A DNA stretch of 41,914 bases, from assembly GCF_014698445.1 (NCBI RefSeq), contig NZ_JACJSZ010000028.1:1-41914 (forward strand). The letters run 5' to 3'. The notes under the pieces were generated by a model. That model did no database searches. It was not told where the DNA came from and saw only the letters and a list, made by a program, of their open reading frames with translations. Position numbers and translations under genes: made by a program. This DNA comes from Microcystis elabens FACHB-917. Lineage in GTDB: Bacteria > Cyanobacteriota > Cyanobacteriia > PCC-6307 > Cyanobiaceae. Shown here in pieces: positions 1 to 41,914 of the stretch (positions are counted from its first letter, which is position 1; every line of letters starts with the position of its first letter).

Positions 1-131
1 GAGCCGGGCGTGGGAATCCACGAGGGATTGGTTTGGTGTGACAACCCCAACCTCTCATGGCTCCCTGCCCACCCAATGGCTTGAGACCCATTCCGGCACA
101 GAGGCTTCCGGAGTTGTGTCCGTCAGTCAGG
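1..131 (-). mobile_element. End of an IS4-like insertion sequence running off the window edge
   Basis: Read on the minus strand, these bases align almost end to end, with the same length and many identical blocks, to 35443-35574. That stretch is the left end and transposase start of a broken IS4-like element. Shared blocks include CCTGACTGACGGACACAA at the outer tip, ATTGGGTGGGCAGGGAGCC before the coding start, and the stretch encoding LVDSHARL near the transposase N-terminus. The element therefore ends near 131, its transposase reads toward lower coordinates, and most of it lies outside the window. Whether the off-window part is intact cannot be seen. Confidence 0.7.
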
Positions 132-280
132 AGACCCGGACCAGAGGGTTCAGGGGAGACGGCTGAGCCGGTGCTGGTTGGGGCTGAGAGCTGATCCGCA
201 GCCAGACTGACGAGCAGCATCGCTGGAGTGACCCATGCGGCGTGATCACGCGAGAGGAAGGGGCTGAGGAGAACCCTTTC

Positions 281-565
281 ATGGGCGACCGATTGATCAT
301 CTCTGACAACCGTGAGGACCCGGGCAACCCGCTGGTGCTCAACGGTGAGGCCATTGACGCTGCGGCACGGGACCCACTGGCGATCGGGAAGCTGATGGTG
401 GATCAGGTGTGGGCAGAGGGAACCGACTCCGCCGGCTGCAGGTCTTTAAACAGACAGCGAGGACTTCATGACCGGCGGCTGGGTGCGGGTGCTGGCCTGG
501 TGAGGATCCATGGCACCCACCGGGGCGTGCTGCTGGTGGAGTTCCTGGACGTTCCCGGGGGCTGA
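281..565 (+). CDS. Small unrecognised ORF between the IS end and the Xre/Fic pair
   Basis: A 94-residue open frame starts at an ATG that follows a good ribosome-binding site (GAGGAG at 266-271, 9 bases upstream). The first half (MGDRLIISDNRED... to about residue 47) looks like ordinary soluble protein. The middle is Arg/Gly-rich and improbable, and another frame reads better there (around 453-516, ending in WVRVLAW and a stop). This suggests a small gene damaged by a frameshift. I do not recognise any family. It may equally be non-coding debris of the mobile region. Confidence 0.3.
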   Translation: MGDRLIISDNREDPGNPLVLNGEAIDAAARDPLAIGKLMVDQVWAEGTDSAGCRSLNRQRGLHDRRLGAGAGLVRIHGTHRGVLLVEFLDVPGG

Positions 566-609
566 GCCGATCTGTTGTCTGATCACCCATACAGGCGCCC
601 GGCAGCGCT

Positions 610-692
610 GGCAACCTATCACTCCTCTGCGTGGAGCAGGAAGGGACTCATTGCTCTCTTTGCCTCGGGCTGCACAGGAGTGATAAGTTGCC
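610..692. promoter_or_regulatory. 17-bp near-perfect inverted repeat upstream of the Xre gene
   Basis: The arm GGCAACCTATCACTCCT at 610-626 is repeated in inverted form at 676-692 with one mismatch (16 of 17). The centres lie about 66 bp apart, and the second arm ends 39 bp before the ATG of the Xre-type gene at 732. A direct repeat GTCTGATCAC (577-586 and 711-720) brackets it. Paired dyad sites just upstream of an Xre regulator are typical of autoregulatory operators, so this is the likely binding site of the 732-1193 product. A transposon inverted repeat is the alternative. Confidence 0.55.
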
Positions 693-731
693 TGCTATGC
701 ATCTGGTTGGGTCTGATCACTCCCATCCCTC

Positions 732-1193
732 ATGAACCCCAAGGAGCTGCGGCTTGCTCAGATGGATGCGGTGCTTCAGGAGGCCGCACGTCATTCACTG
801 CCGCCACGTCCGCCGGCAGGCTGGCTGCGGGCGATCCGTGAGGCCCTCGGCATGACCTCAGCTGGTCTGGCGGCTCGCTTGGAGATCACAGCTTCTGGGC
901 TGCGAAAGCTGGAGCAGGCCGAGGCGGCCGATGCCATCACGCTTGGCACCCTGCGACGGGTGGCCGAGGCCCTCGACTGCGACCTGCAGTACGCCCTGGT
1001 GCCCAGGCGCCCGTTGCGGGAGATGAGACGGCAGCAGGCCCTGAGGCTGGCGCAGCAGATGCAGCAGCGCGCCGGCCGCACCATGGCGCTGGAGGCCCAG
1101 CGCATGGATGCCCCATCCGAGCCAACTCAGGAGCGGCTTGAGGCCATGGCCCAGGAGATCCTCCGCACCAGCGGCAGCCGGCTGTGGGATTGA
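732..1193 (+). CDS. Mobile mystery protein A (Xre-type HTH regulator)
   Basis: This 153-residue protein carries a helix-turn-helix of the Xre/Cro type at about residues 38-95 (SAGLAARLEITASGLRKLEQ, then TLGTLRRVAEALDCDLQYAL). A charged, Gln/Arg-rich C-terminal helix follows. Size, domain layout and immediate coupling to a Fic gene match the TIGR02612 'mobile mystery protein A' family, which is known only as the partner of protein B on mobile DNA. Its stop overlaps the GTG start of the next gene, so the two are translationally coupled. By analogy with other Fic operons it is the likely antitoxin/repressor, probably acting on the inverted repeat at 610-692. That role is inferred. Confidence 0.82.
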   Translation: MNPKELRLAQMDAVLQEAARHSLPPRPPAGWLRAIREALGMTSAGLAARLEITASGLRKLEQAEAADAITLGTLRRVAEALDCDLQYALVPRRPLREMRRQQALRLAQQMQQRAGRTMALEAQRMDAPSEPTQERLEAMAQEILRTSGSRLWD

Positions 1194-1777
1194 ACGAGGG
1201 CTTACCGGCTGGGGCGACGCCCCTCGATGGGGAGGAGCAGGAGGGCCTGCTGCCCACCCATCTGGTGAACCGCAGCCAGCTCAATGAATGGGAGCAGCAG
1301 AACATCGAAGCCGCTCTGCTCTGGCTGTCCCGCCAGCGACGGCCGAAGCCGCTGGAGGAAAGCTGGCTGCGACGCCTGCATCGGGAGATGTTTGGCAAGA
1401 GCTGGCGTTGGGCCGGTCAGTACCGCAGCAGCGACAAGAGCATCGGTGCCGACTGGCGGCAGATCCGCATGCAGGTGCCGGCCTTGCTTGCCGATATCGC
1501 CTACCAGGTGGAGCACCGGGTGGATGCGGTGGATCGGATCGCCATCCGTTTCCATCACCGGCTGGTCTCCATTCACCCCTTCCCCAACGGCAACGGTCGC
1601 CACGCCCGCTTGATTGCTGACGTGTTGATCGAGCAGCTGGGCGCACCTTGCTTCTCCTGGGGAGGCAACAGCTCCCTCGTTGATGCCTCTGCCCTGCGGC
1701 AGCAGTACATCGCCGCTCTTCAGCAGGCGGACCGCGGTGATCTCACTGCACTGCTGGCTTTTGCACGAGAGAGCTGA
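1184..1777 (+). CDS. Mobile mystery protein B (Fic-domain protein)
   Basis: The 197-residue product has the complete Fic active-site loop HPFPNGNGRHARL at residues 131-143, with the catalytic His and the GNGR phosphate-binding segment intact. It should therefore be able to transfer a nucleotide moiety (usually AMP) to a protein target. The region WRWAGQYRSSDKSIG around residues 75-90 is typical of the Fic fold. It starts with GTG inside the end of protein A. A classical inhibitory [S/T]xxxE[G/N] helix is not clearly present: SQLNEW near residue 30 is one residue off. Restraint may therefore depend on the partner. The A/B pair is usually carried by integrative elements. Confidence 0.85.
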   Translation: MGLNEGLPAGATPLDGEEQEGLLPTHLVNRSQLNEWEQQNIEAALLWLSRQRRPKPLEESWLRRLHREMFGKSWRWAGQYRSSDKSIGADWRQIRMQVPALLADIAYQVEHRVDAVDRIAIRFHHRLVSIHPFPNGNGRHARLIADVLIEQLGAPCFSWGGNSSLVDASALRQQYIAALQQADRGDLTALLAFARES

Positions 1778-1892
1778 ACAACCGCCGCGGGGCTCCGGTG
1801 GGCTCGGATGAGCGCATCTAATCTTGCCAGGGCACACCTGCGCGCCGGAACGCTGGCGCGGGAGGGGATGTCGGCGGTTCAGCAAGGCAGGT

Positions 1893-1940
1893 GACGGTAT
1901 AGACCCGATCCCGGCTGGCTATACCGTCAAAAATACCGTC
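1893..1940. repeat. GACGGTATA inverted repeat plus a direct copy
   Basis: GACGGTATA (1893-1901) is followed by its exact reverse complement TATACCGTC (1920-1928) and a second ATACCGTC (1933-1940). The cluster lies in the 278-bp space between the Fic gene and the tRNA-Ser 3' end. It could be an operator, an arm-type recombinase site, or a leftover of an integrative element. No integrase gene is visible beside it. Confidence 0.4.
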
Positions 1941-2055
1941 ATCCGCAGCGGCTGTAGCCGGTTTTCCCGGATCTACCCGGACGACCCAAAAGCGCAGATC
2001 GGCTGCACTGCAGTGATTCTGGGACTTCCGCGCATCCCTGCGGATCCTGCGTAAA

Positions 2056-2140
2056 CGGAGAGGGTGGGATTCGAACCCACGGAAGGTTGCCCTTCAAACG
2101 ATTTCGAGTCGTTCGCTTTCGACCACTCAGCCACCTCTCC
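2056..2140 (-). tRNA. tRNA-Ser (anticodon CGA)
   Basis: The minus strand folds as a class II tRNA of 85 nt. The acceptor stem is GGAGAGG/CCTCTCC with discriminator G, the D arm contains GCTGAGTGGTCGAAAGC, and the anticodon stem-loop is AACGA-CTCGAAA-TCGTT. A long variable arm of Ser type follows, then the T loop GGTTCGAATCC. CCA is not encoded. The 3' end faces the mobile mystery genes, the usual side for island integration. I saw no second copy of the 3' end in the window. Confidence 0.95.
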
Positions 2141-2204
2141 CTGGCCTGGAGGCCGCAGCGAACCGCCGCAACGGTGCGCTCTGACCATCCGACCCAGCAG
2201 CACT

Positions 2205-4205
2205 CTACGGAGCGGTCAGCGCCCCGCTGGCCCCGCTGGCCCGCCAGCCCCGCGGCAGGGGGGAGCCGGCCGGCAGGGCGCCGCTCAGCCAGACCTGCGG
2301 CGGCCCTCGCTCCAACAGGGCCCGGTGCTCGCCGGGCCGGGGCCGGACCCCAACCCACGCCGCCTCGGCAGCGGCCGGGGGCGCCGACCGCCAGCTCGTC
2401 AGCGACTGGCGATCGGGCAGCAGCAGCCAGCGTTGCCGGCCCAGCTGCAGGCGCAGGGCATGGCTGTCCATCGCCAGGGCCTCCACCGCCAGCCCCCGGC
2501 TCGCCAGCCGCTGGCCGGCAGCCAGGGGGGCCGCCCCGCCCCCGTAGGCGAGCACCTGTCCGGCCTGGCGGCTCCAGCAGTCCGGATCGGACCCCGCCAC
2601 CGGATCGAGCAGCAGGGCCCAGTCGAAGCGGGCCACTCCAAGGGCCTGAGCCAGCTGGCCGGCCTGGCGGCAGCTGAAACCATCGGCACGGGTGCTCACC
2701 AGGGCGGCGCGGCCCCGGTGCCGGGCCAGCAGCAGGTCACGGGGGGGACCGCCCTCCCCCTGGTGGACCAGCAGCAGCTGGTCGCCGCCGAGCAGGAGCA
2801 GGTGGGCCGCCAGCACCCCGAGGCCCAGGCCCGCCCCCAGGATCCGCCAGCGCCGGCCCGTGTCCGGCAGCACCAGGCCCAGCAGGGCCAGGGCGAACAG
2901 GAGCACCAGCAGCGGCAGGGGCCGGCCGCTCTGCCACTGGGCCAGGGGCAGACCGGCGACCCCATGGGCGAGCAGAAGCAGCAGCTGGGCCAGCCAGCTG
3001 AGGGGGACCAGCAACGGGGCCAGCAGGGACGGTACCAGCACGGCCACGGCCGCCAGGCCCATCGCGCCGAGGGTGAGGGGCGTGAGCAGCGGGGCCGCCA
3101 GCAGGTTCGCCGGCACGGCGTAGAGGGGCACCACGCCGAAGTGGAGCAGCTGCAGGGGCAGAGTCCAGAGGCTGGCCGCCACCGGTACCGCCAGGGCGGG
3201 GGCCAGCCAGCTCCGGCACCAGCCCGCCGCCCCGGGGGGGCCGCCGGGGAGCCGCCGGGCCAGGCCCTGCTCCAGGGGCCGCGCCGTCAGCACCAGGCCG
3301 GCGGTGGCGGCTGCGCTCAGCTGGAAGCCCACGTCATGGAGCCAGGCCGGCCGCAGCAGCAGCATCCCCGCCAGGCTGAGGCCCAGGATCCCCAGGGGCC
3401 GGCCGCGGCGGCCGCTCTCCAGCAGCACCAGGGCGATGGCCCCCATCAGCACCGCCCGCACCACCGAGGGCTGGGGCCCCGCCAGAAGCAGGAACAGCGC
3501 CATGGCCCCGGCGCCCAGAGCCAGCCGCGCCCCGCGGCCGAGCCCCCGGCCGATGGCCAGCACCGCCCCGAGCAGAACCGTGAGGTGGAACCCAGAGGCG
3601 GCCAGCGCATGGGACAGGCCGGCGGCACGGAAGTCGGCGCGCAGCTCAGCGGGCAGGGGCACCACGGCGCTGCCCAGCACCAGGGCCGCCAGCAGGCCGC
3701 CCCGCTCCGGGCCCGCCGCGGCCACGAACCGCTCGGCGATGCGGCGGCGCAGGTCGGCCACCGGGGTGGCGGGCCGCCGGAGCACCTCCAGCCGCTCCAC
3801 AGCCAGGCGGGTCCAGACGCCCTGGCGCGCCAGTCGCTCCGCCGGCCCGGCCAGCAGGGGATGGGGGGCCGGCCGGGGACGCCGCAGCAGCCCGCTCACC
3901 CGCACGACCCAACCCTCGCGCAGCACCGGACAGGCGGGAAGGCTCAGCTCGCTGCGCCCCCCCGCGGTCTGCAGCAGCACCCGGCAGGGACCCGGAGCCG
4001 TCGCCTGCCCCGTCTCCCCGGCCGCTGGGGCCCCGGCGGCCACCGGGTCGCCCAGCAGGCGGCCGTGCAGGATCACCGGCTGGGGACCATCACCGCCGGC
4101 GAGCCAACGAAGCGGATCACCCTGACCGGGCTGGAGCGGCCGCAGCTGGGCCTGAACCGCCACCAGGAGAAGCAGCAGCAGCGGCAGCAGGGGTGAGCGG
4201 TGCAT
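2205..4205 (-). CDS. comEC: ComEC/Rec2-type DNA uptake channel
   Basis: The 666-residue polytopic membrane protein carries the ComEC signature GLSHALAASGFHL at residues 195-207. Many Leu/Ala-rich membrane segments of the competence domain follow (about 205-455), including PSVVRAVLMG and HDVGFQLSAAATAG. In naturally transformable bacteria ComEC carries single-stranded DNA across the inner membrane. The C-terminal ~190 residues occupy the place of the metallo-beta-lactamase-like domain but show no HxHxDH-type metal motif, so this part looks degenerate. Only one obvious N-terminal helix precedes the DUF4131-like region. The start ATG at 4205 faces the divergent MscS-like gene. Minor-pilin genes elsewhere in the window fit a transformation/type IV pilus role. 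Confidence 0.88.
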   Translation of the reverse strand: MHRSPLLPLLLLLLVAVQAQLRPLQPGQGDPLRWLAGGDGPQPVILHGRLLGDPVAAGAPAAGETGQATAPGPCRVLLQTAGGRSELSLPACPVLREGWVVRVSGLLRRPRPAPHPLLAGPAERLARQGVWTRLAVERLEVLRRPATPVADLRRRIAERFVAAAGPERGGLLAALVLGSAVVPLPAELRADFRAAGLSHALAASGFHLTVLLGAVLAIGRGLGRGARLALGAGAMALFLLLAGPQPSVVRAVLMGAIALVLLESGRRGRPLGILGLSLAGMLLLRPAWLHDVGFQLSAAATAGLVLTARPLEQGLARRLPGGPPGAAGWCRSWLAPALAVPVAASLWTLPLQLLHFGVVPLYAVPANLLAAPLLTPLTLGAMGLAAVAVLVPSLLAPLLVPLSWLAQLLLLLAHGVAGLPLAQWQSGRPLPLLVLLFALALLGLVLPDTGRRWRILGAGLGLGVLAAHLLLLGGDQLLLVHQGEGGPPRDLLLARHRGRAALVSTRADGFSCRQAGQLAQALGVARFDWALLLDPVAGSDPDCWSRQAGQVLAYGGGAAPLAAGQRLASRGLAVEALAMDSHALRLQLGRQRWLLLPDRQSLTSWRSAPPAAAEAAWVGVRPRPGEHRALLERGPPQVWLSGALPAGSPLPRGWRASGASGALTAP

Positions 4206-4349
4206 GCTCCAGGGTTCCCACCCGCCGCCGCCGCGCAGACCGGCCGGGCATGGGTCGGTGAGACCTCAGTTGATGACAGTCCTCCAGCCGGTTCTGCCAG
4301 GGCGATGCCTGCGAGTCAGGCTGCATCGGGAGAATCGATCCAACGGCCC

Positions 4350-6005
4350 ATGGCGGAGCGAACGGGGTGGCCAGGGAGGCTGGCGGCGATGGCCGTTCTG
4401 GTGGCGCTGCTGGTCGTGCTGGGGCTGGCGGGCGGTCGGCCCGCCCGGGCTGCCGCCGACGGCGCCCCGGAGGCGCCGAAGAGCGACTGCGCCGCCACGC
4501 CGCAGTTCATCACCCTGGACGGTCGCCCGGTGCTGGAGGTCCGCCGCGCACCGGCCGCCCAGAGCGTGGGCGGCTATGTCAGGCGCGCCTCGGTGAGGCT
4601 GCAGGAGCTGGCGGAGGATCGCCGCTTCGCGCCCTCACGGCTCGTCGTCAGGGAGGAGGGGCCTTACATGCTGATCGGCGTGGAGAAACCGGACGGACGA
4701 TTCATGCCCGAGATGGGGGTGGATCAGCCGATGGCCAGCTGCTTCGGCCTCACGCCCGAGCAGCTGGCCATCCGGTACCGCGACAATCTGCGAGCGGCGA
4801 TCACCGCCTACCGAGGCAACCACAGCCTGAGCTCCTGGCTGAGGGGGACCGGTCTGGCCGCCCTCGTCCTGGGGATCTACATCCTCTGGCTGCGGGGCCA
4901 GGGGATCCTCAACGAACGGATCCGCGAGCAGATCGCCCACCGTCAGAGCTTTGTGCTGCAGCGGCTGAGCCGGCTGGGACTCAGCGGCTTCGTCGAGCCC
5001 GATCAGGTGCGCGACCTGATGCAGCGCGGGCGCCAGCTGATCCACTGGAGCCTGATCCTGCTGATCAGCTACCTGCTGATCCCCCTGCTGCTGGGTCTGT
5101 TCCCTCCCACCCAGGCCATCGCCGAGGGGCTGCGCGGCCAGATCCGGGATCTGCTGCTGTCCTTCCTGGGCGGGGTGGTGCAGGCGATTCCGAACCTGCT
5201 ATCGATCGCGGTGATCCTGGCGATCACTATCGTTGTGGTCCGCGCCAGCAACAGCTGGTTTCAGGCGGTCGACCGTGGACGGGTGCGCATCCCCGGCTTC
5301 TACCAGGAGTGGGCCCTGCCCACGGCCAGGCTGGTGGCGATCCTGCTCTGCATGGCCGGTCTGGCCGCCGCCTTCCCCTACATCCCCGGCTCCGACAGCA
5401 AGGTGTTCCAGGGGGCCGGGCTGTTCATCGGCGCCCTGGCGGCGCTGGGTTCCAGCGCGGTGGCCAGCAACATCATCAGCGGGCTGATGCTCATCTACAC
5501 CAGGGCCTTTCGCGAGGGTGACCGGGTGGAGATCAACGGCGTGGTGGGGGTGGTGCAGGACCGGGCGCTGCTGGTGACCCGCCTGCAGACACCACGCAAC
5601 GAGCTGGTGAGCATTCCCAATGCCAGCGTGATCGGCGCCTCGGTGGTGAACTACAGCTTCTCGCGGCGGGAGATCCGCCAGCCGGTCGCCATCGCCACCA
5701 CGATCACCATCGGCTACGACGTCCCCTGGCGAAAGGTGCACGAGCTGATGCTGGCGGCGGCCGGGAGCGTGGCGGGCCTCAGCGACGAGATCGAGCCGTT
5801 CGTGCTGCAGACCTCCCTGAACGACTTCCACATCAGTTACGAACTCACTGCCTTCGTGCGCGATCCGGCCACCTACCGCCAGACCCTCTCCGAGGTACTG
5901 GCTGCCCTGCAGGACGCCTTCGCCGCCGCCGATGTGGAGATCCTTTCGCCGGGCTATCACGCCATCCGCAACGGCAACCGCAGCACCGTGCCGAAGAAAG
6001 GCTGA
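4350..6005 (+). CDS. MscS-family mechanosensitive channel with signal peptide
   Basis: The 551-residue product starts at ATG 4350. Longer starts at 4200 and 4305 exist, but the 4200 one overlaps the divergent comEC start, and only 4350 puts a clean signal peptide (MAERTG, hydrophobic core, ARA|AA) at the N-terminus. A periplasmic region of about 130 residues precedes several membrane helices. The pore-lining MscS-like helix follows (GALAALGSSAVASNIISGLM), then the beta domain (FREGDRVEINGVVGVVQD, SIPNASVIGASVVNYS) and the alpha/beta C-terminal domain. Family members release solutes under hypo-osmotic stress. Cyanobacterial versions often have such a periplasmic extension, so a specialised role is possible. 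Confidence 0.88.
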   Translation: MAERTGWPGRLAAMAVLVALLVVLGLAGGRPARAAADGAPEAPKSDCAATPQFITLDGRPVLEVRRAPAAQSVGGYVRRASVRLQELAEDRRFAPSRLVVREEGPYMLIGVEKPDGRFMPEMGVDQPMASCFGLTPEQLAIRYRDNLRAAITAYRGNHSLSSWLRGTGLAALVLGIYILWLRGQGILNERIREQIAHRQSFVLQRLSRLGLSGFVEPDQVRDLMQRGRQLIHWSLILLISYLLIPLLLGLFPPTQAIAEGLRGQIRDLLLSFLGGVVQAIPNLLSIAVILAITIVVVRASNSWFQAVDRGRVRIPGFYQEWALPTARLVAILLCMAGLAAAFPYIPGSDSKVFQGAGLFIGALAALGSSAVASNIISGLMLIYTRAFREGDRVEINGVVGVVQDRALLVTRLQTPRNELVSIPNASVIGASVVNYSFSRREIRQPVAIATTITIGYDVPWRKVHELMLAAAGSVAGLSDEIEPFVLQTSLNDFHISYELTAFVRDPATYRQTLSEVLAALQDAFAAADVEILSPGYHAIRNGNRSTVPKKG

Positions 6006-6023
6006 CCGCTCCCGCCGGAAGGA

Positions 6024-6908
6024 TCAGGCGGAGGAGCCCAGCTGCCGCTCCTGCCAGCGCAGGAACAGGGTGCTGACGACCACGGTGACCAGCACATAGG
6101 TGAGCAGGCCGGGGATCAGGCCCGGCAGGCCCTTGCCATAGGTCAGGGCCAGCTGGGCCGCCAGTCCGGTGTTGCGCATGCCCAAGACCAGGGCCACGGT
6201 GCGGCGTTCCAGAGGATCCGAGCCGGCCAGGCCGTAACCGATGGCCAGGCTGAGCACGCTGAGGACGGCCATCCCCGCCAGGCCCACCAGGTTCTGTTGC
6301 AGAAAGGGAAGCATCTGCCTGCCGCTGAGCAGCAGCAGGGCCGCCATCATCACGATCAGCAGCACGGTGGCCAGGTTCCCGAGAACCCGGCTGCAGCGCC
6401 GCGCCAGCTCCGGCTGCCACTGCCCCAGAACCACCCCGGCCACCACCGGCAGCACCTGCACCTTCAGCACCTGGGCGGCCACCTGGCCCGGGCTGATCCC
6501 CCAGTCAGCCACTTCCCAGCCCCGCAGGCCGGCGCCGGTGCGGAAGATGACTTCCATCAGCGGAACCGTGACGATCGCCAGCAGCGCCGCGCCGATCTGC
6601 AGCCGCGCGGCCAGCTCGGCGGTGCCGCCGCTGCTGCGCACCCGGAACAGGATCAGGGGAGCGCTTGGGCAGGCCAGCATCAGGGCCATCGCCACCCAGG
6701 CAGGCCGGCTCAGCAGGCCGTGGAGAGGCATCAGCACGAGGACCAGCCCAGCCAGGGGCACAAGCACACAGGTCCCCAGCAGCACGCGCCAGAGAAAGGC
6801 GGGGCGGTCCCTGAGCAGCAGAAAGGGGTAATCCTTCAGCCCCAGGCCCAGGCTGAACATCAGGGTGACGATGGTGGCCGAGACCAGAACGCCGGCGGCT
6901 TCGCGCAT
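6024..6908 (-). CDS. Bile acid:sodium symporter (BASS/SBF) family transporter
   Basis: The ~294-residue membrane protein has about nine hydrophobic helices and the BASS hallmark GMRNTGLA in the C-terminal half, with FSLGLGL near the N-terminus. BASS carriers use Na+ to import organic anions (bile acids, pyruvate, 2-keto acids, sulfated steroids, glucosinolates depending on clade). I chose ATG 6908. A TTG at 6917 would overlap the stop of the DUF202 gene and is the alternative. It is the last gene of a five-gene minus-strand run with a sulfatase at the head, so its substrate may be a sulfate ester or the alcohol/acid left after desulfation. That substrate is inference. Confidence 0.85.
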   Translation of the reverse strand: MREAAGVLVSATIVTLMFSLGLGLKDYPFLLLRDRPAFLWRVLLGTCVLVPLAGLVLVLMPLHGLLSRPAWVAMALMLACPSAPLILFRVRSSGGTAELAARLQIGAALLAIVTVPLMEVIFRTGAGLRGWEVADWGISPGQVAAQVLKVQVLPVVAGVVLGQWQPELARRCSRVLGNLATVLLIVMMAALLLLSGRQMLPFLQQNLVGLAGMAVLSVLSLAIGYGLAGSDPLERRTVALVLGMRNTGLAAQLALTYGKGLPGLIPGLLTYVLVTVVVSTLFLRWQERQLGSSA

Positions 6909-6913
6909 GGTGA

Positions 6914-7300
6914 TCAACCGAGAGAGGAACCCATCACCAGCAGCACGAAGGCGACAGCACCGATGAAGGTGAGTGCGATCGCCGTGAAGGTGCTGATCGA
7001 ACGCTGATCGGCATAGAGAAAGTCGTCACGTCGGATCAGCTTGAGCGTGCGCAGGTGCTGCCGGGTCGCTGCGGCCATCGCCACGATCCCGACGAGCACG
7101 AAGCCCATGGACACCAGCCGCACACTCAGGCCGGCATGGGAACTGTCATCGAAGCGGCTCCTGTTGATGGCGCCGATGATCTTGTCGAGCCCGAAGCCGA
7201 AGCTGATCAGCGAGAGGCAGGTGCGGATCCAGGCCATCAGCGTGCGCTCCGCGGCAGCCCGGTTGCGCTCCTTCGCCAGTTCGTTGTTGAGGTTGGCCAT
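6914..7300 (-). CDS. DUF202 / YidH-like membrane protein
   Basis: The 128-residue protein has the DUF202 N-terminal signature NRAAAERTLMAWIRTCLSL followed by three hydrophobic helices (about residues 22-40, 62-80 and 105-124). DUF202 proteins are small inner-membrane proteins of unknown function. Its ATG directly follows the TAG of the DUF1622 gene with no spacer, and its stop lies 5 bp before the ATG of the BASS gene. It is therefore cotranscribed and probably translationally coupled. The neighbourhood suggests a helper role in the sulfatase locus, but nothing in the sequence itself shows a function. Confidence 0.85.
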   Translation of the reverse strand: MANLNNELAKERNRAAAERTLMAWIRTCLSLISFGFGLDKIIGAINRSRFDDSSHAGLSVRLVSMGFVLVGIVAMAAATRQHLRTLKLIRRDDFLYADQRSISTFTAIALTFIGAVAFVLLVMGSSLG

Positions 7301-7720
7301 CTAGGGAGATGAGGTGTCGGGGGTGGACCTCGACGGGTGCTGCCGGTGCTGGGCTGCCTCGACCTGCATCTCCAGCTCCACCTCGCGGCCCAGAAAGACG
7401 TTGAGGAGGGTGCGGATCACGGCGATGACAGCCAGCTGGATCAGGTTCTGGTTGGAGGGGGCCGTGGTGGTGGACACGATGTCGGCCGCCAGCTGGAACT
7501 CCAGGGCCATCGACAGCCAGCAACCGAAGGTGAGCCGCAGGCCGTTGAGGCTGCGGGTGAGGGGATCGCGGCGCCGACCGGGGACGAGCCTCTGGCGCAT
7601 GGCCTGGAGCAGCGTGGCTGCGAACCCCAGCAGCACGCACACCAGCGAGACGCCCTCGAGCACGAGGCGCAGGCCGACGGCGAACCGCTCGAGCCACTCC
7701 ACCGGGGGGACGTCGGCCAC
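7301..7720 (-). CDS. DUF1622 membrane protein
   Basis: The 139-residue protein has three predicted membrane helices. The central stretch LTFGCWLSMALEFQLAADIV, followed by TTTAPSNQNLIQLAVIAVIRTLLN, is characteristic of the DUF1622 family. A short charged C-terminal tail is cytoplasmic-looking. The gene starts 3 bp after the stop of the formylglycine-generating enzyme and abuts the DUF202 gene. Function is unknown for the family. The acidic Glu within the helix and its fixed place between sulfatase-maturation and transporter genes make a transport-associated role conceivable, but this is speculation. Confidence 0.82.
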   Translation of the reverse strand: MADVPPVEWLERFAVGLRLVLEGVSLVCVLLGFAATLLQAMRQRLVPGRRRDPLTRSLNGLRLTFGCWLSMALEFQLAADIVSTTTAPSNQNLIQLAVIAVIRTLLNVFLGREVELEMQVEAAQHRQHPSRSTPDTSSP

Positions 7721-7723
7721 CGG

Positions 7724-8668
7724 TCAGCGCCTCACGATGCAGCGGAAGCCCATGTGGCAGGTGGAGGTGTCAATCCCCTGGGCCATGCGCGCAGCGGGGC
7801 GGTAGCGGCGGCAGTAGCTGGGGGCGCAGAGGAAGGAGCCGCCCTTCACCACCTTGCGCGGCTGGTGCCCGTGCTGGGAGTGGATGTCGATGCTGGCCTC
7901 ACGGCAGCAGCCTCCGGGGTCGTCGGCTGCAGCGCCATGGCCGGCGTACCAGTCGTCGGTCCACTCCCAGACGTTGCCGATCATGTCGAGCAGGCCATAG
8001 CCGTTCGCCGGGAAGGAGCCCACCGGCGAGGTGCGCTCCCAGCCGTCGAGCAGGCTGTTGTGGTGCGGGAACTCCCCCTGGAAGGTGTTGGCCATGGGTC
8101 GGCCGCCGGGATGGAGCTCATCGCCCCAGGCGAACTCCCCTCCCTGGCGCCCCCCCCAGGCGGCCCGCTCCCACTCGGCTTCGCTGGGCAGCCGCTTGCC
8201 GGCCCAGGCGGCGTAGGCCGCCGCGTCCTCGTGGGCCACGTGCACCACCGGATGCTGCTCGCGGCCCCGCAGGGAACTGCCCGGCCCCTCGGGGTGGCGC
8301 CAGTCGGCCCCCGGCCGGTACTGCCACCAGCGGTAGGGATCGCCCGTGGCGATCGGCCCCGGCGGCGGCACGAACACGATCGAGGCGGGCGCCAGCAGCT
8401 CCGGCCGGGCCCCGGGATAGGCGGCAGGATCGGCCGGCCGTTCCGCCAGGGTGACGTGCCCGGAGGCCTTGACGAACTTCAGGAACTGGGCGTTGGTCAC
8501 CGGGGCGCGGTCGATCCAGAACCCATCCACCGCCACCCGGTGGGCCGGGGCCTCCTCCGGGTAGTGGTGGTCGGAGCCCATCAGGAAGGAGCCCGGCGGA
8601 ATCCAGACCATGTCCCGGGCCGGTGGCCGGCCCGGCCGGGGGAGGCCGGTGGCGGTGGCGGCTGTCAT
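7724..8668 (-). CDS. Formylglycine-generating enzyme (sulfatase-modifying factor)
   Basis: The 314-residue enzyme of the FGE/SUMF1 family oxidises the active-site Cys of type I sulfatases to formylglycine. Evidence: the N-terminal WIPPGSFLMGSD, the family segments RLPSEAEWERAAWGG and DMIGNVWEWTDDWY, and the C-terminal GGSFLCAPSYCRRYR, whose two Cys (residues 281 and 286) match the copper-binding pair C336/C341 of human FGE. The end, HMGFRC, is also typical. ATG 8668 lies 7 bp after the sulfatase stop; a GTG at 8686 overlapping it is an alternative. The target is almost certainly the upstream-encoded sulfatase, whose CTAGR motif is the FGE substrate. Confidence 0.93.
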   Translation of the reverse strand: MTAATATGLPRPGRPPARDMVWIPPGSFLMGSDHHYPEEAPAHRVAVDGFWIDRAPVTNAQFLKFVKASGHVTLAERPADPAAYPGARPELLAPASIVFVPPPGPIATGDPYRWWQYRPGADWRHPEGPGSSLRGREQHPVVHVAHEDAAAYAAWAGKRLPSEAEWERAAWGGRQGGEFAWGDELHPGGRPMANTFQGEFPHHNSLLDGWERTSPVGSFPANGYGLLDMIGNVWEWTDDWYAGHGAAADDPGGCCREASIDIHSQHGHQPRKVVKGGSFLCAPSYCRRYRPAARMAQGIDTSTCHMGFRCIVRR

Positions 8669-8675
8669 CGGGAAC

Positions 8676-10184
8676 TCAGCTCGCACCCCCGGCGGAGATC
8701 ATCTTCTCCAGCACATCCCCGACCGTGAAGCTGGCCGCCTTCTGGCGTGGCGGGAACTCCTTGAAGGTGGCGAGGAACTCGGCCACGAACGTCTGGGCCG
8801 GAACCAGCATGAAGGCATGGTCGAGCATCCAGTCCCAGTAGGTGTTGGAGGTGATGTCGGCCCGTTCATAGGGATCGGTGAGCAGGTTGAAGATCTTCGG
8901 AACCCGCAACTCAGTGAAGGGCTCGGCCCACACCTGCAGCGTGCCGGCGGCGCGCTGCTCCATGAACACGAATTTCCAGTTGTCGTAACGCAGAGCGGTG
9001 AGGTCGCCGTCGTCGGAGAAGTAGAAGAACTCCACCCGCGGGCTGGTGCCGGTCTTGCCCGTCCAGTAGTCGAGCATGTTGTAGCCATCGAGGTGGATGC
9101 GGAAGGTCTTGCTGCCCACCTGGTGACCGTCGAGGAGCTTCTGCTTGATCTCCGGCTCGCCGGCGGCCGCCACCAGGGTGGGCAGCCAGTCGAGGTGGCT
9201 GACGATGCCGGTGTAGAGCGTGCCGGCAGCGATCCGTCCCGGCCAGCGGACCAGGGCCGGCACCCGGTAGGCCCCCTCCCAGTTGGAATTCTTCTCGTTG
9301 CGGAAGGGGGTCATGCCGGCATCGGGCCAGCTGTTCATGTGGGGGCCGTTGTCGGTGCTGTACATCACGATCGTGTCATCGGCGATGCCCAGCTCATCCA
9401 CCAGATCCAGCATCTGGCCGATGCAGTTGTCGTGATAGATCATCACGTCGTGGTACTCCGACTGCCACCGGCCCGACTGGCCGATGTCCTGTGGCCGGGC
9501 ATGGGTGCGGAAGTGCATGTGGGTGGTGTTGAACCACACGAAGAACGGTGCGCCGGAGGCCACCGCGTCGCGGATGAAGCGCTTGGCCTCGGCGATGAAC
9601 TCCTCATCGCAGGTCTGCATCCGCTGCTTCGTCAGCGGGCCGGTGTTCTCGATCCGCTGGGTGCCGTCGCCGTTGGCCCAGCAGTGCAGCATCCCGCGGG
9701 GGGCGAAGCGTTTGCGGAAGTTCGGGAATTCGGGATCGTCCTCCTTCGGGTAGTCGCGCAGCTCCGGCTCCTCCTCCGCGTTGAGGTGGTAGAGGTTGCC
9801 GAAGAACTCATCGAAGCCGTGCATCGTCGGCAGATGCTCGTCGCGGTCGCCGAAGTGGTTCTTGCCGAACTGGCCGGTGCGGTAGCCCAGCGGCTGCAGC
9901 AGTTCGGCGATGGTGGGATCCTCGGCGCGGTAACCCAGCTCGGCGCCGGGCAGGCCCACCTTGCTGAGGCCGGTGCGGAACACGCTCTGGCCCGAGATGA
10001 AGGCAGCCCGGCCGGCGGTGCAGCTCTGCTCGGCGTAGTAGTGGATGAAGCGACCGCCCTCGTTGGCGACCCGGTCGATGTTGGGGGTCTGATAGCCCAT
10101 CAGGCCATCGCTGTAGCAGCTGAGGTTGCTCTGGCCGATGTCATCGCCCCAGAGGATGAGGATGTTGGGCTGGCCGTTGGGCAT
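8676..10184 (-). CDS. Type I arylsulfatase with FGE-dependent CTAGR motif
   Basis: The 502-residue sulfatase hydrolyses sulfate esters. Seen directly: metal ligands DD at residues 14-15 (LWGDDIGQSN), the active-site CTAGR at residues 55-59 in the form C-x-A-x-R that FGE converts to formylglycine, then FGKNHFGD and STDNGPH with later metal and substrate residues. The start is ATG 10184; an upstream reading frame would add a Pro/Arg-rich non-homologous stretch. No signal peptide is evident, so the enzyme may be cytoplasmic and may need substrate import. It heads the five-gene operon and is transcribed away from an AraC-type gene 62 bp away. Confidence 0.94.
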   Translation of the reverse strand: MPNGQPNILILWGDDIGQSNLSCYSDGLMGYQTPNIDRVANEGGRFIHYYAEQSCTAGRAAFISGQSVFRTGLSKVGLPGAELGYRAEDPTIAELLQPLGYRTGQFGKNHFGDRDEHLPTMHGFDEFFGNLYHLNAEEEPELRDYPKEDDPEFPNFRKRFAPRGMLHCWANGDGTQRIENTGPLTKQRMQTCDEEFIAEAKRFIRDAVASGAPFFVWFNTTHMHFRTHARPQDIGQSGRWQSEYHDVMIYHDNCIGQMLDLVDELGIADDTIVMYSTDNGPHMNSWPDAGMTPFRNEKNSNWEGAYRVPALVRWPGRIAAGTLYTGIVSHLDWLPTLVAAAGEPEIKQKLLDGHQVGSKTFRIHLDGYNMLDYWTGKTGTSPRVEFFYFSDDGDLTALRYDNWKFVFMEQRAAGTLQVWAEPFTELRVPKIFNLLTDPYERADITSNTYWDWMLDHAFMLVPAQTFVAEFLATFKEFPPRQKAASFTVGDVLEKMISAGGAS

Positions 10185-10246
10185 GGCGGAGTGCACCCGG
10201 CGGGTGAGGAGTGGGGTAGGAAGAGGCTCAGGCCCCCGGTTGTCCC

Positions 10247-11284
10247 ATGACGGTCGCCACGGATCCGGAGGACACGCCCCCAAAGGATGCACAGACCGGC
10301 GTGATCCGAACACTCAGAAAGTGCGGTTCCGCCGCTCCCCTCCGCCGCTCCGCCCAGGACATCGCCCGACTGGAAGGGGTGCTCAGCCCCCTGCTGCCGG
10401 TCCAGCTCACCCAGCTCGCCGGTGGCCGGCTGAACAGTGACCTGCTGCTCGTCGATCTGGGTGCGCTCCAGGTCCTGCGGCTGCGGCTTGATCGGCCCCT
10501 GCACAGCGGCGGGGCCAAACCCACCGGCCGCCAGTTGATCGCCCTCGACCTGGAGGAGAGCCCGGGCGAGCCCACGATGCGCTCCCACGGCCTGGAGCTG
10601 CCGACCACGGCGTTCTTCGGCCTGGCCGCCGACGGGGAGATCCACCTCACCACCCCCGAGCGCTGCAGCTTGGCGGTGCTGAGCCTGGATCGGGAGCGGT
10701 TCCTGCAGTGGGCCCGGGAGCTGGGGGGGCCCGGGCTGGAGGAACCGCTGGTGGGTGTCAACTGGGAGGCGATCGATCCGCTGCGCTTCCGGGGGGTGAG
10801 GGACTGCCTGCGCCGGATCTTCCGCCTGGCCGAGCGCTCACCGGCCCTGATGGCGGATCCGGTGATCCGCCGGCGGCTGGGCGGGGATCTGGTGCCCCTG
10901 CTGGTGGAGGCCCTTGTGCACCGCACCGGCCACGGCGCCCGTCTGGCCCGGCCGCCGGCCCGGATCGAGCTGGTCAAGGCCGCCCAGGCCTGGATGGCGG
11001 AGCATCCCCACGAACCGATCAGCCTCGATGGGCTCTGCCGCCAGGTGGCGGCGGGTCGGCGCAGCCTGCTGCAGGGGTTCCGGGAGCACCTGGGCATGGG
11101 CCCGATGGCCTACCTCAAGATCCGTCGCCTGCACGGCGTGCGGCAGGCCCTGCTGGCGGCCGATCCACGGGCCACGACGATCGGCGAACTTGCTGCTGCG
11201 TGGGGATTCATGAACGCGGGGCACTTCGCCCGCGATTACCGCCGCCTGTTCGGCGAACATCCCCGGACCAGTCTGCGGGCCTGA
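10247..11284 (+). CDS. AraC-family transcriptional regulator
   Basis: The 345-residue protein has an N-terminal ligand-binding-like region (roughly residues 30-210) and a C-terminal AraC DNA-binding domain (about 235-345) with two helix-turn-helix units. Recognisable segments are ISLDGLCRQVAAGRRSLLQG, YLKIRRLHGVRQALLAADP and AAAWGFMNAGHFARDYRRLF, the last being the hallmark second HTH. It is divergent from the sulfatase gene over a 62-bp gap and lies 25 bp upstream of an outer-membrane barrel gene. It is therefore well placed to control both directions. The inducer is not visible and could be a sulfate ester or its product. Confidence 0.92.
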   Translation: MTVATDPEDTPPKDAQTGVIRTLRKCGSAAPLRRSAQDIARLEGVLSPLLPVQLTQLAGGRLNSDLLLVDLGALQVLRLRLDRPLHSGGAKPTGRQLIALDLEESPGEPTMRSHGLELPTTAFFGLAADGEIHLTTPERCSLAVLSLDRERFLQWARELGGPGLEEPLVGVNWEAIDPLRFRGVRDCLRRIFRLAERSPALMADPVIRRRLGGDLVPLLVEALVHRTGHGARLARPPARIELVKAAQAWMAEHPHEPISLDGLCRQVAAGRRSLLQGFREHLGMGPMAYLKIRRLHGVRQALLAADPRATTIGELAAAWGFMNAGHFARDYRRLFGEHPRTSLRA

Positions 11285-11309
11285 GCCTCCTGAACTCCCT
11301 GCCCTGCCC

Positions 11310-12227
11310 ATGAACGCGAGCACGACCCGCCCGGTGCATGCCCTGGCCGGCCTGGCCCTGGCGCTGACGGCCCTGTGGCCGGCGGTGGCCCCGGAGGCGG
11401 CGGCCGCAGACGAAACCGCCCAGGCCGGCCCGGCCCCAGGGGAGCCGGCCCCGGCCGCCTCCCCCTGGAGCGGCACCCTTGAGCTGTATGGCTTCGCTCC
11501 GCTCCGCTCCACCGGCTCCGTCACCATCCGGGGCCAGGAGGCGGAGGTGGACCAGGACCTGGGTGAGATCCTGCGCGTACTGCGCTTCGCCGCCTCCGGC
11601 CGCGGCAGCCTCGAAAAGGGCCGGGTGGGCCTGCAGGCCGACCTCTGGTACATCAACCTGGGAGACCAGGCCAGCCGCCTGGTGGGAGACCGGCAGCTGT
11701 TCACCACCACGGCCGATGTGGGGCAGTCTCTCGGGATCTACGACGTCGCCCTGCGCTACCGCTTCGGCGCGAAGGAATCGGCGATCGGCAAGCCCGGGAC
11801 GTATTCGGTGATCCCCTATGCGGGGATACGGCTGATCGACGGCCGGCTGAGTCTGGCCGCCACCCTCGACGGCCCGTTCGGACGCACCCTGCGGGAGCCC
11901 ACCCGCAACTTTCAGCGCACCTGGGTGCAGCCCCTGGTGGGCACCCAGGCCACCGTCTTCCTTTCGCCGCGCCTGCGGGCCTTCGCCCGGGGCGACATCG
12001 GCGGCTTCGGCCTGGCCGGCCAGCAGGACCTCAGCGGCAACATCCAGGTGGGCCTGGGCTATGCCATCGGCGACAACACCGATCTGAACCTCTCCTGGCG
12101 GTACATGGGACTGAACTGGAACAACGGTGACCAGCAGTCCAACGGGTTCGTCACCAACCTGAACGGCATCGAGGTGGGCGTGAAGTTCTTCTTCGGCGGC
12201 GCCCCCAGGGGCACGGCGGCGCCCTGA
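11310..12227 (+). CDS. Outer-membrane beta-barrel protein
   Basis: The 305-residue protein has a signal peptide (MNASTTRP, hydrophobic core, cleavage near AAAADE) and a short Ala/Pro linker. Alternating hydrophobic/polar strands follow with aromatic girdles (GTLELYGFAPL, VGLQADLWYINLG, YDVALRYRFG, NLSWRYMGLNW). It ends IEVGVKFFFG, a barrel-like penultimate strand. The closest general description is an outer-membrane protein of the OmpA/porin-like barrel type. It sits 25 bp after the AraC gene and is probably cotranscribed with it. In the sulfatase context it may let anionic sulfate esters pass the outer membrane, which is an inference from position. Confidence 0.75.
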   Translation: MNASTTRPVHALAGLALALTALWPAVAPEAAAADETAQAGPAPGEPAPAASPWSGTLELYGFAPLRSTGSVTIRGQEAEVDQDLGEILRVLRFAASGRGSLEKGRVGLQADLWYINLGDQASRLVGDRQLFTTTADVGQSLGIYDVALRYRFGAKESAIGKPGTYSVIPYAGIRLIDGRLSLAATLDGPFGRTLREPTRNFQRTWVQPLVGTQATVFLSPRLRAFARGDIGGFGLAGQQDLSGNIQVGLGYAIGDNTDLNLSWRYMGLNWNNGDQQSNGFVTNLNGIEVGVKFFFGGAPRGTAAP

Positions 12228-12245
12228 TCCCAGGAGCCTGGGCCT

Positions 12246-12428
12246 TCAGAAACTCGGCAGCTTGAGCATCAGCTCACAGAGCTGGGGACTGGGCAGCTCC
12301 TGACCCAGGAGCGGGGCGACCAGGGCGGCGAGGGGCCGCAGCCGGCAGGGCCAGATGGCCCGCTCGGTGAGGCGACCGGCCTGGAAGGCGCCGAGCACCA
12401 GCACCGTCACCAGCAGGGTGCGTTTCAC
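12246..12428 (-). CDS. Small membrane-anchored protein coupled to glyQ
   Basis: This 60-residue ORF starts with GTG at 12428, overlapping the glyQ stop in a GTGA arrangement, so translation is probably coupled. Residues 4-20 form one hydrophobic helix ([15 protein letters not shown]). The rest contains two Cys and ends in LMLKLPSF. It resembles the short hypothetical proteins that follow glyQ in picocyanobacteria, but I cannot name a family. It converges on the outer-membrane barrel gene with 18 bp between stops, where a short CCCAG/CTGGG dyad lies. Confidence 0.55.
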
Positions 12429-13303
12429 GCCGGCGGGGCGGCCAGCAGGGGGAAGCCCAGGGCGCGCCGTTCCCCCAGCCAGGCCTCCGCCACCTGCCGC
12501 GCCAGGTGGCGGATCCGGCCGATGGTGGCGGTGCGCTCGGTCACCGAGATCACGCCGCGGGCCTCGAGCAGGTTGAAGGTGTGACTGCATTTGAGCACGT
12601 GGTCGAGGGCCGGGGCCGGCAGCCCGGCCGCCACCAGATCAGCGGCCTCGGCCTCATGGAGGGCGAACAGCTGCAGCAGGCGGTCGGGGCTGGAGGCCTC
12701 GAAGTTGTAGGTGCACTGCCCCTTCTCGAACGGCAGCCAGATGTCGCCGTAGCTGCGCTCGCCGTTCCAGCGCAGGTCCCAGATGCTCTCCACGTCCTGG
12801 AGATACATCGCCAGGCGCTCAAGGCCGTAGGTGATCTCGATCGACACCGGCCGGCAGTCGAGGCCGCCGCACTGCTGGAAATAGGTGAACTGGGTCACCT
12901 CCATGCCGTCGAGCCACACCTCCCAGCCCACCCCCCAGGCCCCCAGGGTGGGGGATTCCCAGTTGTCCTCCACGAAGCGGATGTCGTGATCGGCGGCGTG
13001 GATGCCGAGGGTTTCGAGGGAGGCCAGGTAGGTCTCCTGGATGGCGTTCGGGGAGGGCTTGATCAGCACCTGGTACTGGAAGTAGTGCTGGGCCCGGTTG
13101 GGGTTGTCGCCGTAGCGGCCGTCGGTGGGACGCCGGCAGGGCTCCGGGTAGGCCACAGCCCAGGGCTCCGGACCGATCGCCCGCAGCACCGTGTGGGGGC
13201 TCATGGTGCCGGCGCCCTTCTCCGTGTCGTAGGGCTGCAGGATCAGGCAGCCCTGGTCGGCCCAGAACCGGTTGAGGCTGGCGATGATGTCCTGGAAGAG
13301 CAT
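12425..13303 (-). CDS. glyQ: Glycyl-tRNA synthetase alpha subunit
   Basis: The 292-residue protein is the catalytic alpha chain of the bacterial alpha2-beta2 glycyl-tRNA synthetase, which charges tRNA-Gly. The full family pattern is present from the start: [86 protein letters not shown] and [10 protein letters not shown]. Length is normal. The beta subunit gene is not adjacent in this window. It lies 99 bp downstream of the menG-like gene on the same strand and overlaps the next small ORF. Confidence 0.97.
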
Positions 13304-13402
13304 GGTGCGCCGGTCGGGAACGGGCCAGGACGGCAGGGACGACGGCTCGATGCTGCCAGATCGGTGGTCGGCGATCGCGGCGGCCAGGCCGCCGGAGGGG
13401 GC

Positions 13403-14104
13403 TCAGACCTGCAGTTCCAGCAGCCCCATCAGGCCACCGGCCAGGGTGCGATGGCGGGCCATGGCGAAACCGGCGGAGCGGGCCAGCTTCTCCTGGGCCG
13501 CTCCGGTGGGGAAGCTGGCCAGGCTCTCCTCCAACCAGGCGTACTGGTCTGAGAGGCCGACGGCACGGGCGGCCGGCACCACGAGGCGACGCAGGTAGAA
13601 GCGCTGGAAGGCCGCCGGGGCCGAGGCCGGAGCGGGCCGGTTGAAATCCAGCACCGCCGCCCGCCCGCCCGGCCGCAGCAGGCGTCGCAGCTCCCGCAGG
13701 CCGGCGGCGGGATCGGCCAGGTTGCGCAGGCCGTAGGCCATCACCGCCCCGTCGGCCCAGCCGTCGGGCAGGCCGGTGGCCAGGGCATCGCCCTGCTGCC
13801 ACTGCAGGGGCAGCCAGGGCTGGAGTTCCGCCCGTCGCCGGGCGACGGCCAGGGGAGCGGCGGCCGCATCCAGGCCCAGCACCAGTCCGCCGGGCCTGAG
13901 CCGGGAGGCCAGCAGCAGGGCCAGGTCGCCGGTGCCGCAGCAGAGGTCGAGCAGGCGCTGGCCGGGGCGGGGGCGCAGCCAGAGCAGGGTCTGCCGCTTC
14001 CAGAGCCGATGCAGGCCCAGGCTGAGCAGGTCGTTCAGCTGGTCGTAACGGGGGGCGATGGTGTCGAACAGATCGCTGATCTGCCTGGGATCAACGGTGG
14101 CCAA
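13403..14104 (-). CDS. menG: UbiE/MenG-type methyltransferase (demethylphylloquinone methyltransferase)
   Basis: The 233-residue SAM-dependent methyltransferase is of the UbiE/MenG class. The SAM-binding motif is LLDLCCGTGDLALLLA (about residues 50-65), with QGDALATGLPDGWADG and the UbiE hallmark AYGLRNLADPAAGLRELRR. In cyanobacteria this enzyme performs the last methylation of phylloquinone, the photosystem I quinone. The N-terminus IAPRYDQLNDLLSLGLHRLW is the family's conserved start. The gene is followed by glyQ and preceded by a small membrane-protein gene, all on the minus strand. Confidence 0.9.
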   Translation of the reverse strand: MATVDPRQISDLFDTIAPRYDQLNDLLSLGLHRLWKRQTLLWLRPRPGQRLLDLCCGTGDLALLLASRLRPGGLVLGLDAAAAPLAVARRRAELQPWLPLQWQQGDALATGLPDGWADGAVMAYGLRNLADPAAGLRELRRLLRPGGRAAVLDFNRPAPASAPAAFQRFYLRRLVVPAARAVGLSDQYAWLEESLASFPTGAAQEKLARSAGFAMARHRTLAGGLMGLLELQV

Positions 14105-14145
14105 AGCGAAGCAGCAGGGAAGCCGGGACGATCGGGGATCGGGGC

Positions 14146-14469
14146 TCAGCCCTCGCCCGGAAGGATGAGGGCGTCGTCCCAGGGCAGCACGATCGCATCC
14201 AGGCTGACGCCGGACGTTTCACTGGCAGGAGGCACCGGGCCGAGGGCTTCGAGCCGCACCGGGGTGGTGAAGGTGAGCACCATCACGGTGGTCAGCCCGA
14301 CCGCCGCTGAGCAGACCATGCAGCCGGCGAGCATCAGGGAGAACTCGCGGCGGTCGGTGGCTGCCTGCATGAGCTGGAGAGCCCAGGCCACCAGCGCGAT
14401 CACCACTGCCACCACCACCGAGGCGATGGCGGTGACCAGGGGTGTCGGCAGCTGCAGAAAGGCATTCAC
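14146..14469 (-). CDS. Small two-helix membrane protein of unknown function
   Basis: The 107-residue ORF has two clear hydrophobic segments: about residues 10-34 (TAIASVVVAVVIALVAWALQ) and 44-66 (LMLAGCMVCSAAVGLTTVMV). A short acidic, Pro-rich tail ends in LILPGEG. It lies 41 bp upstream of the menG-like gene in the same direction. Codon use matches the neighbours, supporting a real gene. I do not recognise the family. Confidence 0.6.
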   Translation of the reverse strand: MNAFLQLPTPLVTAIASVVVAVVIALVAWALQLMQAATDRREFSLMLAGCMVCSAAVGLTTVMVLTFTTPVRLEALGPVPPASETSGVSLDAIVLPWDDALILPGEG

Positions 14470-14548
14470 CGAAGCACCGGTAGCAACGAAGACTCACCAA
14501 TGTTACGGCGGGTGAAGCAGGGGCTGCGATCGCCGCGGCCGCCGCGGT

Positions 14549-15346
14549 TCATCCCGCCGTCAGGGGCGTGAGCAGGGGCCGCAGCGGCAGGCCGCGCCGC
14601 AGCAGGTCGGTCTTGATCTCCTCGACAGTGAGCACCCCGTCATGGAGCAGGGAGGCCAGCAGGGCGGCCGAGGCTCCGGCGACCTCGAGGGCCTCGGCGA
14701 TGTGGTCGATGCAGCCGGCGCCCCCGGAGGCGATCACAGGCACCTCCACCGCCTCGACCACTGCCCGGGTGAGGGCGAGATCGTAGCCCGCCTGGGTGCC
14801 GTCCCCGTCCATGGAGGTGAGCAGGATCTCGCCGGCCCCCAGGTCCACCACCCGCCGGGCCCAGGCCACCGCATCGAGGCCGGTGTTCTCCCGCCCCCCC
14901 TTGACGAACACATCCCAGCCCGGACGCTCCGCTTCCGCCCCGGGGCGACGACGGGCGTCGATGGCCACCACGATGCACTGGCAGCCGAAGCGGTCGGCGC
15001 CGGCCGTCACCAGTTCGGGGCTGCGGACCGCCGAGGAATTGAGGCTCACCTTGTCGGCGCCGGCCCGCAGCAGCTCGGTGATCCCCTCGACGCTGACGAT
15101 GCCGCCGCCCACGGTGAAGGGGATCGTCACCGTCTCGGCGGTGCGGCGCACCATGTCGACGAGGGTGGCGCGGCCCTGGTGGCTGGCGGCGATGTCGAGG
15201 AAGACGAGTTCGTCGGCGCCGGAGGCGCTGTAGCGGCAGGCCAGCTCCACCGGGTCGCCGGCGTCGCGCAGCCCGACGAAATTGACCCCCTTGACCACCC
15301 TGCCGTCGGCCACGTCGAGACAGGGGATGATCCGCTTGGCTACCAC
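14549..15346 (-). CDS. hisF: Imidazole glycerol phosphate synthase cyclase subunit HisF
   Basis: This 265-residue (beta/alpha)8 barrel joins the HisH glutaminase to make imidazole glycerol phosphate and AICAR in histidine biosynthesis. The catalytic aspartates are visible at D11 ([15 protein letters not shown]) and D130 (IVVAIDARR). Phosphate-binding segments [10 protein letters not shown] and [10 protein letters not shown] are intact. Length is normal for the family. The gene is divergent from the small DUF2862 gene across a 42-bp gap. Confidence 0.97.
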
Positions 15347-15388
15347 GGTTCGCTGTTAAGGTTGCGCAACTTTCCAATCGCGCCGGAC

Positions 15389-15601
15389 ATGGCCCAGGCT
15401 GGCATCACCATCGGTTCGAAGGTGCGGGTCACCCGCGTGCGCGATCGCATCCCGGCCGATCTGGTGGCTGCCCTCAAGGCCGATGCCACCGGCACCGTCA
15501 GGGATTTCCGCGTCACCGACGGCACCGGCGTCGGTGTGGTGGTGGAGCTCAGCGGCGGCACCACCACCTGGTTCTTCGACGACGAGATCACCCCTGCCTG
15601 A
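15389..15601 (+). CDS. DUF2862 small cyanobacterial protein
   Basis: The 70-residue protein (MAQAGITIGSKVRVTRVRDR... to WFFDDEITPA) matches the DUF2862 family of cyanobacteria and plastids. It is predicted to form a small SH3-like beta barrel with a pattern of short strands. It lies 12 bp upstream of chlG on the same strand and so is probably cotranscribed with it. The family has no established function; linkage to chlorophyll synthase suggests a photosynthesis-related role. The frame stays open upstream but only the ATG at 15389 gives the family start. Confidence 0.85.
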   Translation: MAQAGITIGSKVRVTRVRDRIPADLVAALKADATGTVRDFRVTDGTGVGVVVELSGGTTTWFFDDEITPA

Positions 15602-15613
15602 GACGGCCCAGCC

Positions 15614-16630
15614 ATGAGCCAGAGCCCCGAAACCAGCGCCGGCTCCCCAGGCGTCTCCGGTGGCGCCCGCCAATTGCTCGGGATGAAGGGTGCAGCCGGC
15701 ACCAGCAACATCTGGAAGATCCGGCTGCAGCTGATGAAGCCGGTCACCTGGATCCCCCTGATCTGGGGGGTGATCTGCGGCGCGGCGGCCTCAGGGCACT
15801 TCCACTGGACCCTGCCGGAGGTGGGCGCCTCGGTGGCCTGCATGTTGATGAGCGGGCCCCTGCTGGCCGGCTACACCCAGACCATCAACGACTACTACGA
15901 CCGCGAGATCGACGCGATCAACGAGCCTTACCGTCCGATTCCCTCCGGGGCCATTCCCCTGGGACAGGTGCGTCTCCAGATCGTGGTGCTGCTGGTGGCC
16001 GGGCTGGCGGTGGCCTGGGGGCTGGACGTCTGGGCGGGCCAAGATACGCCGGTGCTGCTGCTGCTGGCCCTGGGGGGCTCGTTCGTGAGCTACATCTACT
16101 CGGCGCCCCCGCTGAAGCTGAAGCAGAACGGCTGGCTGGGCAACTACGCGCTGGGCGCCAGCTACATCGCCCTGCCCTGGTGGGCCGGCCAGGCCCTCTT
16201 CGGCCAGCTCACCTGGAGCACGGCCCTGCTCACCCTGGCCTACAGCCTGGCGGGCCTCGGCATCGCCGTCGTCAACGACTTCAAGAGCGTCGAAGGCGAC
16301 CGGGCCCTGGGGCTGCAGTCGCTGCCGGTGGTGTTCGGCATCCAGCGGGCCAGCTGGATCAGTGCCGGGATGATCGACATCTTCCAGCTGGCGATGGTGG
16401 CGGTGCTGATCGCCATCGGCCAGCACTTCGCCGCGGTGCTGCTGGTGCTGCTGATCATTCCCCAGATCACCTTCCAGGACATCTGGCTGCTGCGCGACCC
16501 GGTCGCCTTCGATGTGAAGTACCAGGCCAGCGCCCAGCCGTTCCTGGTGCTGGGGATGCTTGTCACCGCCCTGGCGATCGGCCACAGTGATCTGACCCGC
16601 ATCGCTGCGCTGACGGCATCGCTGCCATGA
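15614..16630 (+). CDS. chlG: Chlorophyll a synthase (prenyltransferase)
   Basis: The 338-residue UbiA-family integral membrane enzyme attaches the phytyl or geranylgeranyl chain to chlorophyllide a, the final step of chlorophyll synthesis. The two Asp-rich prenyl-diphosphate sites are present: NDYYDREIDAINEPYRPIPS and NDFKSVEGDRALGLQSLP. About nine hydrophobic helices follow a ~35-residue N-terminal extension. YIYSAPPLKLKQNGWLGNY is typical of ChlG rather than of other UbiA enzymes. The stop overlaps the start of the PBP gene (ATGA), indicating an operon. The gene marks the host as an oxygenic phototroph. Confidence 0.97.
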   Translation: MSQSPETSAGSPGVSGGARQLLGMKGAAGTSNIWKIRLQLMKPVTWIPLIWGVICGAAASGHFHWTLPEVGASVACMLMSGPLLAGYTQTINDYYDREIDAINEPYRPIPSGAIPLGQVRLQIVVLLVAGLAVAWGLDVWAGQDTPVLLLLALGGSFVSYIYSAPPLKLKQNGWLGNYALGASYIALPWWAGQALFGQLTWSTALLTLAYSLAGLGIAVVNDFKSVEGDRALGLQSLPVVFGIQRASWISAGMIDIFQLAMVAVLIAIGQHFAAVLLVLLIIPQITFQDIWLLRDPVAFDVKYQASAQPFLVLGMLVTALAIGHSDLTRIAALTASLP

Positions 16631-18822
16631 CCAGGGTGGGCCTGTCCACGGCCACCACCGGCCCGCAGCAGCCCGGTGAGCCCCCGCCCAGCCACCCTTC
16701 TCGATTCTCCGGCTGGCGCCTGATGATCCCGGCCCTGGCGGCGGCCGCCACCGGCGGCCTGGTGGCCCTGGGTCAGACGACCCTGGTGCGCGGCCTCGAC
16801 GCGATGCTGCCCGATGCGGCCCGCATCACCAGCTTCAACCGGCCGGGGACGATCACGATCCTCTCCTCCGACGGCCAGGTGGTGCTCAAGAAGGGGCCGG
16901 CCACCCGGGAGAAACTGCCCGCCGGCAAGATGCCGCTGCTGATCCAGCGCGCCTTCGTGGCTGCCGAGGACCGCCGCTTCTATCAGCACGACGGCATCGA
17001 CCTGTTCGGCATCAGCCGCGCCCTGCTGCGCAACCTCCAGCAGGGCGCCGTGGAGGAGGGCGCCAGCACGATCACCCAGCAGCTGGCCCGCACCGTGTTC
17101 CTGAGCCAGGACCGCACGATCATCCGCAAACTGAAGGAGGCGGCCCTGGCCGGGAAGATCGAGCGGGAACTGAGCAAGGCGCAGATCCTCGAGCAATACC
17201 TCAACTACGTGTACCTCGGCTCCAGCGCCTACGGCGTCTCCGATGCGGCCTGGATCTACTTCTCCAAACGCCCCGACCAGCTCACCCTGCCGGAGGCCGC
17301 CCTGATCGCCGGCCTGCCGCCGGCCCCCTCGGTGTATTCGCCCCTGGTGAATCCGGAGGTGGCGCTGCGTCGACGCACGATCGTGCTGCAGCGCATGCGG
17401 GAGGCGGGCTTCATCGACGACATCCAGCTGCAGCGGGCCGAGGCCGCCCCCCTGGCGCTGAAGCCGGCCGAACCGAAGTTCTTCCACAACCCGGCGCCCT
17501 GGTACACCAGCTGGCTGGAGCAGGAGCTGCCCAAGGTGCTCAGCAAGGAACAGCTGGAGGTGGGGGGGCTCACGATCCGCAGCGGCCTGAACGCGGCCTG
17601 GCAGGCGGAGGCCCAGAAAACGATCGACACCTACGCCACCGGCAGCATGGAGGGGGCCCTGGTGGCCATGGAGCCCGGCACGGGCCTGGTGCGGGCGATG
17701 GTGGGGGGCAAGGACTGGGAGAAGACCCAGTTCAACCGGGCGTCCCAGGCGCTGCGCTCCCCGGGCTCCACCTTCAAGCTGATCGTCTATCTCACGGCCC
17801 TGAAGCAGGGCATGAAGCCCGAGGACACGGTGGTGGATTCGGCCCGCTGCTTCGGCAGGTACTGCCCCAGGAACTTCGGCAACCGCTACATGGGCCGGGT
17901 GAGCCTGGCCACGGCCCTGCAGAACTCGCTCAACATCGTGGCGGTGGCCCTGCTGCAGAAGCTCGGCTACGACCCGGTGATCGCCACCGCCAAGAGCCTC
18001 GGCCTGCACCGGGAGCTGGGGCGCTACCTGTCGATGGCGATCGGCTCCAACGACCAGACGGTGCTGGACATGACCGCGGCCTATGCGGCGCTGGTGAACC
18101 GCGGCGTGTACATCCAGCCGCTGCCCTTCGAGGAGATCTACGGGCCGGAGGGGCAGCTGCTCTGGTCGCGGCGGGCCAACGGCCCCCGCGGCACCCGGGC
18201 GGTGAGCAGCGACATCGCCGATGCGATGGTCTGGATGCTGCAGCAGGTGGTGCTGGGTGGCACCGGCGGCGGCGCCGCCCTGGCCGATCGGCCGGTGGCC
18301 GGCAAGACCGGCACCTCCGAGGGGGCGCGGGACCTGTGGTTCATCGGCTCGATTCCCCAGCTCACCACCGGCGTCTGGCTCGGGTACGACAGCAACCGGG
18401 GCACGGGCACCACCAGCGTGCTGGCCACCTACGCCTGGCGCACCTTCATGGAGCCGGTCACCAAGGGGATGCCGGTGCAGAAATTCCCGCCCAAACCGAC
18501 GCTCACCGGCAGCTTCAAGCCGGTGCCGGCGTCGAAATCCGCCACCCGCGAGGCCCGGCCGGAGGACAGCGGCAGCCGCTCGGAGCCGCGCTGGGAACCG
18601 CCGCCGCAGGAGCCCAGCCGCTTCGATCCCCCCGCACGGGAGCTCCCCACCGAGCAGCCGCCCTCCCCAGTCGAACCCACCCGGACCGCCCCGCCGAACA
18701 ATCCCGTCGCCGCGCCCCGCTCCCGCGATGCGGCCGTGCCCCCGCCGGCCCCGCCGCCGGAACCCGCCGCCCCCCTGCCGCCCCCGCCGCCGGTCGCCGC
18801 CCCGCCACCGCCGGCGCCCTGA
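16627..18822 (+). CDS. Class A penicillin-binding protein
   Basis: The 731-residue bifunctional peptidoglycan synthase has a membrane anchor at about residues 33-55. A GT51 glycosyltransferase domain follows (catalytic Glu114 in AAEDRRFYQHDGID; EGASTITQQLART). The transpeptidase domain has SxxK at S381-K384 (SPGSTFK), SxN at S434-N436 (NSLNIV) and KTGTS from K560. The last ~95 residues are a Pro-rich low-complexity tail with runs of PPP and PAP, probably periplasmic. The gene overlaps chlG by 4 bp and converges with rsmB, with only 4 bp between stops. Confidence 0.95.
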   Translation: MTRVGLSTATTGPQQPGEPPPSHPSRFSGWRLMIPALAAAATGGLVALGQTTLVRGLDAMLPDAARITSFNRPGTITILSSDGQVVLKKGPATREKLPAGKMPLLIQRAFVAAEDRRFYQHDGIDLFGISRALLRNLQQGAVEEGASTITQQLARTVFLSQDRTIIRKLKEAALAGKIERELSKAQILEQYLNYVYLGSSAYGVSDAAWIYFSKRPDQLTLPEAALIAGLPPAPSVYSPLVNPEVALRRRTIVLQRMREAGFIDDIQLQRAEAAPLALKPAEPKFFHNPAPWYTSWLEQELPKVLSKEQLEVGGLTIRSGLNAAWQAEAQKTIDTYATGSMEGALVAMEPGTGLVRAMVGGKDWEKTQFNRASQALRSPGSTFKLIVYLTALKQGMKPEDTVVDSARCFGRYCPRNFGNRYMGRVSLATALQNSLNIVAVALLQKLGYDPVIATAKSLGLHRELGRYLSMAIGSNDQTVLDMTAAYAALVNRGVYIQPLPFEEIYGPEGQLLWSRRANGPRGTRAVSSDIADAMVWMLQQVVLGGTGGGAALADRPVAGKTGTSEGARDLWFIGSIPQLTTGVWLGYDSNRGTGTTSVLATYAWRTFMEPVTKGMPVQKFPPKPTLTGSFKPVPASKSATREARPEDSGSRSEPRWEPPPQEPSRFDPPARELPTEQPPSPVEPTRTAPPNNPVAAPRSRDAAVPPPAPPPEPAAPLPPPPPVAAPPPPAP

Positions 18823-18826
18823 GCGG

Positions 18827-20254
18827 CTAGGTGTCGGGCGCCAGCCCCGGCCCCTGCAGCAGCGCCGCGTAGAAGCCGTCGCCGCCGCCGCACTCCGCTG
18901 CGGCGGGGGTGGGCCACCACTGGCGTTCCTCCAGCAGGGTCCAGTCCGGATGGGCAGCCAGCAGGGTGGCGATCCGTTCGCCGTTCTCGCGCGGTTCCAC
19001 CGTGCAGGTGGCATAGAGGAGCCGGCCGCCGGGGGCCAGCAGCGGCAGCATCGCCTCCAGCAGCTGGTGCTGCAGGAGCACCAGGCCGTCGATGGCCTCG
19101 GGGCTGATCCGCCAGCGGGCGTCGGGGTGGCGGGCCAGGGTGCCGAGCCCCGAGCAGGGGGCATCCAGCAGGATCCTCTCGAAGCCGCCCCTCCAGTGGG
19201 GCTTCAGCTCCCCGAGGGCGGTGGCGTCGGCGGCCAGGGAGCGGATCGCGGTGAGTCCCAGCCGTTCGGCGTTGCGATCCAGCCGCCGCAGCCGGGCTTC
19301 GGAGCGATCCAGCGCCCACACCTCGCCCCGGTCGCCGATCAGCTCCGCCAGGTGGGTGCTCTTGCCGCCCGGGGCGGCGCAGGCATCGAGGATCCGCTGG
19401 CCGGGTCGGGGGTCGAGCAGGGGGGCGATGGCCTGGGCGCTGCGGTCCTGCACGCACCAGAGCCCCTCGCCGTAGCCGGGCAGCTCGCGGGGATCGCCCA
19501 CCCGCTCCAGCAGGGTGAGGCCGTGGGGGATCCCGGGCAGGGCGCGGGCCGCCACGCCGGCGGCCGCGAACCGCTCCAGCAGGGCGTCCCGGCTGGTGCG
19601 CAGGGCATGGACCCGCAGATCGAGGGGCGGCACCGCATTGCAGGCCAGGGTGAAGGTCTCGGCCCGCTCCGGCGGCAGCCAATCGAGCAGCCCGGCGGCG
19701 AGCCAGGGGGGCAGGGAGCGGCGCAGCGCCAGGGCGGCGGCGGGGTCGGCCGGCAGCGCCAGCCCGTCCCAGGGCTCCTGGCAGGGGCCGGAGCCGGTCG
19801 GCCGCTCACGGCGCCGCAGCAGGGAGCGCAGCAGGCCGTTCACCACCGGCGCCAGCCGGCCCAGCCCGGCGCGCTTGGCCAGCGCCACCGTGGTGCTCAC
19901 CGCCGCGGCCGCCGGCACCCGGTCGCTGAACAGCAGCTGGTAAAGGCCCACGTGCAGCAGCCAGCGCAGGGCCGGGGGCTGGCGCACGGCGCTCACCTTG
20001 CCGAGGGCGTCGATCCAGGCGTCGAGCAGCCGCCTCTGGCGGATGGCCCCATAGGCGATCTCGGTGGCCAGGGCCCGATCGGCCGGCGCGAGACGTTCGC
20101 CGGCGCGGGCCATCGCGGCCAGCTCGCGCTCGAGGGCGGCGTCGGCGTAGGCCCCGGCCGCGACCGCCTGCAGCACCTGCCAGGCCAGCTGCCGGGAGGC
20201 CAGGCCGGGGACGACGTCGCTGGCGTGAATCGGCGGACTCCCGGGAGGCTTCAC
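18827..20254 (-). CDS. rsmB: 16S rRNA m5C967 methyltransferase RsmB
   Basis: The 475-residue protein has an N-terminal NusB-like domain (about 18-140; AYGAIRQRRLLDAWI) and a C-terminal Fmu/NOL1 SAM methyltransferase domain. Key segments are DACAAPGGKSTHLAEL (SAM site), LLDAPCSGLGTLARHPD (motif IV Cys) and LLYATCTVEPREN (catalytic motif VI Cys). It methylates C967 of 16S rRNA. The start is GTG 20254, overlapping the stop of the alkyltransferase-like gene in a GTGA junction, so the two are coupled. Confidence 0.95.
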   Translation of the reverse strand: MKPPGSPPIHASDVVPGLASRQLAWQVLQAVAAGAYADAALERELAAMARAGERLAPADRALATEIAYGAIRQRRLLDAWIDALGKVSAVRQPPALRWLLHVGLYQLLFSDRVPAAAAVSTTVALAKRAGLGRLAPVVNGLLRSLLRRRERPTGSGPCQEPWDGLALPADPAAALALRRSLPPWLAAGLLDWLPPERAETFTLACNAVPPLDLRVHALRTSRDALLERFAAAGVAARALPGIPHGLTLLERVGDPRELPGYGEGLWCVQDRSAQAIAPLLDPRPGQRILDACAAPGGKSTHLAELIGDRGEVWALDRSEARLRRLDRNAERLGLTAIRSLAADATALGELKPHWRGGFERILLDAPCSGLGTLARHPDARWRISPEAIDGLVLLQHQLLEAMLPLLAPGGRLLYATCTVEPRENGERIATLLAAHPDWTLLEERQWWPTPAAAECGGGDGFYAALLQGPGLAPDT

Positions 20255-20673
20255 TCCTTTGTACAGGACCGCACGGCGGCGCCAGGGGGCTCCATGGTCC
20301 AGGTGTCGCCGGCCGCCGGCAGCAGGGCGGCGGGGGGCTGCCAGCGGTGCCGGGCCAGGGGCAGGCGCCCCTCGGGGTCCACGGCGATCCCTTCGGCCAG
20401 CAGCAGCTCCCGCTGCATCCAGTCGCTTCCCTCGCGGCCGGGGCTCATGGCGATGCGCCCCTGGGCATTCACCACCCGATGCCAGGGCACCGCCGAGGGC
20501 AGGGGCAGGCGCCGCAAGGCCCAGCCCACCTGGCGGGCGCAGCCCCAGGCCCCGATCAGTTCGGCGACCTGGCCGTAGGTGGCCAGCTGGCCGGGGGGGA
20601 TGTGGGCCACGGCGGCGTAGACGCGCTGATCAAACCCAGCAGGAGTGGGCGATTCGGGGCTCCCTGGGGGCAT
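20251..20673 (-). CDS. Alkyltransferase-like protein (ATL, MGMT fold with Trp for Cys)
   Basis: The ~140-residue protein has the DNA-binding domain of O6-alkylguanine transferases: FDQRVYAAVAHIPPGQLATY, GQVAELIG and RQVGWALRR. The active-site PCHR is replaced by PWHRVV. That Trp substitution is the diagnostic feature of ATL proteins, which bind O6-alkylguanine without repairing it and flag it for nucleotide excision repair. I chose ATG 20673; an ATG at 20724 sits in the palindrome ACCATGGT shared with the divergent gene and is less likely. The last ~50 residues are family-typical. It is coupled to rsmB. Confidence 0.88.
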   Translation of the reverse strand: MPPGSPESPTPAGFDQRVYAAVAHIPPGQLATYGQVAELIGAWGCARQVGWALRRLPLPSAVPWHRVVNAQGRIAMSPGREGSDWMQRELLLAEGIAVDPEGRLPLARHRWQPPAALLPAAGDTWTMEPPGAAVRSCTKE

Positions 20674-20749
20674 CAGCGGCGGACGCAGCTCAGGGGGATC
20701 CTCCTGCCCCAGACCACCTACCATGGTTGTGCTTGATGCCTCGCATCAG

Positions 20750-20995
20750 ATGCGCACCACCCTCACCCTGGATGACGACGTGCTGGCGGCGGCCAGGGTG
20801 CTTGCACGGCAGCAGCGGCAGCCGATCGGCAGTGTGATCAGCGCTCTGGCACGGCAGGCCCTGGCCACCCCAACCCAGCCAGCGACCAGTCCCGTCCAGA
20901 CGCAACGCAACGGCCTGCCTCTGTTGCCGCTGCAACCCGGCGGCGCTCCGGTGGATCTTGAGCTGGTGAATCAACTGCGCGACGAGACGCCGTGA
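20750..20995 (+). CDS. VapB-type antitoxin
   Basis: The 81-residue protein begins MRTTLTLDDDVLAAARVLA, a ribbon-helix-helix antitoxin pattern, with GSVISALARQAL completing the DNA-binding helices. The Pro/Leu-rich C-terminal part is the likely toxin-binding tail. ATG 20750 gives the usual family start; ATG 20723 in the same frame would add nine residues. The stop overlaps the GTG of the PIN toxin gene. RHH antitoxins normally repress their own operon by binding the promoter, which here would be the 76-bp gap shared with the ATL gene. Confidence 0.82.
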   Translation: MRTTLTLDDDVLAAARVLARQQRQPIGSVISALARQALATPTQPATSPVQTQRNGLPLLPLQPGGAPVDLELVNQLRDETP

Positions 20996-21459
20996 TCCAG
21001 CCAGGGGATCAGCGCACCGCCCTGCTGGATGTGAATGTGCTGATTGCGCTGGTGGACCCGCGCCACGTGCACCATGAGCTCTGCCATCAATGGTTCGCGG
21101 ATCAGGGAGAGCGGCCATGGGCCACCTGTGCGATCACCCAGAACGCCATGCTGCGGATCCTGGGCCACCCCCGCTATCCGAATTCGCCGGGCTCACCCGC
21201 CGTGGTGAGCGCGGTGCTGCGCCAGTTGGTGGTCCACCCCCGGCACCGGTTCTGGGGCACCGCACCAAGCCTGCTCGACCATCTGGCGGTGGACACCGAC
21301 CAGCTGCTGGAGTCGGGCCAGATCACCGATGCCTATCTGCTGGCCCTGGCGGTGCACCACCGGGGCGTGCTGGCCACCCTCGACACCCGCCTCGATCCCC
21401 GCAGCGTGAACCAGGGCACCGAGGCGCTGGAAACCCTGTCCCCTCAGGCCCGCCCCTGA
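20992..21459 (+). CDS. VapC-type PIN-domain toxin
   Basis: The 155-residue PIN-domain ribonuclease starts at GTG 20992, overlapping the antitoxin stop. The acidic catalytic residues are in place: D13 in ALLDVNVLIALVD, a Glu/Asp region in the middle, and ITDAYLLALAVHHRGVLATLD near the C-terminus. The protein matches the subfamily of VapC toxins annotated as TA-system VapC with the TDAYL motif. VapC toxins cleave tRNA or rRNA. The pair is inserted between core genes (rsmB and trmH), so it is accessory. Confidence 0.88.
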   Translation: MIQPGDQRTALLDVNVLIALVDPRHVHHELCHQWFADQGERPWATCAITQNAMLRILGHPRYPNSPGSPAVVSAVLRQLVVHPRHRFWGTAPSLLDHLAVDTDQLLESGQITDAYLLALAVHHRGVLATLDTRLDPRSVNQGTEALETLSPQARP

Positions 21460-21528
21460 TCCAGCCACCCCTTGGAGTGAATGCGCTGGCCGAAGCTGGG
21501 AGCACCCGTTCCCACGCTTCCCCTACCC

Positions 21529-22218
21529 ATGCCGCTGCTGCCCCGCCGCTTCGAGCGCCTGCGCGCGGTGCTCGATCGCCGCATGGGTGATCTGACACTG
21601 CTGCTGGAGCACGTGGACAAACCCCACAACCTCTCGGCGATCCTGCGCAGCTGCGATGCGGTGGGGGTGCTGGACGTGCACACCGTCAGCCTGCCGGGCC
21701 GCACGCCCACCTTCAACAGCACGTCCCTGGGCAGCCAGAAGTGGGTGGAGCTGCACAGGCATGGGAGCAGCGCCGAGGCCATCGCCCAGCTCCGGGCCGG
21801 GGGCTTCCGGCTCTACGGCACCCATCTGGGGGCCGAGGCGGTGGACTACCGCGACTGCGACTTCACCGGGCCCACGGCCTTCGTGCTGGGGGCGGAGAAG
21901 TGGGGGCTGGGGGAGGCGACAGCCGCGGCGATCGACCAGGCGATCGTGATTCCGATGCTGGGCATGGTGCAGTCGCTCAATGTGTCGGTGGCGACGGCCA
22001 TCCTGCTGTTCGAGGCCCTGCGGCAGCGGCAGGTGAAGGGTTGTTTGCCCAGCCGGGGCGAAGGGCTGGCGCCGGAGCGTTACCAGCGGCTGCTGTTCGC
22101 GTGGGCCTATCCGGAGGTGGCGGCCTGGTGCCGGCTCGAGGGACGCCCCTACCCCGCCCTCAGCCCGGAAGGCGCCATCGTCGAGGAGCTGCCGCGGACG
22201 CTGCGGCTTCGCTGCTGA
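21529..22218 (+). CDS. trmH: tRNA (guanosine-18-2'-O)-methyltransferase TrmH
   Basis: The 229-residue SPOUT-class methyltransferase is expected to make Gm18 in the tRNA D loop. Seen: LLEHVDKPHNLSAILRSCDA (motif 1 Asn/Arg), AFVLGAEKWGLGEA (motif 2) and VIPMLGMVQSLNVSVATAIL (motif 3, knot). The C-terminal tail begins QRYQRLLFAW-like, as in TrmH. ATG 21529 gives MPLLPRRFERLRAVL, the family start; the upstream ATG at 21481 adds an unlikely peptide. Its 3' end overlaps a convergent small membrane-protein gene by about 60 bp. Confidence 0.92.
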   Translation: MPLLPRRFERLRAVLDRRMGDLTLLLEHVDKPHNLSAILRSCDAVGVLDVHTVSLPGRTPTFNSTSLGSQKWVELHRHGSSAEAIAQLRAGGFRLYGTHLGAEAVDYRDCDFTGPTAFVLGAEKWGLGEATAAAIDQAIVIPMLGMVQSLNVSVATAILLFEALRQRQVKGCLPSRGEGLAPERYQRLLFAWAYPEVAAWCRLEGRPYPALSPEGAIVEELPRTLRLRC

Positions 22219-22438
22219 GGGGCGCGGCATCGCAGCGGGAGGCGCTGGGCAACCAGAAGGTGGACGCCAGCACCAGGATCTCGAGCAGCAGCTGGCGGCC
22301 GCCGAGCAGCACCACCATCACGGCCACGAAGGCCAGAAATTTCTGAAAAATGCTCCAGACATCATCCGGCGTGTTGGTCGCCTTCACCCACAGGGCCACG
22401 GCCAGGGTGAGCAGGGCCAGATCCAACCACCAGGGCAT
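22160..22438 (-). CDS. Small membrane protein, unknown function
   Basis: The 92-residue ORF starts MPWWLDLALLTLAVALWVKA, with a second helix around KFLAFVAVMVVLLGG and a third hydrophobic stretch LLLEILVLASTF. The last ~30 residues (Ala/Ser/Arg-rich) overlap the 3' end of trmH in antisense and may be an artefact of stop-codon loss. The N-terminal two thirds lie in unique sequence and look real. No family recognised. The 290 bp upstream (22442-22731) hold no convincing gene. Confidence 0.5.
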   Translation of the reverse strand: MPWWLDLALLTLAVALWVKATNTPDDVWSIFQKFLAFVAVMVVLLGGRQLLLEILVLASTFWLPSASRCDAAPLSSEAAASAAAPRRWRLPG

Positions 22439-22731
22439 CACGTCCTACCAGCAAAAACCAAGCATAGGCAGGCCCGCTTCTGTCGAGAACAACATCCAGG
22501 CAGACTACCTGCGCGGGATGCATGCGATCGGCCAGCGGGGAACGGGTGCAGTGCAGCGGCGTCAAGACGGAGGCCTCGGCATCGACGTAGGCTTCCGGCG
22601 AGCGGGAGAGCCCCTGAATCAACAGGCACCGCGATCCAGCACCATCCCGCAACACCGATCCCCTGTCATCCGCCCCCGGCCAGACGGCTCCGCGTCGGCA
22701 GCCACTGCAGCAGCAACCAGAAGCTCGACCC

Positions 22732-23409
22732 GTGATTCACTTCGCCACGCAGCATTACAGGCCCAGTAATCCCAACAGGATGGAGCAGCTGAATGCTTGC
22801 CTTGCCCACAACAAAGGTCTTGGAATCTTCGCCCAGATCATCCTGCTGATGGAAGCCTCCGACGAAGATGCTCATACAGACTCATGCCGCACCATCCATC
22901 TGGGGAGAAGGTCCAGCTTTTCAGATTTTCTCAGACTCGTATCCTCACCTGACTATTTCGATCATCACATCGTCTTCTCCAACAGCGATCTGTTCATGAA
23001 TGAGGATGTCCTGCTGGCGGCCGACCAACTCTCAAGTCCCAGTTCCGTCATTGCACTGACCCGCAGAGAACTGGACGGGGAGTTTCCGCCGTTTCATCCG
23101 GGTCTCTCCCAGGACACCTGGATCATGAAGGGGCACTCCGTGGACCCTCTACTGCTGGATACCACCAATCTCGCCCTGGGCATCGCCGGGTGCGAAAACA
23201 TGTTCACCGCCCAGCTGATCGCCCATGGATACAACGTATGGAACCCATGCCTTGATATTCGAACAACGCACAACGACCCGGCGCCAGACTACAACTATAT
23301 GGACTGCAAGAGGTACCACGGATTTTACGCCTTTCCAGCCCCATGTCACATCCAGGATGTTGAATCTTCGATCCCTGATTATCAATTCGAGTTTCACCCC
23401 AAGACCTGA
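22732..23409 (+). CDS. Glycosyltransferase-like protein of unknown specificity
   Basis: The 225-residue protein starts at GTG 22732 (MIHFATQHYRP), a common opening for GT-A type nucleotide-sugar enzymes. The segment HHIVFSNSDLFMNEDV around residues 78-95 resembles the acidic metal-binding loop (DxD-like, here SNSD). DTWIMKG and NLALGIAGCENMFTAQLIA resemble the acceptor loop of similar short glycosyltransferases. Codon use is less GC-rich than the flanks, suggesting transfer. The gene stands alone, facing a second GT-like gene across a 65-bp gap. The function is inferred from fold-like features only. Confidence 0.5.
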   Translation: MIHFATQHYRPSNPNRMEQLNACLAHNKGLGIFAQIILLMEASDEDAHTDSCRTIHLGRRSSFSDFLRLVSSPDYFDHHIVFSNSDLFMNEDVLLAADQLSSPSSVIALTRRELDGEFPPFHPGLSQDTWIMKGHSVDPLLLDTTNLALGIAGCENMFTAQLIAHGYNVWNPCLDIRTTHNDPAPDYNYMDCKRYHGFYAFPAPCHIQDVESSIPDYQFEFHPKT

Positions 23410-23474
23410 GTCAATCGATCGGACAGAAGCCTGGACAGGCTGACGCAAAGAGCGACGACCAAAGGCAGACCCCA

Positions 23475-24623
23475 TCAACCAAAGTAATCAAGTCCCCCAG
23501 CCTTCCAGCGTTCATAAGCCTCCAGCTCCCAGGGGATGATCGATGAATGCTGAATATATTGGGCATCCAGGATGGCGAACAGGCTCCTGGAGAAGGGAAC
23601 GAACTCAATGCCATCGGACTCCCCTCTGAGCTCTTCATTCATCAGGGAAGGGGAGATTTCAGCCGGTCGGCTGGAAAAGGTTGGACTGAACTTGCGAACA
23701 TGCACGCCCAAGGCATCCAGCACAAGAACTTTCACGATCATGAAGGATTTCTCGTCAAAGTGCATGGAATACAGTCCACCGATCGCCCAGGCATCGTCCA
23801 ACGGCTCGAACAGAGCGTCCATCAGGATCTTGCCATGATCTGATTCGGGATTAAGGCTGTAACTGTTGGGAAGATGATGCACCCAGGCATCCTGGTCGAC
23901 TGTTTTCCTGTGCAGATCAACCGGAACGACGGTCCGGGAATTGAAACCCTTCGGTCTGGCGATGAAGGTCAGGCCGAGGGCCGCCTTCTCGCGTATACCC
24001 CCGATGGATTTGTCCGGCGAGAGATCAGGGCTGCTGATCAGCTCCTGCATGAGGGGCTGATCCAGGAAGTACATGCCTTGATGGGGATTCGGCATGGTCA
24101 TGAACAGCCCATTCCCTTCAAGGAAGAGCCATGACTGCTGGCTGAAACCCACCGGATCACAGTTCTCCGTACTGACCCACTGGCCAGCGGGGTTTCTCTC
24201 CACCCTGTAAAAGGACGGCAGCAGACCATGCTCTCGCAGGGCTTCTCTGGCCCTCAGCCAGTAGGCGACATTGGTACGGGTGAGCGAGATATCGTCTTCA
24301 GAGTAGAGAAAATGCGTGCTGTCATCGGCACGGATAACGTCGCGAAGGATGTCATAGTGAGACCACGCCAGAAGGTAGGGATGACCTAATCCCGTAGGGG
24401 TGAAGAACTCAACACTCAAATCACCCGCAAGGCCTTCCAAAGCCCTTTCGATAGGCCCGTATTCAGCCGCATTGGTGACAACATGAATCCGGGTTCTTTC
24501 CGCCAGACCGGCATAGCCACGGATGACCTGGTTCAAATAGACAATTCGGGAGGCATCATAGTGAAACGTAATGCATACGACCAGGCTCGGAAGCAGCGCA
24601 TCACCGGCGGAACTGCCTTGCAT
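23475..24623 (-). CDS. Putative GT-A-fold glycosyltransferase-like protein
   Basis: The 382-residue protein opens with a Rossmann-like GT-A pattern (LLPSLVVCITFHYDASRIVY, RIHVVTNAAEYG). An acidic triad follows in THFLYSEDDISLTRTN (about residues 105-120), the expected metal/nucleotide-sugar site. The C-terminal half has no recognised domain. I chose ATG 24623, preceded by GAGAG; TTG 24638 is an alternative. Base composition is lower in GC than the surrounding core genes. It converges on the 22732 gene, and together they make a small transferred islet between trmH and the permease gene. Confidence 0.55.
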   Translation of the reverse strand: MQGSSAGDALLPSLVVCITFHYDASRIVYLNQVIRGYAGLAERTRIHVVTNAAEYGPIERALEGLAGDLSVEFFTPTGLGHPYLLAWSHYDILRDVIRADDSTHFLYSEDDISLTRTNVAYWLRAREALREHGLLPSFYRVERNPAGQWVSTENCDPVGFSQQSWLFLEGNGLFMTMPNPHQGMYFLDQPLMQELISSPDLSPDKSIGGIREKAALGLTFIARPKGFNSRTVVPVDLHRKTVDQDAWVHHLPNSYSLNPESDHGKILMDALFEPLDDAWAIGGLYSMHFDEKSFMIVKVLVLDALGVHVRKFSPTFSSRPAEISPSLMNEELRGESDGIEFVPFSRSLFAILDAQYIQHSSIIPWELEAYERWKAGGLDYFG

Positions 24624-24775
24624 GACAATGGCTCTCAAGCCGTCGATTTTCGCACAAGGTTCTCGATCAGCCAGGCTCCGTCAAACGAATGCAGCGAAAG
24701 ATGTCGCGCGTGATGGCGCGCTGGATCGAAGCACTGGATTCGCCTTGCCTCCTGCCGGTCTCAACCGACAGCCCG

Positions 24776-25789
24776 TCAGCCATGGCCAACAGGGAGGCCG
24801 TCTCCCTGTTCGGGCAGCTGACCACTCAGCCAGCGCTCGAGGCCCTCGCCCAGAAAGGAGAGACCTAGCACCAGAAGAAACATGGCGAAGCCGGGATAGA
24901 GCGCCGTCCACCAGATGCCGGTGGGCAGGGCCGTGAGGGCCTGCTGCAGGTCACTGCCCCACTCCGGGATCGTCTCCGGCAGGCCGAGGCCGAGGAAACC
25001 CAGCCCGCCGAGCACCAGGACCGCGTCGGCGGCATTGAGGGTGAGCAGGACGGGCACCGAGGTGATCACATTGCGCAACAGGTAGCGGCGCAGGATCCAG
25101 GCGGGGCCGGCCCCCAGGGAGCGGGCCGCCTCGATGAACAGCTCCGCCTTGACCTGGGCCGACTGATTGCGCACCACCCGGAAGTACTGGGGCAAATACA
25201 CCACGCAGAGGGCGGCGGCGGCGTTGGGCAGCCCGCGGCCCAGCAGGAAGGCGAGCACGACGGAGAGGAGCAGCACCGGCAGGGTGTAGAGGGTGTCCAT
25301 CACCAGCACCAGCAGGCGATCGACCCCACCGCCGAGGTAGCCGCTGACCATGCCGAGGGGAACGCCGATGGCGAGGGCCAGCAGCAGGGCGATCAGCACC
25401 ACCTGCAGGGCGACGCTGCTGCCGGAGAGCGTGCGGACGCAGACGTCGCGGCCGAGGCGATCGGTGCCGCACCAGTGGGCCGGGGTCGGAGGTGCGTAGA
25501 TGGGATTGTCCAGGCCCGCATTGGGATCGGGGAGGACGCCCCCGTGCACCAGCAGCGGCGTGGCCAGGGCGATCAGCCCGTAGACGACCACGATCGCCAG
25601 GCCCCAGCGGGCCATGCGCTGCGCCAGGGTGGGGGGCCGGACCCTGGTGGCCTCCGTGTCGTCATCGCCATTGGGCTTGGGTATCACGATCGAAGGGGTT
25701 CGCCCTGGTTTCGTTGGGGATGTGCGCTGTAACGGGCGCGGTAGAGGATCGCCCGAAGCGGTGGAGGATCGCCCGAAGAGTAACCTCAT
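24776..25789 (-). CDS. DppC/OppC-type peptide ABC transporter permease
   Basis: The ~337-residue inner-membrane permease has the family signatures HWCGTDRLGRDVCVRTLSGS (near residues 107-126), IGVPLGMVSGYLGGGVDRLL, and the EAA loop FIEAARSLGAGPAWILRRYLLRN that contacts the ATPase. Five or six helices are visible. It belongs to the DppC/OppC branch that moves di- or oligopeptides (or nickel). The N-terminus carries about 55 extra residues (RSSTASGD..., GDDDTEATRVRP), so the true start may lie further in. No binding protein, partner permease or ATPase gene is adjacent; these are probably elsewhere. Confidence 0.85.
   Translation of the reverse strand: MRLLFGRSSTASGDPLPRPLQRTSPTKPGRTPSIVIPKPNGDDDTEATRVRPPTLAQRMARWGLAIVVVYGLIALATPLLVHGGVLPDPNAGLDNPIYAPPTPAHWCGTDRLGRDVCVRTLSGSSVALQVVLIALLLALAIGVPLGMVSGYLGGGVDRLLVLVMDTLYTLPVLLLSVVLAFLLGRGLPNAAAALCVVYLPQYFRVVRNQSAQVKAELFIEAARSLGAGPAWILRRYLLRNVITSVPVLLTLNAADAVLVLGGLGFLGLGLPETIPEWGSDLQQALTALPTGIWWTALYPGFAMFLLVLGLSFLGEGLERWLSGQLPEQGDGLPVGHG
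25744..25778. repeat. 15-bp tandem repeat at the permease N-terminus
   Basis: GAGGATCGCCCGAAG occurs twice (25744-25758 and 25764-25778) with a 20-bp period. It overlaps the first codons of the annotated permease, where it encodes no conserved sequence. This supports a start further inside the gene, with the repeat then lying in the promoter region. Confidence 0.5.
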
Positions 25790-25799
25790 AGGCTAGGCT

Positions 25800-26104
25800 G
25801 CCGATCTGGCGGCCAGCCGATCAGCATGTGCACCGATAACTGTGCTCACCATTCAATCCGACGGAACTTATGCCTCTGAAGGATCGGACGTCAAGCCAGG
25901 CCGAGGACGGATGTCTTTTTGCTGCACGCACCTGATCGAAGCCAGGCTGGCAGCGATGCAGCGGGATTCCCACGCAGTTGCTGGTGACTTGCAGGTGAAT
26001 TATCACGCTGGTAAGGTATCAACCATATGCGTATGCGCCACTCCACTCCCTTACAGAGTGCTTATTTCCATCGTGGCCGAGCGTCGTTCAGCCTTCCCGA
26101 TCAG
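25800..26104. other. Intergenic region upstream of the response regulators
   Basis: About 300 bp separate the divergent permease and the damaged response-regulator gene. It is less GC-rich than its flanks and includes TATCACGCTGGTAAGGTATC near 26000-26020. I see no gene. It probably carries the promoters of both sides. No confident -10/-35 or regulator site can be assigned by eye. Confidence 0.4.
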
Positions 26105-26326
26105 ATGACCAGCGCCCGCCTCCTGATCGTCGACGACGATCCTGAATTGCGCGGCTTCCTCACCACCGAGCTGGCGGTCGAGGGCTACGAGTGCGAAGAA
26201 GCCTCCTGCGGCCAGCAGGCCCCGGGCCGGATCCGCAGCCAGACCTGGGATCTGGTGCTGCTTGACTGGAACCTGCCCGATTTCAGCGGCGTCGGCTTCA
26301 TGCTCAAGGAAGGGCCACTCCGTTGA
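26105..26326 (+). pseudogene. Response regulator with an internal deletion
   Basis: The 73-residue ORF is the first half of an OmpR-type receiver domain (LLIVDDDPELRGFLTTELAV, DLVLLDWNLPDFSGV) joined directly to the last residues of an OmpR winged-helix protein (GVGFMLKEGPLR). The intact paralogue immediately downstream contains both segments, DWTLPDFSGV and RGVGFMLREGEP, about 160 residues apart. The join falls where both parts share GGCGT/GGGGT, fitting a microhomology deletion. The phosphoacceptor Asp survives, but the alpha4-beta5-alpha5 face, the Lys and the DNA-binding domain are gone. Its stop overlaps the region just before the next ATG. It might still act as a phosphate sink but is most likely inactive. 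Confidence 0.85.
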
Positions 26327-26328
26327 GG

Positions 26329-27045
26329 ATGGCAGAGGCCAACACCCCATCGCGGCTGCTGATCGTCGAGGACGACCAACGGATGCGCACGTTCCTGGCC
26401 GGGGAACTCAACTGTGAGGGCTATGCCGTCAGCGAGGCCGAGGACGGCCAGGGGGCGCTGCTGCATCTGCGCGACGCCCGCACCGATCTGGTGCTGCTCG
26501 ACTGGACGCTGCCCGATTTCAGCGGGGTGGAGATCTGCCGGCGGCTGCGCTCCAGCGGTGACATCACGCCCGTGCTGATGCTCACCTGCCACGACGACAT
26601 CCGCGACCGGGTCGAGGCGCTCGATTCCGGCGCCGACGACTACGTCCTCAAACCCTTCTCGATCGAGGAGCTGCTGGCCCGGATCCGCGCCCAGCTGCGG
26701 CGCACGGCCTACTGGCGCGGCGTGGCCGATGCCGATCTGCTGCGCTGTGCCGACCTCACACTGAACACCGCCACCCGGGAGGTGATGCGGGCGGGCCAGG
26801 CGATTGCCCTGTCGGTGCGCGAGTACGACCTGCTGCTGTGCCTGCTGCGCGGCGCGGGGCGGGTGGTGGCGCGCGAGGAGATCCTGCGGCAGGTGTGGGG
26901 CGACAACCACTTCGGCGACGAGAATCTGCTGGGGGTGTACATCCGTTACCTGCGCCGCAAGCTGGAGCCGGAGGGCCTGCCGACACTCATCCAGACGGTG
27001 CGTGGCGTGGGCTTCATGCTCCGTGAAGGGGAGCCGCGCCCTTGA
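26329..27045 (+). CDS. OmpR-family response regulator
   Basis: The 238-residue two-domain regulator has a receiver domain (about residues 8-122) with DD in LLIVEDDQR, the phosphoacceptor Asp in LVLLDWTLPD, LMLTCHDD and the VLKPF Lys. The C-terminal winged helix (about 140-235) has SVREYDLLLCLLR, GRVVAREEILRQVWGD and VYIRYLRRKLE. The gene starts 2 bp after the stop of its damaged paralogue. It converges with, and overlaps by about 30 bp, a sensor kinase gene that is its probable partner. The signal is unknown; the pilin gene beyond the kinase is a candidate target by position. Confidence 0.93.
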   Translation: MAEANTPSRLLIVEDDQRMRTFLAGELNCEGYAVSEAEDGQGALLHLRDARTDLVLLDWTLPDFSGVEICRRLRSSGDITPVLMLTCHDDIRDRVEALDSGADDYVLKPFSIEELLARIRAQLRRTAYWRGVADADLLRCADLTLNTATREVMRAGQAIALSVREYDLLLCLLRGAGRVVAREEILRQVWGDNHFGDENLLGVYIRYLRRKLEPEGLPTLIQTVRGVGFMLREGEPRP

Positions 27046-28471
27046 GGCGCAGCTGGAAATCAGCACCCCCCTCCGGCCCATCCGCCACCGACACACTGCC
27101 CCCCATCGCCTCCATCAGCGCCCGCACCACCGCCAGGCCGACGCCGCTGCCGGGAACCGATCCGCTGTGGCGGCCCCGGCCGAAGCGCTCGAAGATCAAG
27201 GCCTTCTCGCCGTCGGGCACGCCGGGGCCGGTATCGATCACATGCACCACCACCCGATCGAGGCTGGCATCGAGCCGCAGCTGAATCGGGCCGTCGCCGG
27301 GGTCGAACTTCTGGGCGTTCTCGATCAGGTTGGCCAGGCACTGCTCGAAGCGATCGGCATCACCGAGCGCGAAGGTGCGGGACGCCTGGGTGGCGCCGGG
27401 GCAGATCCGCAGGCGACCGGCACAGGGCGCCCGCAACCGCTCCACCACCCGCTCGATCGCCTGGGCCACATCGAACGGCTCGAAGGGCATCAGGGTGCGG
27501 TTGGCCTCGATGCGGGTGAGGGCGAGCAGGTCGGCCACCAGCTTTCCCATCCGGCCCGCCTCCTCCTCGATCAGGGTCAGCTGGGCGAGATCCTCTTCCG
27601 AGAGCCCCTGGGAACGGCGCCGCAGGCGGCCGGCATAGTTGCGGATCAGGCTGATGGGGGTGCGCAGCTCATGGCTGACGCCATTGGCAAAGCCCCGCTG
27701 CCGCTCCCAGGAGGCCGAAAGGCGATCGAGCAGATCGTTGAAGGCCACGGCGATCGGCGCCAGCTCCCTGGGCTGGGCAGAGATCAACACCCGCTGGCTG
27801 TCGAGGGAGTCGGAGCTGATCGCCTGCATGCGCAGGCCCAGATCATGGAGGGGGGCCAGGCCCCGCACCAGCACCGGCCGCAGCAGCAGGCCCGTGAACA
27901 GGGTGGCCACCCCGGCGGCCACCACCAGCAGGATCAGGAGAAGCCGCTGCTGGGCCAGCTTCTGGGTGATGTCCTCCAGGAAGCGGAGACGCACGCTGCG
28001 GGCTCCCAGCCGAACGGTTCTGGCACTGGTGAGGTAGGTGAGCCGGCCCACCCGGACCACCGCCACCTGGTCGGCAGCTGGCGTCCGCGGCAGGCTCGCC
28101 AGGGAAAGGCCGGTGGGGATCGTGAACAGGCGGAGCTGATCGGCCGCACCATAGGGAGTCCCCTGGTCGGTCTCGACCCAGGCCAGGAAATTGGGGCTGA
28201 TCAGCTGGGCCAGGGCCTCGCTGACGGCATCGAGGCTCTGGTTCTGCGGCGGCGGGTCCCGGTCCAGGAGCACCTGGCGCACGCTGGCGACGGTGCTGCG
28301 GTGCTGATCGCGGCGTTGCTGGCTGTCCAGCAGGGCAATGGCTCCGATCAGGAGGGCATAGCCCCCCAGAACGGCCAGCAGGCTGAGCCCCAGCAGACGC
28401 CGGCGGATTGAGAAGGCCCGGGGAGGCCGGCGCAGCGGCCCAGACATCCGAGAAAGGCCCATCAGCTTCAT
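27014..28471 (-). CDS. Membrane sensor histidine kinase
   Basis: The ~485-residue kinase has two membrane helices (around residues 25-50 and 160-185) flanking an extracytoplasmic sensor region of about 110 residues. A HAMP-like linker follows. The HisKA domain carries the phospho-His in FANGVSHELRTPISLIRNYA. The ATPase domain has the N box LIENAQKFDP, G1 DTGPGVPD, the F box FERFGRG and G2 GSGVGLAVVRALMEAMGG. Starts at 28471, 28462 and 28447 are possible; longer ones add non-conserved sequence. It converges on the OmpR-type regulator, suggesting a cognate pair transcribed separately. Confidence 0.92.
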   Translation of the reverse strand: MKLMGLSRMSGPLRRPPRAFSIRRRLLGLSLLAVLGGYALLIGAIALLDSQQRRDQHRSTVASVRQVLLDRDPPPQNQSLDAVSEALAQLISPNFLAWVETDQGTPYGAADQLRLFTIPTGLSLASLPRTPAADQVAVVRVGRLTYLTSARTVRLGARSVRLRFLEDITQKLAQQRLLLILLVVAAGVATLFTGLLLRPVLVRGLAPLHDLGLRMQAISSDSLDSQRVLISAQPRELAPIAVAFNDLLDRLSASWERQRGFANGVSHELRTPISLIRNYAGRLRRRSQGLSEEDLAQLTLIEEEAGRMGKLVADLLALTRIEANRTLMPFEPFDVAQAIERVVERLRAPCAGRLRICPGATQASRTFALGDADRFEQCLANLIENAQKFDPGDGPIQLRLDASLDRVVVHVIDTGPGVPDGEKALIFERFGRGRHSGSVPGSGVGLAVVRALMEAMGGSVSVADGPEGGADFQLRLKGAAPLHGA

Positions 28472-28746
28472 TAGAGGGGCATTAGGGTTCGACAAGATCC
28501 GGGACGCCTTGAATCGTAACGGGGGATGAAAAGGGCGCCACTCCCGCGCTGCAGCCATGCACCCATGCCCACCAAGTCCCAGACAGGCCAAGGGATCCGA
28601 TGCTTAGGCCACACCACAGGGATCGCCCTGAGGCCGGCAGGGCTGGCCGATGGACAGTGCAACCGTTGATGGGCACAATAGATAGGGCGAGCTTTGGGTA
28701 AACTTACTTAAGCCAAAAAAACTCAACCCTTTTTGACCCTTTTCCA

Positions 28747-29202
28747 ATGAACATTTCTCCCAAAACCAAACTGGCGCTGATGCGCAGCCTGCGCGAGAAG
28801 AAGTCGAGGGTTTCCCAGGGCTTCACCCTGATCGAGCTTATGATCGTGGTGGCGATCGTGGGGATTCTTTCGGCCGTTGCTCTGCCAAACTTCCTGGGTG
28901 CCCGGGCGGCGGCCTCCGCCGGTGCTGCCGTGGGTGAAGCGGTCGGCCTCGCCAAGGAGTGTGCCACCTTTATTGCCTCCGGTGGTGTGGGTGTGCAGCC
29001 CACTGTGGCCGGCACCATCACCTGCAATACCGGCGCCGATGGAAGAGTCACCCGCACCTTCACGTCCGGAGCTGCCGGAGTGAGGTGTCTGTCAGGTACC
29101 GCTGGAGATACCTCCGTGGCTGGCGATAACACTGTTACCGTCACCATAACTGCTGCTGCTACTGCCACCAACATCGGTGCGATCAGTTGCGCCTTCAGCT
29201 GA
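28747..29202 (+). CDS. Type IV major pilin (PilA-like)
   Basis: The 151-residue prepilin has a 25-residue Lys/Arg-rich leader ending in Gly25 and the classic mature start FTLIELMIVVAIVGILSAVA. The conserved Glu at +5 is residue 30 and Pro is at +22. The C-terminal part is Gly/Ala/Thr-rich with Cys pairs (KECATF, TCNTG, VRCLSG, ISCAFS) suited to disulfide loops. The Thr/Ser-rich tail could accept sugars. The upstream 70 bp is AT-rich (TAAACTTACTTAAG and an A7 tract), unusual here and promoter-like, with no clear Shine-Dalgarno. A strong terminator follows at 29237. Confidence 0.95.
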   Translation: MNISPKTKLALMRSLREKKSRVSQGFTLIELMIVVAIVGILSAVALPNFLGARAAASAGAAVGEAVGLAKECATFIASGGVGVQPTVAGTITCNTGADGRVTRTFTSGAAGVRCLSGTAGDTSVAGDNTVTVTITAAATATNIGAISCAFS

Positions 29203-29236
29203 GCTTTGGGCGGGTTTAACGCCTGCAAGATTCATC

Positions 29237-29263
29237 AAGCGGAGGGAAACCTCCGCTTTTTTC
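29237..29263 (+). terminator. Rho-independent terminator of the pilin gene
   Basis: A perfect 9-bp stem, AAGCGGAGG / CCTCCGCTT (29237-29245 and 29250-29258), encloses a GAAA loop and is followed by a T-rich run. It lies 35 bp after the pilin stop codon. It is one of the few unmistakable intrinsic terminators in this GC-rich window, consistent with a highly expressed monocistronic pilin gene. Confidence 0.92.
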
Positions 29264-29469
29264 TGCGTACTCGACCAATCTGCTCAACAACGCTTTGGGT
29301 CCCTACCAATACGATCTCCCCGTGAAACCTCCTGATCAGGTCTTCCTTACCAAGGCTGGTAACGATCAGACCATGGCTGTCGAGCGGCGCTGACGCTGAT
29401 CAGACTGATTGTTCAGGGAGGATCTGCCTCAACCGTTGAATCGCTACACCACACCCGTGCCGAACTTCG

Positions 29470-31641
29470 ATGGCTGACGCTGCATGTTGCCCTGCAGAGG
29501 ATCACTTCAAAGCCATGGAACTCTATCTTCAGGCAAAGGAGCATTTCGAGTCAGCGCGGTATCGCGAAGCCATCAGATGCCTCTCAGCCCTACGCAACGA
29601 TGCGAGATATGGTCTGAAAGCAAATGCAAACATCGGCAGCTGTCTCCTGATGATGGGGCTGCCCCGTCCTTCGTTGCGATTTCTCGATCGTGCGTTGCGG
29701 CTGGACTCCGAATTCCTCCCAGCCCTCCTGAACAGGCTCAAGGCACTCAGTGTGGAGCAGCGCCATGAGGACGTGATGGAACTTGCTGAGAAACTGCTCG
29801 GGTGCTGCCCGCAGGAGAAGGAAGAGGAGGTCTGGTTAGTCCTCGCGGCTTCCCTGCGCGCCACCGATCGGGAGGAGCGTGCACTGGAAGTGGTGGGGCG
29901 CTGGCTGAGCCGGTTTCCCCGGAGCCTGGAGGGCCACCTGCTGGAAGCGGAACTTCTCTCAGAGCGGGGGGACAACGAGCAGGCCGTGAGGACCCTGGGC
30001 AGAGCCCTTCGTATCGCCCCTGCTGCAGAAAAAGTGTACGCACACCTGAGCGTCGTGATGATCCGCATGAAACGCTATGAAGCAGCACTTCAATATGTCG
30101 ATAAGGCGTTGGAGTTCGATCCAGATTCGTTCATCTACCACTGCCGCCGTGGAAGAGTCCTGCAGCTGACTGGTGACTGGAGAGGCGCCGCAACGTCCTA
30201 CACCAGGGTTGCATCAATGCGACCTCAGTCTGCCATCTACCAGCTTAATCAGCACCTTATCCTGCCAGGGATCCCCGGAAGCCGGGAGGAGATTGAGGAG
30301 GCCCGCAGACGTTTCCTCATTGGACTCTCGATGGTGGAAAACAGGCGTGAGATCAGCCTGGATGTGGGTGATGAGGCGATCCCACACACCTTCGAGCTCG
30401 CTTATCACAACCAGAACGATCGCAGACTGCTGGAGCGTTACATCGACTTGATGCGCACACTTTGCGCACCACTTCTCCAGGAAATCCGCCAGCACAGGCC
30501 CCCTCTCAGGAGAGACCTACCTTCGCCAAGGGACAGGCGGCTGCGAATCGGATTTCTCTCTAGGCACTTCTCCGGCCACAGCAATACGATCGCCTTCTCT
30601 GGCTTGATCCGCCATCTCGACCGCAAACAGTTCGAGGTGGCTCTGATCCACACGGCAAATTCGAAGCGAGATGCGGTCCGTGACAGTCTCGACGCGATCT
30701 GCGAGGAGGTCATCTTGCTATCTGAAGATTATTTCGAAGCCGACAAGACACTGATATCCGCAAATCTGGACATCCTTTTCTTCACAGACCTTGGAATGAA
30801 TCCCTATGAGTTTATTCTACCATTTTTATGCACTACGCCCATACAGATCACAGGCTGGGGCATCCCCCATACGTCGGGAATCCGCGAGATTAACTACTAC
30901 CTCTCCTCTGCTGGCCTTGAACCGAGCGGCGCAGAAGATCATTACACGGAAAGACTGATCCGGCTGCCCGGTGTTCTCCCATGTCACTTTGAGGACGCAG
31001 GTCTGAGTCTCACACCGCTGCCGCGTGAGTACTTCTTTCTTCCGCCAGGCGATACCCTTGTGGGCTGTCTGCAGGGCCTGCACAAGCTCCATCCTGATTT
31101 TGATCTGCTCTTGGAGAAGATCGCCCAAGATAATCCGGAAGCTGCATTTGTCTTTGTTGAAGACTCGATACCATCGCGAACCGGACTCTTTCTGGAGAGG
31201 CTCTCGAGGACCGCTCCCTCCGTAAGAGAGCGCTGCATCCCTTTAGCGTTCATGAGTCGAGCTGAGTACCACGCCCTTTGCAATTGCCTCGATCTCCTAC
31301 TCGATCCCATTTATTACGGTTCAGGGATCACTTTTTTCGAGGCCTGTTTTGTCGGCACTCCCATTGTCACCCTGGAAGGCTCAAACCTACGCTCCCGGGT
31401 CGTTGCCTGCGGCTACCGCGAAATGGGCATCGAAGACCCGCCGATCACAGCGAGTGAAGCGGAGTATGTCAGCCTGGTGAAGGAGCTTTGCAACAACTCA
31501 GAGCGGCGCAACAAGCTCAAGACCTCGATTCTGGCAAACAACCATCGAGTGTTCAATCGAATGGATTATGTTCGCCATTTTGAAGAATTCTGCTTTCAGG
31601 CTGTGGCCACGAGGCAGGAGCAAGACAAATTGAGGGCCTAG
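29470..31641 (+). CDS. TPR-containing O-GlcNAc transferase (OGT/SPINDLY)-like glycosyltransferase
   Basis: The 723-residue protein has an N-terminal array of TPR helices (about residues 12-265; e.g. LYLQAKEHFESARYREAI, YVDKALEFDPDS). A GT41-like C-terminal half follows: LRIGFLSRHFSGHSNTIAF, a GTB first domain, PIQITGWGIPHTSGIREINY, then LDLLLDPIYYGSGITFFEAC and VGTPIVTLEGSNLRSRV. The latter two match the UDP-sugar-binding region of OGT/SPINDLY. Such enzymes attach a sugar O-linked to Ser/Thr of proteins. It lies directly after the pilin gene, behind that gene's terminator, and 45 bp before a methyltransferase gene. GC is below that of the core genes. Pilin as substrate is inference. Confidence 0.85.
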   Translation: MADAACCPAEDHFKAMELYLQAKEHFESARYREAIRCLSALRNDARYGLKANANIGSCLLMMGLPRPSLRFLDRALRLDSEFLPALLNRLKALSVEQRHEDVMELAEKLLGCCPQEKEEEVWLVLAASLRATDREERALEVVGRWLSRFPRSLEGHLLEAELLSERGDNEQAVRTLGRALRIAPAAEKVYAHLSVVMIRMKRYEAALQYVDKALEFDPDSFIYHCRRGRVLQLTGDWRGAATSYTRVASMRPQSAIYQLNQHLILPGIPGSREEIEEARRRFLIGLSMVENRREISLDVGDEAIPHTFELAYHNQNDRRLLERYIDLMRTLCAPLLQEIRQHRPPLRRDLPSPRDRRLRIGFLSRHFSGHSNTIAFSGLIRHLDRKQFEVALIHTANSKRDAVRDSLDAICEEVILLSEDYFEADKTLISANLDILFFTDLGMNPYEFILPFLCTTPIQITGWGIPHTSGIREINYYLSSAGLEPSGAEDHYTERLIRLPGVLPCHFEDAGLSLTPLPREYFFLPPGDTLVGCLQGLHKLHPDFDLLLEKIAQDNPEAAFVFVEDSIPSRTGLFLERLSRTAPSVRERCIPLAFMSRAEYHALCNCLDLLLDPIYYGSGITFFEACFVGTPIVTLEGSNLRSRVVACGYREMGIEDPPITASEAEYVSLVKELCNNSERRNKLKTSILANNHRVFNRMDYVRHFEEFCFQAVATRQEQDKLRA

Positions 31642-31686
31642 TAGCATTGACAACCATATCCTTATCCCCTTGCCAGATCTGAACCC

Positions 31687-32430
31687 ATGGACGAAGACCA
31701 CCCTTCATTGCCAACAAAATACTTCTTCAACGCATCGGCAAGGCGCCTCAACTCTTTATTAGCAGCGATTCCTTCCCCAGCACGATACCTGGAAGTGGGT
31801 GTTGAGACAGGGCAGACCTTCTTCGAAGTCTCCGCGGCCTTCAAAACCGCCGTCGATCCCAAGTTCCTGTTCGACAGGGAGGCGGCGCCGAAAGGTGATT
31901 CGGTCGAATACTTCGAGATCACCAGCGACAGCTTTTTCTGCGATGTAAGGAGAGATGTCAAGTACGATCTCATCTTCCTCGATGGCCTTCATACATGGGA
32001 TCAGACTTATCGAGACTTCTGCAACGCCCTGCTCATCACACACGACCGCTCGATCATCCTTCTGGATGATATCTTTCCCTGCGACGTATTCTCCTGTAGT
32101 CGTGATCAGGTCGAGGCTGTGATGATGCGTCAGTTCATGACAAATGACCCTAGCAACGCGTGGCATGGAGACACATACAAGATCATTCCACTTATCAGGA
32201 CATTTCATCCTCTTCTGAGCTATTGCACCATCATCACCGATGGAAATCCACAAACACTTGTCTGGCGCTCGCCGCAGCCCGCGATCGCCCAGCCAGTTCT
32301 CCCTGATGTAGGAGGGTTGAACATGCCAGCGCTTGACTATCTATGGTTTCTCCGGCATCAGGAAAGCTACAACCTGATGAACGAACAGGATGCTCTCGCA
32401 CTGGTCATCAGCTCGCTCCAGCTCGCCTGA
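31687..32430 (+). CDS. Class I SAM-dependent methyltransferase (Methyltransf_24-like)
   Basis: The 247-residue protein has ARYLEVGVETGQTFFEVSAA (SAM glycine loop, about residues 32-52), a second-strand acidic region, and YDLIFLDGLHTWDQTYRDFC (residues about 97-116). This is the pattern of short methyltransferases common in O-antigen and glycan clusters. The C-terminal ~60 residues are unique. It follows the OGT-like gene by 45 bp and is probably cotranscribed, so it may methylate a sugar or the glycosylated protein. The downstream region holds broken pilin DNA. Confidence 0.72.
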   Translation: MDEDHPSLPTKYFFNASARRLNSLLAAIPSPARYLEVGVETGQTFFEVSAAFKTAVDPKFLFDREAAPKGDSVEYFEITSDSFFCDVRRDVKYDLIFLDGLHTWDQTYRDFCNALLITHDRSIILLDDIFPCDVFSCSRDQVEAVMMRQFMTNDPSNAWHGDTYKIIPLIRTFHPLLSYCTIITDGNPQTLVWRSPQPAIAQPVLPDVGGLNMPALDYLWFLRHQESYNLMNEQDALALVISSLQLA

Positions 32431-32536
32431 CTGCTCGATAACAACGCCACCCCCGCGTCACAGTCTCCACCCGCCGGGTTCCGCCCCTGGAGGCCGCACA
32501 ATCCTTCCGCAGCCGCGGTTCAGGGCTGCTAAGGCG

Positions 32537-32840
32537 CTCGGTTCGCGGACGAGGCAGAAGGCCGGGCCGCAGCGCATCAGCACCTCCCCCAACAGCAGCC
32601 GGAGTCTCAGCGCCACCAGCAGCTCCGCCAGCGAGAAGCCCACCGGGCCCTTAGCGCGGTTTCCGTGGCAGACAGCAAGACCATGGAGTGGCTTCAGCAC
32701 AGAGTGACAAGACCGCTCCGCTCTGGGGATCCGGCAGTCAACCGCCCGTACCCTGCCGACCCAGGCGGATGACCCCGAGGGGCAGGGCCACCACCACGCA
32801 ACGCACCAGATCGGTGCCCTCGGTGCTCAGCAGCACGGTG
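32537..32840 (-). pseudogene. Broken copy of the minor-pilin genes (PilW-like end plus FimT-like end)
   Basis: This segment is a degenerate partial copy of 39781-40345. Bases 32537-32580 match the PilW-like gene near 39781-39828 (GAAGGCCGGGCCGCAGCGCA shared). Then about 250 bp are missing and the match resumes at the prepilin N-terminus (GFSLAELLVALRL encoded; intact: GFSLMELLVALSL). It continues through 32755-32838 into the end of the FimT-like gene (CACCAGATCGGTGCCCTCGG shared). It therefore spans two neighbouring pilin genes. No functional protein is expected. Confidence 0.8.
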
Positions 32841-32885
32841 CCGACGCCGGCAGGCTGACCGCCTTGGAGTTCTGTCGATCCTGTG

Positions 32886-33911
32886 TCAAACAGATTGCGG
32901 CAACCCATCACTGCCGCTCACCTGCGGGCGCGTACCCCGCGAAGGCCGAACAACACGCTGCATCCACTCGCGAGCGCTCATTTCATTGGTTAACATACGC
33001 ACATCATCCCGTATCATGCATGCTCCAAAGACGACCCGGATATCTTCGATATGTGGGTGTGGGTTGAGCGGATCGACAAAGAAAACAACTATGTGGCAGT
33101 CACCTCTGAGGATCTCCGTAGCGATTTCGATGTCGCCTCCCTTCGGTCCTGACTGGTACCTCACCACCAGATCATTAAGAGCCCTTGTGTTAGCAATTAC
33201 CTCTCTGCCGGTGCCACCCGTCGAAAGAATGCGCTTGAACTGACTCAGGTCCCGTTCATGGTCGATGGCAAACTCCACCATGCGTTTTTTCATCCCATCG
33301 TGGGCGATCAAAGCGATGGTCATGTCCGACACCATGCGTGGAGGCGCATGGGTGCCCGCAGTGATGCTGGCCGCAATTTCTCCTTCGGCCGGGTTTGGTA
33401 AGGTCTCTTTTTCCTTTAGAACTGGCTTCGGCGGAGTAGACTGACGGTTTCTGTTCACGTCGTGCGATGCCTCCTCAGAGAACCACTCACGCACGGAGCC
33501 GGAATTCATGAGGCGCTTGGCGTGCCACTGATCAGAGAGCCGCATCAGCGCGAGGTTCTCGGGATTGAGCCAGTGGGAGGTCAGTGGGGTTAGAAAGGCC
33601 CAGATGATGCTGCAGATTTGGCTTACGACAAGGTAGCTGAGGACTGTAACGCCACCCTCGGAGCGCGATGGAAGACGCGTGACACCACATTGCGCCTCAA
33701 GAAAGGCCTTCGTCTCCGGGGCGACCGGCATCACACGAGAATCCGAGCCCTTAATGATCCGGTCGTATGTGCCTCCTGTGAAAACGAACCAGAACTGAGC
33801 CAATAGTGCGCTGTTGGCCCGGTGCAACTCGTCTAGCAACTTCGAAAGCGCATTGTTTACCGATGGCTCGTCATGGCTGGCAAGAATACCGATCAACGTC
33901 TTCTCCACCAT
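32886..33911 (-). CDS. Tandem methylglyoxal-synthase-like protein
   Basis: The 341-residue protein has two MGS-like domains. The C-terminal one (about 196-325) keeps the MgsA pattern: H204-D205-K208 in ALIAHDGMKK (E. coli H19, D20, K23), TGGTG at 231-235, SGPKGGD ending in D260 (E. coli D71), and D280, H287, D290 in FFVDPLNPHPHIED (E. coli D91, H98, D101). The N-terminal one (about 5-145) echoes the same order (GILASHDEP, FTGGTY, SRSEGGV, then the LTPLTSHWLN region) but lacks the Asp/His set, so it is probably non-catalytic. A strong Shine-Dalgarno (GGGGGGAGG at 33917-33925) precedes ATG 33911. MGS converts dihydroxyacetone phosphate to methylglyoxal. It stands alone amid debris. Confidence 0.8.
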   Translation of the reverse strand: MVEKTLIGILASHDEPSVNNALSKLLDELHRANSALLAQFWFVFTGGTYDRIIKGSDSRVMPVAPETKAFLEAQCGVTRLPSRSEGGVTVLSYLVVSQICSIIWAFLTPLTSHWLNPENLALMRLSDQWHAKRLMNSGSVREWFSEEASHDVNRNRQSTPPKPVLKEKETLPNPAEGEIAASITAGTHAPPRMVSDMTIALIAHDGMKKRMVEFAIDHERDLSQFKRILSTGGTGREVIANTRALNDLVVRYQSGPKGGDIEIATEILRGDCHIVVFFVDPLNPHPHIEDIRVVFGACMIRDDVRMLTNEMSAREWMQRVVRPSRGTRPQVSGSDGLPQSV

Positions 33912-34143
33912 CTAAACCTCCCCCCTCGCGTCAAAGATATGTCGCCTGTACAAGGCCCGTCAACCCAACCAGAGCTGTGCGCCAACATCCGACGCAACCC
34001 GTGTGTTGCTCCTGAGGCTTTCTTCCAGGAGAAGATGTCTTTTCCCTTTGAACAGTGGCAGTGGTTCTGTCCACCGGAGAGAGCAGGGTCGATATCTGGT
34101 CGCCCAGCCTGTCGGACCCTGGCGGCTTGAGACCCTTCCCGCC
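33912..34143. other. Upstream region of the tandem MGS gene
   Basis: About 230 bp with no recognisable gene. It holds the Shine-Dalgarno and presumably the promoter of the minus-strand MGS-like gene, and the downstream end of the two-gene small-ORF unit. GC is moderate. A dyad GGGTAACAC-like signal or terminator was not found by eye. Confidence 0.35.
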
Positions 34144-34275
34144 TCAAGCCAGCCCCACCCCGTGCAACAGCAGGTCGAGACCCAGTGCCGCCGTGGACAG
34201 CCGCAGGATCATCGAGCCGATGCGGCGAACGGAGCGCAGCAGAACGTAGAGAGCCAGAAAGGAAGGGGGAATCAT
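34144..34275 (-). CDS. 43-residue membrane peptide coupled to the preceding ORF
   Basis: Starting at ATG 34275, the peptide MIPPSFLALYVLLRSVRRIG continues to a second hydrophobic/amphipathic stretch ending LLLHGVGLA. Its ATG overlaps the stop of the upstream 62-codon ORF (ATGA), the signature of translational coupling. It is too short for family assignment. The size and the coupled soluble partner could fit a small toxin-like or regulatory unit, but nothing shows this directly. Confidence 0.45.
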   Translation of the reverse strand: MIPPSFLALYVLLRSVRRIGSMILRLSTAALGLDLLLHGVGLA

Positions 34276-34460
34276 CGTCGGTACTCGCGGGGAAAGGGAC
34301 GCACCTGACCGGCTGGAACACCGAAGGTGGGCAGGCGCCGCTGGCCGAGGGGAAAACGCCGCACCCAGACGCAGTCGCTGCTGTCGTCGACATTGACCAC
34401 CTGGTAGGGGGCGTCGGGGCTGGCCCCGAGGCACACCAGGTCGCCGGGCTGGAGGTCCAT
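34272..34460 (-). CDS. Small conserved-looking protein (62 residues)
   Basis: The ORF from ATG 34460 encodes MDLQPGDLVCLGASPDAPYQ, then DSSDCVWVRRFPLGQRRL, and ends in REYRR. The pattern suggests a small beta-barrel (SH3/KOW-like) domain. GGAGG lies just inside and before the start in an A/G-rich setting. It overlaps the 43-residue membrane peptide gene. The composition is normal coding for this genome, unlike the surrounding debris, so I take it as real. I do not recognise the family with certainty. Confidence 0.5.
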   Translation of the reverse strand: MDLQPGDLVCLGASPDAPYQVVNVDDSSDCVWVRRFPLGQRRLPTFGVPAGQVRPFPREYRR

Positions 34461-35442
34461 GGTTGGTAGCCGAGGATCGAACTGCCCCCATGCAACAGCA
34501 GGCACGGAGGGGAATAGGTAAAAATGCTTAAGCCCTGACAGGATGGCTGCGGCCCGGCTGCCGCAATGGTTTTGCAGCAGCACGCTGGCATTGGAGCGTT
34601 CCAATGGCGCCTCATGGGGGGCAAGAACCGCACCAGGCGGTACGGCAAACCCAACGACGCCGAGCCTTGAAAGGAGCAATCAGCAGAAAGAGAACCTGCT
34701 GATTCCGGCCCAAAGGGCGCCTTCTCTGTCTGTCTCCACGTCCGCCAGGATCAGGCCGGCCGGCTCAACGCCTCCGGTGCCGGCCTCTGGGCCAGCGGCC
34801 TGAGCGAATCGGTCAGCGCTCTGGCACGGCAGCGCTCCTTCTGGCTGGAGGCCGATGGCAGCTTCCGGCTGCAGGTGCCCTTGCGCGAGTGGCGGCGAGC
34901 AGCAGCGTTCCATTCGGATGGAGCTAGCGCCGCACACCCGAGGCGCACGTCCCGGGATCTGCACCTGGTGATGGAGCGCCTGGCGTCAAGGTCGATCATG
35001 AGGACACAGCGCTGTACAGCGTGCCCCACTCCCCAGCCCTGCCCCTCCATCGGCTGAGCCGGAACAATCGTCCCCATCCGGGGGGATCGATACGGAGGAT
35101 GGCAGCGCCACTATGGCGACTCCAGCCATGGAGAGCGCCATGACCGAGGGCCGCCTTCCAGAGCCACCGAGGTCGTTGTCGCTGGCTTCGCCCAGACGCG
35201 ACAACCTGCAGATCCGCTCACTGCAGCTGCAGACCCTGCAATGGGAATTTGATCGCAGCCACTTGTACGAACAGGCATCCTTCACTGCTGCCACCGGCGC
35301 TGGCTTTGCGGCTCGGCGCTGAGCAAACCCATTGGCTTTGCTGCCGAGCTCTCCCTGCGGTGGTGCCTTTCCGGGAACCGGCTCTACCCGGCACCGTGCA
35401 GGGCGAGGGCAAAGTAGCGGCCCCGGCAGCCGGCAGGTGCGC
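34461..35442. other. Gene-poor stretch with a coding-like fragment
   Basis: About 980 bp have no intact gene. On the plus strand 34707-34890 reads as ordinary protein (GRLNASGAGLWASGLSES, RSFWLEADGSFRLQVPLREW) with no start and then decays, so it looks like the end of a lost gene. I do not recognise it. Around 34835 it shares the 20-mer TCAGCGCTCTGGCACGGCAG with the VapB gene near 20840, in the same orientation, which may be coincidence. The rest is Arg/Pro-rich in all frames and looks non-coding. Confidence 0.45.
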
Positions 35443-35988
35443 CCTGACTGACGGACACAAATCCGAGAGACCCTGCCTCGCAGTGGGTCTCAGCTCATTG
35501 GGTGGGCAGGGAGCCGTGAAAGCTTGACAGTTGTCCGACCTGTCCAGCCCCTCGTGGATTCCCACGCCCGGCTTCATGGTGGGCTGAACGACTTTCTCCG
35601 TCAGCACTGTCCTGTCTGCGACGAGCGCCACCTGGCGCTGCTGGGCTGGATGGTGGCTGGGCTGCTGCTCAGCCAGACCGTCTGTTTCGGCCACTGGCAG
35701 CGGGCACTGTCGCTGCAGCATTGCCTGGCCGCGAGCTGGCGGCACCGCTGCAGGCGTTGGTTCGCCAACAGCCGCATTGACGTCGAAGCCGTATGCGGCT
35801 CCCTGCTGCTCTGGGCGATTCAGCACTGGCAAATGCCAGGCCAGGCCTTGCATCTTGCGCTCGATACCACGGTGCTCTGGAACCGTTTCTGCGTCCTGGC
35901 CCTCTCCGTGGTCTGCCATGGCCGGGCGATTCCCCTGCTCTTGCAGACGCTTGAGCATCCCAGTGCCAGCGTTAGTGCTGCGGTTGTG
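35443..35988 (+). mobile_element. Truncated IS4-like element with transposase remnant
   Basis: The left end (35443 onward, CCTGACTGACGGACACAA) matches the element end at 131-1 in inverted orientation. A transposase fragment runs from TTG 35524 to about 35988: LVDSHARLHGGLNDF, then ALDTTVLWNRFCVLALSVV and HGRAIPLLLQTLEHPSASV. LDTT and the RAIPL region are those of IS4-type DDE transposases (first catalytic Asp). The protein is cut after about 155 of an expected 350-450 residues, so the remaining DDE residues and the right end are missing. The sequence after ~35988 is unrelated. Confidence 0.72.
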
Positions 35989-36032
35989 ACCGGGGGTAAG
36001 GAATACCTTGAGACCTGAATCTTCCCCAGCAA

Positions 36033-36812
36033 CTACAGCGTGGCCATACGGCGACGAAGTTTTGCCGCAAAGCGTAACGCCACAGCAGGTACCAGCACCA
36101 GAGGTGGCGCAGGAACATCCTCCATCGGTTGCTCACCGCTAACCTCCACATTGTCCAAGCCAAATTCAAGAGTTCGTTCGGGTTCCATATCGAGAATCTG
36201 ATCGGGCTCCATAGCCGTAAAGAAAGAGTTGCTCACATTTTCCAAGCTTGTATCGTCAAAATCTTCTCCCTGTACAGAAGTCATAGTAAATGCTTTTGGC
36301 GACGCAAGCGAGCTTGGGTCGAAAACAGACGCAAATGGAAAATGTATTCGAAGACTGGCCGCATTGGCGGGCGACGATAGCTCTTGCCCGGGTCGCAAAT
36401 GCAGTAGTTTCTGAAGCTTTGGCGGAATGTGGCGAGTCACCCTGCCAATAAGATGCCGATGTAAAGTCTTGGAATCAGTCGAGAAGATATCAAAAATTAC
36501 TTTTGAGATATTAAGGGTTTTTCTCGTGTTATTCTTTACATGTATGCGAGCTTGGAAGTTGATGGTATCTGGGTAAGCCAGCGAAGGGTTAAATGGCATA
36601 TATGACACTGTATAGGTACCTAGAGGGACAAGCTTCAGATTGTTGACCAACTGCATATCTTCGGCAAATACATTGTGGTTAACAACATCCAGCATCATGA
36701 CAGCTTTAGCCTGATTGGCGGCAACATCCCAACTGGCCAAGAGCAATGCAGCCGCGATTGATGGTGCAGCAGCGGAAAGAAGACGTGACAGGGGCGAGAT
36801 GGCTGGGCCCAT
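36033..36812 (-). CDS. Secreted protein with a PEP-CTERM-like sorting tail
   Basis: The 259-residue protein begins with a signal peptide (MGPAISPLSRLL, hydrophobic AAALLLASW, cleavage near ANQAKA). It ends in VPAPPLVLVPAVALRFAAKL followed by RRRM: a Pro-rich motif, a membrane helix and a basic cluster in the order of PEP-CTERM sorting signals. Cyanobacterial versions read VPGPLPLLG...RRLRKR. The middle has a beta-rich appearance (NFQARIHVKNNTRKTLNIS) and no known domain. Such proteins are exported and handled by an exosortase; none is in this window. Codon use is AT-richer than the core, suggesting acquisition. Confidence 0.62.
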   Translation of the reverse strand: MGPAISPLSRLLSAAAPSIAAALLLASWDVAANQAKAVMMLDVVNHNVFAEDMQLVNNLKLVPLGTYTVSYMPFNPSLAYPDTINFQARIHVKNNTRKTLNISKVIFDIFSTDSKTLHRHLIGRVTRHIPPKLQKLLHLRPGQELSSPANAASLRIHFPFASVFDPSSLASPKAFTMTSVQGEDFDDTSLENVSNSFFTAMEPDQILDMEPERTLEFGLDNVEVSGEQPMEDVPAPPLVLVPAVALRFAAKLRRRMATL

Positions 36813-36916
36813 TGCGCGAGAGTTTTTACTGACACTTTTGTAATTTGCGCATGACCCCCATTTTTGACAACTATGACAGTTGGCAAACCGTCTACCGCCG
36901 TCGCCTCCTTTTCGAT

Positions 36917-37262
36917 ACCGCCTGGCTTGGACCGGCTGGTACTACGCGCAGGTGGTGCAGGGTGGCGAGCGTTTCGTGGCCCTCTCCGAGGGTCTGCAGA
37001 ACTCGCTGGCCGCCTGCGGTGGGGTGCCGGCGGAACTGCGTAGCGACCGGTTTGAGATGGCGTACCGCAATCGGAACGGCAGTTTTTCAGCCGACATCAC
37101 CCCCTCTATCACGCCCTCTGCAGTCACTACGGACTGGCCTACAGCCGCAACAACCTGGGAGTGGCGCATGATCAGGGCCGCATGGAGAGCGCCCATGACC
37201 ATCTCAAACGAGTGATCGAGCATGCGCTGCTGCTGGGCGGCAGCAGCAATTTCGATTCGCTA
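36917..37262 (+). pseudogene. IS21-family IstA transposase remnant
   Basis: A piece of the IstA integrase core is readable: FRYRLAWTGWYYAQVVQGGE, RFVALSEGLQNSLAACGG, VPAELRSDRFEMAYRNRN. After a frameshift near 37100 it resumes as HALCSHYGLAYSRNNLGVAH, DQGRMESAHDHLKRVIEHAL and LLGGSSNFDSL. These match IS21 transposases (GGVPAELRTD..., RNNLGVAHENG...). Both termini and the IstB partner are missing. The fragment ends abruptly at 37262, where minor-pilin DNA begins. Non-functional. Confidence 0.85.
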
Positions 37263-37322
37263 CCCCACAGCAGCAGCCCCAGGCCCACATGCACCAGCAG
37301 CTCCATCAGCGAGAAGCGCGCC
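37263..37322 (-). pseudogene. Fragment of a minor-pilin gene (prepilin N-terminus)
   Basis: About 60 bp match 40087-40147, the N-terminal region of the PilW-like gene. On the minus strand it encodes ARFSLMELLVHVGLGLLLWG (intact: GFSLMELLVALSLGLLLWG) with the cleavage Gly changed to Arg. It begins with CCCCACAGCAGCAGCCCCAGG, the same point at which the homology resumes in the broken copy at 32537-32840. It is joined directly to the IS21 remnant. Far too short to function. Confidence 0.78.
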
Positions 37323-37867
37323 TGGGGCTCCCACATGTCCTGCGCCCAATGGATGGCCGCCACCCGTCACCCTGAGTGGCACGGGAGACACACTCAGCAT
37401 GAGGGCTCAGGATGCTCTGGGGCCATGACAGTTGCACCACCGGCTCCCCAGGCGGTGAAACCGGGTCCCGCAACAGCCGTCTGCTGATGCGCCTGCTGGC
37501 CTTGGCCGACAGCGTGAGGGTATGGCAGGTGTTCAACACACCAGCCCAATCGATGAAGATCCACGCGGCCTCACGGCCCTGCCGCGCAGCATGGGCGAGG
37601 GTGCCTACCAGAGCCATTGCACCGGTCCCGTGTCATTCAGGTGGAGGCCAACCGTCTTCAACCAGGCGAACGCTGCCCCTGAGTGGCAGGCGTGGAGCCT
37701 ACGGTGGCGCAGCTGAGAGTTGTTGGTGGCCTGTCCACTCGAGGGGCTTGCTCGAAGGGCGGGAAATTGTCTCAGAGAATTAAGTTGAGAGCAAGCATAA
37801 AGAACACTATCCTCTATTGTTGGCGTGCCCCAGGTTTGTCATGTCGAGTCGGGTTGAAGGGCGACGA
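37323..37867. other. Gene-poor stretch with unidentified coding-like fragments
   Basis: About 545 bp without an intact gene. On the minus strand 37440-37610 reads as plausible protein (GTLAHAARQGREAAWIFIDW, AGVLNTCHTLTLSAKASRR) without a convincing start or end. It is probably a decayed gene of unknown kind. The last 80 bp before 37868 are AT-rich and contain the 3' boundary of the Coq4-like gene. No RNA gene or terminator was identified. Confidence 0.4.
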
Positions 37868-38650
37868 TTATAGGGAAAGCTTTTCTTGCACAAGCGGGTT
37901 AGATTCCCAAGAACGAATTCCAGAAGAAACAGCGACCACACCAATGTCGCGACGCAATTGCTGAAGATCCTGAGCAAGCAAAGTCTCCCAAGGAATAGCA
38001 AATAGTTTCTTTGCTTGTTTTCCCATTTCCAGGCCAGAGCTAATTGCCTCAAAGAGGCCCTGTGGCGACATCGCCTGAACTTCCGTCGGTGTAGTCTCAT
38101 CGATAGGCTCCGCCTGATTCATCCACCCCATTAATAGCGCAGAAAGATTAAGAAAAGCAAAAGCCGGAAAGTTGTATTGGCTCACACTTAGGCTAACAAC
38201 TCCGAACTCCCCGAAGTTGTCAAGGCTGAATCCCGTAAGGATGTGATGAAGATCATGGGTTTGCAGCACGCGAAAGTTTATGTAATCTCCATCGGTTTGA
38301 AGGTTGTTGAAAAAGGCCTCTTCGGGGAAGAAGTTGATGTCGTATCCATAGCCGTCTAATACTCTGATGTACGTATGACCCAGAGATCCTTTTGGCATTG
38401 CTCTCATGGCTTCCGCATCGAACGGAGGCATCACATGACGCGATGCTATGAGGGCTGCACTTTCTGGATCCTGATTTAGCATGGCTTCGCAGGCCTGCAT
38501 GGGAGGGGAGTGGGTAAATTTCCTGGCCAACTCAAAGACATTATTGGCATCTTGGCCTCCACCAGCAGCCAAATCGACCAAGTCCAGAAACGAGTTGATC
38601 TTTTCAGTTGTTGCAAAATGATTTATGTAGCGATAGCCCACTGGACACAA
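37868..38650 (-). CDS. Coq4-family protein
   Basis: The ~260-residue protein matches the Coq4 family: MPKGSLGHTYIRVLDGYGYD, FFPEEAFFNNLQ, YINFRVLQTHDLHHILTGFS, with the HDxxH pair and the following Glu (FGEFGV) forming the family metal motif. In eukaryotes Coq4 is needed for ubiquinone synthesis, organising the complex and acting on the ring C1. Cyanobacteria make plastoquinone instead, so the role here is uncertain. The start is unclear (TTG 38650 or GTG 38641; no nearby ATG). Composition is clearly AT-richer than the core, suggesting transfer into this debris-rich segment. Confidence 0.8.
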   Translation of the reverse strand: MCPVGYRYINHFATTEKINSFLDLVDLAAGGGQDANNVFELARKFTHSPPMQACEAMLNQDPESAALIASRHVMPPFDAEAMRAMPKGSLGHTYIRVLDGYGYDINFFPEEAFFNNLQTDGDYINFRVLQTHDLHHILTGFSLDNFGEFGVVSLSVSQYNFPAFAFLNLSALLMGWMNQAEPIDETTPTEVQAMSPQGLFEAISSGLEMGKQAKKLFAIPWETLLAQDLQQLRRDIGVVAVSSGIRSWESNPLVQEKLSL

Positions 38651-38752
38651 TGGAGAGAGGCAATTGTAGGCTACTGCTCCTCCGCGGGGGGTGGCAATAT
38701 ACCGAAACAGATTGTAAACACAAGCCCAAGAAGGTATTGAGCCTGGCTTTGT

Positions 38753-39073
38753 CTAGTGAGAATTGAACGATGTCTTGCCTTTGTTAATAACGAATTCAGC
38801 CCGAGCTGGACATGCTGTATCAATCGCCATGCTCGGAGAGACTCTGAACGCCAGTGGTTGCTCAGCCAGCTGGAGCACAGCACGGATGAACGCCTGTTTG
38901 CAAGGGATCTGGATCGGCCGGCCATGGCTGGCGGCACCTTTGATGACCTCGCCGTTGAGCCGGATCTGTACAGCTTTGTTGATGGGGACAATGTGAAAGC
39001 CAGGTCTGCCATCGTTCTTGCGTTGGGTGAGCGTCACGGCGATGGGCTGTTGATGTTCATCAGCTGCTCTCAT
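38753..39073 (-). CDS. Unrecognised ORF upstream of the Coq4-like gene
   Basis: The 106-codon minus-strand frame reads as fairly normal protein (QRKNDGRPGFHIVPINKAVQ, GRPIQIPCKQAFIRAVLQL, ARAEFVINKGKTSFNSH). It has no recognised motif, no good start signal, and a competing plus-strand frame of similar length. It may be a fragment of a lost gene. It ends about 100 bp before the Coq4-like start. Confidence 0.3.
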   Translation of the reverse strand: MRAADEHQQPIAVTLTQRKNDGRPGFHIVPINKAVQIRLNGEVIKGAASHGRPIQIPCKQAFIRAVLQLAEQPLAFRVSPSMAIDTACPARAEFVINKGKTSFNSH

Positions 39074-39369
39074 CGGAAGCTGGATTTGAGCTGACCGGTC
39101 TCAAGGTGTCATCTCGGGCACGCATCACCAGGCTGGTGACTTTGTCGCAAAATCTGGTGAAACGCCTGATCGGTCACCTTCCAGAGGGGATCCAACAACG
39201 GCTTCGGGATCGGATCGTCGAGGTTCTTGCAGCACCTTGATCTCACCCCGGAGCAGCGCCGCGGCTTCCCGTGGCCTCACGGCGCTGCGGCGCAGGCTGG
39301 AGTCGTACCAGGCAAGTGGTGCCTGTCCCAGCTGCTCCGCCCAGTCGCGCGCCATCGGGTCATTCGTGA

Positions 39370-39534
39370 TCAGGCGCCGCGCTCGCGGTCGCTGCGGATC
39401 AGGGATTCCGGAGACTCCTCCCATGGCAGTGCCTGTCGCTGCTGGCATCGCTCGGCGCTCCTCTCCAGCGCCAGCCGGCGCTGCAACAGGCGGTGAAGCG
39501 GATCCGGTACATCGCGTATCTGCAGGGAGGCCAT
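39370..39534 (-). pseudogene. Remnant of a FitA-like antitoxin gene
   Basis: The frame from ATG 39534 gives MASLQIRDVPDPLHRLLQRR, the start of FitA/VapB-like ribbon-helix-helix antitoxins, and ends with RQALPWEESPESLIRSDRER, a typical end of such proteins. It has only 54 residues where about 75-85 are expected; the central helices are missing, pointing to an internal deletion. Downstream on the same strand (39125-39369) LITNDPMARDWAEQL-type sequence in frame-shifted pieces may be what is left of a toxin gene, but no PIN acidic residues can be identified. Confidence 0.5.
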
Positions 39535-39608
39535 GGCAAGACCACAGGTGCAATCAATGCACTCAGACTGCATGCAAAGCGCATGTTCTGGCCGCGCGAT
39601 GGAGTGTC

Positions 39609-40187
39609 TCATCCCCCCGCCAGCACCCGCGCCTCCGTCTCAATTCGCTGGACGCCACCGCCTGAGGGCTCGAAGTCCTGCCGCAGCCGCAGGTGCACCA
39701 ACCCATCCGGTTCCACGGCGGCCTCCAGCCCCGGCTGGCTGAGTCCATCCAGCAGCACCCGGTTCTGGGCCGCTCCGGCGCTCGGTTCACCGTCGAGCCC
39801 GAAGGCCGGGCCGCAGCGCATCAGCACCCGCCGGCGCCAGATGGCGCTCGGCGGGCTGCCCACCGTGTAGGTGATCGGTCCGGCCGGCGTCTGCAGCTGC
39901 AGCACCGGATCCCGGCCCCCCAGACCGCAGGCGGCGCCGGCTCCCTGGGCCAGGTCCACCTGGGTGGCCCGCTGCAGATCGTTCCGCAGCAGGGCCAGCA
40001 CCCGCCGCTGCTGGCTCCGCTCCCGCACGTGCCGCACCAGGCGCTCCACCTGCCGGCCCTCCGCCACCAGAGACTGCAGCACCACGCCCCACAGCAGCAG
40101 CCCCAGGCTCAGGGCCACCAGCAGCTCCATCAGCGAGAAGCCCGCCGGGCCCCTGATGGATCGGCCGTGGACATACAGCAGGGCCAT
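39609..40187 (-). CDS. Minor pilin, PilW/PulJ-like
   Basis: The 192-residue prepilin has leader MALLYVHGRSIRGPAG and mature start FSLMELLVALSLGLLLWGVV with Glu at +5. A long amphipathic helix follows (ERLVRHVRERSQQRRVLALL, RNDLQRATQV), then a globular part with two Cys (AACGLGG, LMRCGPAFG) and a beta-rich end. This is the layout of PilW/PulJ-type minor pseudopilins that prime pilus assembly. It is the last of four consecutive minus-strand pilin genes, 31 bp after the FimT-like gene. Two broken copies of parts of this gene exist at 32537-32840 and 37263-37322. Confidence 0.82.
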   Translation of the reverse strand: MALLYVHGRSIRGPAGFSLMELLVALSLGLLLWGVVLQSLVAEGRQVERLVRHVRERSQQRRVLALLRNDLQRATQVDLAQGAGAACGLGGRDPVLQLQTPAGPITYTVGSPPSAIWRRRVLMRCGPAFGLDGEPSAGAAQNRVLLDGLSQPGLEAAVEPDGLVHLRLRQDFEPSGGGVQRIETEARVLAGG

Positions 40188-40218
40188 GGCGAAGCTCCGG
40201 TGAAAAGAAGGGGGTGGC

Positions 40219-40716
40219 TCAGGAGTAGGGATCCGGCAGGCAGCCGCCGGGCCCATGCCGTCCCAGGCGGGTGACCCCGAGGGGCAGGGCCACCACCACG
40301 CAGCGCACCAGATCGGTGCCCTCGGTGCTCAGCAGCACTGTGCCGCCATCGATGATCAGCCCGTTGCCGGTGAAGCGCACCGCCGCCGGCAGGTTGTGGC
40401 TGAGATTCACCGCAGGCCCTCCCCCCAGGCCCTCGCCCAGCTCCAGGGCCGCCCCCTCGCAGGCCGGCAGGCTGCCCGCCTGGGGTTCCCGCCAGCCCGT
40501 GGCCTCCAGGCTCAGGGCGCAGGGCTGGCCGCTGCGCAGGGCGGCATCCCGTCCCCGCTCCAGCCCCACCAGCACACGGCGGCTGGCCCCCTCCAGCCGG
40601 GCGGCGGCCAGGTCCCGGCTGGCGGAGCCGAGCCCCAGCTGGGCCAGCAGTCCCACCAGCACCAGCGCCAGCAGGGTCTCCGGCAGGGTGAAGCCCCCCG
40701 GTTCAGGGTGTGCCAC
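40219..40716 (-). CDS. Minor pilin, FimT/GspH-like
   Basis: The 165-residue prepilin starts at GTG 40716, giving the short leader MAHPEPGG before FTLPETLLALVLVGLLAQLG (Glu at +5, residue 13). The rest has the GspH/FimT pattern: ASRDLAAARLEGASRRVLVG, Gly-rich beta region, LRSGQPCALSLEATGW, and a C-terminal Cys pair (DLVRCVVV, GGCLPDPYS). The start lies inside the end of the upstream pilin gene, indicating coupled translation. A longer frame upstream is Arg-rich and not pilin-like. FimT-type pilins can bind DNA in transformation systems, which would fit the comEC gene. Confidence 0.82.
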   Translation of the reverse strand: MAHPEPGGFTLPETLLALVLVGLLAQLGLGSASRDLAAARLEGASRRVLVGLERGRDAALRSGQPCALSLEATGWREPQAGSLPACEGAALELGEGLGGGPAVNLSHNLPAAVRFTGNGLIIDGGTVLLSTEGTDLVRCVVVALPLGVTRLGRHGPGGCLPDPYS

Positions 40717-41107
40717 CGCCCCCTCCCTGCGGAATCCCGCAGCGCCCGAAGGCCGCCGGCGCGTACAGCCGCTGGCGCGGTTCGGCCTCGCCCTCCACCG
40801 CCAGCCGCAGCACCACACCATCACCGCCGGGGGCCACCTCCAGCTGGCGCGCCAGCCCCGGGGCCAGGGGCTGGGCCGCCAGCGCCTGCAGCAGCTGGGC
40901 CGTCGCCGTGGTGCAGTCGCCAGCGGAAGGGGCCAGGCCGCGCAGGGAGGTTTCGGCCCGCGCCAGGGCGGCCTCGGCCAGCTCCAGCCGCTCCTGCTGG
41001 CGCTGCTCGGCCACCGCCGCCGCGCCCGCCAGGGCCCAGAGCTGCAGGGACGATCCCGCCGCCGCGGTGAACACCACCGAGCCGGTCAGCAGTTCGATCA
41101 GGCTCAT
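40703..41107 (-). CDS. Minor pilin, PulJ/PilW-like, with a nearly absent leader
   Basis: The 134-residue ORF starts at ATG 41107, overlapping the stop of the PilX-like gene (ATGA). The N-terminus is MSLIELLTGSVVFTAAAGSS, a pilin helix with Glu at position 5, but no leader peptide or cleavage Gly precedes it, and there is no in-frame start codon just upstream. Either Met itself occupies +1 or an unusual start is used. The helix continues QRQQERLELAEAALARAETS. A Cys pair (AGDCTT, GRCGIP) lies in the C-terminal part. The end overlaps the FimT-like start. Its position in the operon supports a PulJ/PilW-type minor pilin. Confidence 0.68.
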   Translation of the reverse strand: MSLIELLTGSVVFTAAAGSSLQLWALAGAAAVAEQRQQERLELAEAALARAETSLRGLAPSAGDCTTATAQLLQALAAQPLAPGLARQLEVAPGGDGVVLRLAVEGEAEPRQRLYAPAAFGRCGIPQGGGGGTP

Positions 41108-41640
41108 GGCGCCACCCCCCGCAGGCCCACCAGCCGCACGTCGGTGATCTGCGGCTGCGGCTGGGCGGGGGGCTCGGCCGGCGCCAGCTGCACCGCGAAG
41201 GCCCCCCGGCGGGCGGGCTGGCCCCCGGCGGCATCCAGCTCCAGCTGCAGTTCGGCCGGCTGCAGGTCCGGGCGCCAGGCGACCAGCCGGTAGGTGGCCC
41301 CCAGCACCTGGCCCTGGCGCAGGGCCGCGATCGTGGGCGCCGGCACGCAGCCCAGGCCCTGGACGTCCCACTGCGGCAGGGGCAGCGCCAGCAGGCAGGG
41401 GTGGCTGCGCTGCAGCTCCGCCAGCAGCTGCTGACCCGCCGAGGCCAGCCGGTCCTCCGCCCGGCGCTGCTCCTTCTCCCGGATCCCCTGCATCCGGGCC
41501 TGCAGGCTCACGGTGTGGGCCGAGAGGCTCCCCAGCAGCAGCACCATCGAGGCCCCCATGGCCAGGGGCAGGACGAATCCCTGCTCGCGGGCGCGGTGGC
41601 GATGGGGGTGGCAATGGCGGCGGCGGTGCGACGTGGACAT
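41104..41640 (-). CDS. PilX-like pilus assembly protein
   Basis: The 178-residue protein has an N-terminal His/Arg-rich leader of about 20 residues (MSTSHRRRHCHPHRHRAREQ) followed by GFVLPLAMGASMVLLLGSLS, the PilX-type start in which Glu at +5 is replaced. A helix follows (QARMQGIREKEQRRAEDRLA, SAGQQLLAEL), then a globular end with two Cys (SHPCLLALP, GLGCVPAP). PilX-type proteins start minor-pilin operons in many type IV pilus systems. It heads the four-gene unit; ATG 41640 is chosen because upstream frame sequence is not conserved-looking. Confidence 0.72.
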   Translation of the reverse strand: MSTSHRRRHCHPHRHRAREQGFVLPLAMGASMVLLLGSLSAHTVSLQARMQGIREKEQRRAEDRLASAGQQLLAELQRSHPCLLALPLPQWDVQGLGCVPAPTIAALRQGQVLGATYRLVAWRPDLQPAELQLELDAAGGQPARRGAFAVQLAPAEPPAQPQPQITDVRLVGLRGVAP

Positions 41641-41743
41641 GGCTGTGGCAGCGAACGCCTCTTGAACGTTCCCCCAGGGGGTCAACAGCGGCAGCCGGCC
41701 TAAAGTAAGGAATCCTTTCATCCGGACAAAGCCGGCGGCGTTC

Positions 41744-41914
41744 ATGGTCCTGGCCAAGCGCACCAGCAAGAACCAGCTCACCTTGCCCAAGGCCGTGGTG
41801 GAGGCCGTGGGGACGGTGACTTTCAGGAAAGATGTCGCCGGTTGGCGCCTGTTCAGGCCTCCTGCACAAAGAGTAACTCCTTCTCGGCTGTTGTGTCATC
41901 CGGCGGTTCATTGA
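41744..41914 (+). pseudogene. Truncated AbrB/MazE-type antitoxin gene
   Basis: A 56-codon ORF ending exactly at the window edge encodes MVLAKRTSKNQLTLPKAVVE AVG, which is the SpoVT-AbrB (MazE-like) DNA-binding start seen in many cyanobacterial antitoxins. After residue 23 the sequence no longer fits: the expected acidic -YFxV- strand and partner-binding tail are replaced by VTFRKDVAGWRLFRPP and an unrelated end. A deletion or frameshift near 41812 is likely. The toxin gene, if any, would lie outside the window. Confidence 0.55.

Follow-up and report, generated by a model that had tools for sequence, protein, structure and literature searches.

Methylglyoxal synthase (MgsA, EC 4.2.3.3; profiles NF003559 and TIGR00160; PDB 1b93, 6f2c, and 2x8w) has one domain, roughly 150 residues long (152 in E. 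coli), and forms a hexamer of identical domains. Methylglyoxal is toxic, and cells must restrain its synthase. The MGS fold also occurs in larger proteins. Carbamoyl-phosphate synthetase (CPSase) carries an MGS-like domain fused to its catalytic unit, and this domain has no MGS activity and binds effectors. Cyanobacteria encode MGS-YegS/DAGK fusions, in which the partner is lipid- or NAD-kinase-like (PF00781, YegS_C). Synechocystis Sll0036, described with MGS and an NADK motif (PMC11897720), is probably of the same kind.

The protein described here is encoded by a cyanobacterium in a window of 41,914 nucleotides, the whole stretch of DNA that was analyzed. In place of one MgsA-type domain of about 150 residues, its 341 residues hold two MGS folds. 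The C-terminal half resembles MgsA in fold and catalytic residues and the N-terminal half resembles it in fold, a catalytically stripped copy fused in front. Like the kinase fusions, it sets an MGS domain inside a larger cyanobacterial protein, but the DAGK_cat or YegS_C domain that follows MGS in the fusions L002, L006, and L003 is absent from it by Pfam. Like the CPSase domain, the N-half is an MGS fold joined to a catalytic unit, but its partner is MGS itself, with no CPSase fusion by Pfam. On balance, we lean toward reading the protein as a two-domain MGS in which a catalytic C-domain is shaped or regulated by a retained pseudo-MGS N-domain.

The gene and its C-terminal domain

The open reading frame was found on the strand and at the coordinates originally predicted (Table 1). 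The frame is coding, as a 374-aa homologue from an unclassified bacterial metagenome-assembled genome (L030) aligns to residues 3–320 with an E value of 1e-90, relative to the candidates within that scan. The G+C content of the gene is 55.6%, compared with 66.3% for the window. A very strong Shine-Dalgarno sequence had been claimed and is indeed present ahead of the ATG. A sigma-70-like consensus scan of positions 32400–34700 returned three matches against 0.6 expected, which does not in itself indicate function.

Table 1. Coordinates of features in and around the tandem gene
Feature	Position	Strand	Basis or remark
Tandem methylglyoxal synthase gene	32886..33911	minus	ORF, 341 codons plus stop; homologue L030
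N-terminal pseudo-MGS domain, residues 1–153	33453..33911	minus	AlphaFold2 model, Foldseek and VIA, residue table
Linker, residues 154–195	33327..33452	minus	Mostly low-confidence in model; pLDDT <50 at residues 157–189
C-terminal MGS domain, residues 196–323	32943..33326	minus	NF003559 profile, VIA superposition, residue table
Shine-Dalgarno-like GGGGGGAGG	33917..33925	minus	Sequence; 5 nt upstream of ATG
Sigma-70-like promoter match TTGACG-18-TATCTT (9/12)	33934..33963	minus	Consensus scan
Accessory insert	32524..39623	.	BLASTN against same-genus regions L117–L122
Decayed partial second copy of pilin-like gene	32516..32849	minus	BLASTN 78–85% to intact copy, direct repeats

MGS was the sole family that the whole protein matched in Pfam at E ≤ 1. 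The methylglyoxal synthase profile NF003559, which aligns to residues 194–321, scored 97.9 bits against the C-half alone and 111.4 bits against the whole protein, passing its curated cut-off of 84, and PF02142 was above cut-off for the C-half. No other MGS in the genome exceeds the NF003559 cut-off. TIGR00160 scored 91.5 bits against the whole protein, under its equivalog cut-off of 146.9; all four tandem proteins scanned whole, including that of the window, fell below it. Because this cut-off was missed, we assign the C-half as a putative MgsA-like catalytic domain rather than as a TIGR00160 equivalog. A phmmer search of PDB sequences gave 11 matches at E ≤ 1, every one MgsA. In the AlphaFold2 model of the full-length protein (pLDDT 78.4, pTM 0.73), the C-half superposed on Bacillus subtilis MgsA 6f2c_G with Z 19.1 at 1.8 Å over 123 residues, so the original prediction passed the superposition check proposed for refuting it.

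Residue positions below follow E. coli MgsA numbering. The set H19, D20, K23, D71, D91, H98, and D101 is complete in the C-domain, as H204, D205, K208, D260, D280, H287, and D290; all of these but D280, the D91 equivalent, had been named in advance as active-site residues, and each was correct. S254 is also present, and W316 is the equivalent of W126. We take D20, D91, and D101 to have roles in MgsA. Roles in MgsA have been given to H19, K23, S65, D71, and H98 (PMC7843640, section 9), all of which the window C-domain contains. It deviates from canonical MgsA at T47 (G233) and R107 (G296), and its phosphate loop reads TGGTG in place of the TGTTG of MgsA.

These deviations bear on the alternative that the C-domain of the window and L030 has lost methylglyoxal synthesis and works on, or senses, some other phospho-compound. 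T47 and R107 are altered in both proteins, and the window C-domain has a long branch. The C-domain of L030 (L030:5983–7104) carries T47D, S65P, D91N, and R107A while keeping D71, H98, and D101, and its activity may have changed. Against this alternative, both proteins keep H19, D20, K23, T45, G46, T48, G66, D71, H98, and D101, the window protein passes the NF003559 cut-off, and six of 36 other MGS domains likewise depart from T47, with S or N in its place. We consider a changed activity quite improbable. Under the reading that we favor, the C-domain would convert dihydroxyacetone phosphate (DHAP) to methylglyoxal and phosphate, as suggested by its residues and family. A catalytic role is also supported by the position of the L030 gene, which is followed on its own strand by the gene of a class I fructose-bisphosphate aldolase, a DHAP-producing enzyme.

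The N-terminal domain

A profile search of each half had been proposed and was clearly positive for the C-half only. The N-half alone had no Pfam match and scored weakly against NF003559 (18.2 bits, E 0.0015). The N-halves of relatives matched the same profile at E values of 1.5e-5 (Acidovorax), 2.5e-5 (L030), 1.6e-4 (Herbaspirillum), 0.004 (Alcaligenes), and 0.11 (Aquimonas). The two halves matched each other in BLASTP with E 6e-5 (one comparison), and their alignment score of 53 was reached by none of 5,000 shuffles of the N-half (mean 26.9, maximum 52), which rules out chance likeness. Profiles of the two halves aligned in hhalign with 60.8% probability and E 8.2e-5 over 74 columns. A profile built from 12 N-domains found 11 PDB sequences at E ≤ 1, exclusively MgsA, with a best E value of 8.5e-8.

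The model of the N-half alone (AlphaFold2, pLDDT 88.8, pTM 0.85) had 25 Foldseek matches at E ≤ 0.001, MgsA without exception, and the first non-MgsA match in the ranking was an unrelated kinase at E 0.024. On Thermus MgsA 2x8w, the model superposed with Z 15.7 at 2.3 Å over 125 residues, as the original prediction of an MGS-like fold required, and the 12 MgsA entries ranged from Z 13.3 to 15.7. The first non-MgsA rows of the structural alignment were the CPSase MGS-like domain, which was more distant (Z 9.1–10.8, with one apo entry at 7.3); one PDB title among these matches names the allosteric ligand IMP.

The window N-half has lost K23 (S), D71 (V88), D91 (T108), H98 (L115), and D101 (E118), and has retained H13-D14 (equivalent to H19-D20), T45-G46-T48, G86-G87, R124 (R107), and W143 (W126). 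The original claim that this half lacks the acidic and histidine residues must be corrected for H19-D20. We note that the K23 position is alignment-dependent in N-domains (A or R in L030), with lysine absent either way. Since V88 and L115 replace the catalytic base D71 and H98, the N-half does not qualify as an MgsA enzyme. The predicted duplicated architecture, with a non-catalytic N-half and a catalytic-looking C-half, agrees with the profiles, the structure models, and 28 homologues of the same layout.

The tandem family: distribution, conservation, and possible regulation

Homologues in other genomes confirmed that tandem MGS is a family and more than a one-genome curiosity. We assembled 29 tandem proteins, a set selected by the tandem trait itself: the window protein, that of L030 (50% overall identity to it), and 27 from Pseudomonadota; L108, near-identical to L107, was left out. 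Scanning genome contigs yielded 44 loci, and open reading frames examined at 22 of them comprised nine of other kinds and 13 tandem genes (L030, ten from Herbaspirillum/Duganella, and one each from Alcaligenes and Aquimonas). A plasmid search, with matches taken from 20 listed of 63 records, added a 310-aa protein of Acidovorax sp. DW039 (WP_338799346.1). This protein is annotated merely as "methylglyoxal synthase," so its two-domain layout is masked. The Acidovorax, Herbaspirillum, Duganella, Alcaligenes, and Aquimonas homologues share the layout and an N-half without D71 and H98, but their linker is shorter, their C-domain has the canonical T47 and R107, and they are about 30% identical to the window protein.

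The family is scattered. Strong matches to the N-domain profile (E ≤ 1e-58, a mark valid for Pseudomonadota only) occurred in at least 9 of 200 genomes from the order of the Duganella genome and at least 11 of 398 from its phylum, with four matching genomes common to both lists. The single match among 39 genomes of the L030 phylum was L030's own genome (E 3.2e-50), and the single match among 373 cyanobacteria was the window's own (E 4.9e-50). These counts are lower bounds, as large groups were scored by the best candidates per genome (18 for the Duganella order, 10 for cyanobacteria, and 9 for the phylum). Below these, the matches fell off sharply (3e-8 or worse in the order and phylum, 3.7e-4 in the L030 phylum, and 5.7e-11 in cyanobacteria), and those examined were single-domain or kinase-fused MGS. 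When the single N-half sequence was searched against 386 cyanobacteria, only the window's genome matched. Among the papers listed from a mainly open-access literature, no title or abstract opening described an MGS with such a duplicated layout, which is weak evidence that this variant of a known enzyme lacks a description.

Residue conservation differed between the two halves across the family. All 29 C-domains keep H19, D20, K23, T45, G46, T48, G66, D71, H98, and D101; S65 and D91 are present in 28 (the exception being L030), and T47 and R107 in 27 (the exceptions being the window and L030). All 29 N-domains lack K23, D71, and H98, have E at D101, and are invariant at G46, G69, G70, and R107. 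T48 is kept in 28 N-domains, D91 in 28 (all but the window), and H19 in 16. G15 and L74 are common to N-domains and absent from all 29 C-domains and from 36 other MGS domains, while E101 occurs in one of those 36.

Tryptophan at position 126 marks both halves: every one of the 58 tandem domains carries it, against 0 of the 51 other MGS domains counted. These controls consist of the 36 other domains, a set without L017 (degenerate) and L010 (a cNMP fusion), and a further 15, some mutual near-duplicates, that a motif filter caught among 20 loci. The separate motif filter behind the residue table missed L002, L016, and L097, and L017 represents the degenerate group in that table. To our knowledge, the marker has not been reported before. 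It links the two halves, whether through descent or a common interface. The combination of W126 in both halves with D71 and H98 confined to the C-half makes the family easy to find and test.

If the N-half were a decaying remnant of the duplication without a role, its lost catalytic residues and poor MGS-profile scores would be expected. It is nevertheless present in all 29 tandem proteins of distant taxa, a set chosen by that trait, and its conservation is close to that of the C-half. Mean pairwise identity among the 27 Pseudomonadota proteins was 64.6% for N-domains and 66.6% for C-domains (351 pairs, with N higher in 148), and the window and L030 proteins are 53.9% identical in the N-half and 52.3% in the C-half. 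Across 10 Herbaspirillum/Duganella genes, median dN/dS was 0.063 for the N-domain, with 43 of 45 pairs left after dS filtering, and 0.039 for the C-domain, with all 45 left, which shows that purifying selection acts on the N-domain in the genes tested. Low dN/dS and identity close to that of the C-domain argue that the N-half is maintained in Herbaspirillum/Duganella, and we give decay hardly any credence.

A second alternative, and the main rival, is that the N-domain is purely structural, filling half of the positions in an MgsA-type assembly and stabilizing it without an effector. W126, located in the C-terminal helix of each domain and absent from the 51 other MGS domains counted, would fit such an interface. 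Several pocket residues also differ between the N-domains of the two lineages (T45 is T or V; S65 is S/K, or mostly Y; G66 is R/F, or G). On the other hand, the pocket-loop glycines G46, G69, and G70 and R107 are invariant in all N-domains, and Arg replaces both T47 and P67 in 26 of 27 Pseudomonadota N-domains (Acidovorax has G and H), a pattern that resembles a retained or changed anion site. We regard a solely structural role as rather unlikely.

The regulatory part of the favored reading draws on the conserved pocket loop, the conserved R107, and the CPSase precedent. For the original proposal of regulation, scaffolding, or a different ligand, the support is indirect and comes from N-domain conservation, low dN/dS, and that precedent. 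The N-domain, predicted to be incapable of MGS chemistry, would be kept to pack against the C-domain and would occupy subunit positions of a pseudo-hexamer. Since MgsA is hexameric, three tandem chains could form a mixed 3+3 particle. Within it, the N-domain would tune the C-domain in cis, probably via an anionic metabolite held in the residual phosphate pocket, with effector binding modeled on the MGS-like domain of CPSase. Several features count against this reading: T47G and R107G in the window protein and the four C-domain substitutions of L030, the missed TIGR00160 cut-off, Herbaspirillum/Duganella gene neighbors without a metabolic hint, the low raw identity between N-domains of the two lineages, and the modest N-versus-C profile probability.

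We more tentatively extend this reading to the family as a whole, and think the extension could well be wrong. The scattered proteins would form a self-regulating MGS family, in which a duplication-derived, Trp126-marked pseudo-MGS acts as an effector sensor for its catalytic twin within a mixed active/inactive assembly. Arg107 is invariant in the other MGS domains examined (variable in 0 of 36), and the window and L030 proteins keep it in the N-domain only. If the extension is true, the pseudo-domain of these two proteins would wholly take over the role of Arg107, and that this role is allosteric is a guess. Because the same two-part design is present in unrelated bacteria, it is probably a working form of the enzyme, and perhaps a self-regulating one. 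Conversion of a homo-oligomer into a catalytic-plus-regulatory pair has happened in other enzyme families, and a synthase with its own conserved, catalytically dead copy would offer a natural test of this transition.

The origin of the tandem design is a question apart from its function. The quick tree was built from 96 domain rows minus six near-identical tandem proteins (12 rows), or 84 rows; the careful tree also omitted K_L017, X_L010, K_L014, and seven further rows, leaving 74. The proposed phylogeny of two-domain homologues gave a clear answer for one half only: in the careful tree the N-domains formed one clade (99/87), while a joint C-domain clade lacked support (19/0), and both results are limited by 131 columns and long branches. 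A single C-domain origin, supported at 92 in the quick tree only, is possible. Long branches may have inflated support for the N-clade, since the raw identity of the window N-domain shows no preference (24% to the N-domains of the other lineage and 27% to the best single-domain MGS).

The unsupported C-clade and the 24% identity between N-domains of the two lineages are what would be expected if the window/L030 and Pseudomonadota tandem proteins arose by separate duplications. Contrary to that history, the N-domains form one clade and share G15, L74, and E101, features absent or nearly so from other domains, and W126 marks both halves in both lineages. The N-domains likely had one origin as judged from sequence, and we consider separate duplications unlikely.

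Genomic setting of the tandem gene

BLASTN comparison with same-genus genomes upheld the claim that the tandem gene sits in accessory DNA. The flanks of the insert are adjacent or at most about 0.35 kb apart in four of six same-genus regions (G017, G007, G005, and G011), and other DNA lies between them in the remaining two (G022 and G432), so the insert that carries the gene is variable and about 7 kb long. Acquisition of the gene on this insert is probable, and transfer from another phylum is likely. A contaminant contig is an unlikely source, because the genome encodes PsaA/PsaB and the flanks match same-genus genomes at 68–94%. The window is one complete contig (C43) of the 3.68-Mb host genome, and of 14 control genomes Synechococcus elongatus alone matched the PsaA/PsaB family.

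A phage or defense origin was also rejected, since the tandem protein had no match in PHROGs or PADLOC at E ≤ 0.01. Two viral-contig scans turned up no relative, and the one MGS from a third, on L029, has a single domain. Phage records gave 21 matches; the 20 that were listed align to the C-half alone, and none covers 80% of the query.

Gain on the insert would have occurred in a genus whose own MGS-lipid-kinase fusion copies examined are MGS-degenerate. The host's other MGS-like gene, L002 (G000:C56:145665-149006, 1522-2826), is such a fusion; its MGS part scores 58.8–61.6 bits, below the NF003559 cut-off, and its kinase part is well above the family cut-off. In its same-genus homologue L017, H19, D20, K23, T47, T48, S65, G66, and H98 are lost and D71, D91, and D101 are kept, and the MGS domain is degenerate in L002, L016, and L017 alike. 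Among cyanobacterial MGS-kinase fusions more broadly, 12 of 16 tabulated keep H19, D20, K23, D71, H98, and D101, and L006 scores 174.3 bits. Another same-genus gene, L010 (G019:C1:2381692-2385108, 1147-1902), places MGS behind a cyclic-nucleotide-binding domain (PF00027) and, at 128.7 bits, is above the NF003559 cut-off; its product is an apparent cNMP-sensing methylglyoxal synthase.

In Herbaspirillum/Duganella, the conserved neighbors of the tandem gene, GreA/B, DUF3422, EAL-HDOD, RlmJ, and a CLC channel (Pfam on L055 only), give no metabolic hint. The window insert also encodes a Coq4-family protein (37871–38752, minus strand; PF05019, 58.9 bits) and a low-G+C open reading frame of 259 aa (36033–36812, minus strand) with no match above cut-off in Pfam and none in PHROGs or PADLOC at the thresholds applied. 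Three insert stretches (34144–34709, 35441–35992, and 36916–37261) are scattered elsewhere in the window's and same-genus genomes at 71–87% identity, and are possibly old mobile-element pieces. At the insert edge, the decayed pilin-like copy is an internally deleted duplicate of an intact gene at about 39.76–40.35 kb (39760–40352), whose N-methylation motif match is weak and below cut-off. Beyond that edge lie a Methyltransf_24 protein (31687–32430) and, adjoining it, a 723-aa protein (29470–31641) that contains TPR repeats and matches glycosyltransferase family 41 (PF13844).
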